Assembly (NCBI RefSeq): GCF_009193295.2
Contig: NZ_CP059973.1
Coordinates: forward strand, 310,001 to 374,000
Direction: 5' to 3'
Source of the DNA: Bacteroides luhongzhouii
GTDB taxonomy: Bacteria > Bacteroidota > Bacteroidia > Bacteroidales > Bacteroidaceae
Length of the DNA: 64,000 bases
Shown here: piece by piece, positions 1 through 64,000 of the stretch
Position numbering within the stretch: the first letter of the stretch is position 1
How the letters are laid out: the number at the start of each line of letters is the position of its first letter
Program-made: the position numbers and the translations under genes
The notes under the pieces: generated by a model
Database searches by the model: none
What the model was told of the DNA's origin: nothing
Seen by the model: the letters and a program-made list of their open reading frames with translations, nothing else

Positions 1-590
1 CGGGGACTACGATCGAAAGTATACCATTCGTCATGCGGTAAAGTAAACGATTTACTCACTCCTTTCATCACCGGATGCGAATGCTGCTCCAGTTCCACTT
101 TACCGGACGCTGTAGGAGCGATATAGTTTTTAAACCGAATCCCCCCCATGAAGTCGGAAAACCAATCCCACATCGGATAGCCATCAAAATTTCCCAACAG
201 CGTAGCGTGATGAAAGCCTACCCATCCTCCACGTCCTTCTTCAATATAACGTTCGAAAGCTTTTTTCGACTCATCACTCCAAGTGTAAGGCGGAAAATCC
301 AGTTGGATAAACACTTTAAATTCTGCCAGAAATGCCTCATTGATCTTTGAAGTATTATTTATTTCAGTTACTTCAAACCGGTTCTCTCTGGCAAAATCTT
401 TCAACCAAGCAAGTGCTGCATCGGTGAAACCACTGTGTTGCCCACCACGTTCAGTGAGCACTAACACTTTAAACAGTGGAGTCACATCCGTCTTTTCCAT
501 TGCCTGCAGCGTATTGATAAAAAACACGCCCAAGAGGAATATTATCACCATAATTCGTTCTTTCATCTCAACCCATAATTCTGTTTTCAT
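1..590 (-). CDS. ThuA-like domain protein, 3' part outside window
   Basis: This frame is open from the ATG at 590 to the window edge (196 codons, no stop), so the C-terminus is missing. An in-frame ATG at 566 gives a cleaner signal peptide (MKERIMVIIFLLGVFFINTLQA) and may be the true start. After it come a beta strand of the type FKVLVLTERGGQHSGF, then GRGGWVGFHHA, a WDWFSDFMGG stretch and HPVMKGV, which are ThuA/trehalose-utilisation (class I glutamine amidotransferase-like) hallmarks. The family often sits in sugar-use clusters, and the exact role is unknown. It lies downstream of the ECF sigma gene on the same strand. The family call is good; the function is open. Confidence 0.75.
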   Translation of the reverse strand, partial: MKTELWVEMKERIMVIIFLLGVFFINTLQAMEKTDVTPLFKVLVLTERGGQHSGFTDAALAWLKDFARENRFEVTEINNTSKINEAFLAEFKVFIQLDFPPYTWSDESKKAFERYIEEGRGGWVGFHHATLLGNFDGYPMWDWFSDFMGGIRFKNYIAPTASGKVELEQHSHPVMKGVSKSFTLPHDEWYTFDRSP

Positions 591-767
591 AATCACATTG
601 TTTTAAAGTTAATACAGTTACATATCTTCAATCGGACAACCACCCATTCAGCAAAATATGAAGGAAAATTTGTAAAAAGGACTGAAAGCCCGAAAGCATT
701 ATCAATGCACGAAAACCATCAATAACATGGATTCGTTGCAACTATATAATTTGATCTATTCCTCAGT

Positions 768-1289
768 TTATAAATAATCTTTCAAGGCAATACGTAGTGC
801 ACGTTGCGCTTTACTCACATGATAATCAATTCCTTTGGCAGAAATTCCAATTCGACAGGCAGCTTCATGATACGTCATCTCATGAATACGAATCATCTGA
901 AACACCTTCTGCGTCCGTTCAGGAAGCATGGCAAGTGTCTGTGTCAGGATATGACACACTTCTTCCGAAAACAGTTCACAATGACTTGCCTCTTTCCAAC
1001 TGCAGATACTTATACGTAGTTCTTGCCGCTGACTATTACAAATTTCATTAAAAGCAGCCTGTTTTACTTGCTCATGCCGCAAATAATCATAAGATTTATT
1101 GCGCAAAATTGTAATAAGCAACCGACGGGTACTCTCAACGTCTTCCACTTTTATTTCCCTCCATACTTTCAATAAGGCTTCAGTAGCAATATCTTCCGAG
1201 ACTCCTTCATCATGCACATAGTACTTGACAAAGCAACAAGCTTTCTTATAATACAAATTATAAATGTAGCTAAAAAAACGAGATGACAT
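768..1289 (-). CDS. ECF-type RNA polymerase sigma-70 factor
   Basis: A 173-residue protein with the two-domain ECF layout. Region 2 is near residues 8-70 (DEGVSEDIATEALLKVWRE, then LLITILRNKSYDYLR). Region 4 is near residues 115-170, with LPERTQKVFQMIRIHEMTYHEAA and a helix-turn-helix GISAKGIDYHVSKAQRAL. It would direct RNA polymerase to specific promoters. In Bacteroides such factors usually sit with a FecR-like anti-sigma and a SusC/SusD pair, but none is adjacent here: the next gene on the strand is ThuA-like and a divergent GH9 gene follows upstream. I infer an orphan sigma factor that may control this carbohydrate locus. Confidence 0.88.
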   Translation of the reverse strand: MSSRFFSYIYNLYYKKACCFVKYYVHDEGVSEDIATEALLKVWREIKVEDVESTRRLLITILRNKSYDYLRHEQVKQAAFNEICNSQRQELRISICSWKEASHCELFSEEVCHILTQTLAMLPERTQKVFQMIRIHEMTYHEAACRIGISAKGIDYHVSKAQRALRIALKDYL

Positions 1290-1630
1290 AGTTTTATTTA
1301 TCTTTGAGTATTAATTGTTTTTCGGCGATTAGTGAATGATGCAAACATACTGATTACAAGCAAAAAAGCAGAGGAAAAAACAAAAAAATACACCTCACAA
1401 AAGAAGTATAGAACAAAGACAAGAAAGCAAGAAAAAAGGATATTATTTCATTATAAATCAACAACATAAAGAAACAATGAGAAAGTATTGACGTATTCAA
1501 ACATACTTGCAGTAGTAGTAATGAAGTAGTGGAAAAAGAGTTATTCTTCTCGTTTTTTTCCAGAAAAACAACTTATCCTGCTAGGAAACAGGCTTCCTTA
1601 AACGTCCTTTATTGTAAAGGAAAGAATATA

Positions 1631-4075
1631 ATGAGAAAACACGTATTATTCACATGCGCTATCGGATGTTTTTGCATGGCGACAATGGGTACGTCCGCAC
1701 AGGAATCACCCCAACAAATGAAAGAGATAATTATAAAAAGTGGAGTAATACACCGCCCACTTCCGTTGGCTGTCTCCCGTTCACTGGAAGAAGCAGGTCT
1801 GAAAAAGAAGGTACTCGTTTCTACTCCTCTATGTACCATGGAAAGTCTTAAAGGATGGATCCACCACGGTATCGGAAAGATAGAACGAAGTACAGAAAAA
1901 AGCATCACCGGAAACGGAAGTCTGAAGTTGACCGTTCCAACGACTCGTCAGGGGTGGAAGAATTCTGACCATGCTGTCTATGGATACTCCCAAGCTACTT
2001 TCGATGTGAAAGGTGCCAATTGGGAGAAATACAATCGTATCTTCTTCTATATCTATCCCGACTGTGAAGGAAGTCGTAACACACACCTGAATCTATATCT
2101 GTTCAATGACGGAATATTAAAAATACCCGACGAATACGGGCGGGAAGGTGCTCATGAAATTAATCTTATAAATCGTCAATGGAACAAATGTTATCTCGAA
2201 ATCAGTGAACTGCCCCGTGATAGAATTACTCGATTGACTTTCGGCTCCACAGCCTTTGGTCGTGACCGAACCACCGGAGAAACGCAAGAATTCTATATTG
2301 ACGGAATCGAACTTCAACAAATCGATAATCCAGAGATCGTAAGCGGATGGTTGCCGGAAAAGGAACGTATTGTCTACTCTACCAGCGGTTACACAGTCAA
2401 AGGGAATAAAATGGCTGTCACGACCCCTCAAACCGATTCTCCCAACAAGCAGTTCCAGCTACTGAATGCCACAAACAAAATACCTGTCTATACAGGAACC
2501 ATCAGAAACGAGCAAACAGCCATCGGCCTTTTTGGTATTCTCGATTTCTCCGACTTCAACCAATCTGGTAATTACTATCTCCAAACCGACTCATTCACAA
2601 CTCCTTCTTTCCGTATCGGAGAAAATATATGGGAGAACTCGGTCTGGAAGGCTCTGAACTTTATCTTCTGCGAACGTTGCGGATACCCTGTCCCCGGCAA
2701 GCACGATTACTGCCATGCCGATATCTATGCCAAGCACAACGGACGAACTCTTGCTTACAACGGTGGATGGCATGATGCCGGGGATATGTCACAACAAACC
2801 ATGCAAACAGGGGATGTTATGTTCGCCCTCTTCGAAATGGCCAATAAAACAAAAGAAAAGAACACCCTACTCTATCAACGCCTACTGGAAGAAGCCAAAT
2901 GGGGACTAGACTTTATCTTAAAATGCCGCTTTGGAGATGGATACCGTGCAAGCAGTGCCGGTATGGCTATATGGACTGATAATATGACAGGCAACGAAGA
3001 CGACACTCCTGCCCGCGTACACAATAATCCGTTTGACAATTTCCTGTTTTCAGGAATGGAAGCCTACGCCGCTCTCTCTATTGATGATGACCCAGCTTTA
3101 AAAGAGTCATTAATCAGCACGGCCAAGGAAGATTTCGAATTTGCCCTGACAACACATAAAGAAATAGGATACGGACATTTCAAAATATTCTGGGAACACA
3201 GCTACAACACCTCTGAAAGCCAATATATGGCAACAGCATCATGGGCTGCCAGCCAACTTTACCGACTGACCGAAGAAAAATACTATTCCCGCCATGCCGT
3301 TGAATTTGCAGAATATGTTCTCGCCAGCCAACGCACAATCCCCATACAAGACAAAGACCATCTTTCCGGCTTCTTCTACCGCAACCATGAGCAAAAAATA
3401 ATCACTCATTTCAATCATCAATCACGTGACCAAATCTATATGCAATCGCTTATCGCACTTTGCGAGACACAACCAGAGCATATCTACTATAATAAATGGA
3501 AAAAAGCCATTGAACTGTATGCCGGCTACCTGAAAAGCATCACTCGTTACTCACATCCCTATCGAATGATACCCAGCGGTATATATCATATCGGTGAAGC
3601 AAAGGATAATACCAGTTTCTATGCCCAACATTTATTTCCGGGCGAGCAGGCTGTGAACGACTACACTCGACAGTTGGAAAATGGTATCCGTCTGGATAAA
3701 GAACATTATCTGCGTATCTTCCCCGTTTGGTTTTCTTTCCGGGGAAATACAGCTATCCATCTCGCAACAGGAAAAGCTGCTGCTCTCTGCGGTAATTTTT
3801 TGAACGACCGTGAACTAAAAGAGATAGCCGAAGACCAACTAAGATGGACTGTCGGAAAAAATCCGTTCGGACAATCTTTGATGTATGGAGAAGGAGACCG
3901 ATATGCACAGCAATATGCCGCCTTACCGGGTGAAATGACCGGTGAACTACCGGTAGGCATTCAAACAAAATATAATGAAGACAAACCCTATTGGCCACAA
4001 TGGAATAATGCCACATATAAAGAAGTATGGGTGACATCAGCAGGCAAATGGTTATCCTTGATAGCAGAATTATAA
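1631..4075 (+). CDS. Glycoside hydrolase family 9 (endoglucanase-like), secreted
   Basis: I start the protein at the ATG at 1631 (814 residues) because MRKHVLFTCAIGCFCMATMG followed by TSAQES is a normal signal peptide; an upstream in-frame ATG at 1529 would bury it. After an N-terminal all-beta region (about 40-330, including a CelD-type Ig-like part) comes an (alpha/alpha)6 GH9 domain. NGGWHDAGD near residue 377 carries the catalytic Asp pair, and TYKEVWV near 797 carries the likely acid Glu. The family cleaves beta-glucans, and some members act on glucosamine polymers. It is followed 27 bp later by a GH18 gene on the same strand. The substrate is not decided by sequence alone. Confidence 0.87.
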   Translation: MRKHVLFTCAIGCFCMATMGTSAQESPQQMKEIIIKSGVIHRPLPLAVSRSLEEAGLKKKVLVSTPLCTMESLKGWIHHGIGKIERSTEKSITGNGSLKLTVPTTRQGWKNSDHAVYGYSQATFDVKGANWEKYNRIFFYIYPDCEGSRNTHLNLYLFNDGILKIPDEYGREGAHEINLINRQWNKCYLEISELPRDRITRLTFGSTAFGRDRTTGETQEFYIDGIELQQIDNPEIVSGWLPEKERIVYSTSGYTVKGNKMAVTTPQTDSPNKQFQLLNATNKIPVYTGTIRNEQTAIGLFGILDFSDFNQSGNYYLQTDSFTTPSFRIGENIWENSVWKALNFIFCERCGYPVPGKHDYCHADIYAKHNGRTLAYNGGWHDAGDMSQQTMQTGDVMFALFEMANKTKEKNTLLYQRLLEEAKWGLDFILKCRFGDGYRASSAGMAIWTDNMTGNEDDTPARVHNNPFDNFLFSGMEAYAALSIDDDPALKESLISTAKEDFEFALTTHKEIGYGHFKIFWEHSYNTSESQYMATASWAASQLYRLTEEKYYSRHAVEFAEYVLASQRTIPIQDKDHLSGFFYRNHEQKIITHFNHQSRDQIYMQSLIALCETQPEHIYYNKWKKAIELYAGYLKSITRYSHPYRMIPSGIYHIGEAKDNTSFYAQHLFPGEQAVNDYTRQLENGIRLDKEHYLRIFPVWFSFRGNTAIHLATGKAAALCGNFLNDRELKEIAEDQLRWTVGKNPFGQSLMYGEGDRYAQQYAALPGEMTGELPVGIQTKYNEDKPYWPQWNNATYKEVWVTSAGKWLSLIAEL

Positions 4076-4102
4076 AACAACCCTCTTAAACTGAATAATA
4101 GA

Positions 4103-5149
4103 ATGAAAAAAAATTATTATGTATTTATCACATGGATTACTACTGTAATCCTTTACTGTCTTCCACTCCATACAAATGCCGCAAAAAAGAATGCTCCGGT
4201 AGTTGTCGCATACGTCACCTCATGGAGTCATATCCTTCCCGACCCGGAAGTAGTCACGCACATCAACTACGCCTTCGGGCATATCAATGAAAACTTCAAC
4301 GAGATAGGTATTGCCAACGAAGAACGATTACGAACGATTGTCAAATTGAAAAAAAAGAAACCAACCCTGAAGATACTTCTTTCCATCGGTGGATGGGGCA
4401 GCGGACGTTTCAGCGAAATGGCCGCATCAGCCAAACATCGGGCTGAATTTGCGGCAGACTGCAAACGGATAATTCACGAATACAATCTGGATGGTATCGA
4501 CATCGACTGGGAATACCCTACCAGCAAAGCTGCCGGTATCTCTGCTTCTCCTGAAGACACCTCAAACTACACTCAGATGATGAAAGAAATACGCAAAGCC
4601 ATTGGAAAGAAGAAACTACTGACACTAGCCTCAGTAGCAAGCGGACAGTACATTGACTTTACCGCAATCAAACCATACATAGACTTTGTCAATATCATGA
4701 CCTACGACATTGCCAATCCGCCCTACCACCATGCGTCACTGTTTCGTTCCGTTTTTACGCATGGGATATCTTGCGAGGAAGCTGTAGAGGCGCACGTAAG
4801 GGCAGGCATACCTATTCATCACCTGGTGCTCGGTATCCCTTTCTATGGTCATGGCAAAGAAAGTATTACCAATTTTATCAATTATAAGGATATTGTTAAA
4901 CTGATTGATAACGGTATGTACATTAGAAAATGGGACGCACAGGCCAAAGTTCCTTATCTTGTGAATACGGACGGGAAGATGGTATGCACATACGAAGATA
5001 CCGAATCCATTGACAGGAAATGCCTGTTTATCCGTGAAAAAGGTATGCTGGGCGCAATGTATTGGGATTATGACGGAGACGATGCACAAGGAACACTACG
5101 AAAAGCAGTATATAAAGGAGTGAAGAGAAAAAATAAAGGCGGTTTATAA
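4103..5149 (+). CDS. Glycoside hydrolase family 18 (chitinase/endo-glucosaminidase type)
   Basis: A 348-residue secreted TIM-barrel protein. The signal peptide covers about residues 1-26 (ending LHTNAAKK). The substrate motif LLSIGGWGSGRF lies near residue 92. The complete catalytic motif DGIDIDWEYP places Asp133, Asp135 and Glu137 in the D-x-D-x-E array, so the enzyme looks active. A further strand, FVNIMTYDI, and the C-terminal GAMYWDYDGD motif complete the fold. GH18 enzymes cut beta-1,4 bonds next to GlcNAc in chitin or glycans. It probably shares a transcript with the GH9 gene. In a beta-glucan locus GH18 folds can also serve as binding proteins, but the intact motif argues for catalysis. 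Confidence 0.88.
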   Translation: MKKNYYVFITWITTVILYCLPLHTNAAKKNAPVVVAYVTSWSHILPDPEVVTHINYAFGHINENFNEIGIANEERLRTIVKLKKKKPTLKILLSIGGWGSGRFSEMAASAKHRAEFAADCKRIIHEYNLDGIDIDWEYPTSKAAGISASPEDTSNYTQMMKEIRKAIGKKKLLTLASVASGQYIDFTAIKPYIDFVNIMTYDIANPPYHHASLFRSVFTHGISCEEAVEAHVRAGIPIHHLVLGIPFYGHGKESITNFINYKDIVKLIDNGMYIRKWDAQAKVPYLVNTDGKMVCTYEDTESIDRKCLFIREKGMLGAMYWDYDGDDAQGTLRKAVYKGVKRKNKGGL

Positions 5150-5160
5150 TAACCGCCTTC
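5130..5160 (-). terminator. Hairpin terminator between convergent GH18 and GH3 genes
   Basis: AAGGCGGTT (5136-5144) pairs perfectly with AACCGCCTT (5151-5159) around a six-base loop. Read on the minus strand the stem is followed by a T-rich run (TTTATTTTTTC), so it best fits termination of the GH3 transcript. The left arm overlaps the end of the GH18 gene. Confidence 0.6.
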
Positions 5161-5194
5161 ACCTACAATTTTCCCCAACCACCAATAACAGTGT

Positions 5195-7441
5195 TTATTT
5201 CAACTCAAACCTAACAGTTCCCCTTATATCTCTTGACGAACTTCCAAACAATGCTTCAAATTTACCAGGTTCCGCCACCCATTCATGTTTAGTATCATCG
5301 AAGAAACTCAATGCTTCCTTGCCGATAGTAAATGCTACTACCTTCTCTTCTCCCGGAGCAAGCCTGATTTTCTTGAAGGCTTTCAGTTCCTTCACCGGAC
5401 GAAGCAAAGAGGATTTTTTATCACTGATATACAATTGAATAACCTCCTGACCGACATAATTCCCTGTATTTTTCACTGTGACTGTGAAAGTTATTGTATC
5501 ATTCATTGTTATCACTTTCTTATCAACCGAAGGTACCGAGTAATCGAAACTAGTATAACTCAATCCGTGCCCAAACGGGAATAACGGTTTGATTTTCTCT
5601 TTATCCGCCCAGCGATAACCCACAAAAATATCTTCACGATATACTTCATTTATTGTGTCACCTTTCTGAACCGACTTTGCCAGCTCTTCTTTATTTCCGG
5701 GATATTCACCCAATTTATGAGCACCAACATCATCCAACTTTACAGGGAAAGTAAATGGTAGTTTACCGGAAGGATTTACATCACCAATTAATATGGACGC
5801 AAGCGCCGTTCCGGCTTCCGACCCCAAAAACCAACCTTGCACAATAGCAGGAACTTCATCCGCCCATGGCATAGCAACAGCATTTCCCGAAATATTAACC
5901 ACTACCAGATTACGATTTACCTTTGCTAACTCGCAGATAACCCGATTTTGTGCGTATGGTAAATCAAAGGAAGCACGATCTGAATCCTCACAATCCTGAT
6001 GAGCACTCTTATTCAAGCCACCGAAAAAGACCACATAATCAGCATCTTTTGCCACCTGTAAAGCCTCAACCAGCAATTCATCTTCTGCACGTTCTTCTTT
6101 CAAGTCCTGACCTGTTTTCACTCCATTATACTCTCCTGTTGAATCACCTACATAGCCACGAGCATACACAATTTCAGCATGAGAACCTACACGCTTTTTT
6201 AAGCCATCCAAAGGAGATATCTCATATTTCACTTTCAAAGAAGAACTGCCACCACCTACGGTCATCATCTTTATAGCATTTTCTCCGACAACAACAATCT
6301 TTTTTGCTTTTGTCAAATCAATGGGCAATATATTGTTCTTGTTCTGCAACAAGACAATACCTTCTTCTCCTATTTTACGCCCTGCCTGTCTGTGCTCCGG
6401 AGAACCCAATGAACCAAACGGCTTATTAGGATCCATTGACGTACGGAATATCAAACGTAGGATATTGCCAACTTTTTCATCCAGTTCCTTGGTACCTACT
6501 TCACCGTTCTTTATCATCCGCAGATAAGGAAAAGCCAAATAATAATTATCATAGGCATTACTTGCACCATTAGAAAGTCCGTTCGTCCAGGAACCGAATT
6601 CCATATCCAAACCATTCATTATAGCCTGACGAGTGTTGTGCACACCACCCCAATCAGATACAACAACTCCATCAAATCCCCATTCATCACGCAAAATGTC
6701 TTTCAGTAGCCGTTTATTCTGACAAGCATGTTCACCTAGATAAAGATTATAGGAGCCCATGATTGCCCAAGCCCGGCCTTCCCGTACAGCAGCTTTAAAA
6801 GCGGGTAAGTATATTTCATAAAGAGCGCGGTCACTCAATTGTACATTCGTCGTATGTCGGTTGAATTCCTGATTATTCAGCGCATAATGTTTCACACAAG
6901 CTGCAACTCCGTTCAATTGGACTCCTTTAATATAAGGAACTACCATAGTAGCAGACAAGTAGGGATCTTCACCCATGTACTCAAAATTACGACCGTTTAA
7001 TGGTGTCCGATAGATATTTACACCAGGTCCCAGCAAAATATCTTTTTTCCGGTAACGAGCTTCTTCCCCAATACTTTTCCCATAGAGATACGACATTTCA
7101 GGATTCCATGTTGCCGCAAGACAAGTCAGAGCCGGATAAGCAATACAAGAATCGTTCGTCCACCCTGCCTGGTTCCACTCGTCCCACAAAACTTCAGGCC
7201 GAATGCCGTGAGGACCGTCGGTAGTCCAGACTTCAGGAATGCCAAGACGAGCAACTCCCGGAGAACTGAACTTTGATTGCGCATGTATCATTGCAATTTT
7301 TTCCTCAAGCGTCATGCGGGCCAACGCATCTTGTACCCGTTCTTCAATAGGTTTATTCACATCAAGATAAACTGGAACTTGCGCTGATACAGATAAAACT
7401 GTAAGGAAAAAGCAAGCTAATATCAATTCCTTTATTTTCAT
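5195..7441 (-). CDS. Glycoside hydrolase family 3 beta-glucosidase
   Basis: The ATG at 7441 gives 748 residues with a signal peptide (MKIKELILACFFLTVLSVSAQ). The TTG-initiated extension to 7468 overlaps the preceding gene and is less likely. The N-terminal GH3 barrel shows DGPHGIRPE, GPGVNIYRTPLNGRNFEYMGEDP, KHYALNNQE and VVSDWGG, where about Asp263 is the nucleophile. The C-terminal sandwich and a final FnIII-like domain (GQEVIQLYISD to the end) complete the usual beta-glucosidase layout. The KHYALNNQE form fits beta-glucosidases or xylosidases rather than NagZ hexosaminidases. It follows the GH5 gene by 23 bp, so the two form one operon, probably releasing glucose from oligosaccharides in the periplasm. 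Confidence 0.9.
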   Translation of the reverse strand: MKIKELILACFFLTVLSVSAQVPVYLDVNKPIEERVQDALARMTLEEKIAMIHAQSKFSSPGVARLGIPEVWTTDGPHGIRPEVLWDEWNQAGWTNDSCIAYPALTCLAATWNPEMSYLYGKSIGEEARYRKKDILLGPGVNIYRTPLNGRNFEYMGEDPYLSATMVVPYIKGVQLNGVAACVKHYALNNQEFNRHTTNVQLSDRALYEIYLPAFKAAVREGRAWAIMGSYNLYLGEHACQNKRLLKDILRDEWGFDGVVVSDWGGVHNTRQAIMNGLDMEFGSWTNGLSNGASNAYDNYYLAFPYLRMIKNGEVGTKELDEKVGNILRLIFRTSMDPNKPFGSLGSPEHRQAGRKIGEEGIVLLQNKNNILPIDLTKAKKIVVVGENAIKMMTVGGGSSSLKVKYEISPLDGLKKRVGSHAEIVYARGYVGDSTGEYNGVKTGQDLKEERAEDELLVEALQVAKDADYVVFFGGLNKSAHQDCEDSDRASFDLPYAQNRVICELAKVNRNLVVVNISGNAVAMPWADEVPAIVQGWFLGSEAGTALASILIGDVNPSGKLPFTFPVKLDDVGAHKLGEYPGNKEELAKSVQKGDTINEVYREDIFVGYRWADKEKIKPLFPFGHGLSYTSFDYSVPSVDKKVITMNDTITFTVTVKNTGNYVGQEVIQLYISDKKSSLLRPVKELKAFKKIRLAPGEEKVVAFTIGKEALSFFDDTKHEWVAEPGKFEALFGSSSRDIRGTVRFELK

Positions 7442-7464
7442 AACATTACTGTTTTTTGCAGTTT

Positions 7465-8709
7465 TCAATTATTCATACCTAATGAACAGATATATCCTTC
7501 CTGAACTATACAATTCCTGAATTTACATGCATCAATAAAATCCATCATTGCCTTACGGACCATTTCTTGTTCAGGACGTGCATTACGGATCTCTTTATAA
7601 CTACTACGAGGAGCTTCGGAGAACGTAACAATCTTATCCCAATTTTCCGGTGGAGTAATTCCGACAAATGATGAACCATCCATCTTTTTATAAGGCCAAA
7701 AAGTATAACCGATGTTATTTTCTCTCATTACCTGACAGAAAGCAGCCTGCCACTCATCAGTGTTATGACCTATTTCACCCATATACATAGGTAAATTCAC
7801 ACTATCTCTAAAATTTATAATTTTCTGAATAGCCTCTTTTGTCGGTTCTCCACCATAGCGATGGCATGTATACATAATTTTGTCATCAAACGTAGAATCT
7901 TTGAATGGCCTGAAATTGCCATTCCATTGCGAACCTCCCAATAAAATAATATGATTCTTGTCAACCTCACGTATTGCAGCCGTTCCTATCTTGTAAATAC
8001 CTTCAAGTTTACTATTCATTTCCTCCATGTTAGGAAAATACGGGGCGATTGGTTCATTAAAAAGTTCATACCCCAAAATTACAGGTTCGTTCTTATAATA
8101 GTCGGCAATACGTCGCCAAATATCACAATATAGCTTTTGGCTGTCTTCACTCTCAAACAGCCATGGATAACCATAACTATCATCAATATTATCACCAGTT
8201 TGTCCCCCCGGTGCATCGTGCATATCCAAAATCAAGTATAAGCCTTCTTCACGACACCAGTTTACAACAGAATCTACACGTGCGAACCCATCCTGTGCCA
8301 CTGTCAGTCCCATATAATCTTCATCCGTAAAAAGCTTGTAATGAAAAGGCAAGCGAATAGTGTTAGCGCCACTTTCCTTAATGAAACGTATATCATCACG
8401 TGTAATATAATTATCTTTAAAAGCCTTCCAAAATTCGGCTGTAAAGTCTGCCCCCACCATTTGACAAAACATCTCATTAATAAATCGTCCTGAATTCGTT
8501 TTATTAAAGCGAAACATATAACCTTCAGGATTTAGCCAGTTGCCCAGATTTGTTCCTTTGATAAACAATTTACTTCCATCTGGCCGAACCAGATCTTGTC
8601 CACTAATCGTAACAAATTTAACAATGTTACCTTCCATTGGCTTTCCTGAAGTACAACTATTCAAAAAGATAATTGTCGGAAGCATAAATAATAAGAGAAT
8701 GTGTTTCAT
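7465..8709 (-). CDS. Glycoside hydrolase family 5 cellulase-like lipoprotein
   Basis: A 414-residue protein with a lipoprotein signal (MKHILLLFMLPTIIFLNSC, lipobox LNSC), so it is likely anchored to the outer membrane or periplasmic face. Clan-A features are present: FIKGTNLGNWLNPEGY, TIRLPFHY, ILDMHDAPGGQ, GYELFNEP with the acid/base Glu219, and YMGEIGHN with the nucleophile Glu312. This is the GH5 exo/endo-beta-glucanase pattern (subfamily not assigned). It is the first gene of a two-gene operon with the GH3 beta-glucosidase. Together with the divergent GH9 it suggests beta-glucan use. Confidence 0.88.
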   Translation of the reverse strand: MKHILLLFMLPTIIFLNSCTSGKPMEGNIVKFVTISGQDLVRPDGSKLFIKGTNLGNWLNPEGYMFRFNKTNSGRFINEMFCQMVGADFTAEFWKAFKDNYITRDDIRFIKESGANTIRLPFHYKLFTDEDYMGLTVAQDGFARVDSVVNWCREEGLYLILDMHDAPGGQTGDNIDDSYGYPWLFESEDSQKLYCDIWRRIADYYKNEPVILGYELFNEPIAPYFPNMEEMNSKLEGIYKIGTAAIREVDKNHIILLGGSQWNGNFRPFKDSTFDDKIMYTCHRYGGEPTKEAIQKIINFRDSVNLPMYMGEIGHNTDEWQAAFCQVMRENNIGYTFWPYKKMDGSSFVGITPPENWDKIVTFSEAPRSSYKEIRNARPEQEMVRKAMMDFIDACKFRNCIVQEGYICSLGMNN

Positions 8710-8844
8710 AAATAACTGCGTTATAATAAATAATATATGAGAAGAACGGACATATGTTCCGTCTGCCTAGTCCTGTTAACCTTTATTAGTTAAACAGATT
8801 AGAAAGATAGCCATATTGGACAACGTTCTATTAGAAAATTATCC

Positions 8845-8852
8845 TATCTTTG
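8845..8852 (+). promoter_or_regulatory. Bacteroides -7 box upstream of intron-like RNA
   Basis: TATCTTTG matches the Bacteroides -7 consensus TAnnTTTG. It lies 10 bases before the 5' end of the intron-like element and reads toward the DUF3788 gene. I see no clear TTTG box at the usual spacing, so this is only a candidate. Confidence 0.45.
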
Positions 8853-8861
8853 TGATATGAA

Positions 8862-9190
8862 GTGCGACAAGAAGTCGTACAAGTAATTGTTCAGCATGAT
8901 GTCTGAACCTATTGTTCCGTCAATAGTAGCCTAAAGAGGCGTGCTTGACTGGCAACGGTCGGGTGCGAAGCCCTCCCTCTGAAAAGGGTCTGCATACCGA
9001 AGAAGAACGGCAAGATAAGTACATATTGGAGAAAGGGCTGAACTTTATCGGAAGTCGTTGCCTGAAAAAGGACGGATGAGCCGATTTAGTTTTATGAGAA
9101 CTAAATTTTGAATTATCGGAACTGTATGCGGTGAAACTCGCACGTACAGTTCTTAATGGGAAAAGTGGCGGTAACGCCGCCGACCTGCAT
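8862..9190 (+). ncRNA. Short ORF-less group II intron-like ribozyme
   Basis: The element begins GTGCGAC, the conserved group II 5' end. It contains a 34-nt domain V at 9119-9152: GAACTGTA pairs with TACAGTTC, a two-base CG bulge follows, and the tip is a GAAA tetraloop inside a TGCG/CGCA stem. A hairpin GGCG-GTAA-CGCC after it could be domain VI. A small hairpin, TTTAGTT (9085-9091) with AACTAAA (9099-9105), could be what remains of domain IV, where a reverse transcriptase would normally sit. Only about 330 nt are present and no maturase gene is seen. The usual AGC triad reads AAC. It is probably a degenerate or minimised intron; the 3' boundary is approximate. Confidence 0.72.
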
Positions 9191-9207
9191 AACTAATCAA
9201 AAATACC

Positions 9208-9624
9208 ATGAAAGAAACTTTGCAAATTCCCATTCCCAAAACACTGGAAGCCCTAATAGGTAAAGAACTATATAATGTATGGTCTTCGCTTTGCCAACTT
9301 ATTGAACAGAAGTACAATATGGAACAATTATGGAATCATGGCGGAAAAGCATGGAAGTATGAATATAAATATCGCAGAGGTGGAAAAACACTTTGCGCCC
9401 TATGCGCCAAAGAACAGGCCATCGGTTTTTTGGTCATTTTAGGCAAAGACGAACGTACAAAATTTGAATTACAGCGAGAGGCTTTTTCCAATGAAACACT
9501 TAAGATATATGATGAAACGATCACTTTTCATGATGGGAAGTGGCTTATGTTCGAACTAAAAGACACTAGCTTATTTAATGACATGGAACGGCTTCTATCC
9601 ATCAAACGAAAACCCAATCGATGA
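9208..9624 (+). CDS. DUF3788 domain protein
   Basis: A 138-residue soluble protein without signal or membrane segment. The order of conserved stretches (WNHGGKAWKYEYKYRRGGKTLC, AIGFLVILGKDER, DGKWLMFEL) fits the DUF3788 family, whose function is unknown. Members often stand beside small zinc-ribbon proteins or AraC-type regulators. Here the stop overlaps the ATG of a zinc-ribbon fragment (ATGA at 9621-9624). The intron-like RNA lies just upstream in the presumed leader. Confidence 0.75.
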   Translation: MKETLQIPIPKTLEALIGKELYNVWSSLCQLIEQKYNMEQLWNHGGKAWKYEYKYRRGGKTLCALCAKEQAIGFLVILGKDERTKFELQREAFSNETLKIYDETITFHDGKWLMFELKDTSLFNDMERLLSIKRKPNR

Positions 9625-9701
9625 TTGAATCAGAAATAAACAAGAGGTATTGTCAAAGTTGCGGGATGCCTCTCCACTTTGATGTAGAGAAATATATGTA
9701 A
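9621..9701 (+). pseudogene. Truncated zinc-ribbon protein
   Basis: Starting in an ATGA overlap with the DUF3788 gene, 26 codons encode MIESEINKRYCQSCGMPLHF and end in TAA. YCQSCGMPL is the start of a putative zinc-ribbon family whose members normally run 80 or more residues with a second Cys pair. No second pair follows in any frame close by, so I read this as the surviving 5' end of a deleted gene. Confidence 0.6.
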
Positions 9702-9815
9702 GATTACACTAAGATATTATTGTGTAAGAAAAATGACAAACTGGAAAATAAATTGCATAAACAAATGCAATTATATCCAGAAAATTCACACTTGCAAATA
9801 CTATGGTTTTTCTAA

Positions 9816-10076
9816 CCTTCTCCTAATGCGGATCACATTTATTGCCCTCTCGACAGTTTAAATATTCCATTCTTCAGGTTACCCTGTAAAAGATTTGCGG
9901 ATAGTATCTTTATCCCACACAATCCATCCAATCCAGAAACCGGGACAGAATATTTTCGAGAAGCTACCCGTATACAGAATACTTCTAGCCTTATCAATAT
10001 CTATTGGAGAAAGAAGAGAACAGATACACTTTTTTATATATTGACAGATACAGATAAGGGAGTTTTCAAAGGATAG
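9816..10076 (+). pseudogene. Possible protein fragment without a start codon
   Basis: An 86-codon open stretch between TAA (9813-9815) and TAG (10074-10076) lacks an ATG at its head. Its translation looks protein-like in composition (SLNIPFFRLP, FIPHNPSNPETGTEYFREA, FYILTDTDKGVFKG) but I do not recognise a family. It may be the 3' end of a gene whose 5' part was lost in the deletion that cut the zinc-ribbon gene. It could also be chance. Confidence 0.3.
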
Positions 10077-10166
10077 CTATATAAAGTTAATCTCCCATAT
10101 TACTTATTTCGTCATGAGAAATCAGGGCGTTCGTCGAATAATCCTATACAGAACCCTGTTTAAACT

Positions 10167-10174
10167 TACCTTTG
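10167..10174 (+). promoter_or_regulatory. -7 box before the 71-residue-class small gene
   Basis: TACCTTTG followed by C matches the TAnnTTTG consensus exactly and ends 30 bases before the ATG at 10205. No convincing TTTG box is seen 19-21 bases upstream. Confidence 0.45.
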
Positions 10175-10204
10175 CACAGAAAACAAAAGTAATCGATAGT
10201 AACT

Positions 10205-10423
10205 ATGGAAGAGCAAATACTAATTTTTCGCACCTCGGTAAAAAATGTACGGGATATCAAATATATCGCAGCGCTTTTCACCCTATGTCCCCAAATCTAC
10301 AAATGGAATGTAGATATGGAGGATTGGGAAAAAGTATTGAGAATAGAATGTCAGGGGATCACCCCGACTGAAATATTAAAGGCATTACGCGCCATCAACA
10401 TTTATGCACAGGAACTGGAATGA
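10205..10423 (+). CDS. Small conserved HMA-like fold protein
   Basis: A 72-residue protein with the pattern of a beta-alpha-beta-beta-alpha-beta ferredoxin-like domain (ILIFRTSVKN, IYKWNVDMEDWEKVLRIE, TPTEILKALRAINIYAQELE). It resembles heavy-metal-associated domains but lacks the CxxC metal site. Its last residues end just before the convergent DUF3795 gene. I recall similar proteins in other Bacteroides, without known function. An overlapping longer frame from 10114 in another phase looks noncoding. Confidence 0.65.
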   Translation: MEEQILIFRTSVKNVRDIKYIAALFTLCPQIYKWNVDMEDWEKVLRIECQGITPTEILKALRAINIYAQELE

Positions 10424-10443
10424 AGCAAAGAGAAAACCATAAA

Positions 10444-10911
10444 CTAATAGCGAGGTAAATCCTTTACCTCTTCATAATATTTTTCCACTCCAATCTCTTG
10501 CATCCGTCTGTTGATAGCTACAAATCTCTTGTATAAATGCTCATCAAACCCTGTATTCTCACAAGGGAAGCAACTACACTGGAAGCAATAATCCACTTGC
10601 TTCTCCTCGCTGCATGCACGAACATTACAGGTTTTGAACAACTTGCATTTTTCTTTCCTGCATCCTTGGCAAGTTGCCACAGATAAATGGTCCAAAAACT
10701 CTTTAAAATCCGCATACTTTGCAAAGACAGGCTCATCAAGCATCTCTACGAAACGTTGCGCATACACATCAAAATTACCTAACGACTTCTTGAGTTGACC
10801 ACTGTAGTAAGAAATATCTCCATCGGCAAAAGCAAAGCACTTTCCACAGTGCAGCCCACAAGGAGCAATACGCCCCTTAATAAATTCATGATTTATCTTT
10901 TCCATTGTCAT
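10444..10911 (-). CDS. DUF3795 cysteine-rich protein
   Basis: A 155-residue protein rich in Cys motifs: APCGLHCGKCFAF at the start, then TCQGCRKEKCKLFKTC and VDYCFQCSCFPC. This is the DUF3795 pattern, a likely zinc- or iron-sulfur-binding cytosolic protein of unknown role. The ATG at 10911 overlaps the TGA of the MarR-GNAT gene in an ATGA junction, so the two are translationally coupled. The ATG at 10905 is an alternative start. Confidence 0.8.
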   Translation of the reverse strand: MTMEKINHEFIKGRIAPCGLHCGKCFAFADGDISYYSGQLKKSLGNFDVYAQRFVEMLDEPVFAKYADFKEFLDHLSVATCQGCRKEKCKLFKTCNVRACSEEKQVDYCFQCSCFPCENTGFDEHLYKRFVAINRRMQEIGVEKYYEEVKDLPRY

Positions 10912-11864
10912 TCCTCAATCATTAGTTCCATCTGTATATCTCCCCGCTCATAAGTCGTATGATATTCGGGAAGTTCCTTGAAGCCCAATTTATGATAGAT
11001 GTGAATAGCAGGTTTCAAACGTGTATTGCTCTCTATAAAGATTCTTTTACCACCAAGCTCCTTCGCCTTATTGACAACGGCTTCGCAAAGTAGTACTCCG
11101 ATACCTTTGCCCTGAACCTTAGGGCTGACAGCCAGTTTGGCCAACTCATAATCATAAAGAGGATGATCCATCTTACACAAAGCGCATACACCGACAGGCT
11201 CATCTTTATAAAGAGCCACTAGAATAGCTCCTCCCTTATCCAAAATATATTCTTGCGGATGGTCCAATGCTTTGTAATCGGCCTCTTCCATCCGAAAATA
11301 AGCAGTTATCCACTCTTCGTTAAGAGTCCGGAAAGCAGATTGATAACAAGGTTCATAAGGGACTATTTTTATATCTTTACTCTCGCGTTCTTTTTTTGCT
11401 TCCTTCACCCGTTCCAACAAGGACTTAGCCTGCAAAAGATTCTCCCATTCTTCGATAGCTTTCCAAAGGTCATTCCGGGTTTGCTGTGTGATTTGCTCAA
11501 TAGCTGCGGTAACATCTATGCACTGCTCCGCAAAAGAGTCGGACATTCTTTTTCCTTTGGCAGACAACATGACCATATTTCTTCTCCCGTCAGATTTGTC
11601 CTTTATCTCCTTCACCAATCCTTTAACTACCATTTCTTTAATAATATTGCTCACTGAAGGATGAGAATGACCAATCTCTTTAGCGATAGACGTAATGTTT
11701 TTTGCCTCCCCACGCGATAATACAAAAAACACAGGAAACCACTTAGGTTTGAGATCTACTCCAAACATTTTATAGATTGCGGCTGCATCCACTGTTATTT
11801 TATCGGTCAACATACGTAATCTGCTACCGATGGCTAACTTGCCTGTCTGATTAAAAAAGTCCAT
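10908..11864 (-). CDS. MarR regulator fused to GNAT acetyltransferase
   Basis: A 318-residue fusion. Residues about 30-145 form a winged-helix MarR domain (NITSIAKEIGHSHPSVSNIIKEMVVKGLV, then DGRRNMVMLSAKGK). Residues about 165-315 form a GNAT domain with the acetyl-CoA loop VQGKGIGVLLCEAV and the final strand HKLGFKEL. Such fusions are known but their acyl acceptors are mostly undefined. It lies 138 bp downstream of a MATE pump gene on the same strand and is coupled to a DUF3795 gene. Inverted repeats upstream suggest autoregulation. Confidence 0.88.
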   Translation of the reverse strand: MDFFNQTGKLAIGSRLRMLTDKITVDAAAIYKMFGVDLKPKWFPVFFVLSRGEAKNITSIAKEIGHSHPSVSNIIKEMVVKGLVKEIKDKSDGRRNMVMLSAKGKRMSDSFAEQCIDVTAAIEQITQQTRNDLWKAIEEWENLLQAKSLLERVKEAKKERESKDIKIVPYEPCYQSAFRTLNEEWITAYFRMEEADYKALDHPQEYILDKGGAILVALYKDEPVGVCALCKMDHPLYDYELAKLAVSPKVQGKGIGVLLCEAVVNKAKELGGKRIFIESNTRLKPAIHIYHKLGFKELPEYHTTYERGDIQMELMIEE

Positions 11865-11890
11865 GTTTTCACTAATTGCGTTACTAAATA

Positions 11891-11904
11891 CGTAATTGAT
11901 TACG
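11891..11904. promoter_or_regulatory. Inverted repeat, probable MarR operator 1
   Basis: CGTAAT-TG-ATTACG is a perfect 6+2+6 inverted repeat 27 bp before the MarR-GNAT start. A TAA-containing half site also occurs just before it (GCGTTACT). This size and place fit a MarR dimer site. Confidence 0.55.
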
Positions 11905-11951
11905 CAATCATATCAGTTTTTCATAATATGCACAAATATTTTCCGCAAAAA

Positions 11952-11969
11952 TATGTAATCAGTTACATA
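11952..11969. promoter_or_regulatory. Inverted repeat, probable MarR operator 2
   Basis: TATGTAA-TCAG-TTACATA is a perfect 7+4+7 inverted repeat. It shares the GTAAT/TTAC core with the site at 11891 and lies in the same intergenic region between the MATE and MarR-GNAT genes. Confidence 0.55.
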
Positions 11970-12002
11970 ATTAGTTCTATTTATGGTTTAATAACAAGAA
12001 AT

Positions 12003-13376
12003 TCAGTTCACAGGCAGAGAATTTTCCCGAATCCTTCCCAATATTTTGGGAAACTGCCAAAAGAACAACAAAGTACAGCAAATTGCCGCAGTGGCATCAG
12101 ATATTGCTTCGGCTGCATATACACCAGTTACTCCCATATAATGTGGTAGTACCAATGCCAATGGAATCAGTAGAATCACTTTACGCAACAAAGCAATAAA
12201 AATAGATATTTTTGCTTGTCCCAAGGCTACAAACATATTTTGGCAGGCTCGCTGTAATCCGAAAATAGTCATACCGCCCAAGAAAACAGGCATTGTCCAG
12301 CGGACTGTTTCTATCAGTCTTTCATCACTTGTAAAAGCAGATGCAACAATCGTAGGAAACAAGATCATAAGCAGCATCAATACCAGATTAAATGAAAACA
12401 TAGTTATCATCACAATACGAAAACAGTCTTTCACACGTTGTTTATCACCATGACCATAATTATAACTGATAATCGGAACAAATCCCAGCGCAAAACCGGT
12501 TAACGGAACACTTGCAAACTGCATCGCACTTTGCAAGATAGTCAATGCGCTGACATAAATATCTCCAAAATTTTTCAGACTGCTATTCAATACAAAACCA
12601 ACCAGGCTCTCCGTACTTGCCATTATAAATGGAGATACTCCCAAAGCTAACATGGCAAATACAATCTTCCGGTTCAACCGCATATTGCGCTTTTCCAAAG
12701 GTAAGGAAGCACGATGGGAAAAGAGAAAACTCAATACCCACGCCGCACTACATGCTTGAGACAATACAGTAGCCAAAGCTGCTCCTTTCACTCCCATATC
12801 AAACCCAAAAATGAAAATAGGATCAAGAATAATATTCAATAAGGCACCGATCAAGACGGAATACATTGCAATGGCTGGCCGTCCCTGTGCATTAATGAAG
12901 CTATTCAGTCCTGTAGATATTTCAACGAAAACGGTTCCTAATAAATAGATGGAAAGGTAATCAACCGCATATTCCAACGTATTTTCCGAAGCACCCGTAA
13001 AAAGCAGAATCGGTTCCATAAAGGTATATGCGATGAACGAAGTGAACAGGGTGAATAGTATCAATAAGACAAAGCCATTCCCCAAAATTTTTCCGGCGCG
13101 CAGACGGTCGCCCTGTCCCAGTGCCATGGCTGCCAATGGCGCACCCCCTCCTCCCACAATTGCCGAGAAAGAAGAAATCAGTATAACAAGAGAAGTCGTC
13201 ACTCCTACCCCAGCCAACGCATCAGTACCAATACCCGGAATATGTCCGATATAGATACGGTCGACCATGCTATACAGCAAATTGACGAATTGGGCTATTA
13301 CTGCGGGAAGCGCCATTTTAAAAACGAGCGGCAACATACGCTCTGTACCTAGCCGTGCTTCATACTTATTTATCAT
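12003..13376 (-). CDS. MATE family multidrug efflux transporter
   Basis: A 457-residue inner-membrane protein with about 12 hydrophobic segments. The first repeat has KMALPAVIAQFVNLLYSMVDRIYIGHIPG and the second has FGLQRACQNMFVALGQAKISI, matching the MATE (NorM/DinF-like) family, which exports drugs or metabolites by cation exchange. Family length is 440-480. It stands directly upstream of the MarR-GNAT regulator on the same strand, so that regulator probably controls both. The substrate cannot be read from the sequence. Confidence 0.92.
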   Translation of the reverse strand: MINKYEARLGTERMLPLVFKMALPAVIAQFVNLLYSMVDRIYIGHIPGIGTDALAGVGVTTSLVILISSFSAIVGGGGAPLAAMALGQGDRLRAGKILGNGFVLLILFTLFTSFIAYTFMEPILLFTGASENTLEYAVDYLSIYLLGTVFVEISTGLNSFINAQGRPAIAMYSVLIGALLNIILDPIFIFGFDMGVKGAALATVLSQACSAAWVLSFLFSHRASLPLEKRNMRLNRKIVFAMLALGVSPFIMASTESLVGFVLNSSLKNFGDIYVSALTILQSAMQFASVPLTGFALGFVPIISYNYGHGDKQRVKDCFRIVMITMFSFNLVLMLLMILFPTIVASAFTSDERLIETVRWTMPVFLGGMTIFGLQRACQNMFVALGQAKISIFIALLRKVILLIPLALVLPHYMGVTGVYAAEAISDATAAICCTLLFFWQFPKILGRIRENSLPVN

Positions 13377-13433
13377 TCCAAACTTCTTTTTCTAAAATCA
13401 GCTGCAAAGTTATAAGAAAAACAGGCTCCCGAT

Positions 13434-13583
13434 TTAAAACCGTTGGATAAAATAAATAGAATAGATACCTTTTATCCACCCGGGATAACTAATCGTACCT
13501 GCCAGATAATCATTCAGTTCATCATACAGCTTTTCCAATTCATTTATATCAGCAGAAGTTCCGGGTTCTATTATAAATTTCAT
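13434..13583 (-). pseudogene. 5' remnant of a GNAT acetyltransferase gene
   Basis: Forty-nine codons from the ATG at 13583 encode MKFIIEPGTSADINELEKLY, then LNDYLAGTISYPGWIKGIY, and then run into SIYFIQRF and TAA. The first 41 residues match the start of small GNAT proteins, which continue from PGWxKGIYP with another 110 or so residues. The rest is missing, so this is a truncated relic. It lies 11 bp downstream of the Vat-like acetyltransferase. Confidence 0.6.
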
Positions 13584-13594
13584 ATATGCATTGT

Positions 13595-14221
13595 TTATCT
13601 TTTCATCAGTTCTTCTATCTTTCCACCTGTAATATCAGGTATATATTCGGAGATCTTTTCGACACTCCAATCCCACCATTGCAATTCTTGCAATCGGACA
13701 ATCGTTTGCTCATCAAAACGTTTCCGAATCTCCCTGGCTGGCGTTCCGCCTACTATTGTATAAGGAGGAACATCTTTAGTAACCACTGCCCGCGACGCAA
13801 TGACTGCTCCATTCCCGATGTGTACTCCTGCCATGATAACAGCTTCATATCCAATCCATACATCATTACCTATTACTATATCCCCTTTATTATCCCAGGC
13901 AGAAGTAACATCTCCCTTATCTAAATTCCATTCCTCAAAAAAGATAGGAAACGTATAATTGGATAAAGAATTCAATGTGTGGTTTGCACTATTGAAAAGA
14001 AACTTAGCTCCACAGGCTATGGAGCAGAATTTTCCTATTATCAAGCGGTCTTTATTAATCGGATAATGATATAAGACATTGTTCTTCTCAAAAAGAACCG
14101 GATCATTTACAAAGTCATTGTATATTGTATAATCACCTACGATAATAGCAGGATTCTTAATCACCGTATTCAGGTAAATAGTCTGAAAATCATTAGAACG
14201 AGGATATATGTTCGAATTCAT
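13595..14221 (-). CDS. Vat/CatB-like xenobiotic O-acetyltransferase
   Basis: A 208-residue left-handed beta-helix enzyme. [20 protein letters not shown], the catalytic-His region [16 protein letters not shown], and hexapeptide repeats through [24 protein letters not shown] match streptogramin A (Vat) and CatB-type acetyltransferases. It ends with [13 protein letters not shown] and the WWDW motif typical of the xenobiotic acyltransferase group. Members acetylate streptogramins, chloramphenicol or unknown substrates. Chromosomal Bacteroides copies are not proven resistance genes, so the substrate is open. Confidence 0.85.
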
Positions 14222-14436
14222 TGTAATGGCTTCTTTTATATAGTTTATTGAATAGAATAAAAAAATAACTTGTGACTTACGTTAAATCACAAACAGTTGT
14301 AGCAGCAGAACTCTCTATTGTTACAATCCATATGGGCGAAGCTATTTACAAAGTTGCCATTTCATTGTGTCAGCAAAACAGGATTTATATTACATAGCAA
14401 ATATACAAGATAAATTTCAGACTATCACACAAAGGA

Positions 14437-14907
14437 CTAAATATGTATCCCATATTGATGCTTCACTTCTGCCATCACAAATGTACTTTCCAGTGATCCC
14501 AAACTATCAATCGTCCCCAACACATTCAGAATAAACTCCTGATAGTATTTCATGTTGGGAGCGTGAATCTTCAACAGATAATCATAACTTCCTGATATGT
14601 TATAACATTCGGTGACTTCAGGAATGTCCTGTATGATCCGTGTAAACTCTGCCGCTATATCCCTGTTCAAGCGTCTAAGCTTCACACTGCAGAACACGAC
14701 GAATCCTTGATTCAGTTTCTCCGCATCCAATACGGCAATGTACTTCTTTATATAACCCCCACTCTCCAACCGTTTAAGACGTTCAAAAACAGGAGTTGAA
14801 GAAAGACTCACCCGCGCAGCCAACTCTTTCGTTGTCAATCGGGCATTCTCTTGCAAAGTACGGAGTATTTGCAAATCTACTTTATCCAGCTTATCAAAAG
14901 TATCCAT
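14437..14907 (-). CDS. Lrp/AsnC family transcriptional regulator
   Basis: A 156-residue regulator. The N-terminal helix-turn-helix covers LDKVDLQILRTLQENARLT to VFERLKRLESGGYI (about residues 5-55). The C-terminal RAM ligand-binding domain covers FVVFCSVKL to the end, including PEVTECYNISGSYDYLLKI. It is divergent from metY with 177 bp between starts. Lrp-type proteins usually sense amino acids and control neighbouring genes, so control of metY by methionine or a relative is a reasonable inference. Confidence 0.92.
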   Translation of the reverse strand: MDTFDKLDKVDLQILRTLQENARLTTKELAARVSLSSTPVFERLKRLESGGYIKKYIAVLDAEKLNQGFVVFCSVKLRRLNRDIAAEFTRIIQDIPEVTECYNISGSYDYLLKIHAPNMKYYQEFILNVLGTIDSLGSLESTFVMAEVKHQYGIHI

Positions 14908-15009
14908 AAGAAAAATATTCTTCTAAAAGGTGATTTTCAGGAATAACGCAGTTGCATTATTCTATATGACGGCACAAAAATAGCATTATTTTCTATATTT
15001 CATCTATAT

Positions 15010-15041
15010 CTTGTTCGATATATCTACATCTCATAACTTTG
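15010..15041 (+). promoter_or_regulatory. Promoter of metY
   Basis: TAACTTTG (15034-15041) is a full TAnnTTTG match and CTTG (15010-15013) lies 20 bases upstream, close to the Bacteroides -33 TTTG box. The start codon follows at 15085, leaving a leader of about 35 nt. Confidence 0.6.
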
Positions 15042-15084
15042 CAAGAAAATAAAGAAAGAATATAAACTTAAAAAATATACGATT

Positions 15085-16371
15085 ATGGCAACAAAGAAAT
15101 TACACTTCGAGACTTTACAGGTTCATGTGGGACAAGAACAAGCAGACCCGGCAACAGATGCCCGCGCAGTACCCATTTACCAGACCACTTCTTATGTATT
15201 TCACAACTCCGCCCATGCAGCCGCACGTTTTGGTCTGCAGGACCCGGGAAACATCTATGGCCGTCTGACCAACTCCACGCAAGGAGTTTTTGAACAACGT
15301 GTAGCCGCCCTTGAAGGAGGAGTAGCAGGACTGGCAGTGGCTTCAGGAGCTGCCGCTATCACTTATGCTTTCGAGAATATCACTCGCGCAGGCGATCATA
15401 TTGTGGCAGCCAAAACCATTTACGGAGGAAGTTACAACCTACTGGCACATACCTTGCCCAGCTATGGTATCACAACAACATTCGTTGATCCAAGCGATTT
15501 GTCGAACTTAGAAAAAGCTATTCAGGAAAATACGAAAGCCGTATTTATCGAAACCTTGGGAAATCCGAATTCAAATATCATTGATATAGAAGCAGTGGCA
15601 GAAATAGCCCACCGCCACAAAATACCTTTGATTATTGACAACACATTCGGAACTCCGTATTTAATCCGCCCTATCGAACACGGAGCAGATATCGTAGTAC
15701 ATTCCGCAACAAAGTTCATTGGCGGACACGGTTCTTCATTGGGAGGAGTCATTGTGGATTCAGGCAAATTCGACTGGGTAGCTTCCGGCAAATTCCCACA
15801 GCTGACCGAACCCGATCCATGCTATCATGGCGTACGCTTTGTCGACGCAGCCGGTCCGGCTGCCTATGCAATCCGTATCCGTGCCATTTTGCTGCGCGAT
15901 ACAGGAGCTACCATCAGCCCATTCAACGCTTTTATCCTGCTGCAAGGTCTGGAAACTCTTTCCTTGCGTGTAGAGCGTCATGTGGAAAATGCATTGAAGG
16001 TAGTGAATTTCTTAAACAATCACCCGAAAGTAAAGAAAGTGAATCACCCGTCATTATCCAACCATCCTGACCATGCACTGTATCAACGTTATTTTCCGAA
16101 CGGTGCCGGTTCTATCTTCACTTTCGAGGTAAAAGGCGGACAAGAAGAGGCACACCGTTTCATCGACAGTCTGGAGATTTTCTCCCTGCTTGCCAATGTG
16201 GCTGACGTGAAATCATTGGTGATCCACCCGGCGAGCACCACCCATTCACAACTCAATGCCCAAGAGCTAGCCGAACAGGAAATTTATCCAGGCACCGTAC
16301 GCCTATCCATCGGAACAGAACATATTGATGACCTGATTGCGGATTTGGATCAGGCACTTGCCAAAATCTAA
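15085..16371 (+). CDS. metY: O-acetylhomoserine sulfhydrylase
   Basis: A 428-residue PLP enzyme of the Cys/Met metabolism family. The start [20 protein letters not shown] with [11 protein letters not shown] is typical of Met[10 protein letters not shown], a glycine-rich cofactor loop, and the PLP-lysine region [18 protein letters not shown] follow. The C-terminal [10 protein letters not shown] and [15 protein letters not shown] are also typical. It converts O-acetylhomoserine and sulfide to homocysteine. This fits the MetA in this window, which has acetyl-type specificity. The divergent Lrp gene is its likely regulator. Confidence 0.94.
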
Positions 16372-16439
16372 CATTCAATCATTGAACTTTCCATGACTGC
16401 GAGATGTTATACCTACATAACATTAAAAACATTGCAGTC

Positions 16440-16679
16440 ATGGAAAAATATTTAATACACAGCAACGAACTGCATCTGATAGACGCAGAGAAAATCCATC
16501 AAGCCGTAGAAAAGATGGTGGAATCACTCGATTTAGCCGCAGGCTCAACCACAAATTTCGATCTCTATCAGGTTGTGGAAAACTACTTTAAAGATCTAGA
16601 GAAAAGGAGAAAGATCAATCATGTACTGGGAATTAAAGAAGATAGATATGAACTAGCCGAAGATTTCGGCATTAAATAA
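16440..16679 (+). CDS. Small hypothetical protein
   Basis: A 79-residue, mostly helical, soluble protein (MEKYLIHSNELHLIDAEKIH, then a central NFDLYQVVENYFKDLEKRRK). I prefer the ATG at 16440 over one at 16404 because the extra residues are poor and the segment before is a plausible leader. It follows metY by 68 bp and ends before a strong terminator, so it may share that transcript. I do not recognise a family. Confidence 0.55.
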   Translation: MEKYLIHSNELHLIDAEKIHQAVEKMVESLDLAAGSTTNFDLYQVVENYFKDLEKRRKINHVLGIKEDRYELAEDFGIK

Positions 16680-16720
16680 AAGAAAGAAATTTATTCAATC
16701 ACACCAGACAAGTTTTCCAA

Positions 16721-16763
16721 AAACGAGGGAGTTCCACTTAATGTGAAACTCCCTCGTTTTTTT
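16721..16763. terminator. Strong bidirectional terminator
   Basis: AAACGAGGGAGTT and AACTCCCTCGTTT form a 13-bp stem, extended by CAC/GTG across one mismatch. An A run precedes it and seven T follow. It lies between convergent genes (hypothetical protein and MscS), so it can serve both. Confidence 0.9.
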
Positions 16764-16783
16764 GAATAATCAGCGTATAATAA

Positions 16784-17692
16784 TTAATTTCCCTGATGTA
16801 CTGTAAGTTGTGGGAAAGGGAAGTTGATACCTTTTTCATTGAAGGTTTCGTAAATCGCTTTATTTATATCGAAATAAACACCCCAGTAATCTCCGCTATT
16901 TACCCATACACGTGCCACTACATTCACACTGCTGGCGTCCAGCGCATGAAGAGCCACAAAGGGAGCCGGTTCATTCAGGATGCGTTTATCAGCAGCAAGA
17001 ATTTCATAAACGATTTTCTGCACTTTCTCATAATCTTCTCCATAATCTATACCAACAATCCATTCCACACGGCGGGTTTCCTGATGGCTGTAATTGGTCA
17101 CTACTCCACTACTCAATGAACCATTGGGAATATAGATCAGTTTGTTGTCCGCGGTAGTAAGGATGGTATGGAATATCTGAATTTCTTTTACCGTACCGGA
17201 TGATCCCTGCTGTGTTTCTATCCAGTCGCCAACTTTATAAGGTTTGAATAAAAGAATAACCAGTCCGCCGGCAAAGTTCTGCAGATTGCCGGATAAAGCC
17301 ATACCGACAGCTACACCGGCAGAAGCCAATAAAGCTGCGAACGAAGTGGTTTCAACCCCCAGAGCGCCAACGACAGAAATGATTAACAGAATCGTCAACA
17401 GAATATTGACCAGACTTTTAACGAAAGTTTTGATACTTACATCCACTTTTCGTTTATCCATCAGGCGTCTGATAAACTTGTTGAGCATCGAGATGAGGAA
17501 ACGTCCGACGACAAAGACAAGGACCGCAATCAATATACGTTCTCCGGCACGAATACCGAAATCTATCAGTTGTTGAGTAATCAGCGAAAGTTTATCCAAG
17601 CCGTCGGCATTGGCAATCGCTTGTTCCATCAAATTATCTGCGGCCACTTGCACAGAATCCGCAGCTTGTGTTGCTTGCAATAATAGTAGCAT
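16784..17692 (-). CDS. MscS-family mechanosensitive channel
   Basis: A 302-residue protein with three N-terminal membrane segments (about 45-65, 85-110 and 115-145). The pore helix ALLASAGVAVGMALSGNLQNFAGG follows, and then the cytoplasmic beta domain beginning PYKVGDWIETQQGSSGTVKEI. This is the small-conductance channel pattern that releases solutes on osmotic downshock. A Gln/Ala-rich extension precedes the first membrane helix. The ATG is the first in frame. Its transcript ends at the shared terminator. Confidence 0.92.
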   Translation of the reverse strand: MLLLLQATQAADSVQVAADNLMEQAIANADGLDKLSLITQQLIDFGIRAGERILIAVLVFVVGRFLISMLNKFIRRLMDKRKVDVSIKTFVKSLVNILLTILLIISVVGALGVETTSFAALLASAGVAVGMALSGNLQNFAGGLVILLFKPYKVGDWIETQQGSSGTVKEIQIFHTILTTADNKLIYIPNGSLSSGVVTNYSHQETRRVEWIVGIDYGEDYEKVQKIVYEILAADKRILNEPAPFVALHALDASSVNVVARVWVNSGDYWGVYFDINKAIYETFNEKGINFPFPQLTVHQGN

Positions 17693-17783
17693 AATTAAAT
17701 TATATATTAAATGAATAAATGCAGTTTTGTTATTTCAACAATTTACAAAGTTATATTGTTTTTAGTGAATCTAAAAGTTTTTT

Positions 17784-17815
17784 TTTGCTTTCCTCCTGCA
17801 AAAGCCGTATTTTTG
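17784..17815 (+). promoter_or_regulatory. Promoter of thiamine uptake operon
   Basis: TTTG (17784-17787), a 20-base spacer and TATTTTTG (17808-17815) match the Bacteroides promoter exactly. Transcription would begin just before the TPP aptamer. Confidence 0.75.
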
Positions 17816-17825
17816 TAACCGATTC

Positions 17826-17905
17826 ACTGGTAGGGGTGCCTTAACATGACGGGCTGAGAACATACCCATAGAATCTGATCCGGGTAATGCCGGCGTAGAG
17901 AACTA
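17826..17905 (+). promoter_or_regulatory. TPP riboswitch (THI element)
   Basis: The conserved aptamer parts occur in order: AGGGGTGCC, GGGCTGAGAACATACCC, then GAATCTGATCCGGGTAATGCC and GGCGTAG. It ends 13 bases before the ATG of the TonB receptor, so it probably controls translation or access to the start when thiamine pyrophosphate is bound. Confidence 0.96.
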
Positions 17906-17918
17906 ATTAGTAAGCAAA

Positions 17919-20168
17919 ATGAAAAAAATTGTATGGATGGCCGTCGCCTTATCGGGCGTAGGCATCACTGTTCATGCACAGACGAGTGCAAAGGATAGTA
18001 TGAGAGTAGTAAACCTGCAAGAAGTGCAGGTAGTATCCACGCGTGCCACCTCCAAAACTCCCGTGGCATTCACCAATATAGGCAAAGCGGAATTGAAGAA
18101 GGTTAACTTCGGACAGGATATCCCTTATCTGTTGAGCATGACTCCTTCTACGTTGACCACATCGGATGCTGGAGCAGGTATCGGCTACACGACCCTTCGC
18201 GTGCGCGGAACCGACGGCACACGCATCAACATCACAGTGAACGGCATACCGATGAACGATGCCGAAAGCCATAATCTGTTCTGGGTAAATATGCCCGACT
18301 TTTCTTCTTCCGTAAAAGATATGCAAGTGCAACGCGGCGCAGGTACGTCTACCAACGGGGCAGGCGCCTTCGGAGCCAGCGTAAATATGCAGACCGAAGG
18401 TGCATCCATGAAGCCGTATGCCGAATTCAACGGTTCATACGGTTCATTCAACACGCACAAAGAAACAGTGAAAGTGGGAACCGGTCTGCTCAATAATCAT
18501 TGGACGTTTGACGCCCGTCTTTCCAATATCGGTACGGACGGATACATAGACCGTGCTTCGGTAGACTTGAATTCTTACTACCTGCAAGGAGGTTATTTTG
18601 CAGAAAACACATCTGTGAAGCTGATTGCATTCGCCGGAAAAGAAAAGACATATCACGCCTGGGGATACGCAACCAAAAAGGAAATGGAGGATTTCGGCAG
18701 ACGCTACAACCCCTGCGGCGAGATGTACACCGACGCCAACGGCAACAAGCATTTTTATGACGACCAAACGGACAATTATCTGCAAAAGAATTATCAGCTT
18801 CTCTTCAATCATACTTTCTCAACAGCCTGGAACTTGAACGTTGCCTTGCATTATACCAAAGGCGATGGCTATTACGAAGAGTACAAAGACGGCAGATCCC
18901 TCATAGAATATGGTCTGAAGCCATTCACAATAGATGGGACCGAAATAGCCAAAAGTGATTTAGTCCGTCAGAAGAAGATGGACAACAAATTCGGCGGTGG
19001 CGTTTTTTCTCTCAATTATACGGCCAACAGGCTGAATGCGTCTCTGGGAGGTGGTTTGAATCAATACCGGGGCAATAACTTCGGAAGGGTTCCCTGGGTG
19101 AAGAATTATGTGGGCACTCTATCTCCCGATCATGAATATTACCGCAATAAATCCAAAAAGACCGATGGCAATATTTATCTGAAAGCAAACTACGATCTTA
19201 CCAGAGGACTAAGCGCGTATGCCGATCTTCAGTATCGACACATCGACTATACCATCGACGGCAACAATGATAAATATGACTGGAGCAAGAATGCTCTGCG
19301 TCCACTGGCAGTAGACAAGAAGTTCGATTTCTTTAACCCGAAAGTCGGATTAAACTGGAATATCACGTCCAACCATCGCGTTTATGCCTCTTTCTCGGTA
19401 GCTCAAAAAGAACCGACAAGGAACAATTATACGGATGGCGATCCGGATTCGTATCCAAAAGCAGAAAAACTGCTCGACTATGAAGCGGGATATACTTTCG
19501 CCAATCAATGGTTGACGGCAGGCGCAAACTTCTACTACATGGATTATACCGACCAACTGGTTCTGACCGGAGCTTTAAATGACATCGGTGAAGCACTGAC
19601 CGAAAACGTACCGGACAGTTATCGTATGGGAGTCGAGCTAATGCTGGGAATCAAACCGTGTAAATGGTTTCAATGGGACATAAACGCTACATGGAGCAAA
19701 AACCGCATCCAGGATTTTGTAGAAAGCCTGCCGGGTTACCATTATAATGCAGATGGTAGTTCTACTTCCCTCCCGACTGTTCAGATCAAGCATAAAGACA
19801 CTCACATCGCTTTCTCACCCGACTTCCTATTTAATAACCGTTTCTCATTCATTTATAAGGGATTCGAGGCAGCTCTGCAATCGCAATTCGTCAGCAAACA
19901 GTATATGACAAATGCAGAAGTAGAAGAATTGACTCTTGATAAATATTTTGTCAGTAACCTCAATCTGGCGTACTCTTTCCGCCCCAAGAAGGTGTTGAAA
20001 GAAGTCACGGTAGGGTTTACTGTATATAATCTGTTTAATGAAAAATATGAGAACAACGGTTGGGCCTCGAGCGATTACACCGATACGGTGGAGAATCGGG
20101 GAAACTATGCCGGATATGCAGCGCAGGCAGGAACAAACGTCATGGGACATGTTTCTTTCCGCTTTTAA
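17919..20168 (+). CDS. TonB-dependent thiamine outer-membrane receptor
   Basis: A 749-residue receptor. The signal peptide is MKKIVWMAVALSGVGITVHA. A plug domain begins near VVNLQEVQVVSTRA and includes YTTLRVRGTDGTRINITVNGIP and VQRGAGTSTNGAGAFGASVN. The barrel ends in aromatic FRF as expected for Bam insertion. A TPP riboswitch directly upstream and pnuT and a thiamine pyrophosphokinase downstream make thiamine (or a relative) the likely ligand. The same receptor/PnuT/kinase arrangement is known from B. thetaiotaomicron. Confidence 0.92.
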   Translation: MKKIVWMAVALSGVGITVHAQTSAKDSMRVVNLQEVQVVSTRATSKTPVAFTNIGKAELKKVNFGQDIPYLLSMTPSTLTTSDAGAGIGYTTLRVRGTDGTRINITVNGIPMNDAESHNLFWVNMPDFSSSVKDMQVQRGAGTSTNGAGAFGASVNMQTEGASMKPYAEFNGSYGSFNTHKETVKVGTGLLNNHWTFDARLSNIGTDGYIDRASVDLNSYYLQGGYFAENTSVKLIAFAGKEKTYHAWGYATKKEMEDFGRRYNPCGEMYTDANGNKHFYDDQTDNYLQKNYQLLFNHTFSTAWNLNVALHYTKGDGYYEEYKDGRSLIEYGLKPFTIDGTEIAKSDLVRQKKMDNKFGGGVFSLNYTANRLNASLGGGLNQYRGNNFGRVPWVKNYVGTLSPDHEYYRNKSKKTDGNIYLKANYDLTRGLSAYADLQYRHIDYTIDGNNDKYDWSKNALRPLAVDKKFDFFNPKVGLNWNITSNHRVYASFSVAQKEPTRNNYTDGDPDSYPKAEKLLDYEAGYTFANQWLTAGANFYYMDYTDQLVLTGALNDIGEALTENVPDSYRMGVELMLGIKPCKWFQWDINATWSKNRIQDFVESLPGYHYNADGSSTSLPTVQIKHKDTHIAFSPDFLFNNRFSFIYKGFEAALQSQFVSKQYMTNAEVEELTLDKYFVSNLNLAYSFRPKKVLKEVTVGFTVYNLFNEKYENNGWASSDYTDTVENRGNYAGYAAQAGTNVMGHVSFRF

Positions 20169-20180
20169 TACTACAGAGTT

Positions 20181-20747
20181 ATGGAATTGAATTTTCTGGA
20201 AATATTCGGTACGATTGTCGGGCTAGTCTACCTTTGGTTGGAGTACCGGGCAAGTATCTATCTTTGGATAGCAGGTATCGTGATGCCTGCCATCTATATC
20301 TTCGTATATTATAAAGCAGGACTGTATGCCGATTTCGGTATCAATATCTACTATCTGATAGCTGCCATCTACGGTTGGTTCTTTTGGATGTGGGGAGGGA
20401 GGGAACCCAAAAATCTTCCTATCGTACATACTCCGTGGAAATGTTACTTACCTCTTTTTCTGGTATTTATTGCCACATTTATCGGCATTGCATGGATACT
20501 GATCGAATATACGGACAGCAACGTGCCCTGGCTGGATAGTTTTACTACGGCATTGAGCATTGTCGGCATGTGGATGCTGGCACGCAAATATATCGAGCAA
20601 TGGTTTGCCTGGATTCTTGTGGATATTGTCTGCTGCGGACTTTATATCTACAAAGACCTTTATTTTACTTCTGCTTTATACGGACTTTACTCCATTATAG
20701 CTATCTTTGGCTACTTTAAATGGAAAAAATTAATGAATATACAATGA
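20181..20747 (+). CDS. pnuT: PnuT-type thiamine transporter (PnuC family)
   Basis: A 188-residue inner-membrane protein with about seven hydrophobic helices. The start LNFLEIFGTIVGLVYLWLEY and the motif NIYYLIAAIYGWFFWMWGG are the PnuC-family signature (WxxW region). The family mediates facilitated diffusion of vitamin precursors that are trapped by phosphorylation. Position between a riboswitch-controlled receptor and a thiamine pyrophosphokinase points to thiamine. It begins 12 bp after the receptor gene and ends in an ATGA overlap with the kinase gene. Confidence 0.9.
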   Translation: MELNFLEIFGTIVGLVYLWLEYRASIYLWIAGIVMPAIYIFVYYKAGLYADFGINIYYLIAAIYGWFFWMWGGREPKNLPIVHTPWKCYLPLFLVFIATFIGIAWILIEYTDSNVPWLDSFTTALSIVGMWMLARKYIEQWFAWILVDIVCCGLYIYKDLYFTSALYGLYSIIAIFGYFKWKKLMNIQ

Positions 20748-21370
20748 TAAGCGAACACTATACTCCCGAAGCCGTCATACTTGCCAACGGCGAATATCCT
20801 ACGCATGCGCTTCCCCTGAAAATACTGGAAGAGGCTAAATTCGTGATTTGTTGCGATGGAGCAGCCAACGAATATATCTTACGTGGACATACCCCGGATG
20901 TGATTATCGGTGACGGAGATTCTCTTTCTTCGGAAAACAAAACACGCTTTTCGGACATTATTCATCATATAGCCGATCAGGAAACAAACGACCAAACCAA
21001 GGCTGTCCACTTCCTGCAAGAAAAAGGCTACCGGAAGATAGTCATCGTCGGTGCTACCGGAAAACGGGAAGACCACACATTGGGAAATATCAGTTTGCTG
21101 CTGGATTATATGAAAAGCGGTATGGAAGTGCGGACAGTTACGGATTACGGAGTATTTATTCCGGCAAGTGGCACGCAGACTTTCGTTTCCCACGCCGGGC
21201 AGCAAGTATCCATTATCAATTTCGGAGCGAAAGGATTGAAAGGGGAAGGATTGGTTTATCCGCTTAGCGACTTTACGAATTGGTGGCAAGGGACTCTTAA
21301 TGAGGCTACAGGCAATCGTTTTACCATTCAGTGCACGGGAGAGTATTTAGTATTTCTAGCTTCTATATAA
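20744..21370 (+). CDS. Thiamine pyrophosphokinase
   Basis: Starting at the ATG that overlaps the pnuT stop (20744-20747), the protein has 208 residues and begins close to AVILANGEYPTHALP. An in-frame ATG at 20720 is unlikely because it lies inside pnuT. VICCDGAANEY, VIIGDGDSLS and the Asp-rich DQETNDQTKAVHFL match the catalytic domain of TPK, and GATGKREDHTLGN follows. The C-terminal part is the thiamine-binding sheet. It makes TPP from thiamine and ATP, trapping imported thiamine. Confidence 0.92.
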   Translation: MISEHYTPEAVILANGEYPTHALPLKILEEAKFVICCDGAANEYILRGHTPDVIIGDGDSLSSENKTRFSDIIHHIADQETNDQTKAVHFLQEKGYRKIVIVGATGKREDHTLGNISLLLDYMKSGMEVRTVTDYGVFIPASGTQTFVSHAGQQVSIINFGAKGLKGEGLVYPLSDFTNWWQGTLNEATGNRFTIQCTGEYLVFLASI

Positions 21371-21402
21371 ACCGATATTAACTCTCAAGACATTTTATTA
21401 CT

Positions 21403-21481
21403 ATGAGAAAATATTCTCATTGCAATGAGAAAAAATACTCATAGTGATGAGAACTTTTTCTCATTGCGGTGAGAATATCTC
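21403..21481. repeat. Tandem palindrome array, 22-bp period
   Basis: Three 18-bp inverted repeats of the form ATGAGAA-N4-TTCTCAT begin at 21403, 21425 and 21447, and a partial fourth (GTGAGAATATCTC) begins at 21469. They are separated by four-base linkers TGCA, AGTG and TGCG, giving an exact 22-bp period. The second unit has one arm mismatch. The array is downstream of the thiamine operon and convergent with thrC. Confidence 0.85.
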
Positions 21482-21542
21482 TTTCATTCCAATAGACTGA
21501 CAACGCTTCACATCCCCCTGTCTAACAGTCTATTAAGACTGA

Positions 21543-22844
21543 CTATAATGAAAGCAAATAGCTCTTGAAATCTGCAAACTCTTTCGTCATTTGCAAGCTC
21601 TTCTTCTCGCCTTTCATAAATTCCTGCAATTTGGCAGGTATCTCTACTGATTCACCGATAATGCTTTCCACTGTTTCAAGGAATTTAGCCGGATGAGCCG
21701 TTTCAAGGAATACACCCGTTTCGCCTTCTTTCAAGCCTTCTACCAATGCACGGTATCCGCAAGCTCCGTGAGGATCGAGGAGATAATGATGTTCTTTCCA
21801 AGTTTCTTTCACCGTTTCACGGATCTGCTCGTCGGTATAAGTTGTTCCTGAAATTTCGGCAGAGATAGCAGCATGCGAACCATTATACAAATCAAGTACA
21901 CGGGCAAAGTTGCTAGGATCTCCCACGTCCATAGCGTTAGCGATTGTTGCAATAGACGGACGGGGATTGTATTTACCTGTTTGCAGGTATTGATAGAAAA
22001 TATCGTTGCGGTTGTTGGCAGCAATGAAACGCTTCACAGGCAATCCCATTTTCTTTCCGAACAATCCTGCGGTGATATTTCCGAAGTTTCCGCTAGGTAC
22101 GCAGATGACGGCGTTATCTGCTTTTCCGGCACGCTTCAGTTGAGCGTATGCATAGAAATAATAAAATGCTTGTGGCAGGAAACGGGCTACATTGATGGAA
22201 TTGGCAGAAGTCAATGATAGATGTTCATTCAGCTCCTTATCCATAAAAGCAGCTTTTACCAATGCCTGGCAATCATCAAACGTTCCGTCCACTTCGAGGG
22301 CAGTGATGTTCTGCCCCAGTGTAGTGAATTGTTTTTCCTGTATTTCGCTGACTTTTCCTTTCGGATAGAGCACATATACATGAATACCGTCCACACCCAG
22401 AAAACCGTTAGCCACGGCACTTCCCGTATCACCGGAAGTGGCTACCAGTACATTTACATTCTTCTGTCCTTCTTTCTTAATGAAGTATCCCAGCAGACGT
22501 GCCATGAAACGACCGCCTACATCTTTGAAGGCCAGTGTCGGTCCGTGGAAAAGTTCGAGCGAGTAGATGTTATCCGCTACCTTCACCAAAGGTACATCAA
22601 AACTTAATGTATCATATACAATCTGTTTCAAGGTGTCGGCAGGAATGTCCTCACCGAAGAAAGCATCGGCTACACGATAAGCTATTTCCTGAAAAGACAA
22701 CGTATCAATTGTATCGTAAAACTCTTGTGGAAGAGGCTTGATAGACATAGGCATAAACAACCCTTTATCGGCTGCAAGACCCTTTACAACTGCTTCCTGT
22801 AAAGAAGCCACCGGCGCTTGTTTATTCGTACTATAATATTTCAT
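21543..22844 (-). CDS. thrC: Threonine synthase
   Basis: A 433-residue PLP enzyme of fold type II. MKYYSTNKQAPVASLQEAVV is a typical ThrC start. PTLAFKDVGGRFMARLL carries the PLP lysine, VATSGDTGSAVANGF binds phosphate, and SANSINVARFLPQ follows. It converts O-phosphohomoserine to threonine. It is the third gene of the thrA / kinase / thrC cluster on this strand, 127 bp after the previous gene, with a repeat hairpin in the gap. Confidence 0.95.
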   Translation of the reverse strand: MKYYSTNKQAPVASLQEAVVKGLAADKGLFMPMSIKPLPQEFYDTIDTLSFQEIAYRVADAFFGEDIPADTLKQIVYDTLSFDVPLVKVADNIYSLELFHGPTLAFKDVGGRFMARLLGYFIKKEGQKNVNVLVATSGDTGSAVANGFLGVDGIHVYVLYPKGKVSEIQEKQFTTLGQNITALEVDGTFDDCQALVKAAFMDKELNEHLSLTSANSINVARFLPQAFYYFYAYAQLKRAGKADNAVICVPSGNFGNITAGLFGKKMGLPVKRFIAANNRNDIFYQYLQTGKYNPRPSIATIANAMDVGDPSNFARVLDLYNGSHAAISAEISGTTYTDEQIRETVKETWKEHHYLLDPHGACGYRALVEGLKEGETGVFLETAHPAKFLETVESIIGESVEIPAKLQEFMKGEKKSLQMTKEFADFKSYLLSL

Positions 22845-22864
22845 GGGATGATATTTTTAGTGCT

Positions 22865-22966
22865 CACCACAGATTACACAGATTGACACAGATATTTTCT
22901 CTATTATTACATAATACAAAAGTCTCTTATCACTTTAAATCTGCGCGAATCTGTGTAATCTGTGAT
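22865..22966. repeat. Interspersed inverted repeat pair in thr operon
   Basis: CACAGATTACACAGATT (22868-22884) pairs with AATCTGTGTAATCTGTG (22948-22964), with more imperfect pairing outside. The pair spans most of the gap between the homoserine kinase candidate and thrC and would form a long hairpin in the transcript. A related pair lies at 41465-41656. Confidence 0.75.
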
Positions 22967-22971
22967 GAACA

Positions 22972-24180
22972 TTATTTCATAAATTCTTTAATGAACTCGT
23001 CTTCTTTCAACACACCATAACTACCATTGCAGGCAGATACTTCGTCGTAAGTTTGCACCTCGTCCGGCTCAATTCCCGGATACCAGATAAGGAACGGGAT
23101 AGGTTCGGAAGTGTGTGTGCGAAGTTCGCAGGGAGTAGGATGGTCAGGCAATACGGCTATTGCTACCGGTTCATCCCAATCTTTCACAGCTTCGTAGATA
23201 GGTCCTACGGCACGTTTATCCAGATTCTCGATAGTGAGAAGTTTCAAGTCGATGTCTCCTTCGTGTCCGGCCTCATCACTGGCTTCGATATGAAGATAGA
23301 CAAAGTCATCGGTTTTCAAGGCTTCCAATGCAGCCGCCACTTTATTTTCATAATTTGTATTATACAGACCGGTTGCTCCTTCTACCGCAATACGACGCAA
23401 CCCGGCATAATAACCGATTCCATTTATCAGATCGACTGCCGAAATCACCGCACCTTTTTCCACTTGCGGGAAAGTTTCGGAGAAAGTAGACATCTGCGGA
23501 CGATAACCGGGGCTCCAAGGCCAAATACTATTGGCGGGGTCTTTACCTTCAGCCATGCGTTTCAGGTTCAATGGATGATTCTTCAACAGTTCCTGTGATT
23601 TTAGAATCAGGTCATTAATCAGATCTGCCGTTTCTTGTGCTTCCGGCACCAATGGTTTCACCATCAGCGGGCGGAAAGGTTTCAAAGGAACATCGTGCGG
23701 AGGGGTGCAGTCCAATTCTTTATTTCCTCCCTTGATAACCAACAGATGACGGTATTGGACTCCTGTGTGAAACCGTACGCGTTCATTGCCTAGTTTTTCT
23801 TGCAAGTATTGAATCAATACGTCCGCTTCTTCCGTAGATATATGTCCGGAGGAGTGATTCTTCAGAATTTCTCCTTCCACACAAATCAAGTTACAACGCA
23901 TTGCCATCTCGCCTGGTTTCAGATCCACGCCGATACTGGCAGCTTCCAGCGGTCCACGACCTTCGTACACTTTCGGAAGATTATATCCCAACACAGACAT
24001 GTTGGCTACTTCACTACCCGGATGGAAACCTTCTGCCACGGTAATCAAGCGACCATTACGTCCCATTCGGGCTAATTTATCCATATATGGCGTTTTCGCA
24101 TATTGCAGGAGCGTCTTGTCCCCTAGTGACTTCACTGGCCAGTCGGCCATTCCGTCTCCCAATATAATGATATGCTTCAT
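22972..24180 (-). CDS. Phosphoglycerate-mutase-like protein, probable homoserine kinase
   Basis: A 402-residue alkaline-phosphatase-superfamily protein. MKHIIILGDGMADWPVKSLGDKT holds the first metal Asp. NGRLITVAEGFHPGSEVANMSVLGY holds the catalytic Ser region. YLHIEASDEAGHEGD and AVLPDHPTPCELRTHT hold the second metal set. This is the archaeal-type cofactor-independent phosphoglycerate mutase family. In Bacteroides it sits between thrA and thrC where no GHMP-type thrB is present, and relatives in such operons are annotated as homoserine kinases. I infer that role from the context. Confidence 0.82.
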   Translation of the reverse strand: MKHIIILGDGMADWPVKSLGDKTLLQYAKTPYMDKLARMGRNGRLITVAEGFHPGSEVANMSVLGYNLPKVYEGRGPLEAASIGVDLKPGEMAMRCNLICVEGEILKNHSSGHISTEEADVLIQYLQEKLGNERVRFHTGVQYRHLLVIKGGNKELDCTPPHDVPLKPFRPLMVKPLVPEAQETADLINDLILKSQELLKNHPLNLKRMAEGKDPANSIWPWSPGYRPQMSTFSETFPQVEKGAVISAVDLINGIGYYAGLRRIAVEGATGLYNTNYENKVAAALEALKTDDFVYLHIEASDEAGHEGDIDLKLLTIENLDKRAVGPIYEAVKDWDEPVAIAVLPDHPTPCELRTHTSEPIPFLIWYPGIEPDEVQTYDEVSACNGSYGVLKEDEFIKEFMK

Positions 24181-24190
24181 AAATTGAAAA

Positions 24191-26626
24191 TTAAACGTTC
24201 GCGATGCTCATGATATCAGCGAATACTCCGGCAGCCGTAACTCCGGCACCGGCACCGTATCCCTGAATCATCATCGGATATTCTTTATAGCGTTCCGTAG
24301 TAAGCAGGATAATGTTGTTGCTACCTTCCAGACCGTAGAACGGGTGGTTGGCACCTACTTCCTGTAAGCCGACAGAAGCTTTTCCGTTCTCCAGTTTGGC
24401 TACGAAACGCCAGTGTTTATTTTCTTTCTCCAATACCTGGCGGCGGGCTTCAAAGTCTGCGTCGAGACTTGGAACACGTTTCCAGAAATCTTCCAGAGAA
24501 CCTTCGAAGAAGTCATTCGGAACAAAGAGGTTCTTTTCAACATCTTCCTGTTCCAGACGGTATCCGGCTTCACGTGCCAGAATCACCAGTTTACGGATTA
24601 CGTCTTTTCCGCTCAAGTCGATACGCGGGTCCGGTTCGGAGTAACGTTCTTCCTGTGCCATTTTGATGGTACGGCTGAAAGGAATATCGGCACTGATTTT
24701 GTTAAAGATGTAGTTCAACGTACCTGAAAGCACTGCTTCAATCTTCAGAATCTTGTCGCCACTATGAATCAGGTCATTGATCGTGTTAATAATTGGAAGG
24801 CCTGCACCTACGTTTGTTTCGAACAGATATTTCACACCACGTTGGCGGGCAATCGTTTTCAGTTCACGATAGTTCTCGTAAGCGGAAGAAGCGGCAATCT
24901 TGTTGGCTGCTACCACAGAGATATTGTGTTGCAGGAAATCTTTATAAAGTGACGCAATGTCGGCGCTGGCCGTACAGTCTACAAATACAGAATTAAAGAT
25001 GTTCATTCCGATAATCTCGTCGCGGATGGTTTGCAGACTACTGTCTTTCCCCTTTTCCAGCAGTTCTTTACGGAAGTTGGCAAGGTCGAAACCTTCACGG
25101 CTGAACATTGCCTTGGCAGCATCAATGATACCTACCACATGGAGTTTCAATCCGTTTTCCATCATGAGTTTCTGCTGTTGGCAACGAATCTGTTCTACGA
25201 GGCTGCCGCCTACCGTACCGACACCGCAGATAAAGAGGTTCAGTACCTGATATTCGGAGAGGAAGAAAGAGTCGTGAATGACGTTCAGGGATTTACGCAG
25301 AGATTTGGAATCGACCACAAAAGAGATATTTGTTTCCGAAGCTCCTTGCGCACAGGCAATTACGTTGATACCGTTGCGTCCCAGCGTACCGAAAAGTTTA
25401 CCGGCGATACCCGGGGTATGTTTCATATTCTCGCCTACGATAGCAACCGTTGCCAGGTTTCTTTCCGCGAGAATCGGAGAAATCTCTCCCATTTCTATTT
25501 CTTTCGCGAATTCCTCATTCAGCACTTCACAAGCCAGGTCGGCATCGGCATTACGCACACCGATAGAAGTACTGTTCTCCGATGAAGCCTGCGACACGAG
25601 GAATACGCTGATTCCGTTCTTAGCCAATGCTTTAAAGATACGGTAGTTTACACCGATCACACCCACCATACCGAGTCCCTGAACAGTGATCAGGCTGGTG
25701 TCGTTGATGGAGGAAATACCTTTGATAGCCTTGCTCTGCGGGTTGGAAACTTCTTGTTTGATAATCGTTCCCACTCCGTCCGGATTGAAGGTATTCTTTA
25801 TTATAATAGGAATATTCTTGTGACATACGGGATAGATAGTCGGCGGATAAACCACCTTTGCACCGAAATTACAAAGTTCGGTCGCTTCTACATAACTCAA
25901 TTCCGTAATGGTATAAGCAGTTGAAATGACACGCGGGTCAGCCGTCATAAATCCGTCTACATCCGTCCAGATTTCCAGACTTGCCGCATCCAAAGCCGCA
26001 GCAATAATGGCAGCCGTATAGTCCGAGCCACCACGCCCGAGGTTCGTCACATCTCCTGTCGTTTTATCTGAAGAGATGAATCCCGGCACCAGTGACACTT
26101 TAGGGATAGACCGGAAAGCCTCTTTCACCAACTTATTAGTCAGGTCGGTATCCAGCGTATGTTTACTATGTTTTCTTTCGGTCTTGATAAAAGTGCGCGA
26201 ATCGAACCATTCTGCTCCATCAATCAGTTCGGTAACGATAATGGATGAAAGGCGTTCACCATAGCTGACGATTGTATCCGAAGTCTTAGCGGAAAGGTCT
26301 CTAATCAGATAAATTCCCTGGAAGATGTCCTTCAATTCGTTCAGCAGTTCGCCAATCTGACGTTGCAACGAAACTTGCTTTTCTCCGGCAGGAATCACCT
26401 CCTTAATCATCTCTACATGACGGTAAACGATTTCGCGGAACTCACCCTCATAGGCTGAATCTCCTACTGCCGCCATCTTTGATGTATTTATCAATTTGTC
26501 AGTGATGCCTCCCAATGCGGAAACAACTACAATTACCGGCTCACCTGCCGACTCTACAATTCTCTTTACGCTTAAAATGCTGTTCACGGAACCTACGGAC
26601 GTCCCGCCGAATTTCATTACTTTCAT
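24191..26626 (-). CDS. thrA: Bifunctional aspartokinase / homoserine dehydrogenase I
   Basis: An 811-residue fusion. The N-terminal kinase begins MKVMKFGGTSVGSV and has the catalytic region TNLGRGGSDYTAAIIAAALDA. Two ACT domains follow (about 310-460, with VQGLGMVGVIGV and VAIVGENMKHTPGI). The dehydrogenase has the NAD(P) loop LFICGVGTVGGSL and the catalytic stretch EAVLSGTLNYIF. It catalyses the first and third steps toward threonine, and the ACT domains imply threonine feedback. It is the first large gene behind a leader-peptide attenuator. Confidence 0.96.
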   Translation of the reverse strand: MKVMKFGGTSVGSVNSILSVKRIVESAGEPVIVVVSALGGITDKLINTSKMAAVGDSAYEGEFREIVYRHVEMIKEVIPAGEKQVSLQRQIGELLNELKDIFQGIYLIRDLSAKTSDTIVSYGERLSSIIVTELIDGAEWFDSRTFIKTERKHSKHTLDTDLTNKLVKEAFRSIPKVSLVPGFISSDKTTGDVTNLGRGGSDYTAAIIAAALDAASLEIWTDVDGFMTADPRVISTAYTITELSYVEATELCNFGAKVVYPPTIYPVCHKNIPIIIKNTFNPDGVGTIIKQEVSNPQSKAIKGISSINDTSLITVQGLGMVGVIGVNYRIFKALAKNGISVFLVSQASSENSTSIGVRNADADLACEVLNEEFAKEIEMGEISPILAERNLATVAIVGENMKHTPGIAGKLFGTLGRNGINVIACAQGASETNISFVVDSKSLRKSLNVIHDSFFLSEYQVLNLFICGVGTVGGSLVEQIRCQQQKLMMENGLKLHVVGIIDAAKAMFSREGFDLANFRKELLEKGKDSSLQTIRDEIIGMNIFNSVFVDCTASADIASLYKDFLQHNISVVAANKIAASSAYENYRELKTIARQRGVKYLFETNVGAGLPIINTINDLIHSGDKILKIEAVLSGTLNYIFNKISADIPFSRTIKMAQEERYSEPDPRIDLSGKDVIRKLVILAREAGYRLEQEDVEKNLFVPNDFFEGSLEDFWKRVPSLDADFEARRQVLEKENKHWRFVAKLENGKASVGLQEVGANHPFYGLEGSNNIILLTTERYKEYPMMIQGYGAGAGVTAAGVFADIMSIANV

Positions 26627-26744
26627 GAAGATACTTATTTAAATGCAATGTCCTGCAGTTTGCTTTTTACAGAACGATTGGTTGTTTACGAATAAAATTG
26701 AATTTGAATTTTGCCTGTTTATACAAGCGTGAATCACGTAGATA

Positions 26745-26779
26745 CACAAAAACTATCCATCAACCCCTAAGGGTCATGG
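26745..26779 (-). terminator. Attenuator terminator upstream of thrA
   Basis: On the minus strand CCAT-GACCC and GGGTT-(G)-ATGG pair with one bulge, followed by ATAGTTTTTG. The hairpin overlaps the end of the leader peptide. The segment CTATCCA near the leader start can pair with TGGATAG in the terminator, giving an alternative fold, and CACAT-CC-ATGTG lies between them. Confidence 0.6.
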
Positions 26780-26819
26780 TACACATGGATGTGACTGTAT
26801 GTGGATAGTACTTCATCAT
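26760..26819 (-). CDS. Threonine-rich leader peptide
   Basis: Nineteen codons from ATG 26819 to TGA 26760 encode MMKYYPHTVTSMCTMTLRG, with four Thr codons in nine residues (HTVTSMCTMT). A second in-frame ATG at 26816 is equally possible. It precedes thrA by about 130 nt and ends inside a terminator-like hairpin. This is the layout of thrL-type attenuation in enteric bacteria, though the peptide itself is unrelated. Confidence 0.55.
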   Translation of the reverse strand: MMKYYPHTVTSMCTMTLRG

Positions 26820-27027
26820 AGTCCTTGTTTCTACTCTTGTTTTTGATAAGTGTCGCAAAAGTAATAATAAAAACGTTCAATCTATCACTTTTTTCGGTTT
26901 TTTTCTGATAAAAAGAATCTTCCGCCTTCTATTCGTTCTGTCATCCGCCTTTACTTTTATGACATTTTGCTACTTATATATCAAATATATTATTATATTT
27001 GCGAAAACAATCGCACAAAATCAGCTT

Positions 27028-28065
27028 ATGAATCCATTAAATACTTCCGTATTGCTAATATACACCGGTGGAACAATTGGTATGATCGAGAATGCCGCGA
27101 CAGGTGCTCTGGAGAACTTTAACTTCGAGCAACTGCAAAAGTATATCCCCGAACTGCAAAAGTTCAACTTCCCGATCGATACCTATCAGTTTGACCCTCC
27201 AATGGATTCATCGGACATGGAACCGGATATATGGCGGAAGCTGGTACGCATCATTCATGAAAATTACGACCGTTACCACGGCTTCGTCATTCTGCACGGG
27301 ACGGATACGATGGCTTACACTGCTTCGGCATTGAGTTTTATGCTCGAAGGACTCGATAAACCTGTTATCCTCACAGGTTCACAACTTCCCATAGGTGTAC
27401 TCCGCACGGACGGAAAAGAAAATTTGATGACCAGCATCGAGATTGCCGTCGCACAAAATAAGGAAGGGAAAGCGCTCGTACCGGAAGTATGCATCTTCTT
27501 TGAAAACCATCTGATGCGGGGAAACCGCACGACCAAGATGAATGCGGAAAACTTCAACGCATTCCGTTCTTTCAATTATCCGGTATTGGCGGAAGCCGGA
27601 ATCCATATCAAATATAATAATGTGCAGATTCACGTAAATGGTGAGGAGCGGGAATTGAAGCCTCATTATCTGTTGGATACCAATGTAGTGGTGCTGAAAC
27701 TCTTCCCGGGCATCCAGGAAAATGTGATTGCCACCATTCTAGGGATTGACGGATTGAAAGCTGTCGTGCTCGAAACATACGGTTCGGGGAATGCTCCTCG
27801 GAAGGAATGGTTCATACGTCGGCTGTGCCAGGCCAGCGAACGTGGAATTGTGATTGTCAACGTGACACAATGCAGCGCAGGAATGGTAGAGATGGAACGT
27901 TATGAAACGGGCTACCAATTGTTGCAGGCAGGTGTTGTCTCCGGATATGACAGTACGACGGAGTCGGCTGTGACTAAATTAATGTTCTTACTGGGACATG
28001 GATATACAGCGGACGAGGTGCGCGACCGGATGAATCGTTCGATGGCAGGAGAGATAACTCTGTAA
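27028..28065 (+). CDS. ansA: Type I L-asparaginase
   Basis: The ATG at 27028 gives 345 residues beginning MNPLNTSVLLIYTGGTIGMIE, which holds the first catalytic Thr. The second set, VILHGTDTMAYTASALSFML, holds the HGTDT motif, and TGSQLPIG and VVLETYGSGNAP follow. No signal peptide is seen from this start, so it is the cytosolic type I enzyme that makes aspartate and ammonia. An upstream extension to 26959 has no support. TATATTTG at 26994-27001 may be its -7 box. Confidence 0.92.
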   Translation: MNPLNTSVLLIYTGGTIGMIENAATGALENFNFEQLQKYIPELQKFNFPIDTYQFDPPMDSSDMEPDIWRKLVRIIHENYDRYHGFVILHGTDTMAYTASALSFMLEGLDKPVILTGSQLPIGVLRTDGKENLMTSIEIAVAQNKEGKALVPEVCIFFENHLMRGNRTTKMNAENFNAFRSFNYPVLAEAGIHIKYNNVQIHVNGEERELKPHYLLDTNVVVLKLFPGIQENVIATILGIDGLKAVVLETYGSGNAPRKEWFIRRLCQASERGIVIVNVTQCSAGMVEMERYETGYQLLQAGVVSGYDSTTESAVTKLMFLLGHGYTADEVRDRMNRSMAGEITL

Positions 28066-28135
28066 ATTCCCTGTTTGTTTTACGCATTGAACAGATTTTA
28101 TCTGAATTTGTTTTGCGCGTTGAACAAATAGGGTT

Positions 28136-28786
28136 TTAACTAAACAAATTCTTAAGCCAGTTCACAAATAAAATGGCCTGTTCAGAGTCTGCTCTCAAAT
28201 AGCTTTTTGCAATTGCACTTCCCATAGAAACTCCGGGCTCCTCTTGCCAAGCCAGAAATGTATGAATGCGAGCCTTGGATTTATGAATTGCTTTATACTT
28301 ATTCACTTTTTTATCTTCTATTACTTCCAAAGCGGCATCTACTTCATCTAACAAGTCTTTGTCATTGACAGCCAACTTAGCCAGGAAATCCTCCAACATT
28401 CCGTTCAATTGATTATCAGGCATCACCCAAACTCCAATCTTCACATCGTCAGAATCATTTGGGAAAAGAATCAGCCCTTCATTTGGAAGAACATCAGGTA
28501 CTGTATACTTTCCGCTTTCAACTAATATCTGAGAGATTCGTTGCCAACGCCCGGCCATATTCAAATCCGCATCAATCACAAGCCCTAATATTCGATTATT
28601 GGCAGTTTGTTTATCTATCAGAATACGAAATAATTCGATTGCTTTTTCTACTGAACCGCATGGTTTAATAAAAATATTATCCTCTAATTGATTCAATTCC
28701 CTTAAATGCGCTATCACAAACAAATCATCCGGTCCCTCTACTAATAATTTGAATGCATAATCTTCTTCTCTCCGCTTGTCAGCCAT
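28136..28786 (-). CDS. DUF3226 Toprim-like protein, partner of ATPase
   Basis: A 216-residue soluble protein. FKLLVEGPDD puts Glu17 and Asp20/Asp21 in the first Toprim motif, and LGLVIDADLNM puts Asp72 and Asp74 in the DxD motif, so a metal-dependent nuclease or DNA-binding active site looks complete. The length and order fit DUF3226. It starts 9 bp after the AAA ATPase, so they form one operon. Paired SMC-like ATPase and Toprim proteins are known in phage defence (OLD, Gabija, PARIS), which suggests the same here without proving it. Confidence 0.78.
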   Translation of the reverse strand: MADKRREEDYAFKLLVEGPDDLFVIAHLRELNQLEDNIFIKPCGSVEKAIELFRILIDKQTANNRILGLVIDADLNMAGRWQRISQILVESGKYTVPDVLPNEGLILFPNDSDDVKIGVWVMPDNQLNGMLEDFLAKLAVNDKDLLDEVDAALEVIEDKKVNKYKAIHKSKARIHTFLAWQEEPGVSMGSAIAKSYLRADSEQAILFVNWLKNLFS

Positions 28787-28795
28787 TTTATCGTT

Positions 28796-29899
28796 TTATC
28801 TAATTTCAATATCCTGCTCCAATACCAACTCCAAGTCTTCCTTATTATCGTAAGTAACGGCTACAACTTTATTTTTACGCCGCTCTAAACGAATAAATGT
28901 CCCGTCATTTTCTATATTTTCTGCTACAAAAGCGCGAATTGCATCACGGCTATGGGTTGTTACGAAAACCTGTATATTGAGCATCCTTGACAAACTAAAA
29001 ATGACTTTCCATAATTTCTGCTGAACTGAATAGTGTAACCCATTTTCAAACTCATCAATAAGCAAAACACCCTCCTTAGTATTCAACATTGCAAGAATAA
29101 TAGTCAAAATACGGTTTATTCCATCTCCCATAGAACTTAATCTACGTGGCTTTGATTCTCCCTCAAACACAACATACGGTACACGCTCATCCTCATTTCT
29201 CTCACGCGAAAACCTATTTTTACGTCTATCATCTTTCAAGAAGTTCAAATCCACTATTCTTTGCTCTATTATTTGCAGAGCCTTCACAACCTCTTTCTGT
29301 AATGGAGTTAGAGCTAGTTTATCAAACAAAGAAGGATTATTTATTGTATTTATATCCCCCATTCTTACATATTGAACTTTATTCAACAAATCCATTTGGG
29401 AACGAGGAACCGAACCATTAAACGTATAAAGAATCTTTTGACCGAGAGAAGGAGTAATCTCCAAACCAAGTCCTATATTTTCATAATAACTACTTGGGTC
29501 ATAATTCTCGACAACAGTACGAACAGTTCTATCAAAGCCACCTTCCGTTATCTGCATCTCCGTAAAATACACAAATCGTATTTCCACCTTACGCTCCATA
29601 TCTGATAGCATAATAGGAAGCTCAAATTTATGCTCATTATCGTAATTAGGAACAAAGGACAAAAAACTATCCAACTCCTTTCGTTGGTGGTTTTCTACAT
29701 ATCGGTCAGTTGACTCACCACGGAATTCCAATAATTGCATCAGCCATTCAAGACTTCCACCGGATTGAAGTATGGAAACAGCCTCTAATAGCGAAGATTT
29801 ACCTACGTTATTTTCACCTGCTATCAAATTCACACGTCCCAATTTATCGATTTGTAAACTCTCCAGGTTCTTATAATTCTTTATATACAAACTATTCAT
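28796..29899 (-). CDS. SMC/OLD-like AAA ATPase
   Basis: I choose the ATG at 29899 (367 residues, MNSLYIKNYKNLESLQIDKL) over a GTG at 29926, because the conserved beta strand begins right there. Walker A is GENNVGKSS (residues 28-36). The C-terminal part has the Walker B VLLIDEFENGLHY and the His switch QVFVTTHSRDAIRAF, as in AAA_15/AAA_21 proteins with an inserted helical domain. It lacks its own Toprim domain, which is supplied by the next gene. Codon use appears more AT-rich than neighbouring housekeeping genes. Confidence 0.82.
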   Translation of the reverse strand: MNSLYIKNYKNLESLQIDKLGRVNLIAGENNVGKSSLLEAVSILQSGGSLEWLMQLLEFRGESTDRYVENHQRKELDSFLSFVPNYDNEHKFELPIMLSDMERKVEIRFVYFTEMQITEGGFDRTVRTVVENYDPSSYYENIGLGLEITPSLGQKILYTFNGSVPRSQMDLLNKVQYVRMGDINTINNPSLFDKLALTPLQKEVVKALQIIEQRIVDLNFLKDDRRKNRFSRERNEDERVPYVVFEGESKPRRLSSMGDGINRILTIILAMLNTKEGVLLIDEFENGLHYSVQQKLWKVIFSLSRMLNIQVFVTTHSRDAIRAFVAENIENDGTFIRLERRKNKVVAVTYDNKEDLELVLEQDIEIR

Positions 29900-29988
29900 A
29901 TTGAACGGAATTTTGTGTATTATCACAACAAAGATAGTTATTATTGTGATTCGCCTTACATAATTGAATTAAAATCAATGAGATTTGT

Positions 29989-30020
29989 TTTGTGCTTTGG
30001 GCTATTTATAGTTACTTTTG
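29989..30020 (+). promoter_or_regulatory. Promoter of radA
   Basis: TTTG (29989-29992), 20 bases, then TACTTTTG (30013-30020) match both Bacteroides boxes. The radA ATG at 30069 follows after about 40 nt. Confidence 0.65.
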
Positions 30021-30068
30021 CTCCAAAAGCAAGTTGACGAGACTTATTTAGTTAGAATAAGAGATAAA

Positions 30069-31436
30069 ATGGCAAAAGAGAAAACCGTATATGTATGCAG
30101 TAATTGCGGACAAGATTCACCGAAATGGGTGGGTAAATGTCCGTCGTGTGGAGAATGGAATACGTATGTTGAAGAAATCGTACGGAAAGAACCTACCAAC
30201 CGCCGCCCGGTGTCGGGCATTGAGACACAGAAACCCAAGCCACTGGCACTTAGCGATATTGAAGCGGACGATGAGCCACGCATCAATATGCACGATGATG
30301 AATTGAATCGCGTATTGGGTGGCGGACTTGTACAAGGTTCTCTTGTCCTGATAGGCGGTGAGCCGGGAATCGGTAAATCCACACTCGTCATGCAGACCGT
30401 ACTGCACATGCCGGAGAAGAAAATTCTTTATGTGTCCGGTGAAGAAAGTGCACGGCAGCTTAAACTCCGTGCCGACCGTCTCTCCGATACTTCCAGCGAT
30501 TGCCTGATCGTTTGTGAAACTTCGCTCGAACAAATTTATGTGCATATCAAGAATACGAATCCCGATCTAGTGATTATCGACTCTATACAGACCATTTCGA
30601 CCGAGAGTATCGAATCATCTCCCGGAAGTATTGCGCAAGTCAGAGAGTGTTCGGCCTCTATTCTTCGTTTTGCGAAAGAAACGCATACTCCTGTGTTGCT
30701 GATCGGTCATATTAATAAGGAAGGAAGTATTGCAGGACCTAAAGTGTTGGAACACATCGTAGATACTGTTCTTCAATTTGAAGGCGACCAGCATTATATG
30801 TATCGTATTCTGCGCAGTATCAAGAATCGTTTCGGCAGTACGGCAGAGTTAGGTATTTATGAAATGCGTCAGGATGGGTTGCGCCAGGTGAATAATCCTT
30901 CCGAACTTTTGCTTAGTCAGGACCATGAGGGAATGAGTGGAGTAGCTATTGCTTCCGCTATCGAAGGGATACGCCCGTTCTTGATCGAGACACAGGCTTT
31001 GGTCAGTTCTGCCGTTTATGGAAATCCTCAACGTTCGGCAACCGGTTTTGATTTAAGAAGAATGAATATGTTGCTGGCTGTTCTCGAAAAGCGTGTCGGA
31101 TTTAAGCTGGCACAGAAAGATGTGTTTCTGAATATTGCCGGAGGACTGAAAGTAAATGACCCGGCTATCGACTTGCCGGTTATCAGTGCCATCCTTTCTT
31201 CCAATATGGACGCAGCCATTGAGCCGGAAGTTTGTATGGCGGGAGAAATCGGATTGTCGGGAGAGATACGTCCTGTGAATCGAATAGAACAACGTATCGG
31301 TGAAGCCGAAAAATTAGGCTTCAAACGATTCTTGTTGCCCAAATACAATCTGCAAGGCATTGACACTAAGAAACTGAAGATCGAGTTAGTTCCGGTGAGA
31401 AAGGTAGAAGAGGCATTCAGGGCTTTATTTGGATAA
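30069..31436 (+). CDS. radA: DNA repair protein RadA
   Basis: I take the ATG at 30069 (455 residues); the frame upstream to 30018 lies on the promoter. The zinc finger has Cys10, Cys13, Cys24 and Cys27 (YVCSNCGQDSPKW, KCPSCGEW). The RecA-like core has GGEPGIGKST near residue 96, and the RadA-specific KNRFG motif is near 252. The C-terminal Lon-like domain follows (GGLKVNDPAIDL, LSGEIRPV). RadA is a helicase that processes branched recombination intermediates. The length is normal. Confidence 0.95.
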   Translation: MAKEKTVYVCSNCGQDSPKWVGKCPSCGEWNTYVEEIVRKEPTNRRPVSGIETQKPKPLALSDIEADDEPRINMHDDELNRVLGGGLVQGSLVLIGGEPGIGKSTLVMQTVLHMPEKKILYVSGEESARQLKLRADRLSDTSSDCLIVCETSLEQIYVHIKNTNPDLVIIDSIQTISTESIESSPGSIAQVRECSASILRFAKETHTPVLLIGHINKEGSIAGPKVLEHIVDTVLQFEGDQHYMYRILRSIKNRFGSTAELGIYEMRQDGLRQVNNPSELLLSQDHEGMSGVAIASAIEGIRPFLIETQALVSSAVYGNPQRSATGFDLRRMNMLLAVLEKRVGFKLAQKDVFLNIAGGLKVNDPAIDLPVISAILSSNMDAAIEPEVCMAGEIGLSGEIRPVNRIEQRIGEAEKLGFKRFLLPKYNLQGIDTKKLKIELVPVRKVEEAFRALFG

Positions 31437-31514
31437 GCACTGATACATATCACTGATGAATAAATGATCTGCTTTATCAATTTTATAGTAGAAAATAATA
31501 TCAACAATAACTAA

Positions 31515-33167
31515 ATGATACAAGAATACCAACTCCGCATACTTCCCGAAATCGCAGCAAACGAACAGAAACTAAAGGAATATCTTTCTAAAGAAAAAGG
31601 GTTGAACCTGCGTGACATCACTGCTACCCGAATCTTGAAACGAAGCATCGATGCACGGCAACGGACCATCTTCGTCAATCTGAAGGTACGGGCGTACATC
31701 CGTGAGATGCCTAAGGATGACGAATACGAGCATACTATATATAATAAGGTAGAGGGAAAGCCGCAAGTGATTGTCGTAGGCGCAGGCCCCGGCGGACTAT
31801 TTGCTGCCCTGCGTCTCATCGAACTGGGATTACGTCCCGTTGTTATCGAGCGCGGAAAAGACGTGCGTGAGCGGAAAAAAGATTTAGCACAGATCAGCAG
31901 GGAACACACGGTTGACCCGGAATCGAATTACAGTTTTGGCGAAGGAGGTGCAGGAGCTTATTCGGACGGGAAACTCTATACCCGGAGCAAGAAGAGAGGG
32001 AATGTAGACAAGATATTGAATGTATTCTGCCAGCATGGGGCTTCTACGGCAATATTAGTAGACGCGCATCCGCATATCGGGACAGATAAGTTGCCACGTG
32101 TCATTGAAAATATGCGGAATACCATCATCGAATGTGGCGGAGAAGTACATTTCCAGACACGAATGGAGGCACTGATTATCGAGAATGATGAAGTAAAAGG
32201 TATCGAAACAAACACAGGAAAGACTTTTCTCGGACCTGTGATACTGGCAACCGGACATTCGGCGAGAGATGTATATCGTTGGTTGGCTGCGAATAATGTG
32301 GCGATTGAAGCGAAAGGCATTGCAGTCGGTGTCCGTTTAGAGCATCCGGCAATGTTGATCGATCAGATACAATATCATAGTAAGGAAGGGCGAGGCAAGT
32401 ATCTGCCTGCCGCAGAATACAGCTTCGTCACGCAGGTTGAAGGCAGAGGAGTGTATAGCTTCTGTATGTGCCCCGGCGGTTTCATTGTTCCTGCCGCCAG
32501 CGGACCGGAGCAAGTGGTAGTGAACGGTATGTCTCCTTCTAATCGTGGCTCGCGATGGAGCAATTCGGGCATGGTGGTGGAAGTGCAACCGGAGGACTTG
32601 ATTAATGAAGAAGTAAAAGTGGACAACGGAGAATCGGTTGCGCGACGAAATGAACAGCTGCTGGCTCTTAATCCTAATCTAAATAGTGCTCAACTTTCTG
32701 AAATCAATTCACAACTGCTGTCCGTTCTTCACTTTCAGGAAGAACAGGAACGCCAATGCTGGTTGCAAGGAGGCAGAAGGCAGACAGCACCGGCACAGCG
32801 TATGCAGGACTTCACCCGCAAGAAATTGAGTTACGACTTACCCGAATCTTCCTACAGTCCGGGATTGATTTCTTCTCCGCTTCATTTCTGGATGCCGGAG
32901 TTTATCAGCAAAAGATTATCTCTCGGTTTCCAGCAATTCGGACGTTACAGTCATGGCTTCCTCACTAATGAGGCGGTGATGATCGGCATAGAGACACGTA
33001 CTTCTTCTCCCGTTCGCATCGTACGCGATAAAGAGACATTGCAACATACAACCGTTCGCGGATTATTCCCTTGCGGAGAAGGCGCAGGCTATGCTGGAGG
33101 AATTGTTTCTGCCGGAGTGGATGGAGAACGGTGTGCGGAAGCCGTAGCCAATTATTTTAATCGCTAA
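31515..33167 (+). CDS. FAD-dependent NAD(P)H oxidoreductase (COG2509 type)
   Basis: A 550-residue flavoprotein. After an N-terminal domain of about 85 residues comes the FAD loop VIVVGAGPGGLFAALRLIELG. PESNYSFGEGGAGAYSDGKL, GPVILATGHSARD and the C-terminal GLFPCGEGAGYAGGIVSAGVDG follow. The layout fits the conserved FAD-dependent dehydrogenase family COG2509, whose substrate is unknown. It lies 78 bp after radA and 10 bp before a LuxR-type regulator, so a shared transcript is likely. Confidence 0.82.
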   Translation: MIQEYQLRILPEIAANEQKLKEYLSKEKGLNLRDITATRILKRSIDARQRTIFVNLKVRAYIREMPKDDEYEHTIYNKVEGKPQVIVVGAGPGGLFAALRLIELGLRPVVIERGKDVRERKKDLAQISREHTVDPESNYSFGEGGAGAYSDGKLYTRSKKRGNVDKILNVFCQHGASTAILVDAHPHIGTDKLPRVIENMRNTIIECGGEVHFQTRMEALIIENDEVKGIETNTGKTFLGPVILATGHSARDVYRWLAANNVAIEAKGIAVGVRLEHPAMLIDQIQYHSKEGRGKYLPAAEYSFVTQVEGRGVYSFCMCPGGFIVPAASGPEQVVVNGMSPSNRGSRWSNSGMVVEVQPEDLINEEVKVDNGESVARRNEQLLALNPNLNSAQLSEINSQLLSVLHFQEEQERQCWLQGGRRQTAPAQRMQDFTRKKLSYDLPESSYSPGLISSPLHFWMPEFISKRLSLGFQQFGRYSHGFLTNEAVMIGIETRTSSPVRIVRDKETLQHTTVRGLFPCGEGAGYAGGIVSAGVDGERCAEAVANYFNR

Positions 33168-33177
33168 CTAAAACTAC

Positions 33178-33786
33178 ATGAAAATGAATCATCAACCCGA
33201 AATAGCCATTGTAGAAGCAAACACACTAACCAGTCTCGGCCTGAAAGGAATCCTGGAAGAAATGATTCCTATGGCAACCATACGCACCTTCCATCAATTC
33301 AGTGAACTGATGGATGATACGCCGGATATGTATGCCCATTATTTCATTTCTGCGCAGATTTACGTGGAGCACAATGCTTTCTTTCTCCCCCGGAAACGAA
33401 AAACGATTGTATTAGCAAGTGACAGTCCGCAATTCCAACTGTCCGGCGTGCCTGTACTCAACATCCATGAATCCGAGGAAGAGCTGGTGAAAAATATATT
33501 GAAACTCCACCAACACGCCCACCACAACGGCTATCCGGTGAAAGACATGCCGTCCATGCCTCCGACACAACCTCATCAGGAGATTTTATCTTCCCGTGAA
33601 ATAGAAGTGCTCGTACTGATAACCAAAGGATTAATCAACAAAGAAATTGCAGATAAACTGAATATCAGCCTGACCACCGTTATCACTCACCGGAAAAATA
33701 TCACAGAGAAATTAGGCATCAAATCCGTCTCCGGACTGACTATTTATGCGGTAATGAACGGGTATATCGAGGCTGACCGGATCTGA
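33178..33786 (+). CDS. LuxR-type response regulator-like protein
   Basis: A 202-residue protein. The N-terminal part (IAIVEANTLTSLGLKGILEEM) resembles a receiver domain but lacks the usual acidic cluster and clear phospho-Asp, so it may not be phosphorylated. The C-terminal helix-turn-helix is canonical: LSSREIEVLVLITKGLINKEIADKLNISLTTVITHRKNI. It stands 90 bp before a TonB receptor gene on the same strand and may control it. An in-frame ATG two codons later is an alternative start. Confidence 0.85.
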   Translation: MKMNHQPEIAIVEANTLTSLGLKGILEEMIPMATIRTFHQFSELMDDTPDMYAHYFISAQIYVEHNAFFLPRKRKTIVLASDSPQFQLSGVPVLNIHESEEELVKNILKLHQHAHHNGYPVKDMPSMPPTQPHQEILSSREIEVLVLITKGLINKEIADKLNISLTTVITHRKNITEKLGIKSVSGLTIYAVMNGYIEADRI

Positions 33787-33823
33787 CGCGTCCTCTATGG
33801 TGAACAAATCCTAATAAATGAGG

Positions 33824-33856
33824 ATTGACCATTGTCTATATTTGCCGTTACTTTGC
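33824..33856 (+). promoter_or_regulatory. Candidate promoter of TonB receptor gene
   Basis: TATATTTG (33837-33844) is a full -7 match. An alternative is ATTG (33824-33827) with 21 bases to TACTTTGC (33849-33856). The receptor ATG is at 33877. I cannot choose between them. Confidence 0.45.
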
Positions 33857-33876
33857 ACCAGATAAATTAACAGCAG

Positions 33877-36339
33877 ATGAAGACAAAGAATATTATGATT
33901 GCCCTTACACTCCTGACGACAGGAACAGCATGGGCTGAAGATTTCCCCAAAGACTCACTAAAAATAGTAGACATCGAAGAAGTGGTAGTGATTGCTACCC
34001 CGAAAGAGAATCGTAAATTGCGTGAATTGCCGGTAGCCGCCACTGTTTTATCACAAGATAATATGCGAGCCTATCAGGTGAACTCTGTAAAAAACCTGAC
34101 AGGCATTGTCCCCAATCTGTTTATCCCCGATTATGGTTCCAAACTGACCACTTCCATTTATATCCGCGGAATCGGCTCACGTATCAACACTCCGTCCGTA
34201 GGACTTTATGTAGACAACATCCCTTATATCGACAAATCCGCTTTCGACTTCAACTATGCTGATATCGAACGTATTGACATTCTCCGTGGACCACAAGGTA
34301 CTCTCTACGGACGTAATACGATGGGAGGACTTATCAAAGTACACACAAAATCGCCTTTCACTTATCAAGGTACTGATATCCGCATGGGAGCAGCAACTTA
34401 CAATAATTATAATGTTTCACTCACCCACTATCATCGGACATCCGACCGCTTCGCTTTTTCTACCGGAGGTTTCTACGAACACACAGGTGGCTTCTTTGAA
34501 AATTCGGCAAGAAATAACGAAAAAGTAGACAAGAGCAATGCCGGTGGCGGACGTTTCCGTGGTATTTACCTGCCTACTTCGAACCTGAAAATAGATATGG
34601 CTCTTAGCTATGAATATAGCGATCAAGGCGGTTATCCCTATTATTATACCGGGATTACCCCCAGTGCAATAGCTAAAGCGAAAGAAAATGGTAAAGAAAT
34701 TACAGAAGACCGGGCAGATTATATCGGTAAGATTTCATATAACGACCGCAGCAGTTACCGCCGTGGATTACTCAACTCCGGTGTTAACATCGAATATCAA
34801 GCTAACAACTTTATATTAAGTGCCGTGACAGGTTATCAGAACTTGAACGACCGTATGTTTCTCGATCAGGATTTCACAGAAAGAGATATTTTCAATATTG
34901 AGCAAAAGCAACGTGCAAACACCATTTCCGAAGAGATTGTGTTGAAAGCCAAACCCGGAAAAAGATGGCAATGGGCTACGGGAGCTTTCGGATTCTATCA
35001 ATGGCTGCATACGACAGGTCCTGTTTTGTTTAAAGAAGAAGGTGTGAAGTCGGTCATTGAAAACAACGCCAATGCCGCTTTTAAAGAAGTATCTGCCAAA
35101 CCCGGAGCTCCCACCATGGGAATGACTGTACACAACCCGTCATTAAGCGTAGGAGGAACTTTCGATACTCCGACTCTTAGCGGCGCACTTTATCATCAGT
35201 CTACTTTCAGCAACTTGTTCATAGAAGGGCTGTCCGTTACAGCCGGCCTCCGGCTCGATTACGAGAAAATCAGTATGAAGTATAATTCTCTTAGCACTCC
35301 TATCGACTTTGGTTTTGATTTTCACATGGCAAAGGGTCCCATGCAAATCAACCTGTCCGATCAGAATATGAAAGCCCCGGCCTCTTTTGTAGGCAAGCTC
35401 TCTACTGATTATGTACAGCTTCTACCCAAATTTGCTATTCAATATGAATGGAAGAATCAAAATAACGTTTATGCCACCGTTACCCGGGGATATCGTTCGG
35501 GAGGATATAACATCCAAATGTTCTCTGACTTATCACAAACAGAATTGAAAAATTCGATGATGAATGCCATCAAAGAAAGTCCGACAATAGGACAAGATCC
35601 CACCTGGGGAGCAACCATTATTAAAATGATGGACCAAATGGTGCCTGCAAAAGAGATTGATGTAAAAGCGTCCACTACTTACAAACCCGAATATTCGTGG
35701 AACTACGAAGTAGGTAGCCACCTTACTTTATGGGAAGGCAGACTTTGGGCCGACGTCGCAGCATTCTACATGGATACCCGCGACCAACAACTCTCCCAAT
35801 TTGCAGAAAGTGGTTTGGGACGTATCACTATCAATGCAGGAAAAAGCCGCAGTTATGGTGCAGAAGCAGCTCTTCGTGCCAGTGTGACAAAAGCATTTAA
35901 TCTGAATGTTAGTTACGGATATACGTATGCCACTTTTACGGATTATGTAATCACAGAAGAGAAAAAAGATGGCACTCCTATAACTACGGATTATAATGGC
36001 AAATACGTACCCTTCGTCCCCAAACACACTCTGAACATCGGTGGAGAATATGCCATCACTTGCAGTCCGCGCTCTATCTTCGACCGGGTTGTATTCCAAG
36101 CTAATTATAACGCTGCAGGACGTATCTACTGGAGTGAACAAAACGATGTCAGTCAATCTTTCTATGGCACACTCAACTGGAGAACGAATCTGGAAATCGG
36201 CGACGCAATGATTAGTTTTTGGGCACGCAACTTCCTGAATAAAGACTATGCCGCCTTCTACTTTGAAACAATGAACAAAGGCTTTATGCAGAAAGGACGC
36301 CCAATGCAGTTTGGGGTAGATCTCCGCTGCCGCTTCTAA
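33877..36339 (+). CDS. TonB-dependent receptor, siderophore-type
   Basis: An 820-residue receptor. The signal peptide is MKTKNIMIALTLLTTGTAWA. A short linker with VDIEEVVVIATP, which is TonB-box-like, leads to the plug (LRELPVAATVLSQDNM, IYIRGIGSRINTPSVGLYVD, ERIDILRGPQGTLYGRNTMGG). A 22-strand barrel ends QFGVDLRCRF. The RGPQGTLYGRN form is common in FecA/CirA-like and Sphingomonas-type receptors. It is not a SusC, because the carboxypeptidase-like N-terminal domain is absent and no SusD follows. The ligand is unknown; the LuxR-like gene upstream may regulate it. Confidence 0.88.
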   Translation: MKTKNIMIALTLLTTGTAWAEDFPKDSLKIVDIEEVVVIATPKENRKLRELPVAATVLSQDNMRAYQVNSVKNLTGIVPNLFIPDYGSKLTTSIYIRGIGSRINTPSVGLYVDNIPYIDKSAFDFNYADIERIDILRGPQGTLYGRNTMGGLIKVHTKSPFTYQGTDIRMGAATYNNYNVSLTHYHRTSDRFAFSTGGFYEHTGGFFENSARNNEKVDKSNAGGGRFRGIYLPTSNLKIDMALSYEYSDQGGYPYYYTGITPSAIAKAKENGKEITEDRADYIGKISYNDRSSYRRGLLNSGVNIEYQANNFILSAVTGYQNLNDRMFLDQDFTERDIFNIEQKQRANTISEEIVLKAKPGKRWQWATGAFGFYQWLHTTGPVLFKEEGVKSVIENNANAAFKEVSAKPGAPTMGMTVHNPSLSVGGTFDTPTLSGALYHQSTFSNLFIEGLSVTAGLRLDYEKISMKYNSLSTPIDFGFDFHMAKGPMQINLSDQNMKAPASFVGKLSTDYVQLLPKFAIQYEWKNQNNVYATVTRGYRSGGYNIQMFSDLSQTELKNSMMNAIKESPTIGQDPTWGATIIKMMDQMVPAKEIDVKASTTYKPEYSWNYEVGSHLTLWEGRLWADVAAFYMDTRDQQLSQFAESGLGRITINAGKSRSYGAEAALRASVTKAFNLNVSYGYTYATFTDYVITEEKKDGTPITTDYNGKYVPFVPKHTLNIGGEYAITCSPRSIFDRVVFQANYNAAGRIYWSEQNDVSQSFYGTLNWRTNLEIGDAMISFWARNFLNKDYAAFYFETMNKGFMQKGRPMQFGVDLRCRF

Positions 36340-36371
36340 TCATTCTCACTCATAGAGATATTATTTAGTCA

Positions 36372-36503
36372 TTTTATTGTCAGCTAAAGATTTTATCCAT
36401 ATAGAACAATGATTATCAACTCATTGACACCTGACAATAAGTGCTGACAATAACCCAAAAACAGGCTGACAATAAAAGATTCAGACTTTTATTGTCAGCC
36501 TGT
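36372..36503. repeat. CTGACAATAA repeat cluster with 18-bp stem hairpin
   Basis: CTGACAATAA occurs at 36431, 36444 and 36466, and its complement TTATTGTCAG at 36374 and 36489. The last two copies lie in a perfect inverted repeat with 18-bp arms (36461-36478 and 36486-36503) and a 7-base loop. It lies after the TonB receptor gene and could terminate its transcript, but no T run follows. Confidence 0.8.
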
Positions 36504-36618
36504 CTCTTATAGATTGATGGCATAAAATACGTGATAGAAGAACGTATGCCTCTATGAAGTATGTATTATAAAGCCGTTATACTTAATTAATCCAATAAGC
36601 ATTGTTCTCTTAAACCTA

Positions 36619-36728
36619 CGCTATCTTTACCTTTCCATGGCTGTGGTAACTTCTCTTCACGGCCGTGGAGAGATCTCGTCACGGCTGTGGGAAGAAGTCA
36701 CCACGGCCGTGGGAAGGTAAAGATAGCG
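36619..36728. repeat. Four CACGGCYGTGG palindromes, 22-bp period, in a closing stem
   Basis: CACGGCCGTGG-type units start at 36636 (CATGGCTGTGG), 36658, 36680 and 36702, exactly 22 bp apart. Outer arms CGCTATCTTTACCTT (36619-36633) and AAGGTAAAGATAGCG (36714-36728) are perfect complements that enclose the array. The period equals that of the unrelated array at 21403. Confidence 0.88.
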
Positions 36729-36792
36729 GTACCTTCACACAACTATACCGGCATCTTAACAGAACTATACCGGTGTCTTGGCATTACTTTAC

Positions 36793-37302
36793 CTACAGTT
36801 TCCTATTGGGCACACGCATCATCTGATAAGCGATACGCTCTGTCCCGTTCTTTACATAAATGATGCCACAACGTTGAAAGCCATACTTCGTCAATATATG
36901 CTGCATGACTTTATTGTCCCGATGAGTATCTACCCGAACATTGGGCCAACGTTCGAAGCACCAGTTCAGGCAAGTTTCCGATACCCCTTTCCGTTTTCCG
37001 TTCGTTGCCAACCGGTGAACCACTCCATAAGGTTCATTATTAAGCCATGCTCCTTCATAAATTTGTTGATAAGTAGGATCTTCTCCCAAGATAAAACAAA
37101 AAGTCCCCAAGATTTCTCCCTGTTCATCTATGCAGACAAAGCTATGTCTATCCTCAATTTCCCGACGAATCAATCCTTCAGAAGGATAGCCGTCAATCCA
37201 TTGGGTAGTATTTCCGGTTGCACGCATGAAAGCACGGGCATAGTCATAAATCTCCATCACCAAAGGGAGATCTTTTATTTCGGTAGACCTGATTTCCATC
37301 AT
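36793..37302 (-). CDS. GNAT family N-acetyltransferase
   Basis: A 169-residue GNAT protein. It begins IRSTEIKDLPLVMEIYDYAR, has the central strand FVCIDEQGEILGTFCFI, the acetyl-CoA region HRLATNGKRKGV, and the C-terminal VDTHRDNKVMQHILTKYGFQRCGIIYVKNG, as in many Bacteroides GNAT proteins. The acceptor is unknown. It is 36 bp after the zinc-ribbon lipoprotein gene on the same strand, so it may be the last gene of a metA / U32 / lipoprotein / GNAT transcript. Confidence 0.85.
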   Translation of the reverse strand: MMEIRSTEIKDLPLVMEIYDYARAFMRATGNTTQWIDGYPSEGLIRREIEDRHSFVCIDEQGEILGTFCFILGEDPTYQQIYEGAWLNNEPYGVVHRLATNGKRKGVSETCLNWCFERWPNVRVDTHRDNKVMQHILTKYGFQRCGIIYVKNGTERIAYQMMRVPNRKL

Positions 37303-37338
37303 TTAAAACGTTATTCAGCAATAAAACAGATAATAAAA

Positions 37339-38295
37339 TCACTCATTGATTGCTCCACAATGGGGACATATACCTTTCTCTTTTAATTTCTCCCCACAAC
37401 GCCCACAACGATACTTATACCCAATGTTCCGATAGACTTTCTTCGCAAAAACCAGCATAAAAAAGGCAAGGAACAGATAACCGATATAAATATGGGTCAT
37501 CAGGATAAAGAAGAAATAGCAGAAAATACAGCAGGACATCAACCCCAGCAGATAAAAGATAGCTGCAGCGGGAGTCAACTGTCGGAACAAATCATCCAGC
37601 ACCGCCAAAGCGACTATCAAAAACAACCAGATACTCAACAAAAAGACAGAGAGAATAAAAGGAACTTTGAACGGCGACAAAGTAGGATTGAAATAAAAAT
37701 GCTCCCACGTTTCCGGCACAAAGACCTGCATCGATTCATAAATCGTTGCACTGAAAGCCATCAACAAACAGAGAAATAATGGATAAACACTATCTATATC
37801 ATTAAAATAGACCATCTGCAACTGCTTTCGACGAAAAGCACGAAACAGATATACACCGACGAATAAAGCGAAGATGATAATGAAATAAGAAGCATGCGTA
37901 TCACTGAAAAGATGAATGGCCTGCGAAATACTATCAGTCGGCACAAATGAATTTTTGAGTTCTTTTTCGCGTATCCAGCCTTGTTCTTCCTGTGTATGAG
38001 CCAACTTTACCCAAATACTGTCTACACTATCGGCCGGGTGAACCGCAAACTCTGCCACCACTACCCTATCTCCTTTATTCAACTGAATAAAAGTATCTTT
38101 TATCGGAAGACATTCCAAAGAGATGGAATCATCGACTACTTCCAGATTGGTATTCCATGTATAATGCCGCTCGTACAAGTAAGCCAACGAGTCTTTCGTC
38201 TTCTTCGACAGTTCTTCCGAATCCAAAGCCGGTGCTTTATAATAACAAGACGAAAACAAAAATAAACATAGTAGTAGGTTCATCACTGTTTTCAT
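37339..38295 (-). CDS. Zinc-ribbon membrane lipoprotein with SH3-like domain
   Basis: I start at the ATG at 38295, in an ATGA overlap with the U32 gene, which gives [17 protein letters not shown] with an SPII lipobox. An upstream ATG at 38322 would hide it. Residues about 60-115 look like an SH3-type domain (LNKGDRVVVAEF, WIREKELKN). About five membrane segments follow. The tail YRCGRCGEKLKEKGICPHCG is a zinc ribbon. The order lipoprotein, SH3, membrane, cytosolic zinc ribbon is unusual, and I know no function. Confidence 0.7.
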   Translation of the reverse strand: MKTVMNLLLCLFLFSSCYYKAPALDSEELSKKTKDSLAYLYERHYTWNTNLEVVDDSISLECLPIKDTFIQLNKGDRVVVAEFAVHPADSVDSIWVKLAHTQEEQGWIREKELKNSFVPTDSISQAIHLFSDTHASYFIIIFALFVGVYLFRAFRRKQLQMVYFNDIDSVYPLFLCLLMAFSATIYESMQVFVPETWEHFYFNPTLSPFKVPFILSVFLLSIWLFLIVALAVLDDLFRQLTPAAAIFYLLGLMSCCIFCYFFFILMTHIYIGYLFLAFFMLVFAKKVYRNIGYKYRCGRCGEKLKEKGICPHCGAINE

Positions 38296-40121
38296 TGAGC
38301 CACTTTTACTTTCATTTGACAATTCTTACAATCAAATTCCAGACGAAAACGTTTGCCGTCATTTGACACCAGATAATAGGGTTCTTTATAAGGTGAACGC
38401 ACCCGTTGATGGATAGGACACCACCCCATACTATAACGCAAACAATGTTTGCAGAACATCAGTACCGCATCTTCCACCGCTTCTTTTTCGTAAGCCGCCG
38501 CTATCTGTTGCACCCCATGTTCCTGATAGAAAGAAGCCGCACGAGTATTCATGACATTCCCCAAATAGGTTAGCGTCGTTTGTGGAAAAGCATGATTGGT
38601 TGACTTCCATACCGACAATTCCTGACGGTAATTAATTCGACGGGCAGTTATTAACCGGTCGATTGCCTGCCGGCGGAAATCGGCTAATACCGAAGCCGGC
38701 AGAAACCAGTTGTCGGTAAAAGAGATTTTTATTTCTTTTGCTTCGAAAGGCGTATTTCCCAATTTAGACAGTTGCGTTTTCAGGTTGTCCGTCTGTGGAG
38801 TTCGGGCCAGCTCTTTCTCACGTGGAAGGGTGATTGTGACGCTATTATTATCTTCGTCAGTCAATGTCAAAGAGAAACCGAAATTATTATCGGCAAGCAA
38901 CATTCGCACTGCGATTTTCCTTTCGGCAGATTTACGGGAAAGCACTCGTTCAAATTCCTGGTCGAAATTACGATACAATGTGGTACGAGGCTTGATGCGA
39001 GGCATTTCCTGTGGATACAGTTTGTTACTGTCCACCCGATTGATGCGGAATCCCTGCAAACGTCCCTGCTCGTCGATATAACAAACACCGTCTCCATTAT
39101 TAAAGGATTTAAGTCCAGCAACCGTCAGATAGTTGCCCCGAGCCTCTTTCATGGTTCCCATCTCTTCGCCCAACGACTTGGGAGTATCGAAAGAGAAAAT
39201 CTCTTTGTCACGTCCATGCAGGAAATAATGTGTGAATCCACGACTGAAACTCTTATCCAATTGCGGCTTAAACTCGAAACTGCACGTACCCGAAGAAGCC
39301 CGTACATATTCCGGACGACGGGCAAAGATAGCATCCAACTTCTGACGATATGCAGCCGTTACATTCTTCACGTAAGAAACGTCTTTCAGTCGTCCCTCTA
39401 TCTTGAACGATGAAGCTCCGGCATCCAGCAATTGCTCCAGTTCGTCACTTTGATTCATATCTTTCAGGGAAAGCAGGTGCTTGTCTTTGACAATCACTTT
39501 CCCGTCCGCGTCTACCAGACTAAAAGGCAAACGGCAGAATTGCGCACATTCTCCCCGGTTGGCGCTGCGACCGAAACAGGCTTGGCTGACGTAGCACTGC
39601 CCGCTATAGCTGACACAAAGTGCCCCATGCACAAATACCTCCAAAGGTACCTCCGGGCAACTTTCATGTATCTTCTTTATTTCACGCAATGATAATTCCC
39701 GCGCCAAGACTACTTGTCGGAAACCTGCCTCCCAAAGGAACTTCACTTTTTCCGGTGTACGGTTGTCCATCTGTGTACTGGCATGAAGCGGTATCGGAGG
39801 AAGATTCAACTTCGTGATTCCCATGTCCTGCACAATCAGCGCGTCTACGCCAATCCGATAAAGCGCATGAATCATCTCCTCCGTCTCTTTCAACTCTTCT
39901 TCTTTCAGAATCGTATTGACCGTGACATAAATACGTGCATTATACAAATGGGCATGCCGCACCAATGATTCAATATCTTCCAATGAGTTCACAGCCGCCG
40001 CACGGGCACCGAACTTCGGAGCACCGATATATACTGCATCTGCACCATGGTTGATAGCTTCAATGCCACATTCCAGGTTTTTCGCCGGAGCGAGAAGTTC
40101 TATTTTACGCTGCTTTATCAT
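38292..40121 (-). CDS. U32 family peptidase, RlhA-like
   Basis: A 609-residue protein starting [26 protein letters not shown]. The U32 signature [19 protein letters not shown] is complete and is followed by Cys-rich [23 protein letters not shown]3656-like middle and a C-terminal Cys set ([26 protein letters not shown]) follow. The layout fits the RlhA/YdcP group, which in E. coli is needed for hydroxylation of 23S rRNA C2501, so an RNA-modification role is more likely than proteolysis. It overlaps metA (ATGA) and the lipoprotein gene (ATGA). Confidence 0.85.
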
Positions 40122-41035
40122 TTAATATCGTTGATGTTGTAAGGTGTTTCCTGATAAACGAAGTAGTTCAGCCAATTGGAGAACAACAAATTGGCATGAG
40201 CACGCCAACGTACCAACGGGCCTTTTTCAGGATCATTGTCTATATAATAATTGCGGGGCATCTCTATCGGCAAGCCTTTATCGAGATCGCGACGGTATTC
40301 CGTGTCCAGTGTCAGCGGAGAATATTCAGAGTGTCCCGTGACAAAGAATTCACGACCACCCCGTGCCATTGCCATATAGACACCGGCATCTTTCGATTCG
40401 GAAAGCAACGTCAGTTCCGGAACTTTCAGAATGTCTTCCCTGCGTACTTCCGTATGACGGCTATGCGGCACATAGAAACAATCATCAAAACCACGGAAGA
40501 TGGAGTGGAAAGGTTCCAATACCTGATGTTCAAAGATACCGAACATCTTCTCTTTCAACGGATATTTAGGGACTCCATAATGATGGTACAACCCGGCTTG
40601 CGCAGCCCAGCATATATATAAGGTAGAAGTGACATGCGTACGTGCCCAATCAAAGATTTCCGTAATCTCATCCCAATAGGTCACCTCCTCGAAGTCCATC
40701 TGCTCTACAGGAGCTCCGGTGATAATCATGCCGTCATACTTCTCGTGACGCATCTGTTCGAAATCTGTATAGAACGTTTTCATGTGTTCTATCGGCGTAT
40801 TCTTTGACGTGTGGCTCTTGATCTTCATAAATGAAATCTCCACTTGAAGAGGTGTATTGGAGAGTAAGCGCACCAAGTCTGTTTCCGTTGTAATCTTCAA
40901 CGGCATCAGGTTCAGAATCACAATCCGTAGCGGACGAATATCCTGTTGCGTAGCGCGGGAAGCGTCGATCACAAAAATATTTTCTTCCTTCAAAAGCTCT
41001 ATCGCAGGTAGTTTATCGGGTAAATTTAAAGGCAT
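40118..41035 (-). CDS. metA: Homoserine O-acyltransferase (probably acetyl-CoA type)
   Basis: A 305-residue MetA-family enzyme. It begins [20 protein letters not shown]. The catalytic Cys142 is in ICWAAQAG, and His235 and Glu237 are in VTGHSEYSP, the same numbers as E. coli MetA. Residue 111 in GAPVEQMDF is Glu, the residue associated with acetyl-CoA use, where succinyl-type enzymes have Gly. It therefore likely makes O-acetylhomoserine, matching metY in this window, although databases usually name the family succinyltransferase. It starts a coupled operon with the U32 peptidase. Confidence 0.92.
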
Positions 41036-41215
41036 AATCGCTATATATTAGTAATTTGAGTGCAAAAATACGAAAAATATAGCAGATTATAGGGAGGTAG
41101 CTTATTTAGAAGACGTACAAATTAAGTCAATTTAAACATAGAAGCATAACAACCAATCAATAAAAGCCTTATTTTTGCCGAAGAAATTAGTACTAATAAT
41201 TTAAATCTTAGAAAA

Positions 41216-41386
41216 ATGGCATACGTAATTAGTGACGATTGTATTGCTTGCGGAACTTGCATTGACGAGTGTCCGGTAGAAGCTATCTCTGAAGGTGATA
41301 TCTATTCTATCAACCCAGATGTATGTACTGACTGTGGTACTTGTGCAGATGTTTGTCCGTCTGAAGCAATTCACCCGGCTGAATAA
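41216..41386 (+). CDS. 2[4Fe-4S] ferredoxin
   Basis: A 56-residue ferredoxin of clostridial type. Two CxxCxxCxxxC sets bind two [4Fe-4S] clusters: Cys9, 12, 15 and 19 (CIACGTCIDECP) and Cys37, 40, 43 and 47 (CTDCGTCADVCP). It starts MAYVISDD and is highly acidic, typical of low-potential electron carriers such as partners of pyruvate:ferredoxin oxidoreductase. TATTTTTG at 41170-41177 is a likely -7 box, and a hairpin terminator follows, so it is monocistronic. Confidence 0.95.
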   Translation: MAYVISDDCIACGTCIDECPVEAISEGDIYSINPDVCTDCGTCADVCPSEAIHPAE

Positions 41387-41407
41387 TACAAGTTACAAAA
41401 AGAGTAT

Positions 41408-41438
41408 AGGCTGTTTTCTACGGAAGGCAGCCTTTTTT
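41408..41438 (+). terminator. Ferredoxin terminator
   Basis: AGGCTG and CAGCCT pair around a loop that can itself pair partly, followed directly by six T. It begins 22 bases after the ferredoxin stop. Confidence 0.75.
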
Positions 41439-41464
41439 ATTCTTCTACATTTTCTTATTTTCTC

Positions 41465-41656
41465 CACCACAGATGACACGGATGAACACAGACTATTTAT
41501 ATTCAACTAAAAAATGGAATGATGTGTGTCCACCCCCTCTCGAAAACAAAAAAAATTCCCTCACTACATTATGTTGTAGCAAGGGAATCACAAATTAAAT
41601 AATTCTCAAACAATAAATATTCTTTTAATCTGTGTTCATCCGTGTAATCCACGGTG
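41465..41656. repeat. Interspersed inverted repeat pair (CACCACAGATGACACGGAT type)
   Basis: The left arm 41465-41492 (CACCACAGATGACACGG then ATGAACACAGA) is an imperfect complement of 41629-41656 (TCTGTGTTCATCCGTGTAAT then CCACGGTG). The arms flank the aspC terminator. The same family, slightly diverged, occurs at 22865-22966. Confidence 0.75.
41545..41588 (-). terminator. aspC terminator
   Basis: On the minus strand ATTCCCT, CTACA and complements TGTAG, AGGGAAT form a stem with small internal mismatches, followed by eight T. It lies 74 bases after the aspC stop. Confidence 0.8.
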
Positions 41657-41661
41657 AACTC

Positions 41662-42855
41662 TTATTTCAACTTAGCCAATGCTTCTTTGATACGACGGAT
41701 AGCCTCTACGATATTTTCATCGCTTGTAGCATAACTCATACGGATACATTCAGGAGCACCAAAAGAGGCACCACCTACGCAAGCCACGTGAGCTTCTTCA
41801 AGCAAGTACATTGCCAAATCATCTGAATCTGCAATCTTACGTTCACCGTTGCTCTTTCCAAAGAAAGCATCGCATTTCGGGAACAGATAGAAAGCACCTT
41901 GCGGAACGTTTACCTCAAATCCCGGAACTTCCTTAGCCAACTTCACAATCAGGTCACGACGGCGTTGGAATGCTTTCTGCATTTCTTTTACCGGTTCTTG
42001 TGTTCCTGTATATGCCACTTCAGCAGCTTTTTGAGAAACAGAGCAAGGACCTGAAGTGTACTGACCTTGCAACTTGTTGCAAGCTTTTACAATCCATTCC
42101 GGACCGGCAATGAAACCGATTCTCCATCCTGTCATAGCGTAAGCCTTGGATACACCGTTTACAATCACTGTGCGTTCCTTCATTTCAGGGAATTGAGCGA
42201 TACTCTGATGCGCACCGATATAATTGATATGTTCGTAAATCTCGTCAGCGATTACTATCACCTGCGGATGTTTAGCCAATACTGCAGACAATCCGGCCAA
42301 TTCTTCTTTTGTATATACAGAACCTGTCGGATTAGACGGAGAACAAAGAATCAATGCTTTCGTCTTCGGAGTAATGGCTGCTTCCAACTGTTCCGGAGTA
42401 ATCTTGAAATCTTGTTCGATACCTGCCGAAACAATTACGGGAGTACCTTCTGCCATTTTCACCATTTCCGGGTAGCTCACCCAGTAAGGAACCGGCACGA
42501 TAACTTCGTCACCCGGATTTACCAATACAAGGATTGTATTACAAACAGATTGTTTGGCACCATTTGCACACGAAATCTGAGCGGCTGTATATTCCAGACC
42601 GTTTTCTTTTTTCAGTTTCTCAACAATAGCATTGCGCAAAGCCGGATAACCCGGTACTGGAGAGTAACGAGAAAAGTTATCATCTATGGCTTTTTTCGCA
42701 GCTTCTTTGATGTGGTCAGGAGTATTAAAATCCGGTTCTCCTACACTTAAGTTAATAACATCAACACCCTGTGCCTTGAGCTCGTTGCTCTTTTGCGACA
42801 TGGCAAGCGTCGCCGACGGCGACAAGCTGTTCAAACGATCTGATAATTGATTCAT
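41662..42855 (-). CDS. aspC: Aspartate aminotransferase, class I PLP enzyme
   Basis: A 397-residue fold-type I aminotransferase. LSVGEPDFNTPDHIKEAA, ANGAKQSVCNTILVLVNPGDEV, SPSNPTGSVYTKEEL and VIADEIYEHI come before the PLP lysine region VNGVSKAYAMTGWRIGF. RMSYATSDENIVEAIRRIKE is the usual end. This is the Iota-gamma (thermophile/Bacteroidetes) AspC type that interconverts aspartate and oxaloacetate. It follows ribBA by 82 bp on the same strand and ends at its own terminator. Confidence 0.92.
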   Translation of the reverse strand: MNQLSDRLNSLSPSATLAMSQKSNELKAQGVDVINLSVGEPDFNTPDHIKEAAKKAIDDNFSRYSPVPGYPALRNAIVEKLKKENGLEYTAAQISCANGAKQSVCNTILVLVNPGDEVIVPVPYWVSYPEMVKMAEGTPVIVSAGIEQDFKITPEQLEAAITPKTKALILCSPSNPTGSVYTKEELAGLSAVLAKHPQVIVIADEIYEHINYIGAHQSIAQFPEMKERTVIVNGVSKAYAMTGWRIGFIAGPEWIVKACNKLQGQYTSGPCSVSQKAAEVAYTGTQEPVKEMQKAFQRRRDLIVKLAKEVPGFEVNVPQGAFYLFPKCDAFFGKSNGERKIADSDDLAMYLLEEAHVACVGGASFGAPECIRMSYATSDENIVEAIRRIKEALAKLK

Positions 42856-42937
42856 TCTGTATCTATTTTATTGTTGTTGAGTGAAATTCGTTGCAAAATA
42901 AGCGATAATATTTGATATATGAAAACAAATTGGTAAT

Positions 42938-44155
42938 TTACTTATTAAAATGTAAAGTATGCCCCATTCTTTCTTTCTTTGTTCTCAAGTATCGTTCATT
43001 ATACGGGTTAGGAACTGTTTCAACAGGTACATTTTCTACTATCTCCAATCCGTATGCTTCCAAACCAACACGTTTCACCGGATTATTTGTCAAAAGTCTC
43101 ATTTTGTGTACTCCCAGCTCACGAAGGATTTGTGCGCCTACTCCATAATCACGTTCGTCGGCAAGGTGTCCCAAACAAATATTCGCGTCAACAGTATCCA
43201 TACCGTCTTCCTGCAACTTATATGCTTTCATCTTTTCCATCAGACCGATGCCGCGTCCTTCCTGATTGAGGTAAACCACCACGCCTTTTCCTTCTTTTTC
43301 GATCATTTCCATCGCTTTATGCAGCTGCTCGCCACAGTCACAACGTTGTGAGCCAAGGATATCTCCAGTAGCACAAGAGGAATGGACACGTACCAAGATA
43401 GGTTCGTCTTCACTCCATGTTCCTTTAAATATAGCCATGTGCTCCAATCCGTTTGATTTCTGGCGGAAAGGAATCAGACGGAACTTTCCGTGTTCGGTAG
43501 GCATGTTTACTTCCACTCCTTTTTCTACAATGGATTCCTGTTTCAGGCGATAAACGATCAGATCATGGATAGAAATCAGTTTCAGTCCGTGTTCGTCTGC
43601 CATCTGACGGAGTTCGGGCAAACGTGCCATTGTTCCGTCTTCACTCATGATTTCCATCAAGGCACCCGCCGGGTAAAGTCCTGCCAGACGAGCCATATCA
43701 ATCGTAGCTTCTGTATGTCCGGCACGACGAAGTACTCCTTTTTCTTGCGCGTACAACGGATTGATATGTCCGGGACGACCGAAAGTAGCCGGTGTAGAAG
43801 TCGGATCGGCCAACGCTTGAATAGTAGCGGCACGGTCGGAAGCGGAAACACCTGTTGTACAACCTTCCAGTTTGTCAATGGTAACCGTAAAAGGAGTTCC
43901 CAACACGGAAGTATTGTCACTTACCTGATGCGGTAAATCCAACTCCTTGCAACGAGACACTGTGACAGGTGCACAAAGTACGCCACGTGCATGTTTCAAC
44001 ATGAAATTTACTTTTTCGGGAGTTATCTTTTCAGCTGCAATAATCAAGTCGCCTTCGTTTTCGCGGTCTTCATCATCCACTACTATGACAAACTTGCCTT
44101 CTTTGAAGTCGGCAATCGCGTCTTCTATTCTATCCATTTTAATAGTCTCTTTCAT
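42938..44155 (-). CDS. ribBA: Bifunctional DHBP synthase / GTP cyclohydrolase II
   Basis: A 405-residue fusion for riboflavin synthesis. The N-terminal RibB domain (about 1-205) has [17 protein letters not shown] and [25 protein letters not shown]. The C-terminal RibA domain has [24 protein letters not shown] with the zinc Cys residues, and [11 protein letters not shown]. It makes the two precursors of the pathway from ribulose-5-phosphate and GTP. It starts 5 bp after the lptF/G-like gene, so they share a transcript. No FMN riboswitch is seen before it. Confidence 0.95.
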
Positions 44156-44160
44156 AACAC

Positions 44161-46059
44161 TTATTTATTGATTTTCTGTATGATGAATTGAATTTGTTCA
44201 TTGTTCTTTATAATCCGTTCCATATCCTTAGCCAGACGAACACGGAACGCCCAGATACGGAAATAGAAAAATAAACCGATAGGGAAAATGACTCCGGCTA
44301 CCAGATTCAACCAATATATATGGAACGGGCGCACATGAGCAGAAACGGAAATAACCGGATAATTGTTTAATGCACCGATCAAAGTGGCAGATTTCGTATT
44401 GGACATTTCTTCAACCAACGCTTCCAACTTTTCATTGATTGCCATCACCTCGTTATCATCCTCACTCGCCATCCACAACTTAAAGTAATTCGGTGCTTTT
44501 TCCAATCGTTTCCTGGCGGCATACGCTTTACACTCTGCCGATAGTTGTTCCAAATCACCAGTCAGACGTGCGTAATCAGGATCATGAATAATCACTTCTT
44601 TCTTAAATAAATGGCGTACACTACGAATTCCCACAATCTTTTTAAACCAGTTGATATAGGCGTCTGCATTAAGCACCACAGAGTCTTTATTCGATTTATA
44701 AGTAAGGAAGATTCCTAATGGGGCAAGAACCGCGCTACTCGTCCACATTCCCATCCAAACAATCCACTTACCATCGCGGGCCATTTTATATCCTGTATTA
44801 TCAATGATATAGTAAATGATAAACACCAACACTGATACGATTACCGGCATTCCCAAACCTCCTTTACGGATAATACCCCCCAACGGAGCTCCGATAAAGA
44901 AGAACAGCAGACAAGAAAGTGAAATCGTTATCTTCTTATGCCATTCCGTCTTATGTTTTCGAATACTATAATCATTGTTCTCCATCGTGAATTTCTTGAA
45001 CCCAAGATCGTTAGCCACGTTCTCCGCACGACTGACAGCAGAAGAAATCACCTTCTGTTTCTGCGTTAAAGAGGCTACTTCGTAAAGACTGTCTACATTA
45101 TATTCATGAATATCCGCCTTTTCTATTTTGATCGTATCTTCCTTTGTCAATCCATAAGAAGGACGGAAGTTTCCTTCTGCCACTTCCCTGTAATACTGTC
45201 GCCCGATACTGTCGCCCACTACCGTCATTGAATCTATGGAACTCTGCAACTGTGCCATATCCTTAGCACTGGACTGCTTACCCATGATCTCACCGTCAAC
45301 CATATTGAAATCGGAATTAAACTCAATAATGGTATGTTTTTCCCGGAATTCCTCGCGTCGATAAGGTACATTCTCCGATTTCATACTTTGGGCTTTCAGA
45401 TTCTCAAATAAATCTCCGCTATACAAATGTAACCAAAGATGCTGTTTATCCGCGGTCATTTCCAAACGCCCGGAATCAGCATATATAATACGTGCTTTCT
45501 CAAAGCCATCTTTCATACTATAAATCAGCACATCATATAACATACCGGTCTTCCGGTTCTTTTTAGCTACCTTTAAATTATAGTCTTTGATTTCAGAATA
45601 GAAAACCCCTTCCGGAATATCCAGCTCCGGAGATTTTTGTTTCATCGAAAGGATCAGGGTTCCCAGCTTAGCCTGGGCGATAGGACCTACTACATTTTGG
45701 AAATAGAATGAGACACCGACAAGCCCACAAACGAAGAAAGCAAGCGGACGCATGATTTTAAGGAGGGAAATACCTGCAGCTTTCATCGCAAGCAATTCAT
45801 AACGCTCGCCAAAGTTACCGAAAGTAATCAAAGAAGCCAGTAACACCGCCAATGGCAACGATACTGGCACTAGTGTTAATGCGGAATAAAAGAAGAATTG
45901 AGCCATTACGCTCATCTCCAATCCCTTCCCGACCAATTCGTCTACATATCTCCACAGGAACTGCATCATGAATATGAACAGACAGATGAAGAATGTACCA
46001 ATAAAGAGCATCAAAAAGCTCTTTACGATGAATATATCTAATTTCTTTATGCGTAGCAT
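44161..46059 (-). CDS. LptF/LptG family permease
   Basis: I prefer the ATG at 46059 (632 residues, [20 protein letters not shown]) to the TTG at 46077. Three N-terminal membrane segments (with [31 protein letters not shown]) precede a large periplasmic beta domain. Three more membrane segments follow ([18 protein letters not shown]), and then a C-terminal extension with another hydrophobic pair. This is the YjgP/YjgQ fold that extracts lipopolysaccharide with LptB. It is about 250 residues longer than E. coli LptF, as often seen in Bacteroidetes. Confidence 0.88.
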
Positions 46060-46135
46060 CTTAATAGGTTCGTGCAATTAGGATGCAAAATTAGCACAAA
46101 AAAAGGAGCATCGAAAATTTTTAGTTGAAAGTTAA

Positions 46136-46522
46136 CTAAAAACCACAAGTTCTTCTTAATTTAGCTACTTGTGACTCCCACAATTCTTTCATATCATCCA
46201 CTTCATCCGGCTCTGCGAAATCGGTAATTTCCAACACATAGTCACTAGTCAGCTCATTATAAGTCATCTTGATTTCAAAATAATCACGTTCGTTTTCATC
46301 ATCCTGCCAACGGAAGCGGATAAAAGAGAAAGAGCGAATGGCAATAATCTCTGCTTTCCTCAGTTCTGTCTTCCCCCAATGGAACTCTACTATTTTATCG
46401 TCAGAAACAACTTTGTCGGCAAACCAGTCCTCCAACCCGGTCGGTGTACTAATAGCTCCCCAAAGAATATTTTTAGACGTTGCATTCAACAAATACTCCA
46501 AATGAATCTTTTCCTTTTTCAT
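46136..46522 (-). CDS. START-like (SRPBCC) domain protein
   Basis: A 128-residue soluble protein. HLEYLLNATSKNILWGAISTPTGLEDWFADKV at the start and FIRFRWQDDENERDYFEIKMTYNELTSDYVLEITDFAE match START-like proteins related to AHSA1. The fold binds hydrophobic ligands or, in Aha1, chaperones. The specific role in Bacteroides is unknown. It lies upstream of the lptF/G-like gene with a 76-bp gap on the same strand. Confidence 0.78.
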   Translation of the reverse strand: MKKEKIHLEYLLNATSKNILWGAISTPTGLEDWFADKVVSDDKIVEFHWGKTELRKAEIIAIRSFSFIRFRWQDDENERDYFEIKMTYNELTSDYVLEITDFAEPDEVDDMKELWESQVAKLRRTCGF

Positions 46523-46694
46523 AGCAATTTCGAATTGTTTTTACGTGTGCCAAGATAAATACTTTTTTCTAAATACACCGCATAAATCAGACACTTTATT
46601 TAATTATTCTTTCATTATCGAGCCTCAAACTCCCTGTTTATAGGGAAAATCAGGACCCTTCTTAAAGAAAAAACACAAAAAAGTTATGAATTGT

Positions 46695-46725
46695 TTTGGA
46701 GATTATAAAAAATCATCTATCTTTG
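46695..46725 (+). promoter_or_regulatory. Promoter of tRNA-Met
   Basis: TTTG (46695-46698), a 19-base spacer and TATCTTTG (46718-46725) match the Bacteroides consensus exactly. The tRNA begins 22 bases later. Confidence 0.8.
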
Positions 46726-46746
46726 CACCCGCAATCGAGAAATGAT

Positions 46747-46823
46747 GGCGGGATAGCTCAGCTGGTTAGAGCGCATGATTCATAATCATGAGGTCCCCGG
46801 TTCAATCCCGGGTCCCGCTACCA
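46747..46823 (+). tRNA. tRNA-Met (anticodon CAT)
   Basis: A full cloverleaf: acceptor GGCGGGA/TCCCGCT (G1-U72 wobble), TA at 8-9, D stem GCTC/GAGC, anticodon stem CATGA/TCATG with loop TTCATAA, variable AGGTC, T stem CCCGG/CCGGG with TTCAATC, then A and CCA encoded. The lack of a C1-A72 mismatch and of three G-C pairs in the anticodon stem argues against initiator tRNA. A tRNA-Ile with lysidine-modified CAT cannot be excluded. Its 3' end is the element attachment site. Confidence 0.93.
46809..46821 (+). repeat. attL core
   Basis: CGGGTCCCGCTAC spans the T-stem end, acceptor strand and first base of CCA of the tRNA gene, so integration leaves the tRNA intact. The same 13 bases occur at 54975. 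Confidence 0.8.
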
Positions 46824-46836
46824 AAGATACCCGTTA

Positions 46837-46859
46837 AACCTCTGACACAGAGGTTTTTT
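46837..46859 (+). terminator. Terminator after tRNA-Met
   Basis: AACCTCTG and CAGAGGTT form a perfect 8-bp stem with a three-base loop, then TTTT. It belongs to the element side of attL. Confidence 0.85.
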
Positions 46860-46869
46860 CATTTAAACA

Positions 46870-46891
46870 GGTAGCCAAAGGGTAGCCAAAA
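46870..46891 (+). repeat. Left arm-type repeat
   Basis: GGTAGCCAAAGGGTAGCCAA plus AA is a tandem GGTAGCCAAA pair. An identical 22-bp copy lies at 54841-54862, near the other end. Likely integrase arm-binding sites. Confidence 0.65.
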
Positions 46892-46924
46892 ACAACATAA
46901 CTACTACTTTTGGTATATAAGAAT

Positions 46925-46962
46925 AACCGTTTGGGAGGCTTCCACTCTTGGGCGGTTTTTTA
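46925..46962 (+). terminator. Element-borne copy of the tRNA terminator
   Basis: AACCG and CGGTT close a hairpin whose interior GAGGCTTCCACTCTTGGG is identical to the interior of the host terminator at 54999. It is followed by TTTTTTA. The stem differs (CCG/CGG against GGC/GCC), but pairing is kept. Confidence 0.7.
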
Positions 46963-47055
46963 TTTGTAGAACAACCAACAGACGCAAAAAAGAGGCTCAC
47001 CGATCCGGTTGCCTCTTACTAATTTATCCTTACTTTGATATACCACCTTATTATA

Positions 47056-47565
47056 TTACCGAACAAATAACCGAACCTTTCCCGCTTCCTCTCTATCACC
47101 CGGCGTACTTCCAGTTCTTTCCTCACAGAACTTTCTAAACGCTTCGACATTCCCAGATGATAGAATAAACTCGGTCGCAAGTTCCTTCGCTGTCATTTCC
47201 TCGATTACTCGCCTACGTAAACGCCTCATCTCTGCATCTTGATTAACCACCCGATAAAACAAACCTTGCGCCTCTATAACGTTATTATATCCCTGTAATA
47301 TTAGATTGTGTATTTCGTCGTATGGATTATCAAACCCCGCCAACATAATAGGGGTAATGTCACACGCCGCACTCATGCACTCTTTTTGGTGTGCTTTCCG
47401 GTTCTTCGTGAAACGTTCTAACCGCTCCTGTTGTAATTCGATTACACTCTCCTTAGTACAACCCATATAGCCGCCGTTTGCTTCGCCTAGATGAATTGTG
47501 TTTCTATCAAGTTGCATACCTTTCACTGGGCGACCGTCCGCGTCCAAAATTACTACTTCTTCCAT
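47056..47565 (-). CDS. Hypothetical element protein
   Basis: A 169-residue soluble protein I cannot assign. The start VVILDADGRPVKGMQLDRNT looks like two beta strands. The middle is helical (ESVIELQQERLERFTKNRKA), and MRRLRRRVIEEMTAKELA suggests a basic helix. A Gly/Glu-rich tail ends KVRLFVR. It is the last of four closely packed minus-strand genes that begin at 48297, starting 4 bp after the small membrane protein. Confidence 0.6.
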   Translation of the reverse strand: MEEVVILDADGRPVKGMQLDRNTIHLGEANGGYMGCTKESVIELQQERLERFTKNRKAHQKECMSAACDITPIMLAGFDNPYDEIHNLILQGYNNVIEAQGLFYRVVNQDAEMRRLRRRVIEEMTAKELATEFILSSGNVEAFRKFCEERTGSTPGDREEAGKVRLFVR

Positions 47566-47569
47566 GATT

Positions 47570-47719
47570 TTATATTTTGTTAGATGTGAATAAATCGAGT
47601 TTGTAAGATGAGGCTACACACAACGCAAGCCCCGTTATATTCGGTGCGGCTGTCTCCGCTTCCGTGGCAAATAGCAGGACCGCGCCCGCTATTAATCCGA
47701 GTATATAAATCACTTTCAT
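47570..47719 (-). CDS. Small two-helix membrane protein
   Basis: Forty-nine residues beginning MKVIYILGLIAGAVLLFA, with a second hydrophobic part, NITGLALCVASSYKL. The ATG overlaps the TGA of the preceding gene (ATGA, 47716-47719), and the next gene starts 4 bp after its stop, which supports real translation. Size and make-up recall phage-borne holin-like, superinfection or minor-coat proteins, but nothing specific can be claimed. Confidence 0.55.
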   Translation of the reverse strand: MKVIYILGLIAGAVLLFATEAETAAPNITGLALCVASSYKLDLFTSNKI

Positions 47720-47925
47720 ATTGAGTAACTTAATAGTTCGGCTTGTATACTAATTAACTTCATTACATTGGAAGTAAGCAAACCGGAACGAATTACGCCG
47801 TTATCTTCCCGTAGACACCCGAATAGATTCTTTATAATTCCCGCATTTGCTAAATTCGCCTCGCAACTAACAGCTATTCGCCACATGCCCGAATCCTGTT
47901 TAATACTGATTTCTAGTCCTTTCAT
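47716..47925 (-). CDS. Hypothetical element protein
   Basis: Sixty-nine residues with two beta strands (LEISIKQDSGMWRIAVSCEA) and a helical second half (MKLISIQAELLSY). The family is unknown. It is coupled by an ATGA overlap to the small membrane protein gene and follows the coiled-coil protein gene by 27 bp, so it belongs to the same operon. Confidence 0.55.
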   Translation of the reverse strand: MKGLEISIKQDSGMWRIAVSCEANLANAGIIKNLFGCLREDNGVIRSGLLTSNVMKLISIQAELLSYSI

Positions 47926-47952
47926 TTGAATATGTATTTAGTTCGTTAATAA

Positions 47953-48297
47953 TCAATCACCGCAATAATTTCCCCACCCGCTAAAAGACGAATAATGCTC
48001 GCCGCGACCGTAACCGTATGCCAGACATTCAGCCTCAACCTTTGCGGCACGTTCTTCACGTTCACGCTTTGCGGCTTCTACTTCCATTGCGATACGGGCG
48101 GCTAGCTCCTGCGCTTCTTGTTTCTTCGCTTCGTGATAAGCGATTGTTTCGGCTCTACGGTCTGCTATTTCTTTGTTGAACTTCGCAACTTTCCAAGCCT
48201 TTTTCAGTGCTTCCGAGAAGGTCGGGTACTTTTCCGGTCTAAACTTTCTCATCGTGTGGGCTGATTTCATTATTTCGCTTAAATTGTACCGTTTCAT
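47953..48297 (-). CDS. Coiled-coil element protein
   Basis: A 114-residue protein. It starts MKRYNLSEIMKSAHTMRKF, then has FSEALKKAWKVAKFNKEIAD and a long charged helix of Ala, Glu, Lys and Arg that looks like a coiled coil, ending in a Tyr/Gly-rich tail. I recall similar MKRYNLSEIM proteins in Bacteroides plasmids and phage-like elements, function unknown. It is the first gene of the left operon, divergent from the XRE repressor. Confidence 0.6.
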   Translation of the reverse strand: MKRYNLSEIMKSAHTMRKFRPEKYPTFSEALKKAWKVAKFNKEIADRRAETIAYHEAKKQEAQELAARIAMEVEAAKREREERAAKVEAECLAYGYGRGEHYSSFSGWGNYCGD

Positions 48298-48310
48298 ATT
48301 ATAAATGTTT

Positions 48311-48421
48311 TATTATTTGTTTTACGATACAAACATAATATATATTATTTGTTTTCGAGCTACAAAATATAAAGTTTAACTTTTGTTTAACTCAAAAAGT
48401 AAATGCTATAATATTTGTTTT
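48311..48421. promoter_or_regulatory. Three operator-like repeats in divergent region
   Basis: TATTATTTGTTTT occurs at 48311-48323 and 48343-48355, and a close form, ATAATATTTGTTTT, ends at 48421. The spacing of the first two is 32 bp. They lie between the XRE gene and the divergent operon, as expected of repressor sites. Confidence 0.55.
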
Positions 48422-48444
48422 GTCGCTTTTTAAATATATCTTTG
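48414..48444 (+). promoter_or_regulatory. Promoter of XRE repressor gene
   Basis: TTTG (48414-48417), 19 bases, TATCTTTG (48437-48444). The TTTG box lies inside the third operator-like repeat, which would allow autorepression. Confidence 0.7.
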
Positions 48445-48470
48445 TACCATTAAAATAAATACTATATATT

Positions 48471-48719
48471 ATGGAATTAAGAATCAAAGAATTATGCAAG
48501 GCAAAAGGTCTTTTGCAAAAAGAATTAGCCGAGAAGATCGGAGTAACAGATATAGCTCTCCGCGCTTCATTGAAAGGTAATCCAACTATTGGAACATTAG
48601 AAAAGGTAGCTAATGCGCTTGACGTGCATATTACGGAGCTATTCGACCAACCAAAGAACAATACAGCCGGAATCACGTGCCCGCACTGCGGAAAGAATAT
48701 CAATATCAAAGTAGAATAA
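48471..48719 (+). CDS. XRE-family repressor with zinc-ribbon tail
   Basis: An 82-residue protein. The helix-turn-helix spans most of it ([21 protein letters not shown], then [20 protein letters not shown]). The C-terminus [15 protein letters not shown] has one CxxC and resembles half a zinc ribbon. It is divergent from the four-gene operon and followed after 1 bp by an ORF6N gene, so it looks like the master switch of the element. Confidence 0.85.
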
Positions 48720-48720
48720 G

Positions 48721-49311
48721 GTGGAACAACTCGAAGTAATACAAAGTAAGATTTACGACATACGCGGCTGTAAAGTGATGTTAGATTTTGATTTGGCTGA
48801 AATGTACGGAACGGAAACAAAGTATTTAAAGCGGTCGGTAAAGAATAACCTTAAACGTTTTCCTAGTGACTTCATGTTTGAACTAACTAAAGACGAATGG
48901 GATTCTTTAAGGTGCAATTTTAGCACCTTAAACGGTGGGCGCGGTCAGCATCCTAAATATATGCCTTATGCTTTCACGGAACTAGGCGTTTCAATGCTTA
49001 GTAGTGTGCTCAACTCTGATTTAGCAATTGAGGTTAATATAAATATTATGCGTGCTTTCGTTGCGGTTCGTCAGTTGTTATTATCTCCTTCGACTAATCC
49101 AGTACAGGAACTACAAAACGAAGTCAAGGAATTAAAAGAGTACATCGAAGAAGTGTTTGCAGACTATAACGACATTAACGACGACACCCGGACACAGTTA
49201 GAGTTAATAAACCAGACGTTAGCCGAACTGCAGGCGCAAAAGGCTTTAGCAGATAAGCCGCGTAATCCTATCGGCTTTCCTATTCCGAATAAGGATAAGA
49301 AGAAAAAATAA
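48721..49311 (+). CDS. ORF6N domain DNA-binding protein
   Basis: The GTG at 48721 directly follows the XRE stop and gives 196 residues. The ORF6N domain occupies the first 90 or so residues ([56 protein letters not shown]). A coiled part follows ([18 protein letters not shown]), and the tail is basic. ORF6N proteins occur in phages and islands and probably act as regulators. It shares the transcript of the XRE gene. Confidence 0.85.
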
Positions 49312-50058
49312 TTTGGGCTGTCTGATTGGCTGTCACATTGGCTATCTGATTGGCTGTAAATTTTACAGTAGTAGACGCTGCAACTATTACGGGCGTACTA
49401 TCTACCGTAAAATTTACGGTAGTTGTTGCGGTAGTCAGTAGCGAAGTACGAAAAAATCGTAGTGGACTACTTTGGTGCAGGCTATCCGGTCGCCCGTTAC
49501 TTGCTTCGTTGGTTGATTTGCGTGTCTGTCTGCGTTTCGTTTGTGTTTCCTTGCTGTTTCCTTGCTGTTTCCTCAACGCCTACAAGGTTGATGTTATATG
49601 ATTGTATGTCATTCGCTTAAGGTGTTTCTTTACTGTTTCCTTTTGCGTATCGTCTGTCTCTTATCCTGTCCCTCGACCTGTCCCGGAATGTTCCATCTTA
49701 AAGCGGAAACACGTTGATAAATAGCAGATTAAAACGGCTGCAACCTGTCCCGTTTGCTGTCCCTCGCTTTGTCCCGGTTCGCTTCATGTTGCTACGCAAA
49801 TACAAGCCCGTAGCGGAATTATCTTTCTTTGTGTGATAACTCGATAGACGGCGAGGCGTTCGGTTGTCTCATGGCTTCGTATTCGGTGATGAACGATACA
49901 AAGCGGGTGCGGACGCTTAGAGACATGGCAAAGGGGGTATGATTTTTATTTTTTGACGCGACTCTGTGAAACCCACTTCACCCCATCTTTTTACACGCGG
50001 GATATTTTTTCGGGTGGGGGTGACCGTTGGGGGTAGTAAAATTTATCATTACTCATCT
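49312..50058. other. Noncoding palindrome-rich region, candidate origin
   Basis: No convincing gene lies here. It holds CTGTAAA-T-TTTACAG (49354-49368) and the related perfect palindrome CTACCGTAAA-A-TTTACGGTAG (49402-49422). It also has a 13-bp direct repeat TCTGATTGGCTGT (49321 and 49345), a tandem TTGCTGTTTCC (49551 and 49562), and several CCTGTCCC-like motifs near 49670-49780. A replication, transfer or packaging origin is a reasonable guess. Confidence 0.45.
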
Positions 50059-50868
50059 TTAATTCAGTAGTTTAGATGTCGTTTCTTGATATAAATTAAT
50101 AATAAAATATGCGCCTTTTTCCGTCCAATACATGTGCTCTATCGTTTTAATCTCACCTGTTCTTGAATCGGTGCGGGCAAATGTTTGATAACCTTCCAAT
50201 CCCTTTCCGCGAAGGTCGGAGTAGAGAAAATACAAACCGCTTTGTTTATACTGTATTCCTGATTCACATAGGAATTTATTTAATCTCTGGGCACTTATTC
50301 CCAACTTTGCGGCTATCGTGTTAGTAGTAACTAGAGACGAAGAAGATAATACAGTATCGAAATACTCCGCTTTTGGCTGCATCGCTTCGATAGCTTTTGC
50401 GTTAGCCTCTCTTTGTGCACGGAGTAAGGCGTTTTGTTCCTGCTCGCTCTTTAGGGTGGTGAGCAACTGTATCAGGGCGTCCGGGTTCTGGAACATCTGC
50501 ACAACAGTTTCGGGCGTCATATACGCGCCATGTTTGCGAATACTTGGCAATATCTCTTCACATACCCAATCTTGAAAGGCTTCCGCTTGCGGTAATTTGG
50601 ATCGCATTATTAATCTAAGAACGTCGCCCTCATTGATAAATGACATCTCTACTACCTGATTCGTTACTACGCCGTGTTGATTGGTTGTGTGGGCGACCCC
50701 GTCGCGCTTTGTCACTCGCTTGCAATGCTTACTAATTGCATCCCTAGTATTTGCGTATCCCAATGCGCGCGCCACATCTACAGCCGCAAATAAAGGTTCT
50801 CCGCTTTCACTTGTTGCGGTTCTTACTTCTCCGAATCTCTCGTTTTTGAAAATAGTAATCTCGTTCAT
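50059..50868 (-). CDS. BRO/KilAC phage antirepressor
   Basis: A 269-residue protein. The N-terminal BRO domain covers about 1-110 (GEPLFAAVDVARALGYANTRDAISKHC, FINEGDVLRLIMRSKLPQAEAFQDWVCEEILPSIRKHG). A helical linker follows (SEQEQNALLRAQREANAKAI), and then a C-terminal antirepressor KilAC domain (TNTIAAKLGISAQRLNKFLCESGIQYKQSGLYFLY, YWTEKGAYFI). This is the classical phage antirepressor layout. It starts 1 bp after the preceding ribbon-helix-helix-like gene. Confidence 0.92.
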   Translation of the reverse strand: MNEITIFKNERFGEVRTATSESGEPLFAAVDVARALGYANTRDAISKHCKRVTKRDGVAHTTNQHGVVTNQVVEMSFINEGDVLRLIMRSKLPQAEAFQDWVCEEILPSIRKHGAYMTPETVVQMFQNPDALIQLLTTLKSEQEQNALLRAQREANAKAIEAMQPKAEYFDTVLSSSSLVTTNTIAAKLGISAQRLNKFLCESGIQYKQSGLYFLYSDLRGKGLEGYQTFARTDSRTGEIKTIEHMYWTEKGAYFIINLYQETTSKLLN

Positions 50869-50869
50869 C

Positions 50870-51205
50870 TTAATTTGATTTTAAATTGTGTTTACTGCTG
50901 TTTAAAGAATCGTGATTCATGGAGCGTTTCGGCTTCACATACTCGAAATGCCTTTCAGAGTCGGACAAATCACTGAACATCATTTCGATTTCTTCCGGCA
51001 CTGGTTCAATCTCCGTATCATTGTCCGGATCGGCAACACGAAGAAAGCAGGATAAAATATACTGCATGATTTCGTAATTGCTTTTAAACTTGAACTTTTT
51101 GCGGATTTCGTCGAGTCGCTCCCATTGCTTCGGGTCGATACGTACAGGAACTTTTTTTGTTTCTCCCATTGCTTTGCGCCGTTCGGCTTTCTTTATTGCA
51201 TCCAT
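50870..51205 (-). CDS. Ribbon-helix-helix-like element protein
   Basis: A 111-residue protein. KKVPVRIDPKQWERLDEIRKKFKFKSNYEIMQYILSCFLRVAD looks like a ribbon-helix-helix DNA-binding fold, and the tail is acidic then basic. It could be a copy-number or transfer accessory protein. It sits between the replication-like gene and the antirepressor on the same strand. Confidence 0.6.
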   Translation of the reverse strand: MDAIKKAERRKAMGETKKVPVRIDPKQWERLDEIRKKFKFKSNYEIMQYILSCFLRVADPDNDTEIEPVPEEIEMMFSDLSDSERHFEYVKPKRSMNHDSLNSSKHNLKSN

Positions 51206-51260
51206 AGTTTTAATGTGTTTTATTGAGTGAATATATCGTTTTGATTAATCTTTGGTTGTC

Positions 51261-52433
51261 TCATCCTGTATCGAATCCTTCCAGATCGGGCGGTTTTCCT
51301 CTACATTTTCCGGCGTTTGAATTGGTGTCGTACTTTTTCGCATTGAATAATGGCGGGTTGTTGGCGTTTGGCGGCGGTTCGTTTTCCGGTGATGAAAATG
51401 CAACCAAAACGCCCTTTATCTTAATTCCGTTTTGGTTGCACTTTTCACTATTTGATGAGGCATACAAAAACTCCGTTTCGGTTTCACTTTTGGCATTTCG
51501 TTCCTGTTGGATATTGTTGCTTTCATTTACTTTATCATCGAATTTTTCCTTTACAAAAACGCCGTTTCGGTTGCATTTTTCGTTATCCATGTCTCGCAGA
51601 TACTTACATTCTATTGAAATGAGATTTTTTAAATTCTCTTTTATCTGTGTAGCTCCGATCCGTTCGGCTAATGCAATAAACTTCTTTTTCATCCTGCATC
51701 GTTTAACCTTGTCAAGTGCTTGCCAATCATCACCAAGAAATAACGCAAATAAATCTCGTTCTTTCTTGCTTAATCCTTCCAATGGTACAGCCTCAACAAT
51801 TACAACATCTTCCAACGTATCGAGCAAAAGAGCCTCAAACCTTTCCCAAACATCGGCACTAAGCAAGTATCTCAACATTGGCGTATAGATGTGCTTTTTC
51901 TTTAAATATGTATTTGTTGCGCTTATCTCAATACGTAGAATACTATCAAAGCCCGATACGCCGCACTGTTTTCCCTTATCGTATATTTTTAGCTTATACG
52001 AATCGGCTTCGTAGATAAGCCCTATCTTTCCTATCGGAGTAAATGTATAACCCTTGTACATTCTTATCGCTTTCAATATTCGTTGCGGATCATAGGGTAG
52101 TTTTAAATTTACGCCAAATTCGACGCTATAAAGCCGCGTAATATCGGAATTAATCCCGTAGACTTTTTGCAATTCAGTAAATACACGGCACAAGTCAGAC
52201 AGCCGGAAAGAATCGGCATTATGCAAACCGCCGTTAGCGTACTTATGTAGGCTACCGTGTAAATTACATAATTTGCGGATTTCTCCCGTAGTTACGTCTA
52301 CTCTGTCAGTGAAACCAAATATCAGCCCCTCAATGTTGATATAAACCGCTTTAGGGCTTATATCAACACCTAGTTTATTGGCTAATTGGTGCACATCAAG
52401 GGCTAAACTGCTTGTTTTAAAGCCGTCGATCAT
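51261..52433 (-). CDS. Possible replication initiator (filamentous-phage gene II-like)
   Basis: A 390-residue protein. The start MIDGFKTSSLALDVHQLANK, the stretch LHGSLHKYANGGLHNADSFRL and the later SDITRLYSVEFGVNLKLP, then LRIEISATNTYLKKK, follow the order of strands in the gene II/X-type phage and plasmid replication proteins. I base this on pattern memory and it is tentative. The last 110 residues are low complexity with repeats EKCNRNG and EKCNQNG. The DNA there has iteron-like repeats. It follows the excisionase-like gene by 21 bp. Confidence 0.5.
   Translation of the reverse strand: MIDGFKTSSLALDVHQLANKLGVDISPKAVYINIEGLIFGFTDRVDVTTGEIRKLCNLHGSLHKYANGGLHNADSFRLSDLCRVFTELQKVYGINSDITRLYSVEFGVNLKLPYDPQRILKAIRMYKGYTFTPIGKIGLIYEADSYKLKIYDKGKQCGVSGFDSILRIEISATNTYLKKKHIYTPMLRYLLSADVWERFEALLLDTLEDVVIVEAVPLEGLSKKERDLFALFLGDDWQALDKVKRCRMKKKFIALAERIGATQIKENLKNLISIECKYLRDMDNEKCNRNGVFVKEKFDDKVNESNNIQQERNAKSETETEFLYASSNSEKCNQNGIKIKGVLVAFSSPENEPPPNANNPPLFNAKKYDTNSNAGKCRGKPPDLEGFDTG
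51399..51575. repeat. Iteron-like repeats inside the replication-like gene
   Basis: TGCAACCAAAACG (51399-51411) and its exact complement CGTTTTGGTTGCA (51428-51440) form an inverted pair. CGTTTCGGTTTCA (51474-51486) and CGTTTCGGTTGCA (51563-51575) are further copies with one or two changes. All fall in the region coding the low-complexity C-terminus. Confidence 0.65.
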
Positions 52434-52454
52434 TGAATAAAATACGTGTGGTTG

Positions 52455-52748
52455 TTATACTCTCGCCCGGTGATTCATTGTGTAGGTAGTCGCCTTCATC
52501 GCGATTTCTTCCGATGTAGACACGCGATTCTGTAAAAGCCATTCGGATAGCTCATCACGTTTAAAATAAATCATTTTCCCGTTTGGCTTATAGTGTATTA
52601 CTTTTCCGCCGGACGTTAATTTATAGAGATGTGAACGCGTTACGCCCATAAATACGCACGCTTCATCAAAGGTTAATATTTCCTTTGTTCCTAATCCGGC
52701 TAATAAAATAGCCTGTTCTAATTTTGATAATCTTTCTTCTGTCGTCAT
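52455..52748 (-). CDS. Excisionase-like helix-turn-helix protein
   Basis: A 97-residue protein. ILTFDEACVFMGVTRSHLYKLTSGGKVIHYKPNGKMIYFKRDELSEWL is the MerR/excisionase-type winged helix found with Bacteroides tyrosine integrases. It probably helps excision or regulates the downstream replication-like gene. A perfect palindrome lies 33 bp upstream. Confidence 0.85.
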   Translation of the reverse strand: MTTEERLSKLEQAILLAGLGTKEILTFDEACVFMGVTRSHLYKLTSGGKVIHYKPNGKMIYFKRDELSEWLLQNRVSTSEEIAMKATTYTMNHRARV

Positions 52749-52780
52749 GTCCTACTAATGTTTTATTTTGGTTCATTAAT

Positions 52781-52794
52781 AGGCGTGCACGCCT
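52781..52794. promoter_or_regulatory. Palindromic operator upstream of excisionase-like gene
   Basis: AGGCGTGCACGCCT is a perfect 14-bp palindrome. TATCTTTG lies on the minus strand at 52818-52825, a good -7 box, so the palindrome falls in the early transcript or promoter-proximal DNA. Confidence 0.5.
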
Positions 52795-53002
52795 TATATT
52801 TGGCTGTAATTACATGACAAAGATAGAGGAAGGAAAACAAATGAAATAATGTGTTAGATACTATTTTGTGTATTTTGCATGAATCTTTATAAAAGGGATA
52901 CGATTACTATTAGCTAACCTTTAAAAATATATTTTTAGGTACCCATTTGTAAAGTTTACTACTATTTATTTTTGTTATACCACTAGTGTACAATAAATTA
53001 AC

Positions 53003-53551
53003 TTATTCTATATTCAGTAGGTTATTTTTTATTTCGCCTAAATCATAATAGAATAGGCACATTTTTTCCTTTTTCAGTATTCCGCTCGCATATACATTTA
53101 CATATTCAACATGCTGCGTAATGATACATATTTCTATAAATCTCAAAAGTGTAGGTTTTGAGATTTTAAGAATTTTCATGATAAAGTCTCTCTCTACTAT
53201 AAAAGAGTCCATGTCTAATTTAGCTATTTCTTTTTTGGTTTCTTTATCTACTTTAATTATACAACAACTCCTGCGCCCAATCTTTACTCCCGCATGTGTT
53301 TCAATATACGATCTGATTTCATGTTTTTCTTTTCCGGCTTTAACATCATTAATGTAGTTAGAAATAGAATCTATCAGATTTTGCCTGTTTTTTATACGGA
53401 CATTGCAGCCTTTTTCTAATTTTGGTTTTTTCTTTGCTTTTAGGTTTCCTATCTTCTTTTGAAAATCAGAGCGATTTATGAGCCCATTTATATCCTCCGT
53501 TTCATACAACAGCCTTAAAACGTCCTCTTTGTCTATATACGCGTTTAGCAT
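53003..53551 (-). CDS. Hypothetical element protein next to integrase
   Basis: A 182-residue, Lys-rich protein I do not recognise. It starts MLNAYIDKEDVLRLLYETED. A helix-turn-helix may lie near IVERDFIMKILKISKPTLLRFI, and a final beta pair near VEYVNVYASGILKKEKMCLF. It starts 4 bp after the integrase stop and so is co-transcribed. Its AT content is high for the window. A 254-bp gap without genes follows before the excisionase-like gene. Confidence 0.6.
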   Translation of the reverse strand: MLNAYIDKEDVLRLLYETEDINGLINRSDFQKKIGNLKAKKKPKLEKGCNVRIKNRQNLIDSISNYINDVKAGKEKHEIRSYIETHAGVKIGRRSCCIIKVDKETKKEIAKLDMDSFIVERDFIMKILKISKPTLLRFIEICIITQHVEYVNVYASGILKKEKMCLFYYDLGEIKNNLLNIE

Positions 53552-53555
53552 AACA

Positions 53556-54773
53556 TTACAATTTAAGTTTCGGTAAACTATTTATAGCTGCTTCTTTCAA
53601 GCTGTCAACGGCGCGCGTGTATTTCTCCGTGTGTTTTAATCCGCTATGTCCTAACAAGCTTGCAACGGTTTTAATATTAGCCCCATTATTCAGGATATTC
53701 ACCGCAAAGGAATGGCGGGCACAATGCCATGTTATATGTTTGGTTATCCCCGCCCGCTTAGTCCAACGCCTTAGCGCTTTAAGGCACATTGTAGCACTTG
53801 GCAATCTGAAAATAGTTTCTTCCTCGTATTGTTCCGTATGAGGTTCTCCGATCAACTGTAACAAATCATCATTTAAAGGAATCACAACCCCACTATTTGC
53901 ACTATGTCCCTTTGTTTTATTCTGCTCGAAACTAAGTATTTTATTTGAGTAGTCTACATTCGAGTATTTCAAATCCTGCACATCACAAAAACGAATACCC
54001 GTATATAAACAGAATATAAACGCCCGCCTTATTTCGGGATTCTCGTTATCATAATGCGTACTTATCAAAGCTTGCATTTCCTCTAATGAAAGAACATCCT
54101 TTCTTAAGACTTGTTTATCGCACTTGCAAACAACACCTTTGCACGGGTTCTTTGCTATTACATCGTTATCTATTGCGTAATTGATAACCTTTTTAAACTT
54201 GCTATAATAATCTAATGCGCCCTCGCCCTTGCTCCTACTCTGCAAGTATTCTACGAAAAGAGACACCATGTCTTTTGTAATTTGTTCGGGCTTAAGGTAT
54301 GTACTATATTGTGGGTATTCTATTTTCAGGAAGTCAATAAAACGGGTTAATACACCTTTCATCATTCGAACATCTTTCTTTGTGTATCGGTCGTTATATG
54401 CTTGAAAATAATCAAGAAAATTAACCTTTCGCTCTTTCCTCAACCTGTATCCGGTAATGTTTTCTAACAATTCTTGACTGCGTTCAAACCGAATCTTTTT
54501 TGCCAGTTCTAATGTTTCTTTATTTTGCTGTCTTTCAAGTGGGGTTCTTGGAGCTTGCCAAAGATAAAGTTTTAAAGCCTCTCTCTTTCTGTCTTTCTTG
54601 GCTACCGTCTTATCTTTCGACTCATCATATACCATTATATATCCCAAATAATAATCAAGAAACAAGCTTTCTCGACCGTCAGAGAGTATCTTTGCCCCCA
54701 ATTTCGGATTATCCGTATCGTCCGTGCTTATCATATAAGTATTATCAGACCTTACCACTTTCTTTGCTGCCAT
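53556..54773 (-). CDS. Tyrosine recombinase (integrase)
   Basis: A 405-residue integrase of the Bacteroidetes type. The N-terminal arm-binding part has LYLWQAPRTPLERQQNKETLELAKKIR, and a SAM-like core-binding domain lies at about 110-210. The catalytic residues are Arg in CLYTGIRFCDVQDL, His and Arg in WHCARHSFAVNIL, His in LLGHSGLKHTEKY, and Tyr in the same stretch. It lies 200 bp from attR and reads away from it. It would insert the element in the tRNA-Met 3' end. Confidence 0.95.
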   Translation of the reverse strand: MAAKKVVRSDNTYMISTDDTDNPKLGAKILSDGRESLFLDYYLGYIMVYDESKDKTVAKKDRKREALKLYLWQAPRTPLERQQNKETLELAKKIRFERSQELLENITGYRLRKERKVNFLDYFQAYNDRYTKKDVRMMKGVLTRFIDFLKIEYPQYSTYLKPEQITKDMVSLFVEYLQSRSKGEGALDYYSKFKKVINYAIDNDVIAKNPCKGVVCKCDKQVLRKDVLSLEEMQALISTHYDNENPEIRRAFIFCLYTGIRFCDVQDLKYSNVDYSNKILSFEQNKTKGHSANSGVVIPLNDDLLQLIGEPHTEQYEEETIFRLPSATMCLKALRRWTKRAGITKHITWHCARHSFAVNILNNGANIKTVASLLGHSGLKHTEKYTRAVDSLKEAAINSLPKLKL

Positions 54774-54840
54774 GTTTTATAAGTATTCAAGTTGCTTTTA
54801 GTTTCCTTTATTTGCAAAGATACATATTATTTTCTATCCG

Positions 54841-54862
54841 GGTAGCCAAAGGGTAGCCAAAA
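54841..54862 (+). repeat. Right arm-type repeat
   Basis: Identical to the 22 bp at 46870-46891 (tandem GGTAGCCAAA). It sits between the integrase start and attR. Confidence 0.65.
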
Positions 54863-54974
54863 GAGCGAAAATAGATGAAAAATAAGGGCAACAAAGGAAA
54901 ATTCAAAAATCATTTCCCATTGATTATCAAATACATACTATCTTTTATTTTCTTTTGTTTATTGGGTTTTGTAG

Positions 54975-54987
54975 CGGGTCCCGCTAC
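54975..54987 (+). repeat. attR core
   Basis: CGGGTCCCGCTAC, identical to the tRNA 3' end segment at 46809. The preceding GTAG makes a partial palindrome with it. Beyond it the sequence is the presumed original tRNA downstream region. Confidence 0.8.
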
Positions 54988-54998
54988 TTGATAAGAAT

Positions 54999-55037
54999 AA
55001 GGCATTTGAGAGGCTTCCACTCTTGGGTGCCTTTTTC
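54999..55037 (+). terminator. Displaced original tRNA-Met terminator
   Basis: AAGGC and GCCTTTTT close a hairpin around the same GAGGCTTCCACTCTTGGG interior as the copy at 46925. It lies 12 bp beyond attR, where the host tRNA terminator would be before insertion. Confidence 0.65.
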
Positions 55038-55058
55038 TTTTATACATCAATTGGTGGC

Positions 55059-55080
55059 GGTTTACACTATGGTTTACACC
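55059..55080 (+). repeat. Tandem GGTTTACAC pair
   Basis: GGTTTACAC occurs at 55059 and 55071, 12 bp apart. The design resembles the GGTAGCCAAA pairs of the present element, so it may be arm-site debris of an earlier integrant. The rest of 55081-55308 shows nothing I can name. Confidence 0.4.
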
Positions 55081-55308
55081 AGCGTAAATCTACCCTGTTA
55101 GTTTGCATAATCTAAAAATATTTGTCTGCTCGTGTCCTGTCTGTCATTACTTGACGAAACACGGGCATATATTACGGCTGTTTTCATTTTATTCTTTGAT
55201 TAAATTGATAATACGAAAGAATGTGTTCAAACCACCTTTGCAGGTTTATTTGAATACATTCCTGTTTTGAACACAATAAATAGTTAGTGACGTTTATCCG
55301 CTTCCTCA

Positions 55309-55434
55309 TCATCCCATAAGCCAACTATAAAGAACGAGCAAGATTAACGGAACACAATCCTTATTCATAGCTGTACCCAAAAGCAATTTAAATCCGAAAT
55401 CGGTATATGGATTTACGTATTTATCCTGAATTCC
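55309..55434 (-). pseudogene. Remnant of Rpn-type PD-(D/E)XK nuclease/transposase
   Basis: The minus-strand frame reads GIQDKYVNPYTDFGFKLLLG followed by TAMNKD, then drifts and stops at 55309. KYxNPYTDFGFKxLFG is the start motif of Rpn-family recombination-promoting nucleases. No ATG stands before it and the open frame continues upstream into unrelated residues, so this is a fragment. The stretch 55435-55720 holds nothing else I can support. Confidence 0.5.
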
Positions 55435-55720
55435 TTCTGTTCTTAATAGTCGTTTAAAAATCAAGTTATGGAAATGCCCTAATAAACTTTCCGCCCAGTT
55501 ATGTATAAAAAAAACAATAATCAGGTGAAAGTCAAACGGAAAGGGATCTTTTAACAGAAGAATAAAAAATACAGATAGCCTCTTGTTGTATTATATAAAA
55601 AATGTAATATTAATTGTCCGTTAAGATGTTATTTAACGTAGGTCCGATATAAATGCATGTATAATCTGAAAACTGCAACATACCCGAAGTGATACAATAA
55701 TAATTTGCATGATGAATCTC

Positions 55721-57076
55721 TCATTTTTTCTGGGGTTGTTTTCTTCTGCGGATGATATCTACAATGTGTTCATTTTCAATAATAATCATTCCATGCTTGT
55801 CATTAGTAATACCTGTTTCCAAACGGTATGTATAAGTCGGGACTTTCTCCTTCATTATAGTAGGTAAGTAGGAGAATGATACATTATTACATGATTTTGC
55901 CAAATCCTGTCCGACTTCTATGATATGTGTTGATATCATAAACGAACAAGTGCGTCTTTTTGCCAATGCGGCGGTCACGGCCAAAGTGGCATCATAGGCG
56001 TCTTTCACATTCGTTCCTTTGAACAATTCGTCGAAAATAACAACTAACCGTTTGGAAAGGCTCACTTCTATTGCCACTTTCTTTACCCTTAATACTTCTG
56101 CATAAAAATGACTGTATCCCATATTTATATTGTCCGGTACATTGATAGAGGTGTACATCCCGTCCTGCACTGTGAATTGCATGTTTTTTGCCGCTATGGG
56201 AAATCCCATGTGAGCCATATAAACCGCTATTCCGAAAGATTTCATTAAGGTCGATTTTCCGGCCATATTCGCTCCCGTCAGGAAAAATATGTTTTTGTTT
56301 CTCGTTATTTCCAAGTCGTTGGATATTGCTCCCGGTATGTGAGGATGGAATAATCCGCAAATGTTCACAGATACTTCATGATCAGCGTAAGCTGTTGCAA
56401 AACAGAATTTCCGTTCTTTAGCTACTCTACCCACCACGATAGCCACATCCAATTCATAAAACAGCTCCAATAACTTTAACAAAGAATCGTTCAGAGAGTA
56501 TGACAATACTTTGTCGAGGATAAATAAATCTTTCAAATTCATATTCTCATTGGCATCTACCGATAGCAACCGGCGCATTTGACCGTTCCGCAGCAGGGTT
56601 ATCCCATACGTTACACGTTCCTCTAAAGAAGTTCCTTTCACCACTTCGGGTAATGTTTCCAGATATGTCGACGCTTTTTTCAAAAAAGCAAGTGTGATGC
56701 TCACTTGTTCCTGCCAGATATGTAGGCGCGGATCGTTACTGAGCAACTTCATAGCTTCTAATTTACAAAGGCGAAAGAATGAATTTACCCAATGTCCTCC
56801 ACCATTGGAGCCAGTAAGGTATTGCTCTACAATCTCAAAATTCTCATGATTTTCCGGAAACGTTGACGTATGGTCGCTAAAGCATTTGAAGACTGCACTT
56901 CGTTTATTTATTTCTTCTGCATTCGTTAACGGATGATTAAACATTTGTTCCAGCAACAATTCGCCGCCATGAGTAGTCGTATCGCAAAAAAGGCTATAAA
57001 TCGAATTGTTTTTATATTTCCCCAGAATGTTTAAGTCATTCAAGGTTTGCTTGTCTATTTCAAAATTCTTATTCAT
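55721..57076 (-). CDS. Truncated MutS-like ATPase (second copy)
   Basis: A 451-residue protein. It begins directly with MutS core domain III (FEIDKQTLNDLNILGKYKNNSIYSLF) and lacks the mismatch-binding domains I and II. The ATPase has Walker A FLTGANMAGKSTLMKS, the NMGYSHFYAEVLR motif, Walker B LVVIFDELFKGTN and the His switch FMISTHIIEVG. No Smr or nuclease domain follows. It overlaps the upstream paralogue by 8 bp and is last in the SusD/ABC operon. The role is unknown; canonical repair is unlikely without domain I. Confidence 0.85.
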   Translation of the reverse strand: MNKNFEIDKQTLNDLNILGKYKNNSIYSLFCDTTTHGGELLLEQMFNHPLTNAEEINKRSAVFKCFSDHTSTFPENHENFEIVEQYLTGSNGGGHWVNSFFRLCKLEAMKLLSNDPRLHIWQEQVSITLAFLKKASTYLETLPEVVKGTSLEERVTYGITLLRNGQMRRLLSVDANENMNLKDLFILDKVLSYSLNDSLLKLLELFYELDVAIVVGRVAKERKFCFATAYADHEVSVNICGLFHPHIPGAISNDLEITRNKNIFFLTGANMAGKSTLMKSFGIAVYMAHMGFPIAAKNMQFTVQDGMYTSINVPDNINMGYSHFYAEVLRVKKVAIEVSLSKRLVVIFDELFKGTNVKDAYDATLAVTAALAKRRTCSFMISTHIIEVGQDLAKSCNNVSFSYLPTIMKEKVPTYTYRLETGITNDKHGMIIIENEHIVDIIRRRKQPQKK

Positions 57077-58403
57077 CTTCTTTGCCGTTTATAATATCAA
57101 TGATTTTCTCGTTATTAATAATTATCATTCCATGACGATCGTTTGTAATACCTTCTGTGAGATGGTAAGTGTATACAGGTTTATTACCGTCCATTGAAGT
57201 GGGCAGGTAAACAAAGCGAATGTTGTTGCAGCGCTCTTTCAATGTGGTTCCTACCTCAATGATATGGGTGGAAATGATGAAAGTACAATCCGATACTTCA
57301 GCAAAAGCTTCTGTCACAGCTAATGTTGCGTCATAAGCGTCTTTTACGTTTGTTCCTCGAAATAACTCGTCAAAAACAATAAACAGTCTTGCTCCTTGCT
57401 CCATTTGTTGCGCTACCTTTTTCAGACGCAGCACCTCTGAATAGAAATGACTGTATCCCATGTTCAGGTTATCCGGCAGGTTGATTGTCGTAAACATGCC
57501 GTCATATACAGAGAACTCCATTGATTCCGCAGGAACGGGAAAACCGACATGAGCAAGATATACCGCAATAGAAACGGACTTCATGAATGTTGATTTCCCG
57601 GCCATATTAGCACCGGTCAGAAATATTATGCTACTGTCCTTATCTACATAAAGAGTGTTGCCTACCGGATGGGACAGAAAAGGATGGAACACACCCTTCA
57701 AACTCAGGATATTACGTTCGGAAGGGTAAACTTGCGGATAAGTGAACTTTCGCTCGCCTGCAATCTGTGCCACTGTGGTATAGACATCTATTAAATAGAC
57801 ATAATATAACATCTTACGGATGCGTCCACCTTCTTCAAATCGCAAAATTTTGTCATAACTCACAGCCTTTTCATAACTAATCTTCTTCTTTCCTTTCTCA
57901 TCCGGATACCAACTCCATTTTTCGTTTTGTAACAATTGACGCAATGTTGTATGTATCTCTGCTATATTTGTATACGTTTCGTCTTCCGGAGCCCTCAAAA
58001 AGTCGTCCAATGTATTGAATAGTTCCAGGCATCCCATGATTCCGCCATGTATCCATGAATATTCAGCATCTGTGGTAATGAAGCTTTTCACTTTGCGTTC
58101 CAGTGTATTGTCTTGCATCATCAATTGGCTTCTGCTGTCCGTGTTGTCAAGATAAAACTCAACAGCATCAAATATGCAGCTGCGGAACGGAAAAACTGTC
58201 TTATGCTCTCCGTAGTAACGAATCATATTCACTCGTTTCTGTATTGTTTTCACTTCAGCAAGTGGATATAGGAACATTTCCTCCAATAATTTCGCACCTC
58301 CCCGAGTCTTCACCCGATTGAATATCTCATATATTGTTTTTGTCCGTCCTGTCCCGAAAACGGCCAAATCATTCAATGTCTGCGTATCTATCTGAAAAAC
58401 CAT
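57069..58403 (-). CDS. Truncated MutS-like ATPase (first copy)
   Basis: A 444-residue paralogue of the next gene with the same two-part layout: a domain III start (IDTQTLNDLAVFGTGRTKTIYEIF), then Walker A FLTGANMAGKSTFMKS, NMGYSHFYSEVLRLKK, Walker B LFIVFDELFRGTN and FIISTHIIEVG. It begins 24 bp after the ABC permease gene. The two paralogues may form a heterodimer, as MutS ATPases work as dimers. Placement in a transporter operon is unusual for the family. Confidence 0.85.
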   Translation of the reverse strand: MVFQIDTQTLNDLAVFGTGRTKTIYEIFNRVKTRGGAKLLEEMFLYPLAEVKTIQKRVNMIRYYGEHKTVFPFRSCIFDAVEFYLDNTDSRSQLMMQDNTLERKVKSFITTDAEYSWIHGGIMGCLELFNTLDDFLRAPEDETYTNIAEIHTTLRQLLQNEKWSWYPDEKGKKKISYEKAVSYDKILRFEEGGRIRKMLYYVYLIDVYTTVAQIAGERKFTYPQVYPSERNILSLKGVFHPFLSHPVGNTLYVDKDSSIIFLTGANMAGKSTFMKSVSIAVYLAHVGFPVPAESMEFSVYDGMFTTINLPDNLNMGYSHFYSEVLRLKKVAQQMEQGARLFIVFDELFRGTNVKDAYDATLAVTEAFAEVSDCTFIISTHIIEVGTTLKERCNNIRFVYLPTSMDGNKPVYTYHLTEGITNDRHGMIIINNEKIIDIINGKEDE

Positions 58404-58427
58404 AAGTAATTAAATTCAAATGTTATT

Positions 58428-60725
58428 TTACCTTCCTCGTCTTCTCAGCCAAATAATGATGGAAATAATCAGAAGTATTCCCGGTAAAACCCATGTCAGA
58501 AGTAGCTTCCATGTTCCGATCTGGTGTTCGTTCAGATAAATTTCATTATCAGGGACAGCCGGGCGACGGACATCAATGGGCACTTCATTGTCCGACATCC
58601 AATAGAATCCTCCCATGAGGACAGAATAGTTGGATGAGGAAATTCCTTTACGGGTCATGCTTAATTCTCCATTACTGAAGCAATCGGCATCGCCCAATAT
58701 CATTATTTTTTGTTCTTTGTCTTCTACTTTACGTGAAAGGGCCAATGCCGTTGCATGTGATTTCCGTACTTCTCCCTTATTTGCAGACAGCACAGGTTGT
58801 TCATCTACGAAGTTGGTTGTTTCCACCTCGTTCCATGCCAACGAGTCGGTTACAAACAAAGGAACAACTGTATATCCTTTGTCTTCGGTATATTCCAGTC
58901 CGGCAACACCGGGCATGACAAGGCTTCTTCCACTCTTTTTCATTTCGGAAAAATAGAAGTTCAGGTCTGTCGCTTCTTGGGTTGGATTGGCTACTATCAG
59001 GTCAGCCAGGAAATTCTCTGTCGGATTCACCAGAATTCCTTGAGATAATTTAACGCCGAGTTTATCCAATAACACGCTTGTAGCCATCGAACGGCTTGGT
59101 TCACATGTAATTAATAGATTTCCACCACGAGCTATATAATGATCCAAACGTTGTTCTTCCGCTTCCGTAAGAGGCTCTTTCATTTCGGCAATGACCATGA
59201 TGTTTATATCATTAGGAATTTCATTGTCCAAGCTCACATTAGTTACGTCAAAACCTTGATTTATCAATGCATAACGGAATTTCTTATCTAAGGCAAAAGT
59301 ACTGTAAGCTCTGTCCCCCACAAGGTTTATGTCTCTTTCGCCATGTCCGGTAAGGAAGCCTACGCTAGGCAGTTGCATTGCGATACGCTTAAACGCTGCA
59401 GTGATTTCAGATTCTCCCGGAAGGTGTTGCATATCATCAAATACACGCAAGAATGTTTTTTGCCCGTTCTCTCGTTCAAGTACGCGAACAAAAAGATTGC
59501 CTTCACCGGACAAATCAATTTGTTTACGGATTTGTGCCGGTGTCAAGAATAGGGTAGAATCCATGTTGTGAATGCGCATGATCTCTTTGGCGCGTTGCTC
59601 CGTATTCATGTTGGGGAAACGGTTGTTTTGCGATACGCTTTGGATGGTGTCATAATAGTATATGTATTCTAATTTTATATCCGGTTTGAAACGGACATAC
59701 TGCCTGAAACGTTCCTGGTCGGTTTTAACCCGCGAAGGAGCCGCCGTCCATATATCCCGCTCATCTAGTGCGTTGAGATAACTTTTTATGGTCAACCCGC
59801 CATCCAGACGGCTGATGACATCCTGACTGTTGGGAGTCAAAGTATTTATTTTGGTGGCAGTGGAATCGTAATAACCCATTAACATAGGACGTGAAGATAA
59901 ATATCCTAAAAAACAAGCTAGCAAGATGACTCCTGTATATTTGCCCAAAGTCAGTAACCATGGACTTTTCTGGCGGCATGCCTGTAGGCGTATGATGGCT
60001 AAAGTCAAGAACATGGTTATTACGATGATGAAGTAGAGAAGATCTTCACTGCATATCAACCCACGCACAAATTCGGTTGCGCGTCCTGAAATAGATAACC
60101 AATAAGTTATGTCGCGTACAAATTCAATATCCTGCCACATGTCTTTTACATAGTTCAGTGCACCCAGCATGGCCAACGTCAGCATGGCTGCCACTACCTG
60201 ATATGAAGTCAGACTCGACATAAAAAGACCTACTGCGGCATAGGCGCAAATTAGAAGGTAGATACCCAACAAACCAGCAAAAACTTGTGGAAAATCAAAA
60301 TCTTTTATCGAAAATGCGCCGAAAATCACAAATATGAGCACTAATGCAATCAACACCAGTCCATAAATCATCATAGACAAGAACTTTCCTAAAATGATTT
60401 GTATGTTTGTAACAGGCGATGAGTATAGCAATTTGATGGAACCGCTGCCAAATTCACGGCTCATCAACCCCATTGTTAACAAAGGAATATAAAGGAATAA
60501 GTACCCTTGAATAGCTGGAAATACGCCACCCCATAGATTAGCAAATGTATTTGCTGTAACAGCAGTCACTTCGTATCCCAACGATTGATTGCGTACCAAC
60601 CCATCTATCATATTTGTAAAAGTCATGCCTGTCTGAAATATGAATATGACTATGACAAGCCAGGCCACAGGTGAATAGAACAGAGTTTGCAGCTCTGTTT
60701 TTGCTATTTTATATATCGTTCTCAT
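58428..60725 (-). CDS. Fused GldF/GldG-like ABC permease
   Basis: I start at ATG 60725 (765 residues, MRTIYKIAKTELQTLFYSPV), 19 bp after the ATPase stop; an upstream start lies inside that gene. About six membrane segments (20-255) form an ABC-2 permease like GldF (SPVAWLVIVIFIFQTGM, GLMSREFGSGSIKLLYSSPV). A long periplasmic GldG/ABC-auxiliary domain follows (FLTGHGERDI, RGGNLLITCEPSR, MILGDADCFSNGELS), and one C-terminal membrane helix ends the protein. In gliding bacteria these are separate proteins. The substrate here is unknown. Confidence 0.88.
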   Translation of the reverse strand: MRTIYKIAKTELQTLFYSPVAWLVIVIFIFQTGMTFTNMIDGLVRNQSLGYEVTAVTANTFANLWGGVFPAIQGYLFLYIPLLTMGLMSREFGSGSIKLLYSSPVTNIQIILGKFLSMMIYGLVLIALVLIFVIFGAFSIKDFDFPQVFAGLLGIYLLICAYAAVGLFMSSLTSYQVVAAMLTLAMLGALNYVKDMWQDIEFVRDITYWLSISGRATEFVRGLICSEDLLYFIIVITMFLTLAIIRLQACRQKSPWLLTLGKYTGVILLACFLGYLSSRPMLMGYYDSTATKINTLTPNSQDVISRLDGGLTIKSYLNALDERDIWTAAPSRVKTDQERFRQYVRFKPDIKLEYIYYYDTIQSVSQNNRFPNMNTEQRAKEIMRIHNMDSTLFLTPAQIRKQIDLSGEGNLFVRVLERENGQKTFLRVFDDMQHLPGESEITAAFKRIAMQLPSVGFLTGHGERDINLVGDRAYSTFALDKKFRYALINQGFDVTNVSLDNEIPNDINIMVIAEMKEPLTEAEEQRLDHYIARGGNLLITCEPSRSMATSVLLDKLGVKLSQGILVNPTENFLADLIVANPTQEATDLNFYFSEMKKSGRSLVMPGVAGLEYTEDKGYTVVPLFVTDSLAWNEVETTNFVDEQPVLSANKGEVRKSHATALALSRKVEDKEQKIMILGDADCFSNGELSMTRKGISSSNYSVLMGGFYWMSDNEVPIDVRRPAVPDNEIYLNEHQIGTWKLLLTWVLPGILLIISIIIWLRRRGR

Positions 60726-60744
60726 GAATTTTTTGGATAATGAT

Positions 60745-61665
60745 TTATTTCTTGGATAATTTAGCGAATATGTCATTTAGTGAACTTTTTTCTAAATAGA
60801 TTTCGTTCAAGCGCCAACCTCGTGTGGAACTGATTTCTACTACCTTTTCCAGCATTTCTTGGGCATTGGTAAAATGAAGGCGGAATTTTGTTCCACCCAA
60901 CTCTTCCACTTTGACAAGTCCCGGTATGGCAGAAAGCTCTTCTGTTGAAGGTCTTGCCAATAACGATACGCATACGGAACTTGGCGTAATGTAATTATCA
61001 AATTCGTCCACAGTTCCGACAAACACCAGTTTGCCTTGCTCGATCATACGGATGTGTTTGCAGGTGGCCTGCACTTCCGAAAGAATATGTGTGGAAAGCA
61101 CAACGGTACGTTCTTCTGCTATTTCTTTTATCAAATGGCGAATTTCCAGAATTTGATTCGGATCCAATCCGTTGGTGGGCTCGTCCAATACTACAAAGTC
61201 CGGTTTATGGATAATAGCTTGTGCAATGCCCACTCTTTGCTGGTATCCTCCGGATAAATTGCGAATCAGTCGTTTTTGGAAATGAGAGATTCCGCATTTC
61301 CCCATTACCTCTACTACGGCCGCGTGAACCTGTTTAGCAGGAATTTGGCGAAGGCTGGCACTGTATTCAAGATATTCTTCTACAGTTAAATCAATGTGCA
61401 AAGGCGGTTGTTGTGGTAAGAAGCCAATATGCCGTTTGGCTTCCACCGGGTTTTCACGAGTGTTGATTCCTTTGATAAAAACATTACCTTGAGTAGGTTT
61501 CAAGACACCGCACATGATGTTCATTGTAGTTGACTTGCCGGCTCCGTTAGAGCCGAGCAAACCATAAACACCATTTTTAAGGATCTCAAAATTGATGTCT
61601 CTGATTGCCCATTGCACGCTATAGCGATGAGATAAATTTTCGACTTTAACAATAACTTCTTCCAT
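60745..61665 (-). CDS. GldA-like ABC transporter ATP-binding protein
   Basis: A 306-residue ATPase. Walker A is LLGSNGAGKSTTMNIMCG, the signature is NLSGGYQQRVGIAQAI, and Walker B FVVLDEPTNGLD is followed by the His switch LSTHILSEV. A C-terminal extension of about 90 residues resembles GldA and other ABC-2 ATPases (gliding or drug/lipid export type). It pairs with the fused permease directly downstream and follows the metallopeptidase lipoprotein by 53 bp. Confidence 0.92.
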   Translation of the reverse strand: MEEVIVKVENLSHRYSVQWAIRDINFEILKNGVYGLLGSNGAGKSTTMNIMCGVLKPTQGNVFIKGINTRENPVEAKRHIGFLPQQPPLHIDLTVEEYLEYSASLRQIPAKQVHAAVVEVMGKCGISHFQKRLIRNLSGGYQQRVGIAQAIIHKPDFVVLDEPTNGLDPNQILEIRHLIKEIAEERTVVLSTHILSEVQATCKHIRMIEQGKLVFVGTVDEFDNYITPSSVCVSLLARPSTEELSAIPGLVKVEELGGTKFRLHFTNAQEMLEKVVEISSTRGWRLNEIYLEKSSLNDIFAKLSKK

Positions 61666-61718
61666 TTTATATTTGTCTATTTTATATATTCTAGTCAGGC
61701 TGATTTTTTATTAACCTG

Positions 61719-62588
61719 TTACTTGCAAACGGTGTCGCCCACCTTTTGGATATCGAAACTATAAGTTTCCGAAATATAATTCCTCAATATATCATATTTC
61801 TGTTTTACTAAAGGATATTCCAAATCGGATATCCATTCTTCTGATGTCCGCCCTGCCATACTACCGAGATAAGCTTTCAGATCATTCATTTTATCCAATG
61901 ACTTGGCTACCCACCATTCATAACCTGAAAGGATAGCCCATTCTTTGCCGTTATTAGCCACAAATCCCCGGGTTCTTGGATAATCAGGAGAATTGGGGTC
62001 GCTATTTCCATTTTTTGAATAGTCGCTCAATGTAAAGAAACCATTAGGTATCTCTAACTTATCCGCCCATTTATTCCATAAAGCTTGTTGTATGCTGCGT
62101 TTGAAAGTCATCTTGTCTTCCGCAGACATCTCTTTCAAAGCGGCGGAACAGTGGCTGATTGCTATTTGCCCCTGCGACACCCATACGTCTACAGGTTTGG
62201 CAGAAGAGCCCTCAAAAAGTTCTTTAGTCAGGAATATCTTGTAAGGCATATATTTTTTATGAAAATCTGCCGGATAAAGCGAAACCCAAGTATCCTCCAA
62301 CAAATCCAGCATTTCGCCTGCATACTGTGGGTCGGCTTTCGTAAATGTATAATTGCTTGATGAACCTTCCATCTGGCTCCAGTTGAAATCGGTTTCTGTA
62401 AATTCGTACAGGACATAAGTTCCGTATTGGTTGTAGAAATCAACGATGCGGTTGTCGGCCGGAGACTTGCCTTGCGGCAAAACATAGTCAGGTTCAAGCG
62501 GCTCTATCTTTCCTAAATCATCTTCTTTAGAGCATGACAATAGAGATATGCTCAGTAATAAGGTGAAGTATATATTTTTTCTGTTCAT
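61719..62588 (-). CDS. Putative zinc metallopeptidase lipoprotein (Mx1 type)
   Basis: A 289-residue lipoprotein (MNRKNIYFTLLLSISLLSC, lipobox LLSC). DFYNQYGTYVLYEFTETDFNW and the later middle region fit the putative zinc-binding metallopeptidase family PF15890 that often accompanies RagA/RagB genes. I do not see a clear HExxH: the expected helix reads RSIQQALWNKWADK, so activity is doubtful. It follows the SusD gene by 25 bp. Confidence 0.75.
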   Translation of the reverse strand: MNRKNIYFTLLLSISLLSCSKEDDLGKIEPLEPDYVLPQGKSPADNRIVDFYNQYGTYVLYEFTETDFNWSQMEGSSSNYTFTKADPQYAGEMLDLLEDTWVSLYPADFHKKYMPYKIFLTKELFEGSSAKPVDVWVSQGQIAISHCSAALKEMSAEDKMTFKRSIQQALWNKWADKLEIPNGFFTLSDYSKNGNSDPNSPDYPRTRGFVANNGKEWAILSGYEWWVAKSLDKMNDLKAYLGSMAGRTSEEWISDLEYPLVKQKYDILRNYISETYSFDIQKVGDTVCK

Positions 62589-62613
62589 TATATCTGTTTA
62601 TTTAGGTTTATTT

Positions 62614-63999
62614 TTATTCATTGCCTTTGCGTGCTGGCTCATAAGCCGATGCATTCTGCTTCAAGCTGTTGTTATTGTTCATTACGATTGTAGAAAGAGG
62701 TATCGTGTAGAGCGGATCTTTTTCTTTCAGTGTGAAAGTCAACCAGACATCTTCCTTTTTGGCTTTATATCTATGGGTAATGCTTGGCATTCCGTAGCGG
62801 CGCAAGTCAAACCAGCGCTGTTCGTCAAAACAGAGTTCCAGCCTGCGTTCAACTCTGATTTCATCCAACAAGTTGGATATATCCGTGATGTCTTCATATC
62901 CCACAATACGGTATCGGCGTAATGTGTTCAAGTCCGCCAATGCTTTGTCTGTTTTACCTTCCATTTGTGCGTATGCTTCTGCACGGTTCAGGTAGGCTTC
63001 GGAAATGCGCAAGGTGTTTGTCGGTCCGGAAACCCCTTCGGAATAATCGGGATTTTTTTTAGACGTAGTAGTTCCTGTAAAACCGCCAATACTAAACCAG
63101 AATTTTTTCCGGCAATCATTGTCATCATAAAGGTCAAGCAATGTTTGTGAAGGACGATATCCTGTTTTTAATTGCCCTCTGCCATAGCGCCATTCCACTT
63201 CCGAATGTTTGTAGGTGGCTATGGTGAGACTGGTCATTGTTGTATAGTTGGTCAAGCCTTCCGCTGTTTCAATAGCCCTGCTTGCTGCTTTGGCTGCATC
63301 TTCCCACTGTTCCATATATAAGTAAACGCGTGACAGCATGATATAAGCGGAAGTCAAATTGAACCGGAAATTCTTTCCGCGTTTCGGATGTCTCTCAAAC
63401 AATTCTGCAGAAACTTTCAAGTCATTTACAATCTGTTTATATACTTCTTCCACCGTGTTTCGTTCAATTCCATTTTCAGTCAGTCCTGCCGTTAACTTCA
63501 AAGGTACGCCTAATGCCTGTCGGTTGGAATGATAGGGCTCTCCATACAGGTTGACTAACAGGAAATAATAGAACCCACGCAACCCGTAAGCCTCACCTTT
63601 CACATAATCTCTCTCTATGTCAGATCCGGTAGCATCATCAATGCCGTCCAAGGTGGCATTCACACCTTTCAGTTGGCTGTAAATGTCGATGTATATATCG
63701 GTTAATTTAAACCACCTTTCCCACATGTCCGGCTGCCAGGTGAAATATCCGTAATAATTGATGGCATTGAGGTTGTCGCCACCGTAATATTGCTTTTCTT
63801 CCAACTCCACATCATCATCAAGCAAGTATAGCAGGTCGTAATACCCCATTCCGTAAGCAGAGCCTAATAAGAACTGGCTGTAGTCTGCAACTGTTTGCAC
63901 AATCACTTCGTCTTGTGATTGTTCTTCCAGAAAATCGGAACAAGCACCCAGCGTCAACATTCCGATTAAACCTATTATTATTTTTTTTATATCAATCAT
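62614..63999 (-). CDS. SusD/RagB family outer-membrane lipoprotein
   Basis: A 461-residue lipoprotein. MIDIKKIIIGLIGMLTLGAC holds the signal and lipobox. TPR-like helices and SusD landmarks follow: VKGEAYGLRGFYYFLLVNLYGEPY, ISEAYLNRAEAYAQMEGKTDKALADLN, then IRVERRLELCFDEQRWFDLRRYG and the C-terminal LYTIPLSTIVMNN. SusD proteins cap a SusC transporter, whose gene should lie just upstream, outside the window. It begins the operon with metallopeptidase, ABC and MutS-like genes. The ligand may be a peptide or glycan. Confidence 0.93.
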   Translation of the reverse strand: MIDIKKIIIGLIGMLTLGACSDFLEEQSQDEVIVQTVADYSQFLLGSAYGMGYYDLLYLLDDDVELEEKQYYGGDNLNAINYYGYFTWQPDMWERWFKLTDIYIDIYSQLKGVNATLDGIDDATGSDIERDYVKGEAYGLRGFYYFLLVNLYGEPYHSNRQALGVPLKLTAGLTENGIERNTVEEVYKQIVNDLKVSAELFERHPKRGKNFRFNLTSAYIMLSRVYLYMEQWEDAAKAASRAIETAEGLTNYTTMTSLTIATYKHSEVEWRYGRGQLKTGYRPSQTLLDLYDDNDCRKKFWFSIGGFTGTTTSKKNPDYSEGVSGPTNTLRISEAYLNRAEAYAQMEGKTDKALADLNTLRRYRIVGYEDITDISNLLDEIRVERRLELCFDEQRWFDLRRYGMPSITHRYKAKKEDVWLTFTLKEKDPLYTIPLSTIVMNNNNSLKQNASAYEPARKGNE

Positions 64000-64000
64000 T

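Follow-up and report, generated by a model that had tools for sequence, protein, structure and literature searches.

Background

Iterons, the direct repeats of plasmid replication origins, set their protein sites roughly two helical turns from one another, along one face of the double helix. The gyrase sites of BIME-2 lie between convergent genes, are tied to supercoiling and form one sequence family. The arrays described here resemble iterons in that their units follow each other at two helical turns and would lie along one side of the helix. Unlike the direct repeats of replication origins, and unlike the single family of BIME-2, they are palindromes and belong to several families.

REP sequences and BIMEs are intergenic palindromes in many copies, found mainly in gaps between convergent genes or genes in the same direction. 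They are targets of insertion sequences, roles in supercoiling and termination have been proposed for them, and REP units are 20-40 bp long and classed mainly by GTAG or CGTC ends (PMC1525189 and PMC3733652, in the portions accessible). Compared with what those portions describe, the present arrays are likewise palindromic repeats in many intergenic copies, but they are short palindromes locked at 22 bp and come from several unrelated families. No GTAG or CGTC tag was shared among the units read, as judged by eye only. The repeats flanking TnpA-REP subclass 2.6 (RAYT group 5) genes are mostly from Bacteroidetes, have atypical structures that lack the GT[AG]G foot and occur in further copies elsewhere in the genome (PMC6006769, accessible part). 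The RAYT gene of the genome studied here is similarly flanked, by palindromic repeats of about 21 bp; unlike the subclass 2.6 repeats, so far as that source describes them, arrays of the families F1 to F9 were not seen beside RAYT, and most array-bearing genomes are without it.

The BrickBuilt MITE of Porphyromonas gingivalis consists of intergenic tandem direct repeats of 23 nt with predicted long stems. It is one family in one species, with a leader and a tail, and the accessible text of its description reports neither phased palindromes nor exchange of families (PMC4596501). The present arrays are like it in being intergenic, of near-equal unit length and from Bacteroidales, and unlike it, as there described, in that the unit is 22 bp rather than 23 nt with leader and tail. 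The 77-bp inverted repeat of P. gingivalis was also considered and set aside, the available parts of its descriptions giving no sign of a 22-bp phase (PMC3969353, PMC8757827). The accessible text of the openly licensed PMC literature yielded no account of palindrome arrays with a 22-bp period in Bacteroides. Strict geometry combined with turnover of the letters sets these arrays apart from REP, BIME and BrickBuilt as described in the parts cited.

The array and its surroundings

The window is the whole stretch of DNA analysed, 64,000 nucleotides of Bacteroides luhongzhouii (contig NZ_CP059973.1, positions 310,001 to 374,000). The array lies in a gap flanked by convergent frames, a TonB-dependent receptor (stop at 36339) and a 169-aa frame (end at 36793). 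The latter is acetyltransferase-like by eye only, and gave no match to Pfam or NCBIfam. The original prediction had described four phased palindromes inside arms perfectly complementary over 15 bp. Both are present exactly where it had placed them (Table 1), with spacings of 22, 22 and 22 bp. The third base of core unit 1 is T, and the CACGGCTGTGG units are imperfect palindromes.

Table 1. Features of the window discussed in the text (position 1 is the first nucleotide of the window).
Feature	Position	Strand	Remark
Core unit 1, CATGGCTGTGG	36636..36646		sequence read directly
Core unit 2, CACGGCCGTGG	36658..36668		sequence read directly
Core unit 3, CACGGCTGTGG	36680..36690		sequence read directly
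Core unit 4, CACGGCCGTGG	36702..36712		sequence read directly
Closing stem, left arm, CGCTATCTTTACCTT	36619..36633		local; not conserved between copies
Closing stem, right arm, AAGGTAAAGATAGCG	36714..36728
Period-22 self-similarity, loose cut-off	36618..36815		takes in the right-hand units
TonB-dependent receptor	33877..36339	+	ends at left side of gap
169-aa open frame	36793..37302	-	ends at right side of gap
Second 22-bp palindrome array, family F2, ATGAGAAnnnnTTCTCAT	21385..21484
Thiamin pyrophosphokinase	20720..21370	+	left neighbour of F2 array
Threonine synthase	21543..22844	-	right neighbour of F2 array
TPP riboswitch	17822-17918	+	Rfam match
tRNA	46747-46820	+	Rfam match
Group II intron D1-D4-7	8908-8986	+	Rfam match

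Taken as a whole, 36619-36728 is a single ungapped 55-nt inverted repeat, 82% complementary, and the right part of the period-22 self-similarity consists of ATACCGGYATC-type units at 36723-36788. The predicted fold of 36610-36800 exceeds chance on both strands, with z values of -12.4 (+ strand) and -8.7 (- strand) against 200 dinucleotide shuffles. A covariance-model search of the window with Rfam returned three matches, none of them at 36619-36728, and a search for terminator-like sites over 36300-36850 found none.

Hairpins with TTTTATTGTCAGCC / GGCTGACAATAAAA arms occur near the array, at 36372-36503 of the window, and also near other F1 arrays (L009, 2031-2102 and 2538-2590; L011, 2343-2387). 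Stretches resembling them match several further places in genomes G021 and G093. They are another interspersed palindrome family.

Copies of the array and the strictness of the spacing

The array belongs to a family, F1, that occupies seven places in the B. luhongzhouii genome (one contig, 5.76 Mb), the copies being 69-84% identical within aligned stretches. Two further matches in the same genome are weak (E 0.54). A pair of F1 units at 22 bp was found in 11 of 99 genomes of a genus sample, 3 of 201 of a family sample and 1 of 80 of a phylum sample, B. luhongzhouii itself being included each time, and the control with the reversed pattern gave zero among the matches listed. B. xylanisolvens, B. 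finegoldii, B. congonensis, a Mediterranea MAG and some other Bacteroidales are among the carriers (64 stretches). With seven copies at home and the unit pair in 11 of 99 genus genomes, the array is not a one-off duplication, the outcome that had been named as fatal to the original prediction. Because F1 unit pairs are absent from the other 88 of the 99 genus genomes, no single family is needed. Outside the phylum, some matches to the F1 pattern come from GC-rich genomes and seem to be due to chance or to unrelated repeats. In a Deltaproteobacteria MAG a CACGGCCGTG unit pair with a GCGCTTTCGCGC linker is repeated at several loci (L054, L058); this is probably an unrelated REP-like repeat.

Strictness was assessed on 23 F1 arrays from five Bacteroides genomes, comprising all seven from B. 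luhongzhouii and a chosen part of those from the others (three from G021, six from G086, four from G091 and three from G093). Near-identical copies from G091 were excluded, as was the array at L207, which has three units and is interrupted by inserted DNA. Exactly four units were recognised in 22 of the 23 arrays, and the 23rd has a diverged unit where one is expected. The spacing is 22 bp in 67 of 68 intervals and 44 in the remaining one, which supports the earlier claim that the phase is held. Among 91 units, picked at no more than two mismatches and hence biased towards constancy, the outer C, A, T and G are invariant and changes within the palindrome are, with one exception, all transitions. 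Six positions flanking these units stay purine or pyrimidine, again with one exception. The 11-bp linkers, which had been thought not conserved, are thus not free. The Mediterranea MAG, with different linkers, has a spacing of 22 bp in 65 of 73 intervals, and some of the others are chance matches.

When the 110-bp flanks on both sides of 22 F1 arrays are compared with themselves, identity reaches 0.43 at lag 22, whereas the remaining lags between 15 and 30 give 0.23-0.29. The 22-bp phase extends at least 110 bp to both sides, through sequence without the core palindrome.

The same period in unrelated palindromes

The original prediction saw one family, F1; several unrelated palindromes share its period, among them the F2 array inside the same window (Table 1). 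In two samples of the B. luhongzhouii genome, drawn irrespective of repeats, 22 bp is the leading tandem period. The first (464 kb) gave 13 matches at 22 bp, followed by 5 at the double period of 44, and the second (400 kb) gave 4, followed by 3 at 44, some gaps yielding two matches; these 17 matches in 864 kb extrapolate to the order of 100 per genome. When 100 kb from each of four other Bacteroides genomes is included (1.264 Mb), there are 28 matches at 22 bp, 12 at 44, 4 at 21 and 4 at 39. Of the 278 gaps in the same 1.26 Mb, 27 contain a period-22 match, and any other period from 14 to 40 is seen in at most four. Other genera of the family (334 kb) gave 8 matches at 22 bp and at most 3 at other periods, and other families and classes of the phylum (335 kb) gave 1 match at 22 bp. 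There was no match at any period from 14 to 60 in 100 kb of E. coli, nor, at the cut-offs chosen for the 464-kb sample, at any period from 12 to 60 in its trinucleotide-Markov shuffles.

The period-22 arrays are palindromic and those of unrelated period are not. Their mean dyad score is 0.73 (shuffled, 0.53), with 16 of 32 at 0.75 or above, compared with 0.52 (shuffled, 0.49) and 1 of 31 for unrelated periods. Near or double periods (21, 23, 42 and 44) score 0.70 (shuffled, 0.54), with 10 of 24 at 0.75 or above. Five of the 32 period-22 matches fall within called open frames and two at the edges of stretches. When perfect 10-bp palindromes were paired by distance, 22 bp was not special (two pairs, none in arrays), because many units are imperfect.

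Families at period 22 include CACGGCCGTG (F1), ATGAGAAnnnnTTCTCAT (F2), GTTTCn7GAAAC (F3) and F4, a composite with TATATnnCC and TTGG; judged by eye, they and the further families seem unrelated to one another. The B. luhongzhouii genome holds F2 at 13 places and 39 matches to an F3 unit pair (at most two mismatches; control zero). At L119 and L120, the gap of the present array in G012 and G086, F4 consists of one 21-bp and two 22-bp blocks of different sequence, which sit inside longer inverted repeats.

Exchange of families at syntenic places

Of 19 genomes searched for the gap at 36619-36728 (place 1), 18 matched, and the six examined are those in which the gap was read. All six hold a 22-bp array. 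Where the gene pair is strictly identical, in three genomes, the array is F4 (G012, G086) or F3 (G091). G093 has an F1 array and is without the 169-aa frame, the receptor thus facing the next gene. G021 has an F1 array surrounded by inserted frames, of which one resembles a transposase by eye. An additional frame stands beside the receptor in G001, and an F3 array lies between that frame and the 169-aa frame.

The place of the F2 array (place 2) was matched in all 18 genomes searched. Thiamin pyrophosphokinase directly faces threonine synthase in six of them, and five of these have an array, which is F2 in G086 and of the TGGCACaaccGTGCCA type (F6) in G021, G012, G091 and G053; G093 has none. 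The other 12 have a different neighbour next to threonine synthase, and in eight an array lies in the adjoining gap. These eight are F2 in G030, F3 in G001, a AAACAGATGATGCGTTT type (F7, grouped by eye) in G042, G047, G073 and G079, and the further types F8 in G018 and F9 in G014. The G079 array overlaps a called 75-aa frame, and no array was detected in G081, G057, G087 or G096. An array is present in total in 13 of 18 genomes and absent from 5, close species sharing arrays by descent at both places; with periods from 18 to 26 scanned, only 22 was found at place 2.

The family has been exchanged with the period kept at these two syntenic places, which are few and were both picked because B. 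luhongzhouii carries an array there; the background rate is 8 of 43 sampled convergent gaps. The comparison of syntenic gaps proposed with the original prediction leaves it standing, since the period stays at the places compared. The comparison suggests that spacing, not sequence, is what relatives often keep at such places.

Position relative to genes

With open frames of at least 90 codons taken as genes, without annotation, arrays were found in 8 of the 43 convergent gaps, in 13 of the 169 same-direction gaps and in 6 of the 66 divergent ones. The excess in convergent gaps is weak (8 of 43 against 19 of 235, Fisher p 0.047; in the first and second samples of the B. luhongzhouii genome, p 0.058 and 0.24). 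In the same-direction gaps 11 of 13 arrays are closer to the upstream stop. The arrays are mostly 3' of genes, often between convergent genes.

Pairing within the arrays

Selected stem sides should match better within copies than between them. The model examined takes the middle linker as the centre of a hairpin and also includes the dyads within units and within linkers. Pairing within and between copies was 0.295 and 0.497, 0.823 and 0.859, 0.500 and 0.570, 0.950 and 0.954, and 0.549 and 0.580 in the core zones, the last pair of values being that of the closing stem, and 0.663 and 0.599, then 0.467 and 0.476, in the first and second flanking zones, figures that carry no significance test. 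Linkers pair with themselves at 0.547 and with other linkers at 0.649. No excess of compensatory changes was found among 87 F1 units, except at one of 11 pairs (p 0.018), or among 33 F3 units, except at one of 8 pairs (p 0.024); the power of these tests is limited, the copies being related. G-T and A-C mismatches are about equally frequent.

The closing stem is not conserved from copy to copy, and the proposal that it is part of the element was dropped. The alternative of an RNA with several hairpins, or one long one, was not supported either, the folds being strong yet without covariation; it was retained as a minor rival. As covariation is lacking and G-T mismatches are about as frequent as A-C, the arrays appear to act as DNA rather than as one RNA strand. 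Within the limited power of the tests, the data speak against selection for RNA or a cruciform in F1.

Mobility and inserted DNA

An element of about 540 bp around the F1 array is present in B. congonensis (G091) in three full copies, about 98% identical and at different places, and in a fourth, partial copy. Such near-identical dispersed copies point to mobility, although no clear end pair or target duplication was seen by eye among the five copies aligned in that comparison. In B. luhongzhouii the flanks of five of the seven F1 places match a B. xylanisolvens F1 locus over at least 1.9 kb, and most F1 copies are therefore old.

One and the same inserted DNA borders on F1 arrays at four places (L207, L208, L210 and L222), which belong to two species, and L222 and L224 have another inserted stretch in common. 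Judged from these sequences, F1 arrays may, like REPs, serve as targets of insertion.

A single Y1 transposase gene was found in the B. luhongzhouii genome (L271); by NCBIfam it is a REP-associated tyrosine transposase (RAYT). Mobilisation of all arrays by RAYT was an attractive idea because this gene carries palindromic repeats of about 21 bp on both sides (L271, 1119-1201 and 1880-2020). Its repeat differs from the array families, however, and no array family was found adjacent to RAYT. At a RAYT gene of G066 (L287) the palindromic repeats measure about 18 bp, and other Y1_Tnp loci (L274, L275) have repeats of 18-20 bp with other motifs. The idea was rejected as a general explanation: of the 99 genus genomes three have the RAYT protein, in one case as a 46-residue fragment, and Y1_Tnp gave no match in the F1-bearing genomes G021, G086, G091 and G093.

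A CRISPR-like array was also rejected, since the linkers are interrelated and occur in both orientations and are not unrelated spacers. The phage and plasmid collections yielded one unannotated phage record and five B. finegoldii records named plasmids, one of which carries ordinary chromosomal genes; nothing in them pointed to an origin from phages or plasmids.

Interpretation

The class is found in Bacteroides and its family, with a strict period and several unrelated families. Our main reading, to which we give a probability of roughly 0.4, is that the array is the F1 member of a class of intergenic DNA elements in which phased dimer sites act as a boundary. Palindromes at exactly 22 bp, or two helical turns, would have their dyads on one helix face, and each could bind a putative protein dimer. 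A nucleoprotein block 3' of genes would then arise from about four such dimers in register, flanked on both sides by weaker in-phase sites. Often placed between convergent genes, such a block could form a boundary in both directions, by halting RNA polymerase that arrives from either side or else by managing supercoils. The letters might change and the period not, provided that the block could be built by several resident proteins that differ in site preference. This reading is favoured by the exact spacing and unit number, the phase in the flanks, the lead of period 22 and its dyads, the exchange of families, the placement 3' of genes and the missing covariation. Against it stand the weakness of the convergent excess, the 88 genus genomes without F1 unit pairs, the five genomes with no array at place 2, the signs of mobility in B. 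congonensis and the five period-22 matches within open frames. That several different proteins all use 22 bp is an extra assumption that this reading needs.

Tandem or long hairpins in 3' untranslated RNA, formed on both strands and serving as terminators or stabilisers, are an unlikely explanation. They would accord with the very stable predicted folds on both strands, with the position of arrays 3' of genes and with the Mediterranea arrays, which are bordered by A and T runs like two-way terminators. What counts against them is that in the core zones stem sides from one copy pair no better than sides from different copies, that G-T and A-C mismatches are alike in frequency, that compensatory changes exceed expectation at just one of 11 F1 pairs and one of 8 F3 pairs, and that 36300-36850 holds no terminator-like site; nor do RNA hairpins need an exact 22-bp register. 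More improbable again is a by-product of mutation, in which palindromic DNA duplicates in 22-bp steps without selection, for example by hairpin-guided template switching. It would account for one period in many unrelated sequences and for arrays of the form P-l-P-l'-P (L171, L186), but the fixed F1 count of four and a spacing kept across much divergence look maintained, the linkers pair less with themselves than with one another, and we know of no process with a 22-bp step.

It is nearly as likely as the boundary reading that the arrays are REP- or MITE-like mobile repeats without host function, many families of them spread by one class of machinery that needs palindromes two turns apart, and that they gather downstream of genes since insertion there harms least. 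The B. congonensis copies, the numbers of F2 and F3 matches in the B. luhongzhouii genome and the palindromic repeats beside its one RAYT gene all favour this, and REPs are likewise placed mainly in convergent and same-direction gaps (PMC3733652, accessible part). Set against it are the rarity of RAYT and the unmatched Y1_Tnp in four F1-bearing genomes, the age of most F1 copies and the lack of any target duplication seen; mobility alone also leaves one period across unrelated families unexplained. Mobile repeats and a boundary function may both hold.

Going beyond the main reading, and held more tentatively than either of these two, is a general form of the boundary proposal. A Bacteroidaceae element would be defined by geometry, not sequence, as about four palindromes two DNA turns apart. 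Several phase-reading proteins could each build it as a DNA-level boundary 3' of genes, and certain gaps would keep the block over long evolutionary times while other families replace its letters wholesale.

Implications

As the letters turn over and the spacing stays, similarity searches would overlook a common feature of abundant gut bacteria. If the arrays are only mobile, many repeat families are tied to one geometry, which would point to one unknown machinery. If they are functional, they would offer a handle on how Bacteroides separates converging genes.
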